From Candidatus Zambryskibacteria bacterium RIFOXYD1_FULL_40_13 (GTDB lineage: Bacteria > Patescibacteriota > Minisyncoccia > Phycocordibacterales > DATDWN01), in contig MHWY01000004.1 of the NCBI GenBank assembly GCA_001824295.1, positions 47,095 through 80,811 of the forward strand: DNA of 33,717 nt, given 5' to 3'. How positions within the stretch are numbered: position 1 is the stretch's first letter; each line of letters begins with the position of its first letter. This document shows positions 1 to 33,717 of the stretch, one piece after another. The position numbers were made by a program, and so were the translations under genes. A model generated the notes under the pieces. It was given only the letters and a program-made list of their open reading frames with translations, was not told the DNA's origin and did no database searches.

Positions 1-2
1 GT

Positions 3-626
3 GTCTATCCACTAGATCTTATTGTGGCCTTGGATAGGTCTGGTAGCATGAGGTCTGAAAATGTGGACCCACCAGAGCCGTTTAATACTGTCATTAATAC
101 CGCAAAGAATTTTATAAATAATCTTACAGACGAGGACCAAGTTGCTGTCACTTCCTTTGGGACAAACTCAAAACAAGAAAGCACTTTATCCCTCAATAAA
201 AATGTTGCTATAGAAGCTATTAATAATTTATCCTTGGGCACAACAACGGAACAAACAAATATCACTGAAGGTCTGGCAAGCGCGTTTAATGAATTGAAAT
301 CCTCCCGAGGGAGAGTAAACAGTAAAAGTGTGTTGGTGTTGTTGACGGATGGAATTCCGACAGAGCCAAAAAGAGTGGTTGCAGATTATCCAATGACTTC
401 TGCCCAAGCCATTTCTGCTCAAATAAAAGATTCAGGAATAACTATATACACGATTGGTTTGGGTAAGGAGGTTAGTGACCAGTTTTTGAAGAGTATCAGT
501 TCTGACGCGGGGCATTATTTTTACGCTCCGAATAAAGAAATGCTTTCGGATATATATAACAAGATCACATCTAATCTTTGTATAAAAAAACCAAATGTTA
601 TAAATGTAATATATCGTGTTCTATAA
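3..626 (+). CDS. von Willebrand factor A domain protein, 5'-truncated by the window edge
   Basis: Frame is open to the left edge (VYPLDLIVALDRSGSM...). MIDAS-like DRSGS, then LLTDGIPTEP and TIGLGKEV as in vWA folds. Confidence 0.85.
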   Translation, partial: VYPLDLIVALDRSGSMRSENVDPPEPFNTVINTAKNFINNLTDEDQVAVTSFGTNSKQESTLSLNKNVAIEAINNLSLGTTTEQTNITEGLASAFNELKSSRGRVNSKSVLVLLTDGIPTEPKRVVADYPMTSAQAISAQIKDSGITIYTIGLGKEVSDQFLKSISSDAGHYFYAPNKEMLSDIYNKITSNLCIKKPNVINVIYRVL

Positions 627-1767
627 ATTCATTATGTATTTATTTCACATAAAGAATTTTCTTAAAAATATAGACTGGGTTTTGTTCATCTCTGCAATCC
701 TAGTAACTCTTGCGGGACTAGTGACTATGAATTCGTTTGTTGACAATAGCCGTTTTTTTGAAAGACAAACTACGTGGCTCGTAGTTTCCATTCTGGTATT
801 TTTTATTGCTAGTTTTGTAGACTGGGGGTTTTTGAAAAACACGCGGATTATTGTAACACTATTTGCTTTGTCTGTTGGGTTACTCTCATTACTTTTTATA
901 TTAGGTAGTGTATTTAAGGGTGCACAAAGCTGGTTTAATCTTGGCGCCTTCTCCTTTCAGCCCGCTGACCCCATTAAGCTTGTTATAATTCTGCTCCTAT
1001 CAAAATATTTTTCTAGGAGACACATTGAAATTGCAAATATACGGCACATTTTAGTTTCTGGGTTTTATGTTTTTGTTGTCTTTGTTTTAGTATTTTTACA
1101 ACCAGATTTTGGGTCGGCTATTATTATTTTTTTTATATGGCTTGGGATGGTCCTTGTTTCTGGAATATCAAAAAAACACTTGCTCGCAGTGTTTCTTATC
1201 GCGGTGGTCGTTTTTGGTGGGTTATGGTTTTTTGCTTTCAAACCATATCAAAAAAGTAGAATTATCAGTTTTATTCATCCTCTAACAGATATACGTGGTA
1301 CTGGATATAATGCGTATCAGTCTACTATCGCAGTTGGCTCAGGGGAGCTCTTTGGTAAGGGGATTGGATATGGAACTCAAAGCAAATTACAATTTTTACC
1401 AGAATACCAGACAGACTTTATATTTGCAGCTTTTGCCGAAGAGTGGGGCTTCGCTGGGGTTGTTTTGCTCTTTATTTTGTATGGAACAATTTTTTGGCGA
1501 CTACTCCAAATAGCCTTTAAGGGAAACGGTAATTTTGAGATTTTATTTGGTGTTGGTCTGTGTATTTTGCTCTTGGTACACACAATTATTCATGTTGGTA
1601 TGAATATAGGATTGTTGCCAGTTACAGGTAACACCTTGCCATTTATGAGCTACGGTGGGAGTCATTTGCTAACAGAATTTTTGGGGCTAGGAATGCTTAT
1701 GGGGATGAGGAGAGGGGCGCGAGCGGTGCATAAGGAGATTGCCTCCAACGAAATGGTTGGTATATAA
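616..1767 (+). CDS. SEDS-family peptidoglycan polymerase (RodA/FtsW type)
   Basis: Multi-TM protein with the SEDS signature GLLPVTGNTLPFMSYGGSHLL and QPDFGSA. The start may be ATG 634 rather than GTG 616. Confidence 0.9.
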   Translation: MFYKFIMYLFHIKNFLKNIDWVLFISAILVTLAGLVTMNSFVDNSRFFERQTTWLVVSILVFFIASFVDWGFLKNTRIIVTLFALSVGLLSLLFILGSVFKGAQSWFNLGAFSFQPADPIKLVIILLLSKYFSRRHIEIANIRHILVSGFYVFVVFVLVFLQPDFGSAIIIFFIWLGMVLVSGISKKHLLAVFLIAVVVFGGLWFFAFKPYQKSRIISFIHPLTDIRGTGYNAYQSTIAVGSGELFGKGIGYGTQSKLQFLPEYQTDFIFAAFAEEWGFAGVVLLFILYGTIFWRLLQIAFKGNGNFEILFGVGLCILLLVHTIIHVGMNIGLLPVTGNTLPFMSYGGSHLLTEFLGLGMLMGMRRGARAVHKEIASNEMVGI

Positions 1768-1890
1768 AACTCGCAAAATCACCTCATCTGCGTTGTTGCA
1801 GTTCAATTTTGTTCATTCACCGTACGACAAGTACGGCTCATTCACAAAATCTCCTGCGCCTAGCATCTAAGGCAATTTTCCGAGTTTTAT
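1764..1890. repeat. Compound inverted-repeat element between convergent genes (REP/MITE-like or bidirectional terminator)
   Basis: Terminal IR ATAAAACTCGCAAAAT / ATTTTCCGAGTTTTAT (15/16 complementary), central CCGTAC-gacaa-GTACGG hairpin, and matching ATTTTGT/ACAAAAT and GCAG/CTGC blocks between them. Confidence 0.6.
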
Positions 1891-1895
1891 TACAC

Positions 1896-2396
1896 TCAAG
1901 TACGATGTGGTGGAGTTCGATTTGGGTTACCAAATGCGTCTGCTATAAGACCATAAATCTCCCCTGGTTCAGCAATTTGGCTTGCTACTCTTAAAACAAA
2001 TTCTCGTGCAGAAGTTGGCCAATTATATTTTTCTAGGATATTGCGATTGGTGTCCAGTAATTTTTGTAGTGCTTTTGGGTGATACGCAAATAATGCTCCA
2101 GCAAATACAAAAGTATCGGGTCCAGGCTCTAAAACTATAACCTCAACTCCTCTTTCATTTAAGTATTTTGTAAGCTCTTCTTCGTTTCTATCAGAAAACT
2201 TCCCCAGAGTGTTTAGCGGTAAATAGCCCATTGGCTTTTCAGGACCAATGCGATATAGGTCTTCCATGTATATTACTCCAGGATTTTCAATTAAAAATTT
2301 CTTTTTTTCTGGTTCGGTAATTTCAAATTTTTTCTCTGGCTCTTCCTGAATCTCGAATTTTTTTGGTTCATTTATCTCAAATTTGTGCCTTTCCAT
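1896..2396 (-). CDS. Hypothetical protein with N-terminal KFEI-E/P-K repeats
   Basis: Complete 166 aa ORF. N-terminus is MERHKFEINEPKKFEIQEEPEKKFEITEPEKKKFLIENPG. TATAAT lies 7 nt upstream of ATG on the minus strand. Confidence 0.65.
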   Translation of the reverse strand: MERHKFEINEPKKFEIQEEPEKKFEITEPEKKKFLIENPGVIYMEDLYRIGPEKPMGYLPLNTLGKFSDRNEEELTKYLNERGVEVIVLEPGPDTFVFAGALFAYHPKALQKLLDTNRNILEKYNWPTSAREFVLRVASQIAEPGEIYGLIADAFGNPNRTPPHRT

Positions 2397-2397
2397 A

Positions 2398-3549
2398 TTA
2401 TTGATTATATAAATTAATTGTCTTTTCTAACATTTGTTTAAGAGAAAATTCTTTTTCCATGCGTTCTTGGAGTTTGAGGCCAAACATTTTTCGCTCGCTA
2501 GGATAGTCTATCATATATTGTATGGCTTTTGTTATTTGTTCAACATTTGTTTTTTCAACTAGAATTCCGTTTGTGTCACTTGTTATGATATCTGGAATAC
2601 CACCAACAGAGCTTGCTATAACAGGTAGGCCAGCGAGACCGGCTTCAAGGATGGTATAGGGGAGACCTTCTTTAACTGAAGTCAGTGTAAAAATATCAAA
2701 GGCCTTCAAGTACTGATTTGCTTCTGAAAGAAAACCAACAAGAAAAACTTTGTTCTCCATGTTGTTGGCTTTTAGTAATTTTTCCAAATTTTGTCTCTCT
2801 TCTCCTTCCCCAATAATAAAACAAATAAAAGGAGTATCTATTTTGCTAAGTGCAGATATTGTGTACTCCAGCCCCTTGTTTTTATGAAGTTCAGAAATTG
2901 TTCCAAGCCACAAAACTGACTCTGCTGACATTTCATATCCACAGCGTAATAGCAACTCTTTTCTTGCAATCTCCTTTTCTACAAAAGAAATCTTATCCAC
3001 CCCGTTTTTTATTAGAGTAACTTTGTTTTTAGAGAAAGGCATTCTAAGTGCTTGTTTTCTTTCTTTTTCGGCAATAACAATTGTTTTGTGACTTAGCAAA
3101 ACAGTCAGCCAAGATAAAAGCAGAATAAACATTTTACCGAGTTTACTTCTAGTTTCATTGAAGGTCCAACCGTGAACGGTAAAAATGATTTTCTTTATTC
3201 CAAGCAATCTACCGACTACAGTCCCTAATCCTCCCGCCTTTGGGCTATTTAAGTGCAGTACATCTGGAGATTCTTTCCTCAGTATCTTAAGAAGAAAAAG
3301 AAAACTCCTTATCTCTGAAAGTACAGAGATGTCACGCCTTAAACCTGCAATTTCATACGTTCTAATATTTTTTTCTTCCAACCTATCCTTCAATATCTTT
3401 CCTTCGCCCACAACAACAAATACATCATAGCTATTTTTAGGCAGGGAAGTTGCAAGTGAGTAAACGTATTTTTGGGCACCTCCCCATACCCCTTTTGTGA
3501 CAAAAAAACACACTTTTTTCTTCGGTTTTATATCCCTTAAATCTTGCAT
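2398..3549 (-). CDS. Glycosyltransferase family 4 (GT-B fold)
   Basis: KGVWGGAQKYVYSLA N-terminus, LHLNSPKAGGLG, and the C-terminal KEGLPYTILEAGLAGLPVIASSVGGIPDII motif. Confidence 0.9.
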   Translation of the reverse strand: MQDLRDIKPKKKVCFFVTKGVWGGAQKYVYSLATSLPKNSYDVFVVVGEGKILKDRLEEKNIRTYEIAGLRRDISVLSEIRSFLFLLKILRKESPDVLHLNSPKAGGLGTVVGRLLGIKKIIFTVHGWTFNETRSKLGKMFILLLSWLTVLLSHKTIVIAEKERKQALRMPFSKNKVTLIKNGVDKISFVEKEIARKELLLRCGYEMSAESVLWLGTISELHKNKGLEYTISALSKIDTPFICFIIGEGEERQNLEKLLKANNMENKVFLVGFLSEANQYLKAFDIFTLTSVKEGLPYTILEAGLAGLPVIASSVGGIPDIITSDTNGILVEKTNVEQITKAIQYMIDYPSERKMFGLKLQERMEKEFSLKQMLEKTINLYNQ

Positions 3550-3585
3550 ATTTCATTATTTTAACATATAATATTGCTACTTTCC

Positions 3586-4932
3586 ATGAGTAATCTCATT
3601 AAAAAAGAAGCAATTATTCTCTTTTTTGGAGACCTATTTTTCTTTGCTTTTTCTCTTTGGTTTTCACTTTATATTCGTTTTGCGGAAATTCCAGCTTGGG
3701 ATTTGTTCAAGGTGCACCTAGCCCCATTTTCTATACTTTTTTTGGTCTGGGTTTTGGTCTATTTTATTGCGGGATTGTATGAAAAGCATACCTTGATTCT
3801 TAAGAGTCGGTTGCCTGGTATTATATTCAATACGCAAGTTATCAACAGTGTTTTTGCAGTTGCTTTCTTTTATATAATTCCAGTCTTTGGCATTACACCA
3901 AAAACCATTCTCTTTATTTATCTTCTTGTCTCTTTTGTTTGTATTTTGCTCTGGAGACTCTATGGTAATGTTTTTTTTAGTGATAACGAGAAGCAACCTG
4001 CTTTACTTATTGGCTCCGGGGAAGAGATGAAAGAGCTTCTTTTTGAAGTAAACAATAATAACAGATATAATCTTACTTTTGTTTCCTCAATTGATGTATC
4101 TGATGTTTCCTCAATGGATATTCAGGAAGATGTAGTGACTGCGGTGTACTCAAACGATATAAAAATTATTGCAGTTGATTTTTCCCACGAAAACATGGCA
4201 CCTCTCCTGCCACACTTGTATAACCTGATTTTCTCTAAAGTTCGCTTTATTGACTCTCATCGTATATATGAAGATATCTTTGACAGGATTCCTTTGTCTC
4301 TCGTCACTTATAGTTGGTTTTTGGAAAACATCTCCGTCTCCCCTAAATTTACTTATGATTTTCTAAAGAGAGTAATGGATACTATTTTGTCTTTCATATT
4401 AGGACTTCTTTCTTTGGTTTTTTATCCATTTGTTTATGTTGCCATAAAGCTAGATGATGGTGGTGCTATATTTATCTCGCAGGAGCGTGTGGGAAAAGAT
4501 GGAAAAAATATATGTTTGTATAAGTTTAGGTCAATGACAAGAAATGAGATTAACCTGTCATCTGGTGGTGAAAACAAAATAACTAAGGTTGGAAATTTTT
4601 TACGTAAGACCAGAATAGACGAACTCCCACAACTATGGAATGTATTCAAGGGAGACATTTCACTTATTGGACCACGACCAGAATTGCCTTCTGGGGTGGC
4701 TATATATGATAAGGAGATTCCATACTACAACATAAGGCATCTAATAAAGCCTGGACTTTCTGGTTGGGCTCAAATTCACCAAGAAAATCATCCACACCAC
4801 AGAGCGGAAATAAACCTAACCAGAGAGAAACTGACATATGATATTTTTTATATTAAGAATCGGTCTTTTTGGTTGGATATTAAAATAGCCCTTAAAACAA
4901 TTAAGGCACTAATATCAAGACAGGGGCTGTAA
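3586..4932 (+). CDS. Polyprenyl glycosylphosphotransferase / bacterial sugar transferase (WbaP/WcaJ-like)
   Basis: N-terminal TM helices; C-terminal FISQERVGKDGKNICLYKFRSM, KTRIDELPQLWNVFKGDISLIGPRPE and KPGLSGWAQI are hallmarks of the bacterial sugar transferase domain. The ORF can be extended to TTG 3574. Confidence 0.92.
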   Translation: MSNLIKKEAIILFFGDLFFFAFSLWFSLYIRFAEIPAWDLFKVHLAPFSILFLVWVLVYFIAGLYEKHTLILKSRLPGIIFNTQVINSVFAVAFFYIIPVFGITPKTILFIYLLVSFVCILLWRLYGNVFFSDNEKQPALLIGSGEEMKELLFEVNNNNRYNLTFVSSIDVSDVSSMDIQEDVVTAVYSNDIKIIAVDFSHENMAPLLPHLYNLIFSKVRFIDSHRIYEDIFDRIPLSLVTYSWFLENISVSPKFTYDFLKRVMDTILSFILGLLSLVFYPFVYVAIKLDDGGAIFISQERVGKDGKNICLYKFRSMTRNEINLSSGGENKITKVGNFLRKTRIDELPQLWNVFKGDISLIGPRPELPSGVAIYDKEIPYYNIRHLIKPGLSGWAQIHQENHPHHRAEINLTREKLTYDIFYIKNRSFWLDIKIALKTIKALISRQGL

Positions 4933-4982
4933 ATTATCCACACTCCATACACAACACATTTTTTTTATAGTATAATTAATCC

Positions 4983-5450
4983 ATGATTAATAATACTATA
5001 TTAAGATATTTTTATATTGTTTTAATTATCTTGATTGTGTTGTTACTTGGTGTTTTCTTTTACACGAGAGACTCGTCAGAGGAACCATATCAAGTGTTAA
5101 CTTCTTCTGTTTATGAAAAAGGAACAAAAGTTGATTTGTACAGAGATCTTCCACCTGATTTTCCACAAGAAATTGTTTTAGAGGACAAGGTGCTTGATTA
5201 TTCTGGAAGCGTTATTAACCCACAAGGCAAAACCCAGACAACGGTATCATATATTTCAGACAAACGCTCACAGAACATAGTGGATATCTATATAAAATAT
5301 TTACCAGATGTCGGATGGACTGTCGTTGAAAAAATATCTTACCCAAATGTATCAATTATAAGGGCCGAGAAGGGGGGGGATAAGGTTATTGTATCTATTG
5401 CCCCAGTCAATGGTTCTGGGGTAATGGTCACTTTTCAATATGAAAAATAA
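4983..5450 (+). CDS. Hypothetical membrane-anchored protein
   Basis: N-terminal TM helix followed by a small extracytoplasmic domain. TATAAT 6 nt before ATG. Confidence 0.7.
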   Translation: MINNTILRYFYIVLIILIVLLLGVFFYTRDSSEEPYQVLTSSVYEKGTKVDLYRDLPPDFPQEIVLEDKVLDYSGSVINPQGKTQTTVSYISDKRSQNIVDIYIKYLPDVGWTVVEKISYPNVSIIRAEKGGDKVIVSIAPVNGSGVMVTFQYEK

Positions 5451-7725
5451 TATTAAACATATGAATAGTGTTTTTTCTAAATTTTTTATTATAAGTGTTG
5501 TCTTGCTAATAGGAATTGTTTATTTAAATCCCACACATGTATATGGATTGGGCGTTTGTGCTCCTGATTTTCCGGGTAGTGTTGGTACTCCCAGGATAAC
5601 AGTTGATATAAATGGTACAAGTTATTCAGAGAATAATTCTGTCACCGTACAATCGGGTTCCAAGGTTTCTTTTGTTGTTCATACTTACGCAGAACCTAGT
5701 TCGGTAAACACAGTTAGTTATCCAGGAGGTTCCAATATGTATTATGCCCCAAATAGTGGTGGAAGAAGCTACACGACGGAAACAATGAATAGTAACGGAA
5801 CAATATACGTTTCTGTGGAGCAGAATTGTGATGAAGAATGGGATGATGCTAGTGGTCACCACGGGCCATTCCCCGCTCCATTTAAGGAAATATCAATTAA
5901 TCTTAACGTGTCTTCACCATCAGTTAACGGCTCTTGTTCCCCAACTCACTACAACTGTTCCGCAGGAAACAGGGGTAATACGGAAGAGAGAAGCGATGAA
6001 TACAGATGGTGGTGTAATGGTACGAATGGAGGTACTAATAAACTATGTACGGAAACAAAAACATCCACACCTCCACCCACCAATCCAACCAAAATTAACG
6101 GTTCTTGCTCTCCAACTCACTATAACTGTTCTTTAGGTACCCTTGGTCCAACAGCAGAATATCCTGACCAATATCAGTGGTGGTGCAATGGTACGAATGG
6201 AGGTACTAATAAATTATGTTCTGAATCAAAGTCAACCTCTCCTGTTAACGGTTCTTGCTCTCCAACCCACTACAACTGTTCTCTGGGTACCCTTGGTCCA
6301 ACAGCAGAGTATTCCAACCAGTATCAATGGTGGTGCAATGGCAAGAATGGTGGCACAAACAGACTGTGTGTTGAAATGAAATCCGCACCAATTAATGCTT
6401 CATGCTCTCCAACTCACTACAACTGTATTCTTGGAAATTTGGGTGCGACAGAAGAGAGAAGTGATGAATACAGATGGTGGTGTAATAGTCCGAATGGTGG
6501 AAGTAATGTTCTATGTTCAGAAGTAAAAACCTCCAAAATCTGTTCAATAAATTCTTTTACGGCCGACAATTCAAATCCAAACCTAGGTACTGGTACAACA
6601 CTAAGATTTTCTTTAAGTGGTTCTAACACAACTTGGTCTCTTGCTTTATTAGCTGGAACAACCCAACCCTCTTCTAGCTCTGGTGTAAATTCCGGTACAG
6701 TTACAACAGGTAACTTAAATGCGGTTCATATCTATAGATTAACCTGTGACAACACAACCAGAGATTTAACAGTCATCCCAAAGAATTTACCACCACAAAC
6801 ATGTCAGAATCCATCTGCTAGTAACTATGGTGGCCCACTTCCATGCGTTTTTGTTCCTCCAGGAGGAGTATCAGTTGATGTATTAATAAAGAAAAGCATT
6901 GAGTCAGATAGTCAATACAGAAGCAGTTTATCTCTTGCAAGTAGTGAAACCAATGCGCCGTTGCGAATACTATATACGGTTGCTAATGCCAACAACTGTA
7001 TAGGGATTGGCTCATGGTCCGGGGTGCGGCATAACTACACAGATTCTGATCCAGTAACAGGACCAACCACACCTGGAACATATTATTATGGTGTGAGATG
7101 TACTGGTACCTCTGGGGGCGTGGCTGAGGATTCAGTTACTGTGGTTATGAGTTCTTTGCCGAACGAAACATGTCGAGACATTAACGCAGATAATTATGGT
7201 GGACCGACGCCATGCACATACAATCAACAGGTAAATGGTTCTTGTGGAGACAGAAACACAACCTATGTTTTTGGTACAGAAGATTATCCTGCTGAAAGCA
7301 AGTTCTGTTCACTTGGAACACTGAGAACAAATAGTGGCTTAGTACCTGTTTTTCCACAACCCGGTGAAAGTACATCTTGGTTTTGTGATGGTATAAATGG
7401 AGGTGGAAATGCTGGACCGTGTACGACACGTCTAGATGTGCAAACATTTAGAATTACCGCAGAACATTCAACTGGTGGTACTGTAAAAAGTACAACAGAT
7501 AGCAACATAAATTGTGGGGACAATTGCTCCCATAATTATGGGGTGGGAAGTAGTGTTACTTTACAAGCTCTTCCTGGTTCAACTTATTGGAAGCTTGGTG
7601 GGTGGATAACTTCTCCACCAAGTATTTGTATGGGGGATGGTTTGTGTGTCATTAGTAATATTGACAAGAATGTGACAGCCAGAGCAGTGTTTGTTTTAAG
7701 AGCATTTAACTATATAGAATTTTAG
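5440..7725 (+). CDS. Large secreted Cys-rich repeat protein 1 (four CxxxHYNC/WWC/NGGxNxxC repeats, shared C-terminal module)
   Basis: Signal peptide (KFFIISVVLLIGIVYLNPTHVYG); repeated NGSCSPTHYNCS...WWCNGTNGGTNKLC; two CxxxxAxNYGGPxPC motifs; C-terminal ...LRAFNYIEF. Confidence 0.85.
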   Translation: MKNNIKHMNSVFSKFFIISVVLLIGIVYLNPTHVYGLGVCAPDFPGSVGTPRITVDINGTSYSENNSVTVQSGSKVSFVVHTYAEPSSVNTVSYPGGSNMYYAPNSGGRSYTTETMNSNGTIYVSVEQNCDEEWDDASGHHGPFPAPFKEISINLNVSSPSVNGSCSPTHYNCSAGNRGNTEERSDEYRWWCNGTNGGTNKLCTETKTSTPPPTNPTKINGSCSPTHYNCSLGTLGPTAEYPDQYQWWCNGTNGGTNKLCSESKSTSPVNGSCSPTHYNCSLGTLGPTAEYSNQYQWWCNGKNGGTNRLCVEMKSAPINASCSPTHYNCILGNLGATEERSDEYRWWCNSPNGGSNVLCSEVKTSKICSINSFTADNSNPNLGTGTTLRFSLSGSNTTWSLALLAGTTQPSSSSGVNSGTVTTGNLNAVHIYRLTCDNTTRDLTVIPKNLPPQTCQNPSASNYGGPLPCVFVPPGGVSVDVLIKKSIESDSQYRSSLSLASSETNAPLRILYTVANANNCIGIGSWSGVRHNYTDSDPVTGPTTPGTYYYGVRCTGTSGGVAEDSVTVVMSSLPNETCRDINADNYGGPTPCTYNQQVNGSCGDRNTTYVFGTEDYPAESKFCSLGTLRTNSGLVPVFPQPGESTSWFCDGINGGGNAGPCTTRLDVQTFRITAEHSTGGTVKSTTDSNINCGDNCSHNYGVGSSVTLQALPGSTYWKLGGWITSPPSICMGDGLCVISNIDKNVTARAVFVLRAFNYIEF
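5923..6530 (+). repeat. Four tandem ~45 aa four-Cys repeats within the CDS
   Basis: Copies begin VNGSCSPTHYNC, INGSCSPTHYNC, VNGSCSPTHYNC and INASCSPTHYNC. Copies 2 and 3 are close to identical in DNA over long stretches. Confidence 0.9.
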
Positions 7726-7750
7726 AATTAAAATTAGTAATCAAACCATT

Positions 7751-10096
7751 ATGAATAAAGAGATAAATCCGAATCGGGGGTACATTTTACCAGCAAGGTC
7801 GCTTGCTTTCCTTCTCGTCATATTTGTTTTTTGGTTTGTCCAACTGACTCCAATTGCCCACGGATTATTAAAGCCTGGTGACATTGGTTGTAATGTGGCG
7901 AGTGATTGTAGTCCAAACCCACTAAAACCAAATGATCCTCCTGGCACACCAGAGAACCAATATGGATGTTGTACTGATGGGACTGGCCTTCCGCTACCTT
8001 TGGGTGGAAGTCACATGTGTTGGTCTGGTGGTGGTGGACCATATTGTGATAGTGGAGGAAATGGTAGCGCTCTTGTTAATGGTGCTTGTATGCCTACTCA
8101 CTACAATTGTTCTGCGGGAGTTTTGGGAGCAAAGGCAGAATATCCAACTCAATATCATTGGTGGTGTGAAGGTCAAAATGGTGGTACCAACAAATTATGT
8201 GTGGAAATGAAGTCCCCTGGTGTTTGTGGAGCAACACACAATAATTGTACCGCAGGTGTTTTGGGTGCAAATCAAGAGTATCCAACTCAATATAACTGGT
8301 GGTGTAATAGCACAAGCGGAGGTAGTAATACACTTTGTACTGAAATGAAAGTAAATGGCTCTTGCTCTTTCGCTCACTATAACTGTTCGGCAGGTACGAG
8401 TGCAAATAATGTTAATGGTTCAACATCATGGACCTGGGTCTGTAGAAGTCCAAACGGAGGAACAAATGCATCCTGCTCTGAAATAAAGCCAGTTGTTGTA
8501 AGTGGTTCTTGCTCTTCTACCCACTATAGCTGTTCTGCTGGAACGAGTGGTAGTCAAAGTGATAATGCAACATCGTGGACCTGGGGTTGTTATGGTTCTG
8601 GTGGTGGTGGTAATGACTCCTGTTCCGAGACAAAACCTACTGTTACAAATGGTTCTTGTGCAACAACACACTACAACTGTTCGGCTGGTAATAGCGCCAA
8701 CACCTCCTCTGGTTCAACCGCGTGGACATGGGATTGTTTGAGTCCAAATGGTGGAAGCAACGACTCATGTATTGAAACTAAAACCGTCAGTGGTCCAGAT
8801 TTAACTGCGGGAGGAATCAGTCCAACATCTGTGTTGGTTAACTCTCCCACAACATTTAGTACAACAATAAGCAATATTGGTAATAGCTCAACCGGGGCTT
8901 CTTTTAATAACTTTTTCCAAGTGGCAAGAAACTCTGATGGCTCCGGTATTTTGCCAGACTTTGGTGCAGTAACAGCCTCGGCAATTTCTGGTGGTGCCAG
9001 TGCCCCAGCATCAGTTAATGGAACTTTTTCCTCACTAGGTGTTTATTATGTTCGAGCCTGTGTTGATAAAAGCTTTGCGGGAGATGCGGGAACTATTTCC
9101 GAAGCAAATGAAAACAACAATTGTGGTGCATGGACTAGTGTTGCGGTTACAAATGGAGGTAATGAAGGTAGCGGAACTTTTGTTGATCTTGTTGCCGGCA
9201 ACGTCTCACCTTCAACTATTGTGGTTAATACACCCGTCAGTTTTTCTTCATCAATTCTAAATAATGGAAATGTTTCTACAGGAAGTAACTTTTACAATTT
9301 CTTCCAAATATCCACAGCACCGAATGGAGGGGGAACCAAGACCGACCTAACAAGTTCTGTCATGTCTGCCCTATCGGCTAGTGGCACAGGCCCAGCTACA
9401 TCTCCGAGTCACCAGTTTACTTCACCAGGGACATATTATATACGTGCCTGTGCTGACAAAAGAAACTCTGCCGATGCGGGAAGCATAACTGAGTCAAGTG
9501 AGGACAATAACTGTAGTACAGGGTGGGCTGGAATTACTATAGTAAATACTTGTCCTGGAGGAGGACTGCCTCCATGTTCCGGAGGTGGCACTGTAAATGG
9601 CGCTTGTGGTGATAGAAACACAACTTATGTTTTTGGTACTACGGGGTATCCTGCAGGTAGCACCTTTTGTTCTGCTGGTGAGCGTAGAATTCCACCCATA
9701 CTTGAACCAGGATTTCCAGAGTCTGGGGGAACAGTTGCATGGTTCTGTGATGGATTAAATAGCGGAACGAACGCTGGTCCTTGTACTGCTAGACTGGCTC
9801 TTCAGGCGTTTACTGTAACAGCTGAAACCTCTAGTGGTGGTTTTATAACCAGCTCAAGTACAGATAGTCAGATTAACTGTGGTGAGGATTGCCAGGGGAC
9901 TTACGAAGTGGGAAGTGATGTAACCCTGCAGGCTCTTCCAAGCTCAACTTACTGGAAATTTGACCACTGGACAGTCTCTCCATCTTCTGCTAGTTCATGT
10001 AGTGGTACAGGGCCATGTATGATAAATAATATAAACAGGAGTGTCACAGTCACAGCTTCTTTCGTACCAAGGCAATTTCAATATATTGAGTTTTAG
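7751..10096 (+). CDS. Large secreted Cys-rich repeat protein 2 (five four-Cys repeats, two CARDB-like domains, shared C-terminal module)
   Basis: Signal peptide; five NGxCxxxHYNCSAG...WxC...NGGxNxxC repeats; two PDLTAGGISPTSV.../VDLVAGNVSPSTI... domains with YYVRACVDK and ENNNCG motifs (CARDB-like); C-terminal ...PRQFQYIEF. Confidence 0.85.
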   Translation: MNKEINPNRGYILPARSLAFLLVIFVFWFVQLTPIAHGLLKPGDIGCNVASDCSPNPLKPNDPPGTPENQYGCCTDGTGLPLPLGGSHMCWSGGGGPYCDSGGNGSALVNGACMPTHYNCSAGVLGAKAEYPTQYHWWCEGQNGGTNKLCVEMKSPGVCGATHNNCTAGVLGANQEYPTQYNWWCNSTSGGSNTLCTEMKVNGSCSFAHYNCSAGTSANNVNGSTSWTWVCRSPNGGTNASCSEIKPVVVSGSCSSTHYSCSAGTSGSQSDNATSWTWGCYGSGGGGNDSCSETKPTVTNGSCATTHYNCSAGNSANTSSGSTAWTWDCLSPNGGSNDSCIETKTVSGPDLTAGGISPTSVLVNSPTTFSTTISNIGNSSTGASFNNFFQVARNSDGSGILPDFGAVTASAISGGASAPASVNGTFSSLGVYYVRACVDKSFAGDAGTISEANENNNCGAWTSVAVTNGGNEGSGTFVDLVAGNVSPSTIVVNTPVSFSSSILNNGNVSTGSNFYNFFQISTAPNGGGTKTDLTSSVMSALSASGTGPATSPSHQFTSPGTYYIRACADKRNSADAGSITESSEDNNCSTGWAGITIVNTCPGGGLPPCSGGGTVNGACGDRNTTYVFGTTGYPAGSTFCSAGERRIPPILEPGFPESGGTVAWFCDGLNSGTNAGPCTARLALQAFTVTAETSSGGFITSSSTDSQINCGEDCQGTYEVGSDVTLQALPSSTYWKFDHWTVSPSSASSCSGTGPCMINNINRSVTVTASFVPRQFQYIEF
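8075..8785 (+). repeat. Five tandem four-Cys repeats within the CDS
   Basis: VNGACMPTHYNC, GVCGATHNNC, VNGSCSFAHYNC, VSGSCSSTHYSC and TNGSCATTHYNC read from the translation. Confidence 0.9.
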
Positions 10097-10113
10097 TAAT
10101 TAATAATTTAGCA

Positions 10114-13100
10114 ATGATGAAAAAAACAAAAAAACTAAGTACTCTCATATACGTAGTGTTGGCCTACATCCTCTTCATCTCATTTCCAACAGCGGTTAGT
10201 GCTTTCACATGTAATTCTGGAACACTAGCAACCACCTGTACAATTACAGGGGCAAACACCACCACCGATGGTGAAGTTATATCTGGTGCGGGCAGTCTCA
10301 TCATTGCAAGTGGTGGTTCAATCACTTCCTCGGGCGCAAGCCGGTTTACTCTAAACATGGGTGGTAATATTACTATCCAATCTGGTGGAAGTATTACTGG
10401 TAATGCAGTAATTACCACTACCAACCTCGATGTTCAATCAGGTGGAAGCATAAATGTAGACAGCAAAGGATATTATGGTGTTGATGGCACAGGTAAGGGT
10501 AATGGTCCTGGTGGTGGTTTTCCTAGTGCTTATGGTAGTTATGATAATGCTGGTGGAGCAGGACACGGTGGGGTTGGTGCTACTGGTAGTATGTATAGTG
10601 CTGGTTTGGGAGGTACGGGGTATGGCTCTGCAACACAACCAACAGATTTTGGTTCTTCAGGTGGTCATCTCTTTGGTTATATATATACACCTGGTCGGGG
10701 GGGCGGAGCAATTAAGATTACGGCATCTGGCACAGTAACAGTTAATGGAACTATTTCGGCAAAAGGTGAAGATATACAGAGTTATTCTACTCGTTCAGCT
10801 ACTATGGTTACCGGTGCTGGTTCAGGGGGCTCAATCTGGATAACGGCCGATACCATAACTGGTTCTGCGAATATTGTTGCAAATGGGGGGAATGTTTCTT
10901 GGGGTCATCCGGCACACCCAGGAAAAGGTGCAGGAGGAAGAATAGCATTGTACTATACAAATTTTACCCACACAGGATTGGTATCTGCATATAGTGGAAT
11001 TGATGATTTGCCTTTGGCTTACCGAACGATTGCTGGTGCCGGAACCATATTTAAAAAGGCGGTGTCTCAACCCAATGGTGAATTGATAGCTGATAATGGA
11101 ACTATTTCTCCAGCCGGTAGCACATATCAATCTCCTGGTACTACAGACACCTTCGATAATGTCATAATTAGAAACTACGCAAGTTATGTTGTTCAAAATG
11201 GTTCCTCTGTAACAATACTAGCCATGTCTGGTACAGGGAACGCTGGTTTTGTAAACAATGGTACAGCAAACCTAAGTAGTATATCTCTATTACCAAGCTC
11301 TATAACCAACACAGGGACAATTATCTTGCCAGCGAGTGTAACCCTTGGAACCGGTGCGACATTTACAAACTCAGGAACAATTAATACTCTTTCTGATTTA
11401 ACAATTTCTGGTGGAACATTTGTTGCAAATGGTGGTAGTTTCTCGGCGGGTTCTCCGAATATTATTGTTGGTTCTGGAGGAGTATTTGAATCAAACAATA
11501 CACCAGACAACCCATTCGTTCTGAATAATCTAACAGTCCAGTCTGGAGGTGTTGTGCGACATGTTGGTAATGGAATAAATAGTTTGAATTTAAGTTTGAC
11601 AAACCTAGACGTCCAGCCTGGAGGAAGTATAAATGTAAATGGTAAGGGGTATTATGGTACGGATGGTTACACTAATGGTAATGGTCCTGGGAAGGGTTTT
11701 ACTTCAGCAGCGTATTATTATCTTAATCCTGGTGGTGCTGGGCACGGTGGCATCGGTGGTGCTGGCACCGAGTATGGGGCGGGCGCTGGTGGTGTTGCTT
11801 ATGGTTCCGAAATTCAGCCGATAACTTTGGGTTCTTCGGGGGGCTCTACTGGCTCCGGTGATTATCCTCCGGGTAGTGGGGGAGGGGCAATTAAAATTAC
11901 TGCCTCTGGAACGGTAACAGTTAATGGAACGATTTCTGCTAATGGTGAAGACGCAAAGAATTATTCACTTTATTCAGGTAGTATAGTTGGTGGTGGTGGC
12001 TCTGGTGGTTCAATTTGGATTACTGCCGATACAATTTTGGGTTCATCAAATATTACTGCTAATGGAGGAGGTGTTACTATTATTGGTCCTACCCGTCCTG
12101 GTGGAGGAGGTGGTGGAAGGATTGCAATGTATTGTACGGGGGGGTTTGACTACAGTGGGGCAGTGACAGCAAATGCAGGTGTAACCACTGCCAATTTTCC
12201 AGGTGCTGGGACAGTTTATGATGAGGATTGTATGACACATGCTATTACCTCATCGGCTGGACCCAACGGAACTATTTCCCCACTTGGTGAAACCAAGGTA
12301 AACCATGAGGAAGATCAGCTGTACACTGTTACTCCAGATGTAGGATATAGAGTGGATCATGTGCTTGTAGATGGGGTCTCTGTTGGCGAGGTAACCACAT
12401 ATACATTCACAAATGTTATTGCAAGACACACCATTGAGGCTGTATTTATTATAAGTCCACCAGCATCACCTTCAAACTTTACTGCTACGGCTGGTGCATG
12501 TGAGGAAAACTTTTTGGACCTTGCCTGGGATGCCTCTCTCACAGCCACGAACTACAAAGTATACAGAGATGAAACTTTAATATACAACAGCACAGGTTTG
12601 TCTCATTTAGACTCCGGACTTGTGCTTGGTCAAACTTATTCATATCATTTAACCGCATCTAATATAGGAGGTATCTCTGCAACTACCACAATAAACGGAA
12701 CGGTTGCAAACGTTTGTACAAGAACTCTTACAATTAATACAGCTGGCACTGGAACGGGAACAGTTTTTGGTGCGGGTGAGCATGATTATGGGACGACGGT
12801 CACACCAACAGCAACACCAGGTTCGGGGTCTTCATTTGCTGGTTGGAGTGGTGCATGTAATCCAACAACAGGGGCAGTACTAATGGATGATGATAAAACG
12901 TGTATAGCAACATTTACTTTGAACCCACCCCCTCGCCCAACAGGATTCACTGCTTCACCAAGTGCATGTGAGAACAACTGGCTGAATCTATCATGGGATG
13001 TAACACCTGGAGCGACGATGTATCAGATATATAGAGGAGGAACTCTCATAAGAGACGACTTAAGTGCTAACTTTGATATAGGTGAACCTAGTTCCCTTGG

Positions 13101-13935
13101 TTTCTCTGACACAGGTCTTGTATTCAACTCAACATATTCATACACAATTACTGCTTCAAATGCAGGAGGAACATCACAGGTGGCTTCAGCTTCTGGAACA
13201 GTCAGTGGTCTTTGTACTCGTACCTTAACTATAAACAAAACTGGTAGTGGTTTTGGGGTAGTTACTGGGGCGGGTGAACACACACCTGGAGCAGAAGTTG
13301 TAGCCACAGCATCTGCAAACACAGGTTCAACATTTACTGGATGGAGTGGTGAGGGTTGTTCGGGAACAGGAACTTGTTCTGTCATAATGGATATTGATAG
13401 GGAAATCACTGCAACATTTGTCTTAGACCCGATACCAGGAATGTGTAGTAGTCCCGCAAGCAACAAAGAATATCCTGAGGATGCGACTTCTTACGGAACA
13501 GATGATTTTTGTTCTCAAGGTACGGTATCTGTGGATGGAACAACTCCGTCTGAGCCAGCTTTCCCACCAAGAGGAGGAATGTCAACTTGGGTTTGTCTTG
13601 GTATAAACAACGGTGCAACTAGTCCAGAATGTTGGGCAACGCGGGCAACTCTTAAACATGCAGTTACTATAGTGGAATCAACTGGTGGTGGTAAGGTCAT
13701 AGACCAAAACTCCTTGTTTATCAACTGTGGAGGTAGCAACTTGGATTGTCAGTATAATTATAACGAGGGTAGTACAGTAGCTTTGCAAGCAATACCGGAA
13801 TCAACTTATTGGCAGTTTGACTACTGGACAGGTGACTGTTCAGGAACCTCCCCAGTATGTCTCTTACCGATTACCGGCCCACAAACCGCTTCGGCCAACT
13901 TCGTATTAACAAAGTTTAATTATCAGGAGTTTTAG
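10114..13935 (+). CDS. Giant secreted Gly-rich/beta-helix-like surface protein 3 with FN3-like and InlB B-repeat-like domains and the shared C-terminal module
   Basis: Signal peptide; two copies of LDVQ(S/P)GGSINV(D/N)xKGYYG...GGAIKITASGTVTVNGTISAxGED...GGSIWITADTI; two FN3-like plus RTLTIN...FxGWSG...ATF modules; C-terminal ...LTKFNYQEF. Confidence 0.85.
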   Translation: MMKKTKKLSTLIYVVLAYILFISFPTAVSAFTCNSGTLATTCTITGANTTTDGEVISGAGSLIIASGGSITSSGASRFTLNMGGNITIQSGGSITGNAVITTTNLDVQSGGSINVDSKGYYGVDGTGKGNGPGGGFPSAYGSYDNAGGAGHGGVGATGSMYSAGLGGTGYGSATQPTDFGSSGGHLFGYIYTPGRGGGAIKITASGTVTVNGTISAKGEDIQSYSTRSATMVTGAGSGGSIWITADTITGSANIVANGGNVSWGHPAHPGKGAGGRIALYYTNFTHTGLVSAYSGIDDLPLAYRTIAGAGTIFKKAVSQPNGELIADNGTISPAGSTYQSPGTTDTFDNVIIRNYASYVVQNGSSVTILAMSGTGNAGFVNNGTANLSSISLLPSSITNTGTIILPASVTLGTGATFTNSGTINTLSDLTISGGTFVANGGSFSAGSPNIIVGSGGVFESNNTPDNPFVLNNLTVQSGGVVRHVGNGINSLNLSLTNLDVQPGGSINVNGKGYYGTDGYTNGNGPGKGFTSAAYYYLNPGGAGHGGIGGAGTEYGAGAGGVAYGSEIQPITLGSSGGSTGSGDYPPGSGGGAIKITASGTVTVNGTISANGEDAKNYSLYSGSIVGGGGSGGSIWITADTILGSSNITANGGGVTIIGPTRPGGGGGGRIAMYCTGGFDYSGAVTANAGVTTANFPGAGTVYDEDCMTHAITSSAGPNGTISPLGETKVNHEEDQLYTVTPDVGYRVDHVLVDGVSVGEVTTYTFTNVIARHTIEAVFIISPPASPSNFTATAGACEENFLDLAWDASLTATNYKVYRDETLIYNSTGLSHLDSGLVLGQTYSYHLTASNIGGISATTTINGTVANVCTRTLTINTAGTGTGTVFGAGEHDYGTTVTPTATPGSGSSFAGWSGACNPTTGAVLMDDDKTCIATFTLNPPPRPTGFTASPSACENNWLNLSWDVTPGATMYQIYRGGTLIRDDLSANFDIGEPSSLGFSDTGLVFNSTYSYTITASNAGGTSQVASASGTVSGLCTRTLTINKTGSGFGVVTGAGEHTPGAEVVATASANTGSTFTGWSGEGCSGTGTCSVIMDIDREITATFVLDPIPGMCSSPASNKEYPEDATSYGTDDFCSQGTVSVDGTTPSEPAFPPRGGMSTWVCLGINNGATSPECWATRATLKHAVTIVESTGGGKVIDQNSLFINCGGSNLDCQYNYNEGSTVALQAIPESTYWQFDYWTGDCSGTSPVCLLPITGPQTASANFVLTKFNYQEF

Positions 13936-13964
13936 TAACTAAACTAGAATAGTAAAATAAACCT

Positions 13965-14354
13965 ATGCAAAACAAAAATATTATATCCGGAATTATAATT
14001 TTACTGGTCATTATCGGTGCGTTTTGGTATGTTGCTAGTAGAAACGATTCTGGTTTAGAAGTTCCTGCTAATTCAAATAATCAAGTTAACGAAAAAACTA
14101 AACCAAATTTTGTCCTAGGGATTGTCACGAGGGTGGAAGGTAACACGATTTATATAAGGGCCGGCTCTGAGGAAAAAACTGTGGTAACTGATACTAAGCT
14201 GGTTGTTCTAAAGCAGGTAAAAGAAGCAGGAGTGATAAAAAATGTTTCTGCAAAACTAAGTGATGTAAAAACCTCATCAAGAATAGTTGGTTACTTCAAC
14301 GAAAGCACTGATTTGGAGTACAAAGCACATACCATTCAGGTATTAAACATATAA
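13965..14354 (+). CDS. Hypothetical membrane-anchored small protein (OB-like/DUF5666-like by eye)
   Basis: N-terminal TM helix, then VLGIVTRVEGNTIYIRAGSEEKTVVTDTKLVVLKQ. Family assignment is tentative. Confidence 0.55.
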   Translation: MQNKNIISGIIILLVIIGAFWYVASRNDSGLEVPANSNNQVNEKTKPNFVLGIVTRVEGNTIYIRAGSEEKTVVTDTKLVVLKQVKEAGVIKNVSAKLSDVKTSSRIVGYFNESTDLEYKAHTIQVLNI

Positions 14355-14364
14355 TCTAATCGGG

Positions 14365-14402
14365 TTGCATTTTCGGTGTAAATCAATATAATGAAGCCCG
14401 TA
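14365..14402 (+). promoter_or_regulatory. Predicted sigma70-type promoter of secD, leaderless layout
   Basis: TTGCAT (14365-14370), 16 nt, TATAAT (14387-14392), 9 nt, ATG 14402. Confidence 0.7.
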
Positions 14403-15730
14403 TGTTAAAACATAGAATAATATCTATAGTCTTAGTCTTGGTTGTTGTAGGCGTCGGTTTTTTTGTATCTAATACATCCAAGTACCCTTTTAAGTTTGGG
14501 TTGGATTTGAATGGGGGGACAGAACTAACTTATCGTGCCGATATATCAAAAGTCAAGTCTGGAGATGTGGGTGGGGCTATGGCTTCACTTCGAGATGTTA
14601 TAGAGAGAAGAATAAATATATTTGGTGTCTCGGAACCTATTGTTCAGGTAGAAAATCCTGGGCTTGTTGCTGGTTCCGATGATTACAGACTGCTCGTTGG
14701 TCTTCCTGGAATAACAAACATTGAAGAAGCCGTAAAACTTATAGGTAAAACTCCACAACTTGAATTTAAGCTTGTAAGACCAGAAGCCGAAGGGTTGACC
14801 GAAGAAGAACTTAAGACCAAAACTCAAGACGAGATTTTCCTTTCGACTGGACTTGATGGTCAATATCTAGACAGCGCCCAACTACAATTTACAAACAGTG
14901 GTTCTGGTCAGCTATCGGGGGAGCCGATTGTCGCCATTACCTTCAATGACGAAGGTCGGGATTTATTCGCAAAAATTACTAGAGAAAACTTAGGAAAAGT
15001 CTTGGCTATATTTCTAGATGGTGGGGTAATATCAAGCCCCGTAATTCGTGATGAAATAAAAGATGGTAAGGCAGTAATATCTGGTGGGTTTACCCCAGTT
15101 GAGGCAAAAGACCTTGTTAGAGACTTAAACTATGGTGCTTTGCCTGTGCCGGTTGAGCTTATTTCTACACAGAGCATCGGCGCCTCCTTGGGTGAAGACG
15201 CGAAAACCTCTGGCGTTGACGCCGGGCTAATTGGCTTTGCTTTCATAGTTGCTTTTCTTATCTTGTGGTATAGACTACCAGGTATTGTTGCAAGTCTATC
15301 ACTTGTTATTTATATAATCCTTTCTTTGGCAGTTTTCAAATTAATTCCTGTCACATTTACTGCAGCGGGTATTGCAGGGTTTATTTTGTCCATTGGTATG
15401 GCAGTGGATGCAAACGTTTTGATTTTTGAGAGAATGAAAGAAGAACTGAAAAAGGGTAAATCTGTGCATGATTCTCTGCATGAAGGATTTTCAAGGGCTT
15501 GGCTTTCTATTCGTGACTCAAATATTTCTTCAATGATTACTGCTGTTATTTTGTTCTGGCTTGGCACATCAGCCGTGAAGGGTTTTGCGCTTACTTTGGG
15601 TCTTGGTGTTCTTATTTCTTTGTTTACAGCTATTACTGTTTCCAGGACATTTCTATTTGCTATTGCACCCAAAGGAGAATCACACGGCAAGCTGGCGAGA
15701 TTCTTGTTTAGTAATGGCTTTCACATTTAG
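14402..15730 (+). CDS. secD: Protein translocase subunit SecD
   Basis: FGLDLNGGTELTYRAD, RVINI-type RRINIFGVSEPIVQ, and C-terminal GFILSIGMAVDANVLIFERMKEEL. Confidence 0.95.
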   Translation: MLKHRIISIVLVLVVVGVGFFVSNTSKYPFKFGLDLNGGTELTYRADISKVKSGDVGGAMASLRDVIERRINIFGVSEPIVQVENPGLVAGSDDYRLLVGLPGITNIEEAVKLIGKTPQLEFKLVRPEAEGLTEEELKTKTQDEIFLSTGLDGQYLDSAQLQFTNSGSGQLSGEPIVAITFNDEGRDLFAKITRENLGKVLAIFLDGGVISSPVIRDEIKDGKAVISGGFTPVEAKDLVRDLNYGALPVPVELISTQSIGASLGEDAKTSGVDAGLIGFAFIVAFLILWYRLPGIVASLSLVIYIILSLAVFKLIPVTFTAAGIAGFILSIGMAVDANVLIFERMKEELKKGKSVHDSLHEGFSRAWLSIRDSNISSMITAVILFWLGTSAVKGFALTLGLGVLISLFTAITVSRTFLFAIAPKGESHGKLARFLFSNGFHI

Positions 15731-15764
15731 ACTTTATGAACTTTATAACTTTTAACTCACTTAT

Positions 15765-16667
15765 ATGTTTGTAGTAAATTACAGAAAATTATTTTTTACA
15801 CTATCTATCCTTCTAGTTGTTGGTTCTTTTGTTGCAATTTCAGTGTATGGACTGAATTTTGGTATTGATTTCAAGGGCGGGTCTATCTTGGAGGTGAGTT
15901 ACCCTGACAGTCGGCCTGAAGCAGAAAGTATTAAGGTCGGACTAAATAATCTTGATCTTGGTTCTTACATACTAACTCCGTTTGGAGAAAAAAACTTCAT
16001 TTTGCGAGCAAGAGAGATTACCCCTGTTGAAAAAACGGCTATAATTAACACTTTTTCAAGCAATAGTACGGTTCAAATAACTGAGGAAAGATTTAACTCC
16101 ATAGGCCCGGCTGTTGGAACAGAGTTAAAAAACAAAGCGATTTTGGCAATCATTTTAGTTGTGATTTGTATTGTGCTTTTTATTACATTTGCTTTCAGAA
16201 AAGTTTCCCATCCTGTGGCTTCTTGGAAGTATGGTTTAGCAACTATTATTGCTTTAGTGCATGATATTATTATTCCTACTGGCATATTTGTGATTTGGGC
16301 TCATTATAGAGGTGGGGAGATAGATATGCTTTTTATCACTGCTCTCCTTGCGATTTTAGGTTATTCCGTTCACGACACCATAGTTGTTTTCGACCGAGTT
16401 AGAGAGAATTTGCGACTCGGTGGTAATTCTAAAACAAAGGAGTCATTTATTGAAACTGTTGGAACCTCGGTCTCGCAAACCTTCGCAAGGTCAATCAACA
16501 CATCACTGACCATCTTTTTGGCCCTCGTTGCTCTGTATTTCTTTGGCGGAGAAGCTACTCGTAACTTTGCCTTTATTTTGCTTGTGGGTATTATAGCTGG
16601 AACTTATTCATCTATCTTTGTTGCCTCACCACTACTTGTTACTTTTGAAAGGTTTAGGAAGAAATAA
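15765..16667 (+). CDS. secF: Protein translocase subunit SecF
   Basis: GLNFGIDFKGGSILEV and GYSVHDTIVVFDRVRENLR motifs; directly downstream of secD. Confidence 0.95.
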   Translation: MFVVNYRKLFFTLSILLVVGSFVAISVYGLNFGIDFKGGSILEVSYPDSRPEAESIKVGLNNLDLGSYILTPFGEKNFILRAREITPVEKTAIINTFSSNSTVQITEERFNSIGPAVGTELKNKAILAIILVVICIVLFITFAFRKVSHPVASWKYGLATIIALVHDIIIPTGIFVIWAHYRGGEIDMLFITALLAILGYSVHDTIVVFDRVRENLRLGGNSKTKESFIETVGTSVSQTFARSINTSLTIFLALVALYFFGGEATRNFAFILLVGIIAGTYSSIFVASPLLVTFERFRKK

Positions 16668-16718
16668 GTCAAGCCATAAGTGGCCTAGAGACTTGGTGTT
16701 TTTAGGTGGATTAGACAC

Positions 16719-16746
16719 TTGACTTCAATAAAAATATGGCTATACT
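16719..16746 (+). promoter_or_regulatory. Candidate rRNA promoter
   Basis: TTGACT, 16 nt, TATACT upstream of the structured 16S leader. Confidence 0.6.
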
Positions 16747-16752
16747 ACTTAG

Positions 16753-16773
16753 GTGCCTTTTAAAGGCATTTTT
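16753..16773 (+). terminator. Terminator-like hairpin (TGCCTTTTAAAGGCA-TTTTT)
   Basis: Perfect short stem followed by a T run. It lies at or just after the predicted rRNA start, so it could terminate secF transcripts or sit at the leader 5' end. Confidence 0.5.
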
Positions 16774-17076
16774 GTACACAGAAAGTTCGTTGACATCAAA
16801 TTGAATATAGGCCCACCACTTGCAAAGGTAGTGGGTCAGAGAATGTATTTTAAAGTGGTCGAAAAGTATTTCTGTCTAAAGACAAAATACATTTTCGACA
16901 TGATTTTCCGAGTAGGAAAATCTCAAGTTTTCGTCAACCCTAATTCCTGTCAGGGGGTGAGGGACGACAAAATATTCTTTATTAATACTTCTGGATATGT
17001 GAATCTAAAGCAACGATTCACAACATCAATAAACATAATCATATTAAAACAGTGTTCATCTAGTGAAAACAAAATA

Positions 17077-17162
17077 GTCAAAAAGTCCATAAAGTCAAAA
17101 GTCCATAAAGGAAATGCACCCGCATTCACTTTACAAACTTTACAACTTTTAACTTTCGACTT
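17077..17162 (+). repeat. Copy of the same AGTTCATAA-type inverted repeat upstream of 16S
   Basis: AGTCAAAAAGTCCATAAAGTCAAAAGTCCATAAAG - AATGCACCCGCATT - CACTTTACAAACTTTACAACTTTTAACTTTCGACTT. Confidence 0.75.
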
Positions 17163-17168
17163 GAAAAA

Positions 17169-17198
17169 TTATATTTTTCTTTATTTTGTTCCGTTCAC
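17169..17198 (+). other. 5' strand of the 16S precursor processing stem
   Basis: TTATATTTTTCTTTATTTTGTTCCGTTCAC is complementary at 28/30 positions to 19110-19139. Confidence 0.75.
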
Positions 17199-17312
17199 TA
17201 TAAAGTTTTTGATTAAACTTTTTTTAAGAGTTTGATCCTAGCTCAGGATGAACGCTGGCGGCGTGGATAAGGCATGCAAGTCAAACGGGTGCATCTCACA
17301 AAGGTTCGATGC

Positions 17313-17414
17313 AGTTAAAAGTTCATAAAGTTCATAAAGTTCATAAAGTAGATTCAGAGTGCAAATGCATTAAGAGTTCACATTAAAAACTTTATAGACT
17401 TTCAACTTTATAAC
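17313..17414 (+). repeat. Repeat-built hairpin insertion in the 16S V1/helix 6 region
   Basis: agttaaAAGTTCATAAAGTTCATAAAGTTCATAAAGT...TGCAAATGCA...AAACTTTATAGACTTTCAACTTTATAACT, inserted within a GGTGCATCTC/GCGAGGTGCATC stem. Confidence 0.8.
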
Positions 17415-18456
17415 TCGCACCGAGGTTCTGCGAGGTGCATCAGTGGCGAACGAGGTAGTAACACGTGGGTTACATCCCCCAAAGTCAGGAATAACTAATC
17501 GAAAGATTAGCTAATACTTGATAATCTCTTCGGAGTAAAGATTTATCGCTTTGGGAATGGCCTGCGGAGTATCAGCTAGTTGGTAGTGTAATGGACTACC
17601 AAGGCTATGACGCTTAGGGGAGCTGAGAGGCTGACCCCCACCGATGGAACTGAGACACGGTCCATACACCTACGGGTGGCCGCAGTCGAGAATCTTCCGC
17701 AATGGACGAAAGTCTGACGGAGCGACGCCGCGTGATGGATGAAGTCCCTAGGGACGTAAACATCTTTTATGAGGGAGAAAGTTTATTGATAGTACCTCAC
17801 GAATAAGGGGTTGCTAAACTCGTGCCAGCAGCAGCGGTAATACGAGTGCCCCGAGCGTTATCCAGAATTATTGGGCGTAAAGGGTGTGTAGGTGGCAGTG
17901 TTAGTCAAACGTTAAAGCCCGGAGCTTAACTCCGGAAGTGCGTTTGAAACGGCACAGCTAGAGGATGCGAGGGATGAATGGAACTCATGGAGTAGGGGTG
18001 AAATCCGTTGATATCATGGGGAACACCAAAAGCGAAGGCAGTTCATTGGCGCACTCCTGACACTGAAACACGAAAGCGTGGGTAGCGAATGGGATTAGAT
18101 ACCCCAGTAGTCCACGCCCTAAACGATGACAACTAGCTTTTCGGAGTATCGACCCTCTGAGAGGCGAAGCTAACGCGTTAAGTTGTCCGCCTGGGTAGTA
18201 CGACCGCAAGGTTAAAACTCAAAGGAATAGACGGGGACTTGCACAAGCAGAGGATTATGTGGTTTAATTCGATGATAAACGAAAAACCTTACCAAGGTTT
18301 GAAACCTAACTGAATAGAAGCAGAAACGTTTCTAGTCTCACAAGGACAGTTAGGCAGGTGATGCATGGCCGTCGTCAGTTCGTGATTTGAATTGTTCCCT
18401 TAAGTGGGGTAACGAACGCAACCCTCGTTGTCTGTTATACGTATCAGGCGAGACTG

Positions 18457-18606
18457 CCCAGCTTTTTGCTCGGAAGCAAAAAGCCAGTTAAAAGTTCATA
18501 AAGTTATAGAGTTCATAAAGTAAAATGCATTTGCATCTACTTTAAAAACTTTACAAACTTTCAACTTTAAAAACTTACTTTTTGAGCTTGCGCTCAAAAA
18601 GCTGGG
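18457..18606 (+). repeat. Repeat-built hairpin insertion in the 16S V7/helix 39-40 region
   Basis: Outer stem CCCAGCTTTTTG/CAAAAAGCTGGG (12 bp perfect) enclosing AAAGTTCATAAAGTTATAGAGTTCATAAAGTAAAATGCATTTGCATCTACTTTAAAAACTTTACAAACTTTCAACTTT. Confidence 0.8.
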
Positions 18607-19109
18607 AGGAAGGCGAGGATGACGCCAGGTCAGCATGTCCCTTTGATACCTTGGGCTACACACATAATACAATGGCGACCACAACGCGTTGCGACGGGGT
18701 AACCCTGAGCTAATCGTAATAAAAGTCGCCCCAGTTCAGATTGGGGGCTGAAACTCGACCCCATGAAGTTGGATTTGCTAGTAATCGCGGGTCAGCTATA
18801 CCGCGGTGAATACGTTCTCAAGTCTTGTACTCACCGCCCGTCAACTCAAGGGAACCGGGAATACCCGAAGTCTAGCGTATGCTAGCCCACGGTAAATTCG
18901 GTAACAGGGAGTAAGTCGTAACAAGGCACGGCTAGCGGAAGCTGGTCGTGGAATAATTCAATTTGAAATACCTTTCGCTTTGCGAAAGGGAAGTTATATT
19001 CTTCGTAAGAAAAATATAAATGTGTGTCGATATTGTGAATCTCGTACGAGTTCATAATGGACTATGATTTATTGGTCCTTAAATAATCTGACACCCTGGA
19101 AAGACAGGG

Positions 19110-19139
19110 GTGAACGGAACAAAATAAAGAATGATATAA
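19110..19139 (+). other. 3' strand of the 16S precursor processing stem
   Basis: GTGAACGGAACAAAATAAAGAATGATATAA pairs with 17169-17198. Confidence 0.75.
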
Positions 19140-19192
19140 ATAAGTAAAAAGTTCGTATAGTCCATAAAGTTTATAAAGTGGATACGAACATC

Positions 19193-19223
19193 AAAAATAC
19201 CGCTATAAAAGGCGGTATTTTTG
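19193..19223 (+). terminator. Rho-independent terminator of the 16S transcript
   Basis: AAAAATACCGC-tataaaag-GCGGTATTTTT hairpin with a T tract. Confidence 0.8.
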
Positions 19224-19237
19224 TATGTGTATAACAC

Positions 19238-19301
19238 ACATTGACAAAGCATACAAAATGGTGTAATATTAATATGAGATGTTACCTGAGGAGGGTACAT
19301 A
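19238..19301 (+). promoter_or_regulatory. Consensus sigma70 promoter plus canonical Shine-Dalgarno
   Basis: TTGACA, 17 nt, TAATAT, then GAGGAGGG 7 nt upstream of ATG 19302. Confidence 0.7.
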
Positions 19302-19565
19302 ATGGCACATGAAGACTATAGCTTCGCAACATTTTCTCTTGGGATGGGCTTTCTCGTTTTGGGGCTACTTCTCGCGATAGGAATTCTTGCCAAGGACGGG
19401 CGATTTATCGTCACACTCTTGACGATTGTTGCTCTCGCATCTTTGGTGCTCTACGGTATCAAGTGGTATCGAAGGAATCACCGGAAGCCCAATCCGTCGG
19501 TATTCGTGCCGATGAAGGATCGTGACTGGAAGGGCCCAGACGGCATTCAGCGTCGGGGTCTCTGA
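19302..19565 (+). CDS. Small two-TM membrane protein, GC-rich, hypothetical
   Basis: 87 aa, two hydrophobic segments (LGMGFLVLGLLLAIGIL, FIVTLLTIVALASLVLYGI), basic tail, strong SD, flanked by its own promoter and terminator. Confidence 0.7.
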   Translation: MAHEDYSFATFSLGMGFLVLGLLLAIGILAKDGRFIVTLLTIVALASLVLYGIKWYRRNHRKPNPSVFVPMKDRDWKGPDGIQRRGL

Positions 19566-19570
19566 GGGGG

Positions 19571-19623
19571 GGTGGGGGGTGTGTGCGTCGTAGACGCCAT
19601 GCGCCGCACACCTCCCTTTTTCT
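19571..19623 (+). terminator. GC-rich terminator after the small membrane protein gene
   Basis: GGGGGTGTGTGCG.../CGCCGCACACCTCCC stem followed by TTTTT. Confidence 0.65.
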
Positions 19624-19668
19624 ATTGTTAAAAAACACTTTTTTTGATAGTGTAATGAAGTTAGTAGT

Positions 19669-19905
19669 GCGCGTGTGGCTCAGTTGGTAGAGCACTCGAC
19701 TGCCTCCCTACGGGAGCTGTACACCTTTCGCTTTTTGGTTACAAAATGCTCAAGGTCTTGCGGAGTGATAACATCACTCCTCACTCGTGGGGTTGAGGTC
19801 GGATTAGGGACCCGACCGAAAAACCTTTTGAGATACAGTTGAGTTTTTCGAAATTTTATCCAAAAGGTATACTGCTCCTGTAAGGAGACAGGTTCAAATC
19901 TTGTT
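19669..19905 (+). pseudogene. Interrupted tRNA-Ile-like copy (pseudo-tRNA or intervening-sequence-containing tRNA)
   Basis: GCGCGTGTGGCTCAGTTGGTAGAGCACTCGACTG matches the tRNA-Ile 5' half with one difference. ACTCGTGGGGT and CAGGTTCAAATC then recur in order, separated by ~80 and ~95 nt structured inserts. No CACGCGC acceptor 3' strand. Confidence 0.55.
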
Positions 19906-19934
19906 TATTGAAAATAAAAAATTGTATCCAGTGT

Positions 19935-20007
19935 GCGCGTGTAGCTCAGTTGGTAGAGCACTCGACTGATACTCGTGGGGTCCCAGGTTCAAATCCTGGC
20001 ACGCGCA
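19935..20007 (+). tRNA. tRNA-Ile (anticodon GAU)
   Basis: Cloverleaf GCGCGTG/CACGCGC, GCTC/GAGC, CTCGA-CTGATAC-TCGTG (one T-T mismatch), CCAGG-TTCAAAT-CCTGG, discriminator A. CCA not encoded. Confidence 0.88.
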
Positions 20008-20035
20008 CGGTGGGTATAATTTTTTATTTTCAAAT

Positions 20036-21055
20036 ATGACCAAAAAAACAAAAATAGTGGTTACTATTGGTCCAGCAACGGAAAGCCAAGAAGTGCTTAC
20101 AAAACTTGTAAATTCAGGCATGAACATCATGAGATTAAATTTTTCTCATGGTGATTTTTTTGAACATCAAATTCGTGTTAATAATTTACGGAAAGTAATA
20201 CAAAAAACTGGTTCACATGTTGGCATTATTCAGGATCTTGGTGGCCCAAAAATTCGAATAGGAAAGTTTAAAACAGATTCTGTTATTTTAAAAAAGGGAC
20301 AAATCTTCACGCTCACTACAGAGAATGTGATTGGCAATAAAAATATTGTTTCTGTGAATTATCCTTTTTTGCCGAAAGTAGTAAGGGTGGGTCATATTAT
20401 ATTTCTTCATGATGGAAATAAAAAGCTGGAAGTAAAAGAAATTAAAATAGACAAAGTTATGTGTAAGGTGTTGGTGGGGGGAAACATGCGAGGAGAGAGG
20501 GGTGTTAATTTACCAGATTCTAAACTTTCAACAAAATCTTTAACCACTAAGGATGTGGCTGATATGGAATTTGGCTTGAAAAACGAAGTAGATTATTTTG
20601 CTTTATCTTTCGTTCGTCACCCATCAGATATTCTATACTTAAGAAATATTTTAAAAAAGAAAAAGTCGAAGGCTAAAATTATAGCAAAAATAGAAACGGC
20701 TCAAGCTATTAAGCATATAGACAAAATAATAAGATTATCAGATGCAATAATGGTAGCCAGAGGTGATCTAGCCACTGAAGTGCCATTCGAAAAAGTTCCT
20801 ATTTATCAAAAAATGATTATAAAAAAGTGTAATAAAGCTAAAAAATTTGTTATTACCGCAACTGGTATGATGGAGTCTATGATAGATGCCCCAATCCCTA
20901 GTAGAGCCGAAGTATCTGATGTTGCCAATGCTATTATAGATGGTACCGATGCAATTATGCTTTCAAAAGAAACAACCCTAGGTCACTACCCGATAGAAAC
21001 GCTAGAGACCGTGACTAAAATTGCTCTGGAGACTGAGAAATACCTCAAAAAATAA
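20036..21055 (+). CDS. pyk: Pyruvate kinase, barrel-domain only
   Basis: KIVVTIGPATES, MNIMRLNFSHG, IIQDLGGPKIRIG, KIETAQAI, VARGDLATEVPFEKVPIYQK and TGMMESM motifs. Stops after KETTLGHYPIETLETVTKIALETEKYLKK. Confidence 0.92.
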   Translation: MTKKTKIVVTIGPATESQEVLTKLVNSGMNIMRLNFSHGDFFEHQIRVNNLRKVIQKTGSHVGIIQDLGGPKIRIGKFKTDSVILKKGQIFTLTTENVIGNKNIVSVNYPFLPKVVRVGHIIFLHDGNKKLEVKEIKIDKVMCKVLVGGNMRGERGVNLPDSKLSTKSLTTKDVADMEFGLKNEVDYFALSFVRHPSDILYLRNILKKKKSKAKIIAKIETAQAIKHIDKIIRLSDAIMVARGDLATEVPFEKVPIYQKMIIKKCNKAKKFVITATGMMESMIDAPIPSRAEVSDVANAIIDGTDAIMLSKETTLGHYPIETLETVTKIALETEKYLKK

Positions 21056-21093
21056 ATTTTGTATAAACACATTATTGTGTGTATAATACTCCT

Positions 21094-21390
21094 ATGATTC
21101 AACGTAAAAGTACATTTTTTCTTGGCATATTTATTTTCATAATTCCATTTCTTGGTATACCAGGCTCATGGAGGACCTTTTTTATCATTATTTCTGGACT
21201 ATTTCTAATCACATTATCTATAAAGATTACATTACCAAAGAGAAACATAAAGAGTAAAACGAGAAGAGAGAAGATTACTCCGGTGTTTGTAGAAAGTATG
21301 CCTGGGTACACAAAGGAAAATTCAATAGACAGTATTAGCGCGCCGATACCTGAAATAAAAGTAGATGCGGAAGGAAATTCTGTAAACTAA
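21094..21390 (+). CDS. Small two-TM hypothetical protein
   Basis: Leaderless promoter TTGTAT-N17-TATAAT-N6-ATG; hydrophobic N-terminus and charged tail. Confidence 0.6.
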   Translation: MIQRKSTFFLGIFIFIIPFLGIPGSWRTFFIIISGLFLITLSIKITLPKRNIKSKTRREKITPVFVESMPGYTKENSIDSISAPIPEIKVDAEGNSVN

Positions 21391-21396
21391 AACAAA

Positions 21397-22608
21397 ATGC
21401 GAAGTTTTTTTACTAAACACAAGAAGAAGACACTGTTGTGTCTGTTTTTAGTCTGTGTTTTTTTGTTTTTTCTTTTGTTACCGAGGGTACTCAGTGTTCA
21501 TTATATTTCTCAATACACAAACTCTGTTTCAACTTCCATTCCAGATATGGAGCAAGACAAAGTCGTTTTCATCCCGTCATATGTTGGAACACCAGAATCG
21601 GTCAGGGGAATATATATGACAAGCTGGATTGCTTCGAGCCAGAACCTCCGAGCCGACTTGGTAAAACTCATTGATGACACAGAACTAAATGCAATCGTTA
21701 TAGATATAAAAGACTATAGCGGTAGGATTGTTTTTACTATTAATGACCCGACTCTTAAAGCCTTCGGTTCAGAAGAAGTCAGGATAAAAGACTTGGAAAG
21801 TTTTATAGAATCTCTTCATAAAAAGGGTACCTATGTCATCGGACGAGTTGCAGTTTTTCAGGATCAATATTTTGTAAAACACAGGCCAGACTTGGCTGTA
21901 AAGAATAAGCTTGGAACAGCTGTGTGGAAAGATAAAAAAGGAATATCTTGGGTGGATCCTGGTTCAAAAGAATACTGGGATTATATAGTTTTGATTTCCA
22001 AGGAGGCCAGGAGGATTGGTTTTGATGAAATTAATTTTGACTATATACGCTTTCCATCAGACGGTAATATGCAGGATATTTCTTATCCATTTAGTACTAG
22101 CACACCAAAACACTTTGTGATGAGAAGTTTTTTTGAGTACCTTCATAACAATTTAGTTATGGATTTTATTGAAATTTCCTCGACCGGTGAAAAAAAAGTT
22201 GAAAATAACAGATTAAAAATTTCGGCTGACATATTTGGTATGGTTACAACTGCCAAGGACGATATGGGTATAGGTCAGCTTCTGGAGGATACTTTTCCAT
22301 ATTTTGACTATATTATGCCAATGGTTTATCCGTCTCACTACCCGGTAACTTTTCAAGGGTTTAAAAATCCTGCCGAGCATCCTTACGAGGTTGTCCATTT
22401 TGCAATGAAGGAAGCTGTAAGCAGAGCAACTGTTGCCAGCACGACAACAAGTAAACTCCGTCCGTGGCTTCAGGATTTTGATTTGGGTGCTGATTATGGC
22501 CCAGCCGAAGTCCGTGCACAGATAAAAGCAACGAATGATGTTGGACTTAACTCGTGGATTTTGTGGTCTCCATCAAATAAATACACAAAATCTGCTCTAA
22601 ATAATTAG
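21397..22608 (+). CDS. Putative glycoside hydrolase, DUF4015-like
   Basis: TM anchor, then GIYMTSWIASS, AIVIDIKDYSGRI, RVAVFQD, SWVDPGSKEYWDYIVLISKEARRIGFDEINFDYIRFPSDG. Confidence 0.8.
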   Translation: MRSFFTKHKKKTLLCLFLVCVFLFFLLLPRVLSVHYISQYTNSVSTSIPDMEQDKVVFIPSYVGTPESVRGIYMTSWIASSQNLRADLVKLIDDTELNAIVIDIKDYSGRIVFTINDPTLKAFGSEEVRIKDLESFIESLHKKGTYVIGRVAVFQDQYFVKHRPDLAVKNKLGTAVWKDKKGISWVDPGSKEYWDYIVLISKEARRIGFDEINFDYIRFPSDGNMQDISYPFSTSTPKHFVMRSFFEYLHNNLVMDFIEISSTGEKKVENNRLKISADIFGMVTTAKDDMGIGQLLEDTFPYFDYIMPMVYPSHYPVTFQGFKNPAEHPYEVVHFAMKEAVSRATVASTTTSKLRPWLQDFDLGADYGPAEVRAQIKATNDVGLNSWILWSPSNKYTKSALNN

Positions 22609-22694
22609 TCTATATTAGAGTTTTGTTGTTGGTATTTATTTAGAAATTAGAAATTAGAAATTCTTGTCGGTTTTGTGTTATAATACGCTTAATT

Positions 22695-24437
22695 ATGGAT
22701 CAAAATAAGATTACATATTTTGCTGAAACTGATGCCAGAAGCAAGAGGGTAAAATTTGGTATAAGAGAATCTGACCGACTAAGACATATGTACATTATTG
22801 GAAAGACTGGTGTCGGTAAGTCCACCTTGCTTGAAAATATGGCCATTCAGGACATACAGAACGGTAATGGCATCGCCTTTATTGACCCTCACGGCTCTAC
22901 GGCAGAAAAATTATTGGATTATGTTCCAGAACACCGTATAAAAGATGTACTTTATTTTGCGCCCTTTGACTTGGATTACCCAATTTCCTTTAATGTCTTG
23001 GAAGATATTGGAGTAGACAAAAGGCACTTAGTGGTCAATGGTCTCATGTCTACATTTGAAAAAATCTGGGTAGATGCTTGGTCTGCTCGTATGGCCTACA
23101 TTTTGAACAACACACTCTTGGCCTTGCTTGAGTATCCAGGAGCAACACTTCTTGGAGTAAACAGAATGTTGTCTGATAAGGATTATAGAAAAAGGGTGGT
23201 GGATAATGTTAAAGACCCAACCGTAAAATCCTTTTGGATAGAAGAATTTGGAAAATATACTGAAAAGTATGCATCAGAAGCCACCCCTGCAATTCAGAAC
23301 AAAGTTGGACAATTTACCTCAAACCCACTTGTCAGAAACCTTATTGGGCAATCAGTTTCATCCTTTGATATAAGGAATTTCATGGATGAGAAAAAAATCA
23401 TCATAATAAACATGTCAAAAGGTCTTGTTGGAGAGGGTAATGCAAATCTTCTTGGTTCTATGCTTATTACCAAAATATATCTTGCCGCCATGTCTCGTGC
23501 GGACAAGAACAAGGCGGAGCTTGCAAAACTACCACCGTTTTATCTTTATGTGGATGAGTTTCAGTCATTTGCTAACAAATCTTTTGCGGATATCTTATCT
23601 GAAGCAAGAAAGTATAAGTTAAGTTTGAACATTGCTCATCAATATATTGAGCAAATGGAAGAGGAGGTGAGGGACGCCGTTTTTGGAAACGTTGGCACAA
23701 TGATTACATATAGAGTGGGGGCTTACGATGCAGAAGTTCTAGAAAAAGAGTTTGCTCCAACATTTACCGCCGAAGATTTGGTTAATCTCGGCAAATTCCA
23801 AGTTTATTTGAAGTTAATGATAGATGAGGTTTCCTCTAGACCATTTTCTGCAACCGCAATACCGCCTATTGCTCGGCCAGAAAAAAGTTTTAAGGAGGAG
23901 GTTATTAGAAGTTCTAGGGAACAGTTTGGTCGCCCAAGAGCGGTTGTTGAGAAGGATATAATTGACTGGCACGATGCGGGAACTGTGAGAGAGGTAAAGA
24001 CACGATTTCAGTCTGAGTCAGCTCCTGCTGGCGGTGGAGAAAGTACTGCACGCGTTCAGGAAAAAACCGAGAGGCAAAGAGAGGTACCACGCCAAGCTCT
24101 ACAAGAAGAAAAGTCTAGAGTTGATGAAAACAAATTAGTTTTTCAAAGGGCCAAGGAAGAACTAATGATGAAGGAAAAAAGGGAACACCCGGCAGGACAA
24201 AGGAGAGAGGAGAGCAGAAAAAACCCAAGCAAGGAAAATACCTCAAGCCTGAAGGAAGCATTATCTAGTTTAATCAACAAATCTAAAACATCGGAAAGCC
24301 TAGAAAACAAAAGAGAAGAGAAAAGAGCGGACCTATCCAAAGACAAAAAACCAGAGCAAATTTCAAGGCCAGAACAGAAAGAAAGACCACCCCAAAACGA
24401 GGTTCCAGAGAATGTGCTGAGAGACCTTTTGAAGTAG
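22695..24437 (+). CDS. VirD4/TraD/HerA-like AAA+ ATPase with a charged C-terminal tail
   Basis: Walker A IIGKTGVGKSTLLENM, FIDPHGSTAEKLL, Walker B FYLYVDEFQSFA; Glu/Lys/Arg-rich tail of ~170 aa. Confidence 0.8.
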   Translation: MDQNKITYFAETDARSKRVKFGIRESDRLRHMYIIGKTGVGKSTLLENMAIQDIQNGNGIAFIDPHGSTAEKLLDYVPEHRIKDVLYFAPFDLDYPISFNVLEDIGVDKRHLVVNGLMSTFEKIWVDAWSARMAYILNNTLLALLEYPGATLLGVNRMLSDKDYRKRVVDNVKDPTVKSFWIEEFGKYTEKYASEATPAIQNKVGQFTSNPLVRNLIGQSVSSFDIRNFMDEKKIIIINMSKGLVGEGNANLLGSMLITKIYLAAMSRADKNKAELAKLPPFYLYVDEFQSFANKSFADILSEARKYKLSLNIAHQYIEQMEEEVRDAVFGNVGTMITYRVGAYDAEVLEKEFAPTFTAEDLVNLGKFQVYLKLMIDEVSSRPFSATAIPPIARPEKSFKEEVIRSSREQFGRPRAVVEKDIIDWHDAGTVREVKTRFQSESAPAGGGESTARVQEKTERQREVPRQALQEEKSRVDENKLVFQRAKEELMMKEKREHPAGQRREESRKNPSKENTSSLKEALSSLINKSKTSESLENKREEKRADLSKDKKPEQISRPEQKERPPQNEVPENVLRDLLK

Positions 24438-24473
24438 TTGAAAATTAGAAATTAAGAGTTACTGATATTCTGA

Positions 24474-25670
24474 ATGAACATACACAACATGCAAGGAAAA
24501 AATTTTAAAAAAAGAGTACTTATATTCTCTACTGCCTATTACCCTTTTGTTGGTGGAGCCGAGGTTGCGGTCAAAGAAATCACCGATAGATTGTCTCGGG
24601 ATTTTGAGTTTGACCTTATAACAGGTAGATTCAATCGTGATCTGCCAGCCGTAGAAAAAATAGGTGCAGTGACGGTATATCGTGTCGGTATTGGAAGAAC
24701 AATGTTTGATAAACTCGTTCTTCCTTTTCGAGGAGCTTTTCTTGCCCGTAAATTAAACAAGAGATTTAATTATTACTGTTTGTGGGGGGTTATGGTTACA
24801 TTTGGCAGTGGGGCAGGTTACCTGTTTAACATTTTGCAGGGCTTAACTGGCAAGAAAAAAGTACCGATAATTCTGACTTTGCAGGAGGGAGATTCGGAGA
24901 ATCACTTACAGTATAAATGGGGTGGGCTTATTGCTCTTTCTTGGAGACTGGCTCTAGGTCAAACCAGCTTTTTGACTGGGATAAGTAATTTCTTATTGAA
25001 TCGTGCCAAGAAACACGGATATGGTGGCAGGTTCGCTCTGGTTCCAAACGGAGTAGACTTGGCTGTTTTTTCACAGGAAGTCGGTCCAAGGACGAGAGAG
25101 GAAATAAGAATTCGTCTTGGAAAAAAGTCGGGGGATATTTTTCTTGTTACAAGCGGTCGCTTGACTCACAAGAATGGTGTTGATGATGTTATCTCTGCTT
25201 TGGTTTCTCTACCAAAACATATAAGTTTTATTATTATAGGCAAAGGGGACGGTGGTATTGAGTTACAAAAAGAGGCAAACAAACTAGGTGTGGCAGACAG
25301 GGTAAAATTTTTGGGATTTCTGTCTTACAAAGATATACCGAAATACTTTGCAGTAGGCGATATTTTTATTAGACCAAGTCGTTCGGAAGGTTTCGGAAAC
25401 TCATTTATTGAAGCTATGGCTAGCGGTTTACCTGTTATTGCTACACCAGTTGGGGGTATTCCAGATTTCATAGATGACAGGGAGACAGGTGTTTTTTGTT
25501 CGCCAGATTGCCCACAAAGTATTGTTAAGGCGGTTAACTCGCTTTTGGAAAACGAGTCTCTCAGAAAGAGGGTAGTAGGAAAAGCATATGCCCGCGTGAA
25601 CGAGCGTTATGGCTGGGACAATATAGCTTCGCAGATGAAAACTGTATTTGATCAACTTTCAACCTTATAA
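24474..25670 (+). CDS. Glycosyltransferase family 4
   Basis: YYPFVGGAEVAVKEI and RPSRSEGFGNSFIEAMASGLPVIATPVGGIPDFI. Confidence 0.9.
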   Translation: MNIHNMQGKNFKKRVLIFSTAYYPFVGGAEVAVKEITDRLSRDFEFDLITGRFNRDLPAVEKIGAVTVYRVGIGRTMFDKLVLPFRGAFLARKLNKRFNYYCLWGVMVTFGSGAGYLFNILQGLTGKKKVPIILTLQEGDSENHLQYKWGGLIALSWRLALGQTSFLTGISNFLLNRAKKHGYGGRFALVPNGVDLAVFSQEVGPRTREEIRIRLGKKSGDIFLVTSGRLTHKNGVDDVISALVSLPKHISFIIIGKGDGGIELQKEANKLGVADRVKFLGFLSYKDIPKYFAVGDIFIRPSRSEGFGNSFIEAMASGLPVIATPVGGIPDFIDDRETGVFCSPDCPQSIVKAVNSLLENESLRKRVVGKAYARVNERYGWDNIASQMKTVFDQLSTL

Positions 25671-25675
25671 ACTTT

Positions 25676-26698
25676 ATGGACTCCAACCTAAACATTTTAA
25701 TTACAACAGGTATATATCCACCAAAGATTGGTGGTCCGGCTCAATATGCGAAAAATTTAAAGATTACGCTAGAGAACATGGGCAACAGTGTTTCCGTTAA
25801 AACCTTCTCTGTTGAGGACTATCTACCTACTGGAATAAGACACATCTTCTTCTTCTTCAAAATAATACCCCGCGTGATAAAAAGTGATGTGGTTATTATT
25901 CTTGATACCTTTTCAGCTGGGTTACCGACAGTTCTAGCATGTAAGCTTTTCGGCAAGAAGTCTATTGTGAGGACGGGTGGGGATTTTCTCTGGGAGCAGT
26001 ATGTTGAGAGAACGGGTAAAAAAGTGTTACTAAGAAACTTTTATAAAGATGAACGACACAATTTTTCAAAGAAGGAGAACATAATCCTCAGTCTTTCCAA
26101 GTGGACCCTACTAAACACTTCTGCTGTTGTATTTTCAACAGAGTGGCAGAGAGACATATTTATGGATGTTTACAATCTACAAAAACAAAAAATATATATC
26201 GTAGAAAACTATTATGGTGTGAAAGAGACTGGTCTTTTACCCCAAGGTAAAATCTTTATAGCATCAACAAGAAATTTGAGGTGGAAAAATATTAATATGC
26301 TGAAAAGGGTTTTTGATAAGGTTAGATTACAACATCCGGAGGCTATTCTCTTTCTAGACAATGTTTCTTTTCCTGATTTTATGAATAAGATAAAAAATTG
26401 TTATGCGGTTCTTCAGGTTTCCTTGGGGGACATTAGTCCAAACCTTATACTGGACGCCATAAGGTATGGCAAGCCGTTTATTTGTACAAAAGAGGTTGGA
26501 ATTTTACCTAGGATTTCGGATGCGGGAATTTTCGTAGACCCACTTAATGAAGCTGAGGTGGAGAGGGCCATTTTGACCCTACTTGGTGAGGCGGAATATA
26601 GAAAAGCCAAAGAAAAAGTAGAAAACTTTTCTTTTGTGCATACATGGAATGATATAGCTCACGAATTTATTCAAATTACTAATTTTCTAAAAAAATGA
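25676..26698 (+). CDS. Glycosyltransferase, GT4-like
   Basis: GIYPPKIGGPAQYAKNLK N-terminus; SPNLILDAIRYGKPFICTKEVGI. Confidence 0.8.
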   Translation: MDSNLNILITTGIYPPKIGGPAQYAKNLKITLENMGNSVSVKTFSVEDYLPTGIRHIFFFFKIIPRVIKSDVVIILDTFSAGLPTVLACKLFGKKSIVRTGGDFLWEQYVERTGKKVLLRNFYKDERHNFSKKENIILSLSKWTLLNTSAVVFSTEWQRDIFMDVYNLQKQKIYIVENYYGVKETGLLPQGKIFIASTRNLRWKNINMLKRVFDKVRLQHPEAILFLDNVSFPDFMNKIKNCYAVLQVSLGDISPNLILDAIRYGKPFICTKEVGILPRISDAGIFVDPLNEAEVERAILTLLGEAEYRKAKEKVENFSFVHTWNDIAHEFIQITNFLKK

Positions 26699-27837
26699 AG
26701 GTACTATCTATTAGCACAGACAGAAAACTATTTGAAAACGGAAGTCCTGTTCAAGTTAGAAATATTGAATATGCTTCAAAAATGAAGGAGTTGCATGTCG
26801 TTGTCTTTTCTCTGAAAAAACTTGGTTTAAAACCTCAAAAAATAGGGAATCTGTTTATATACCCGACAAGTTCCTTAAGTCGTTGGCTTTATGTCTTTGG
26901 GGCCTATTATCTTGCCAAAAAAATTGTGGCTGAAAATGGGTTCTTGCCCGGAGAGTCAGTCATATCTACTCAAGATCCCTTTGAAACGGGGCTGGTTGGT
27001 TTTTACTTGAAAAAGAAGTTTAAGCTTCCACTGCAACTTCAAAGCCATACTGACTTTTTTAGCCCCCTATTTGGAAAAACACTCCTGAATAAAATCAGAT
27101 TATTTATTGTAAAAAAAATTATAAGCACGGCAGATGGCTTTCGTGTCGTTAACCAATCCGTGGGTTTGTCTATCACCAAACATTTTCCAAATCTCAGTAT
27201 TAAGCCAGAGACATTACCTGTTTTTGTCGATACACAAAAGATTATGGACGCAGTGCCTAAAAGAGATATAAAAAAAGATTTTCCGCAATTTAAGTTTATA
27301 ATCTTTATGGCAAGTAGAATAACCCCAGAAAAGAATCTTGATACAGCTATACACGTTTTAAATAAAATTGTTGAACAGTTTTCTTATGTTGGGCTCGTTA
27401 TTGCTGGAGAAGGAGAGGAGAAGGTAAATCTAGAAAACCTAGCGAGGAAGTTGGGTGTGGCAGACAAAGTAGTTTTTATTGGATGGCAGGACGACTTAGT
27501 TTCATATTATAAGACTGCTGATGTGTTTTTACTTACATCAGAATACGAGGGATATGGGATGACTCTGATAGAGGCAGGGGCGAGCGGTTCAGCTATTGTC
27601 ACGACAAAAGTCGGGGTGGCTGATACAGACCTGTTTGTAAACGGCAAAAATTCTTATGTCTGCCCGCCATGGGATACAGAGTGCCTTTTTCATTCTGTTT
27701 TGGGGCTCATAATGGATGACAAAAAAAGAGAGTTGTTTAAACAAGAGATGCAGGATAGTATTAGAAAAATATCAATAACCAAAGAAGAATATATTGCAAA
27801 GTATGTTAGTCTTCTTCAGAATTTGTCAGAAAAATAA
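26695..27837 (+). CDS. Glycosyltransferase family 4
   Basis: ASRITPEKNLDTAIHVL, IAGEGEEK, TSEYEGYGMTLIEAGASGSAIVTTKVG. ATGA overlap with the previous gene. Confidence 0.9.
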   Translation: MKVLSISTDRKLFENGSPVQVRNIEYASKMKELHVVVFSLKKLGLKPQKIGNLFIYPTSSLSRWLYVFGAYYLAKKIVAENGFLPGESVISTQDPFETGLVGFYLKKKFKLPLQLQSHTDFFSPLFGKTLLNKIRLFIVKKIISTADGFRVVNQSVGLSITKHFPNLSIKPETLPVFVDTQKIMDAVPKRDIKKDFPQFKFIIFMASRITPEKNLDTAIHVLNKIVEQFSYVGLVIAGEGEEKVNLENLARKLGVADKVVFIGWQDDLVSYYKTADVFLLTSEYEGYGMTLIEAGASGSAIVTTKVGVADTDLFVNGKNSYVCPPWDTECLFHSVLGLIMDDKKRELFKQEMQDSIRKISITKEEYIAKYVSLLQNLSEK

Positions 27838-27838
27838 A

Positions 27839-28243
27839 ATGGAAATAATACAATATTTTATTAAACACAGGATTGTTAGATATGTTATTAGTGGTGGCAC
27901 AAGTGCTGTGGTAAGTCTTGTTTTATTCTTTATTTTGAATTCAAAGATTGGGGTTCATTATATAATTTCGTCAGTCATATCTTTTATTTTTGCATTTTTC
28001 GTCAGTTTTATTTTACAGAAATTTTGGACATTCAAGAGTCACGAAACTCAGGCGCACAAACAGATGGTTATGTATTTGGGTAATTCCTTGTTTGGCCTCG
28101 GTTTGAATACTGTCATTCTTTTTGTATGTGTACATTATTTGAAAATGTTGCCGTTGGTTGGACAGATTGTGGCGGGAGGATTAACTGCGTTTTGTACGTT
28201 TCAAATATCTCGCAGGTTTGTTTTTAATCAGGAAAATAAATGA
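27839..28243 (+). CDS. GtrA-like membrane protein
   Basis: Four TM segments; RYVISGGTSAVVSL and FVSFILQKFWTF, as in GtrA/DPMS family proteins. Confidence 0.85.
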   Translation: MEIIQYFIKHRIVRYVISGGTSAVVSLVLFFILNSKIGVHYIISSVISFIFAFFVSFILQKFWTFKSHETQAHKQMVMYLGNSLFGLGLNTVILFVCVHYLKMLPLVGQIVAGGLTAFCTFQISRRFVFNQENK

Positions 28244-29283
28244 GACTATTAATCTTTACACAAAAAGTTGATAGTAGCGATTCGGTTTTAGGATTTTTTC
28301 ATTCCTGGCTTCTTGAGTTTGCAAAAAAGGTGGACCATGTTGCAGTGATTTGTCTGTACAAGGGTGAAGTTAGTTTGCCAGATAATGTTAATGTGTATTC
28401 TCTTGGAAAAGAAAGTGGTGTCTCAAAACTTTCATACCTGATAAATTTATTTAGACACGTACATAAACTTAGTGGTTCATACGACCGAGTCTTTATCCAC
28501 ATGAACCCAATCTACCTTGTTTTGTGTGGTCTGTATTTCAAGGCAAAGGGCATAAAAACATATTTGTGGTATGTTCACAGAAGTGTTGATTTTAAACTTC
28601 GCATTGCAACCATGTTTGCCGATAAGGTTTTTAGTTCAACCAAAGAAAGTTTTAAAATAAATACCAATAAGGTTGTTTGTTTGGGTCATGGAGTAGACAC
28701 AAATATTTTGTCGTACACCTCTCATCTTTATACCGGCAAGACACTCAGAATAGCCCATATCGGAAGAATCACCAAAATTAAAAATATAGAGACATTAATC
28801 GATGCAGGGTACCAACTGAAGCAAAAGGGGCTAGATGTGGAGATTGTATTGTTTGGGGAGTGTGCAACCGAGGTTGATAAAAATTATAAGGATAGTTTAC
28901 AGAAGATGATAGAAGAGAAAAGTATGAAAAACAACGTACAATTTGCCGGCAGTGTTTTATACAGGGATCTTCCCGCCCGTCTCTTTAACTGCCACATAAC
29001 TGTGAACCTTGCCCCCAGAGGAGGCATGGATAAGGCGGTTTTGGAGTCAATCCTGCTTGGAATGCCCGCATTTGTCTCAAATACGGCCTTTACGGGGGTT
29101 TTAGGGGAATATGTGGACTTATTCCTATACAAGCATAACGACTCCCTAGACCTCGCAGAGAAGATATATAGCTTTATATTTACTGCCCACGATCAGTATA
29201 TATTAGAGGCCCTAAATACCAGGGTTAGGAAGGACTATGGGCTCGGGAGGCTCATAGAAAAAATAATTTTAGAAATGAAATGA
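28240..29283 (+). CDS. Glycosyltransferase family 4
   Basis: RIAHIGRITKIKNIETLIDA, AGSVLYRDLPARLFNCHI, MDKAVLESILLGMPAFVSN. Confidence 0.85.
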   Translation: MRLLIFTQKVDSSDSVLGFFHSWLLEFAKKVDHVAVICLYKGEVSLPDNVNVYSLGKESGVSKLSYLINLFRHVHKLSGSYDRVFIHMNPIYLVLCGLYFKAKGIKTYLWYVHRSVDFKLRIATMFADKVFSSTKESFKINTNKVVCLGHGVDTNILSYTSHLYTGKTLRIAHIGRITKIKNIETLIDAGYQLKQKGLDVEIVLFGECATEVDKNYKDSLQKMIEEKSMKNNVQFAGSVLYRDLPARLFNCHITVNLAPRGGMDKAVLESILLGMPAFVSNTAFTGVLGEYVDLFLYKHNDSLDLAEKIYSFIFTAHDQYILEALNTRVRKDYGLGRLIEKIILEMK

Positions 29284-30323
29284 AAGTCTGCTATTTTGGA
29301 ATATACGATTCAGAATATAGTAGAAACAAAATTTTAATTTCTGGTTTAAGGCAGAATGGTGTGGAGGTTTTAGAGTGCAAGTCCAACAAGTCTGGGTTTT
29401 CTAAATATTTTGACTTGGTTAAAAAACATTGGTCATTAAGAAAAAGTTATGATGTTATGGTTGTGGGCTATCCGGGTTTTCAGTCGGTGATATTGGCAAA
29501 GTTTATAACTAGCAAGCCTATTATATTTGATGCCTTTGTTTCAATGTACGATTCAATGGTTTTGGACAGAAAACAGGTCTCCAGTGGAAGTCTGAAAGCA
29601 AAATACTTTTGGCTACTTGATAAGATTTCTCTCAGTATTTCAGATGTCATTTTATTTGATACGAATGAACACATAGAATTTGTTTCAAGGGAATTTGGTA
29701 TAAATAAAAATAAATTTAAAAGGATATTTGTCGGTGCCGACAGTAGCATTTTCTATCCTAGAAATAATAAAAGAGAATCAGGTGTATTTAAAGTTGTTTT
29801 TTATGGTCACTATATACCACTACAGGGTACTGAGTATATTTTAGAGGCCACAAAAATATTAGAAAACCAAAAAGATATTACGTTTGAAATAATAGGCGAT
29901 GGTCCAGGAAGGAAAAAGGCGGTGGATTCGTTGCAATTTACAAATGTAAATTTTGTTAAAAATATTTCACTGCAAGAACTTTCAGAAAAAATAGCAACAA
30001 GTGACGTGTGTTTGGGTATATTTGGAAATACAGACAAAGCGAGGAGGGTGATACCCAACAAAGTTTTTGAGTGTGTAGCGATGAAAAAACCCGTCATAAC
30101 CGCAGATACCCCCGCTTTAAGGGAATTATTTAGTGATAATGAGATTTTTATGGTGGATATATCAAATCCACAGAAGATAGCCGAGGCCATACTAAGAGTG
30201 AAGTCCGACCCAAAGGAAGCGGAGTTGTTTGCGGGCAGGGCTTATGATAAATTTACTTTTACGGTTTTGCCAGAGAAACTAGGTTTTGAATTAAAGAAAA
30301 TAATAAATGAACATATACAATAA
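29280..30323 (+). CDS. Glycosyltransferase family 4
   Basis: VVFYGHYIPLQGTEYILEATKIL, RRVIPNKVFECVAMKKPVITADTPALRELF. Confidence 0.88.
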   Translation: MKVCYFGIYDSEYSRNKILISGLRQNGVEVLECKSNKSGFSKYFDLVKKHWSLRKSYDVMVVGYPGFQSVILAKFITSKPIIFDAFVSMYDSMVLDRKQVSSGSLKAKYFWLLDKISLSISDVILFDTNEHIEFVSREFGINKNKFKRIFVGADSSIFYPRNNKRESGVFKVVFYGHYIPLQGTEYILEATKILENQKDITFEIIGDGPGRKKAVDSLQFTNVNFVKNISLQELSEKIATSDVCLGIFGNTDKARRVIPNKVFECVAMKKPVITADTPALRELFSDNEIFMVDISNPQKIAEAILRVKSDPKEAELFAGRAYDKFTFTVLPEKLGFELKKIINEHIQ

Positions 30324-30969
30324 TATAAAATTAGCAAATTTCAACTACGATTCTTATTGGCAAGGGAGGGATTTTAAGATTAGAAACAAACTTTTTGAGA
30401 GAGAAGTGATTTTTTCTGATTGGATAAAAGATAGAAGTAAGGTGCTAGATGTAGCAGTTGGCAACTCATATTTACCGGTCTATCTCAAGGAGAAAAAAGG
30501 TTGTGAGGTTGTTGTCTATGATTTGGTGCCAAAAGTTATAGATGAATATAAAAAACACGGAATCACAGCTGAGGCCAAAAGCATATACGATACAGCCAAG
30601 GAAACAAACATAAAATACGACTATATTGTTATGAGTGAAATATTGGAGCACCTACCCACCCCAGAAGATACTATTGTACAAATATCTAAACTGACTGATT
30701 ACTTGGTTATTTCAATACCAAACTCAGCATTTTATCGTTTTAGATTGCAACTATTGTTTGGAAGATTTTTCAAACAATGGGTGCACCATCCGTCCGAGCA
30801 TTTGCGTTTCTGGTCACACACAGATTTTCTAGATTGGTTCTCGTCTCTGGATCTTGAGGTTTTAAAAACCGAGGCCTCAAATGGTTTGGATATTGGCCCC
30901 TTAAAGTTGTTCAAGTATTTTCCGAATCTATTTGGGCATCAAATGTGTTATTTGGTTAAAAGAAAGTAA
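30307..30969 (+). CDS. Class I SAM-dependent methyltransferase
   Basis: KVLDVAVGNSYLPVYL and DYIVMSEILEHLPTPEDTI. Confidence 0.8.
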   Translation: MNIYNNIKLANFNYDSYWQGRDFKIRNKLFEREVIFSDWIKDRSKVLDVAVGNSYLPVYLKEKKGCEVVVYDLVPKVIDEYKKHGITAEAKSIYDTAKETNIKYDYIVMSEILEHLPTPEDTIVQISKLTDYLVISIPNSAFYRFRLQLLFGRFFKQWVHHPSEHLRFWSHTDFLDWFSSLDLEVLKTEASNGLDIGPLKLFKYFPNLFGHQMCYLVKRK

Positions 30970-30970
30970 T

Positions 30971-31735
30971 ATGAAAATTGTTGCCATACTAAGAATAAAG
31001 AACGAAATATTGGTTATTAATAAATGCCTGGCGAAGCTTTCGGAGTTAGTTGATGAAATAATAGTTTTGGATAACGGTTCAACTGATGGAACGCAAAATG
31101 TTTATGTTAACTTTCCCAAAATTACCAAAATATTACATACCGAGGGTTATGACGAGGGACGTGACAAAGTGATGCTTTTGGATGAAGCAAGGAAAACAAA
31201 TCCAGATTGGATTCTCTGGATAGATGGGGACGAGGTTTTTGAGGATTCTTTCTCAAGAAAAGTTATAGATATATATATGGCTTCTTCCAACAGTAGAATA
31301 TATTTTAGGATGTTCAATTTTTGGTTGAGTTTTGAGAGGTTTCGTGTTGATGGTCCAAACTACTTATATACACTTCATCCACAAAGAAGTATGTGGCGCA
31401 ATACTGAGTCCGCATATTTTATTAACACAAAAATGCACAACGGGGACATTCAAGGCATTACAGGAAAAACATATATTTCTCCATATCGCTTGAAGCATTA
31501 TGGTTATGCTGATGCAAAAAAAATGAAAGAGAAATATGATAGATACATTTTAGAAGATAACACTGGCAAGCGAAACTACTCTCATCTTGACCCTAACCAA
31601 CCTTTCAAATCGATCAGGTTTAGGGAGTATGAGAATGTTTATGTAAACATGCTCTATGTCTATACATTTAAATATGTATGCCAAGTACTGTGGATTATAG
31701 AAAGACTCAGACTAAAGCTTGTTAAAATTTTCTGA
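30971..31735 (+). CDS. Glycosyltransferase family 2
   Basis: KIVAILRIKNE, IIVLDNGSTDGTQ, WILWIDGDEVFE. Confidence 0.88.
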   Translation: MKIVAILRIKNEILVINKCLAKLSELVDEIIVLDNGSTDGTQNVYVNFPKITKILHTEGYDEGRDKVMLLDEARKTNPDWILWIDGDEVFEDSFSRKVIDIYMASSNSRIYFRMFNFWLSFERFRVDGPNYLYTLHPQRSMWRNTESAYFINTKMHNGDIQGITGKTYISPYRLKHYGYADAKKMKEKYDRYILEDNTGKRNYSHLDPNQPFKSIRFREYENVYVNMLYVYTFKYVCQVLWIIERLRLKLVKIF

Positions 31736-31745
31736 TAAACATATT

Positions 31746-32666
31746 ATGGTAAATGTTGAAAAAAATATTAACAAACCAGAATGCATAGTCTGTAAAACCA
31801 AGGCTGATTTCTTTCTAATAAAAGACGATTTTAATTTTTATAAATGCTCACAATGTGGACTTGTTTTTGTTTATCCACAACCATCCAAGGAGACAATAGC
31901 GAATGATATATATTCTGAGAAATCTGGGTATCAAGGAAACAAAAGTAAGACTCTGGTTGGCACGATTCCAACATTAAAGCAGGAAAAAGTTTTAAATTGG
32001 CTGTCAAAGCAGAAAAAAGGGAAGCTTTTGGATATTGGGTGTTCAAATGGTGAATTTATGTGGTTAGTGAAGTCTCTTGGTTTTGATGTTGTTGGGGTTG
32101 AGTTAAACAAGCGTACTGCAGATATTGCAAGGGTCAACGGACTCAATGTGTTTTCTGGATTTCTTGAGGAAGCCAATTTCCCTCCCGCTTCATTTGATTA
32201 TATCTACATGGGAGACTTGATTGAGCATGTAAGTGACCCCGTTGCTCTGGTAAAAGAGGTTCGAAAATTACTTCAACCGAACGGTCAGGTGGTTATTGTT
32301 ACTCCAAACTTAGATTGTTTCTGGTCAAAATCAACATTTCTACTACATAAGTGGTTTGGAATACCCTGGTCATCCTTAACTCCACCACACCACCTTTTTC
32401 AGTTTTCAACTGGTAACTTAAATCTACTTTTGTCTCAAGAGGGTTTTGGTTTGTTGCTAAATATGTATGATAGACCGCCACGTTTGCTATATGAGCTTGG
32501 TTCTCTCCATCTTTTGAAACAGGTCAAGATTAAGAAAACCATTTTCTCACTTGTCTTTATGATTATTTCTTTTATTTTGTATGTTTTGCTTTATTTGTTT
32601 GACTACATTTTGAATCCGCTTTTGTCGAAAAACAATTCAGTTATCGCTATGTATAAGGTGATATAA
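31746..32666 (+). CDS. Class I SAM methyltransferase with N-terminal zinc-ribbon-like CxxC pairs
   Basis: CIVCKTKADF...FYKCSQCGLVFVYPQPS, then LLDIGCSNGEFMWLVKSLGFDVVGVELN. Confidence 0.88.
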   Translation: MVNVEKNINKPECIVCKTKADFFLIKDDFNFYKCSQCGLVFVYPQPSKETIANDIYSEKSGYQGNKSKTLVGTIPTLKQEKVLNWLSKQKKGKLLDIGCSNGEFMWLVKSLGFDVVGVELNKRTADIARVNGLNVFSGFLEEANFPPASFDYIYMGDLIEHVSDPVALVKEVRKLLQPNGQVVIVTPNLDCFWSKSTFLLHKWFGIPWSSLTPPHHLFQFSTGNLNLLLSQEGFGLLLNMYDRPPRLLYELGSLHLLKQVKIKKTIFSLVFMIISFILYVLLYLFDYILNPLLSKNNSVIAMYKVI

Positions 32667-32677
32667 TACTAGATATG
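32662..32677 (+). promoter_or_regulatory. Internal leaderless promoter -10 element
   Basis: TATAAT (32662-32667), 7 nt, ATG 32675. Confidence 0.5.
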
Positions 32678-33717
32678 TACAAGGTATATTGTGGAAAAAT
32701 ATTTGAGAAAAAGCAGATTATAGAGCTCCTTAGTCCGAATCTTTCTGGTCCACGTTGGGGTTTGTGGGACGAAAAATTACCGACTTTATCGGAGAGGGTT
32801 GTGGAGGTGGTCTCTGTGCCAGAAGAAGCTGACTTTTTTCTCTTGCCCCATAACTATAATCACCTATTAAACGAGGGTGAACATGTGACTAAATTTGCCG
32901 AAGAGGCTAGAAACCTTGGAAAAAAAGTTGTCATATTTTTTCCTGGTGATTCTGACGCCCACCTTCAATTTTCCAACGCAGTTGTTTTCAGAAATTCTCA
33001 GTATAAAAGTCGATTATTGCCGAACGAGATAATTCTTCCTGGCTATGTTGAGGATTTGGGTAGTGGGGGAATTTCTCCAAAACTAAAAGAGGTCTCGGAG
33101 ACCCCAACTGTCGGTTTTTGTGGTTGGGCAGATTTCAAAACAATAAAGCATCGTTTGATATCCATGGTAAAGGTTGGTATAAGTACACTTCAATATTTTC
33201 TTGGAGATAAGGAATCCTTGGTGCGTCGAAAGGGAATATGGTGGAGGATAAAATTGTTGCGTATCTTAGCAAAGAGCAATAAGGTAAAAAGTAATTTTAT
33301 TATTCGCAAAAGCTATTCTGGCAGTCAGAAAACAATAGAGCTTAGTCCAGAACAAGCCAGGAAAGAGTATGTGGAGAATATTATACAAAGTGATTTTACC
33401 CTCTGTGTTAAGGGTGACGGTAATTTTTCAACTAGGTTTTTTGAGACTATTTCTTTGGGTCGTATTCCACTTTTTATCGACACAGATTGCCCGTTGCCTT
33501 TGGACGGGACAATTGACTATTCAAAGTTTATATTTAGGGTTGATTACAAGAATATAAAAGAACTACCAGAATTATTGACAGACTTTTATCGCAATCTATC
33601 AGAAGAACAATTTGTAGTAATGCAAAAACAGGCCAGGGAAACCTTCGAAAAATATTTGAGAATAGATTCTTTTCTTCAATATGTTTTTACTCCAGATTTT
33701 ATCGGCCCTTATCTTTC
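32675..33717 (+). CDS. Exostosin/GT47-like glycosyltransferase, 3'-truncated by the window edge
   Basis: Absent from the supplied ORF track because it has no stop in the window. Reads MYKVYCGKIFEKKQ...EEADFFLLPHNYN...FTLCVKGDGNFSTRFFETISLGRIPLFIDTDCPLP. Confidence 0.8.
   Translation, partial: MYKVYCGKIFEKKQIIELLSPNLSGPRWGLWDEKLPTLSERVVEVVSVPEEADFFLLPHNYNHLLNEGEHVTKFAEEARNLGKKVVIFFPGDSDAHLQFSNAVVFRNSQYKSRLLPNEIILPGYVEDLGSGGISPKLKEVSETPTVGFCGWADFKTIKHRLISMVKVGISTLQYFLGDKESLVRRKGIWWRIKLLRILAKSNKVKSNFIIRKSYSGSQKTIELSPEQARKEYVENIIQSDFTLCVKGDGNFSTRFFETISLGRIPLFIDTDCPLPLDGTIDYSKFIFRVDYKNIKELPELLTDFYRNLSEEQFVVMQKQARETFEKYLRIDSFLQYVFTPDFIGPYL

Follow-up and report, generated by a model that had tools for sequence, protein, structure and literature searches.

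The 16S rRNA of a tiny uncultured bacterium of the Patescibacteria (CPR), kin of the Nomurabacteria, ends without the anti-Shine-Dalgarno (anti-SD) sequence CCUCC, one of the most conserved elements of rRNA and a fixture of textbook accounts of how bacteria initiate translation. The trait is not peculiar to this host. Probably the anti-SD has been lost throughout its order, the Shine-Dalgarno (SD) signal has been purged from native mRNAs, start codons are chosen without any rRNA-mRNA pairing, and about a third of the native genes are leaderless. The class in question is the one commonly named Paceibacteria or Parcubacteria. The window, that is the whole stretch of 33,717 nucleotides analysed here (G000:C4:47095-80811), comes from a 10-contig draft assembly of 728,731 bases (729 kb) which is 95.7% complete.

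Read directly, the host gene carries GTCGTAACAAGG at 18915-18926, an intact helix 45, TGGA at 18949-18952 and then ATAATTCAATT at 18953-18963, where the E. coli counterpart is TCACCTCCTTA. The gapless alignment to E. coli presented in an earlier note on this DNA proves correct base for base, helix 45 included, and the missing CCUCC that it had pointed out is borne out both by this reading and by the genomes of relatives. Mature 16S would be expected to end near ...GUGGAAUAAUUCAA, without CCUCC. A search of the window found no CCTCC on the + strand from 15183 to 19611. The nearest downstream occurrence, at 19611, lies about 650 nt past the 16S gene in an unrelated terminator-like hairpin, and the motif-free stretch, which the note had put at about 100 nt, is thus really some 650 nt long. 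With 1330 bits, the gene scores within the range of the full matches obtained for relatives with the same model (934–1386 bits).

Table 1. Location of the features discussed (window positions unless a locus is given).
Feature	Location	Strand	Basis and remarks
Complete 16S rRNA gene	17220..18963	+	Rfam RF00177, model 1-1533, 1330 bits; sole copy found in the assembly
Helix 45, CTAGC-GGAA-GCTGG, intact	18932..18945	+	Direct reading
3′ tail TGGAATAATTCAATT replacing TGGATCACCTCCTTA, without CCUCC	18949..18963	+	Direct reading; tail type common to the order
Possible short tail/trailer hairpin TTCA-ATT-TGAA	18957..18967	+	Inverted repeat seen in the majority of order members; statistically weak
GC-rich, SD-led host ORFs	Window 19302-19565; L096:10249-10656; L097:14117-15073; L097:18150-18506		
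GC-rich, SD-led host ORFs	L098:17748-18863; L100:4364-5047; L100:14817-15242; L105:3521-5327; L106:18437-18883		
G451 loci	L295, L327-L335		16S in L325
G516 loci	L298, L336-L346		16S in L323; 16S and SD-led genes on one contig

The same kind of tail is found wherever the order could be read. A genome of the same genus (G011) has a 16S ending in GGAATAATTCAATTTGAAACC, and all 25 of the 16S ends compared, from the host and 24 others ranging from the same genus to different families, lack CCTCC, most of the 24 carrying GGANNATTTCAANNTTGAA or a near variant. Six further order genomes from a class-wide sample also lack it, which brings the count to 31 of 31 readable genomes. An exact-pattern scan with one genome per GTDB species placed the order-type tail on at least 119 species contigs, with Ca. 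Nomurabacteria, Zambryskibacteria, Taylorbacteria, Adlerbacteria, Yonathbacteria and Campbellbacteria among the matches listed; other classes of the phylum, among the matches listed for them, mostly retain CCTCC, as GGATCACCTCC.

Since independent assemblies of relatives share CCTCC-less tails, assembly error or chance is excluded as the source of the host's own, and the worry over an assembly join raised in the note can be dismissed. A pseudogene is rejected as well, given the full-length match and the lack of an intact copy beside it; no further 16S copy, whether bearing CCTCC or decayed, was found in the assembly. The evidence supports a functional host gene that has lost its anti-SD, neither mis-assembled nor a pseudogene. 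That the window holds a join, a sequencing error or a decayed 16S while an intact CCUCC-bearing gene was left unassembled is therefore a very remote prospect. The genome is admittedly a ten-contig draft, rRNA operons are often missing from metagenome assemblies, and in one otherwise anti-SD-less order genome (G245) a short contig end (G245:C6:260-315) carries a CCTCC-type 16S 3′-end. This fragment is probably contamination, however, coming as it does from 1 genome of 31 and a short contig end. The explanation would also have to accommodate a tail type shared throughout the order, a host gene of full length and top score, and native mRNAs whose lack of SD would be strange for a cell with CCUCC ribosomes.

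Could the missing motif instead be restored in the RNA? An intron might split the 16S terminus, with a CCUCC exon lying downstream; CPR rRNAs do carry introns (PMC12641178), and the host 16S holds two insertions. Yet some 650 nt downstream are devoid of CCTCC and the next occurrences fall in the terminator-like hairpin and a tRNA fragment, only 4 of 25 order loci have CCTCC within 300 nt, at unrelated distances, and native genes lack SD, all of which makes a terminal intron most improbable.

The locus has other peculiarities. The two insertions span 17312-17432 (helix 6 region) and 18490-18600 (helix 39 tip, by eye), and both contain AGTTCATAAAGT-type repeats, which also occur between genes at 17084, 19159, 15731 and 25671 and, in the rest of the genome as sampled, at about 11 more sites; two relatives from the same genus that were checked (L027, L006) do not have them in their 16S loci. 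The 530 loop, at about 17822-17840, reads GTGCCAGCAGCAGCGGTAA, a C to A change from the usual GCCGCGG that is common to most of the order and mismatches the standard 515F primer region. The 23S gene (L002, G000:C4:39674-43947), which shares the strand of the 16S gene, precedes it by about 20 kb instead of following it, and its extent of about 4.3 kb suggests insertions. Finally, 34 nt at 19669-19702 repeat the 5′ half of tRNA-Ile(GAT) almost perfectly, 266 nt upstream of their counterpart (19935-19968) in the intact gene: a tRNA fragment, an intron-interrupted copy or an integration scar.

Beyond the order, 122 readable 16S ends from the class divide into 41 with CCTCC, 16 with CTCC, 11 with a weaker remnant and 54 with nothing recognisable. 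About two thirds (81 of 122) thus depart from CCTCC, 27 of them keeping a remnant only, and just 20 of the 61 families sampled are uniformly CCTCC. Mixed families exist, one of them (f217) holding CCTCC, CTCC and none, and the intermediates include CTCC-only tails within a trailer hairpin. In a 16S tree of 72 taxa, built quickly with the tail excluded, midpoint-rooted and with some long branches, all 25 order members fall inside a clade made up entirely of genomes without the anti-SD (ASD−), several other ASD− lineages branch outside those that keep it (ASD+), and at least four state changes are needed; with a tree of this kind the number of losses is approximate. The earlier statement that loss is reported only in scattered lineages was right about the loss itself and understated its reach, which takes in a whole order, at least 119 species contigs strong, and about half of the class. 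The comparison with relatives' 16S ends that the note had proposed shows a trait common to them, and CCUCC would have disappeared in an ancestor of the whole order.

Does the new tail do the work of the old one? Leaders were examined over about 390 kb of the host genome and 20–40 kb stretches of most other genomes, with ORF starts set mechanically at the first ATG. SD-like 5-mers at the right distance precede about 1% of host ORFs with GC below 0.45 (n=321), against about 5% in the upstream background, and in native ORFs of 18 order genomes the value is 2.5%, below a background of 3.9%. The test itself works, since in the same genomes ORFs of outlying GC content score 61% against 6%. Nor is there excess pairing of the host's native leaders with either tail: the energies are −2.07 kcal/mol for its own tail (−2.31 for shuffled leaders) and −2.58 kcal/mol for a CCUCC tail (−2.55 shuffled). 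A re-coded tail, that is a new anti-SD pairing with a matching new SD in the leaders, is what the order-wide conservation of a TTTCAA/TTCAA core might suggest, for such conservation asks for a function. But native leaders pair with the host tail slightly less well than shuffled ones and the only strong position-locked signal is a −10 box, so that the tail is very unlikely to be a re-coded anti-SD.

Elsewhere in the class the picture is graded. ASD+ genomes use SD sparingly (8%, background 4%), and ASD− genomes of other orders show it at 11%. Two of the latter, G451 and G516, keep SD on 15–18% of genes over a background of 2%, at the canonical position of about −9 to −14, and a single 16S was found in each; loss of the anti-SD is therefore not always paired with loss of SD. 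A full system of SD without anti-SD was considered for these two genomes and rejected: the 62% and 40% of a first sample dropped to 15% and 18% with more sequence, which indicates residual SD. Such a pattern would be expected of a transitional state, and we infer an order of events in which SD use shrinks first, the anti-SD is then lost and residual SDs decay last.

What is enriched in native genes of the order is a promoter element close to the start codon. TANNNT starting 12 to 14 nucleotides before the ATG is present in 32.8% of native ORFs, against 8.8% expected from other positions, and it is as strong in the GC-rich genome G245 (median ORF GC 0.60; 43% against 4%) as in AT-rich ones. Hexamers of the −10 type peak at exactly −12, with 62 of 688 ORFs as opposed to about 2–15 at most other positions; in-frame stop codons are ruled out as the source of this peak because other multiples of three have none. 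A TTGACA-like −35 hexamer at a spacing of 16–18 nt accompanies it in 28% of cases (11% for permuted motifs), and in the host no other strong position-locked leader signal was found. Leaderless genes of bacteria are recognised in silico by a TA-like element some 12 nt ahead of the start (PMC3160421), and it is such a position-locked TANNNT, above background, that is seen here. In the ASD+ part of the class the signature is weaker (15%, over a background of 8%), and it is intermediate in ASD− genomes of other orders (22%). The host's order exceeds the ASD+ genomes in the excess of this signature (Mann-Whitney p = 0.0003, the genomes not being phylogenetically independent), and as the ASD+ members show it too, leaderless enrichment is not strictly tied to anti-SD loss.

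For roughly one native gene in three, then, the −10 box sits so near the ATG that transcription should begin on the start codon or immediately ahead of it. The other native genes of the order, about two thirds, lack this signature, and these would probably have short, A/U-rich, unstructured leaders or lie behind an upstream gene. Ribosomes of the order would thus choose start codons without rRNA-mRNA pairing, on mRNAs purged of SD, through initiator tRNA and the initiation factors. How this organism starts translation had been called an open question; it is partly answered by native genes that have neither SD nor pairing to the new tail and do have a strong leaderless promoter signature, and so is not wholly open.

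The initiation machinery adds a few elements. Of the two checks suggested in the note, IF3 is present in the host genome, and bS21 (PF01165) was not found there at E 0.01, although a protein of this small size makes the test a weak one. Across the class sample bS21 was counted in 31 of 36 ASD+ genomes, 18 of 29 ASD− genomes of other orders and 10 of 15 of the host's order, a weak trend based on marginal scores. The host has a bS1-like protein, as do all 80 class genomes tested, and this protein is non-discriminating. The KH domain of Era recognises GAUCA and CCUCC (PMC10582724), and Era exceeded its cut-off in none of 80 class genomes, ASD+ and ASD− alike, in agreement with published work on Paceibacteria (PMC12641178). 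Loss of Era is consequently rejected as a correlate of anti-SD loss, and its absence from both groups makes it only a permissive background: it plausibly removes one constraint on the tail, yet separates no ASD groups. Loss of Era, which binds GAUCACCUCC, together with an earlier decay of SD use, may have relaxed selection on the tail. YchF, a reported promoter of leaderless translation, is retained in CPR (PMC12641178).

Why then is the order's tail conserved at all? The hairpin that it may form with the first trailer bases (Table 1) is thermodynamically weak, several members lack it, and in 30 of 2000 trials column shuffles attain a mean stem length as great as the one observed. The case is clearer in class members that keep a partial remnant: their tails pair with the first trailer bases through compensating changes (TCCTTTTAAGGA, ATCCTAGTAAGGAT, ATTTCTTTTTAGGAAT), and as a set they fold far better than shuffles (mean fold percentile 0.127). 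Within the order, a processing hairpin as the reason for tail conservation is plausible, though not proven. It could form part of a different account, in which anti-SD loss is neutral decay, the tail is kept as a tail/trailer processing hairpin like the older CTCC...GGAG one, and leaderless initiation is an older and independent trait of the class. The clear hairpins of remnant-bearing members speak for this account, as do ASD+ members that are already SD-poor with some leaderless signal, while the weakness and patchiness of the order's own hairpin speak against it. We regard it as a serious possibility, though not the favoured one, and it complements more than contradicts an order-wide loss with initiation free of rRNA-mRNA pairing.

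Several known systems resemble this one in part. In SD-independent initiation of the Flavobacterium type, the anti-SD is kept and sequestered by bS21 and its neighbours; native genes lack SD there as in the host, but the host, unlike these Bacteroidota, has lost the very sequence of the anti-SD, and a search for bS21, in what is a weak test, found none. Leaderless-rich Actinobacteria and Deinococcus-Thermus keep CCUCC alongside SD-led genes, whereas the host order has dropped both. What the order shares with the TA-led leaderless genes of these phyla is the position-locked TANNNT about 12 nt upstream (PMC3160421). CCUCC loss in a few CPR bacteria, Campbellbacteria included, is already published; to this known kind the present data add the scale of a whole order and the leaderless signature.

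After Lim et al. in 2012, a PLoS One paper of 2018 listed antiSD-less taxids. The listing comprises 128 taxids, mostly from other phyla, such as Chryseobacterium, Blattabacterium, Mycoplasma, Carsonella and Hodgkinia (PMC6107228). As in the host, their anti-SD is gone, SD is not enriched and no variant SD matches the variant tail; the lineages are unrelated to it, and the main text mentions neither Parcubacteria nor “candidate” phyla. Closer still, PMC10783764 describes 112 organisms in which CCUCC is absent and SD scarce, including single Campbellbacteria, Wolfebacteria and Peribacter genomes and two SR1. Like the host, these CPR cases lack CCUCC in 16S, are poor in SD and share the change with close relatives; a genome titled Ca. 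Campbellbacteria carries the same tail type as the window. The features that mark category iv of that paper are all seen in the host: a sole 16S without CCUCC, SD-scarce native leaders and relatives with the same variant. Where its passages on these bacteria list single CPR genomes, the present data cover a whole order, class-wide gradations, a leaderless signature and SD-led foreign-looking genes. No report of the order-wide extent, the class gradient, the leaderless signature or the contrast with SD-led foreign-looking genes was found in the literature covered, which took in few subscription journals or preprints.

These foreign-looking genes deserve a closer description. GC-rich ORFs (0.51–0.60, for a genome at 0.40), mostly ORFans with strong SD leaders, are scattered in the host genome, and the pattern recurs in other order genomes, where almost no GC-outlier ORF bears the leaderless signature. 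One such protein has no counterpart in 60 relatives, its own genus included. It matches phage family phrog_5931, and a 38% relative of it lies on a viral contig of GC 0.60 whose genes are SD-led; tblastn against annotated phages returned nothing. For a second protein, no relative was found in viral contigs. The genes are likely to be recent foreign arrivals. That they are made for another cell's ribosomes was considered and is not supported, the phage-family match and the viral-contig relative fitting a foreign origin.

It is tempting to go one step further and suppose that a whole order, having abandoned SD-anti-SD pairing to initiate on leaderless or unstructured mRNAs, would by the same loss filter the translation of foreign SD-led genes, a doubtful extension. 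If it held, the host ribosome would translate poorly any phage or plasmid genes that arrive with an SD leader, which 61% of GC-outlier ORFs have as against 2.5% of native ORFs, and anti-SD loss would act as a barrier against foreign genes. The class also offers a natural series, from intact CCUCC through partial erosion and loss with residual SD to loss with SD purged. Such a series lends itself to asking what the anti-SD is for, whether it or SD goes first, and what takes over from them. On the practical side, gene prediction that counts on SD may put starts in the wrong place in genomes of this order, and SD-based expression constructs may fail in its bacteria.
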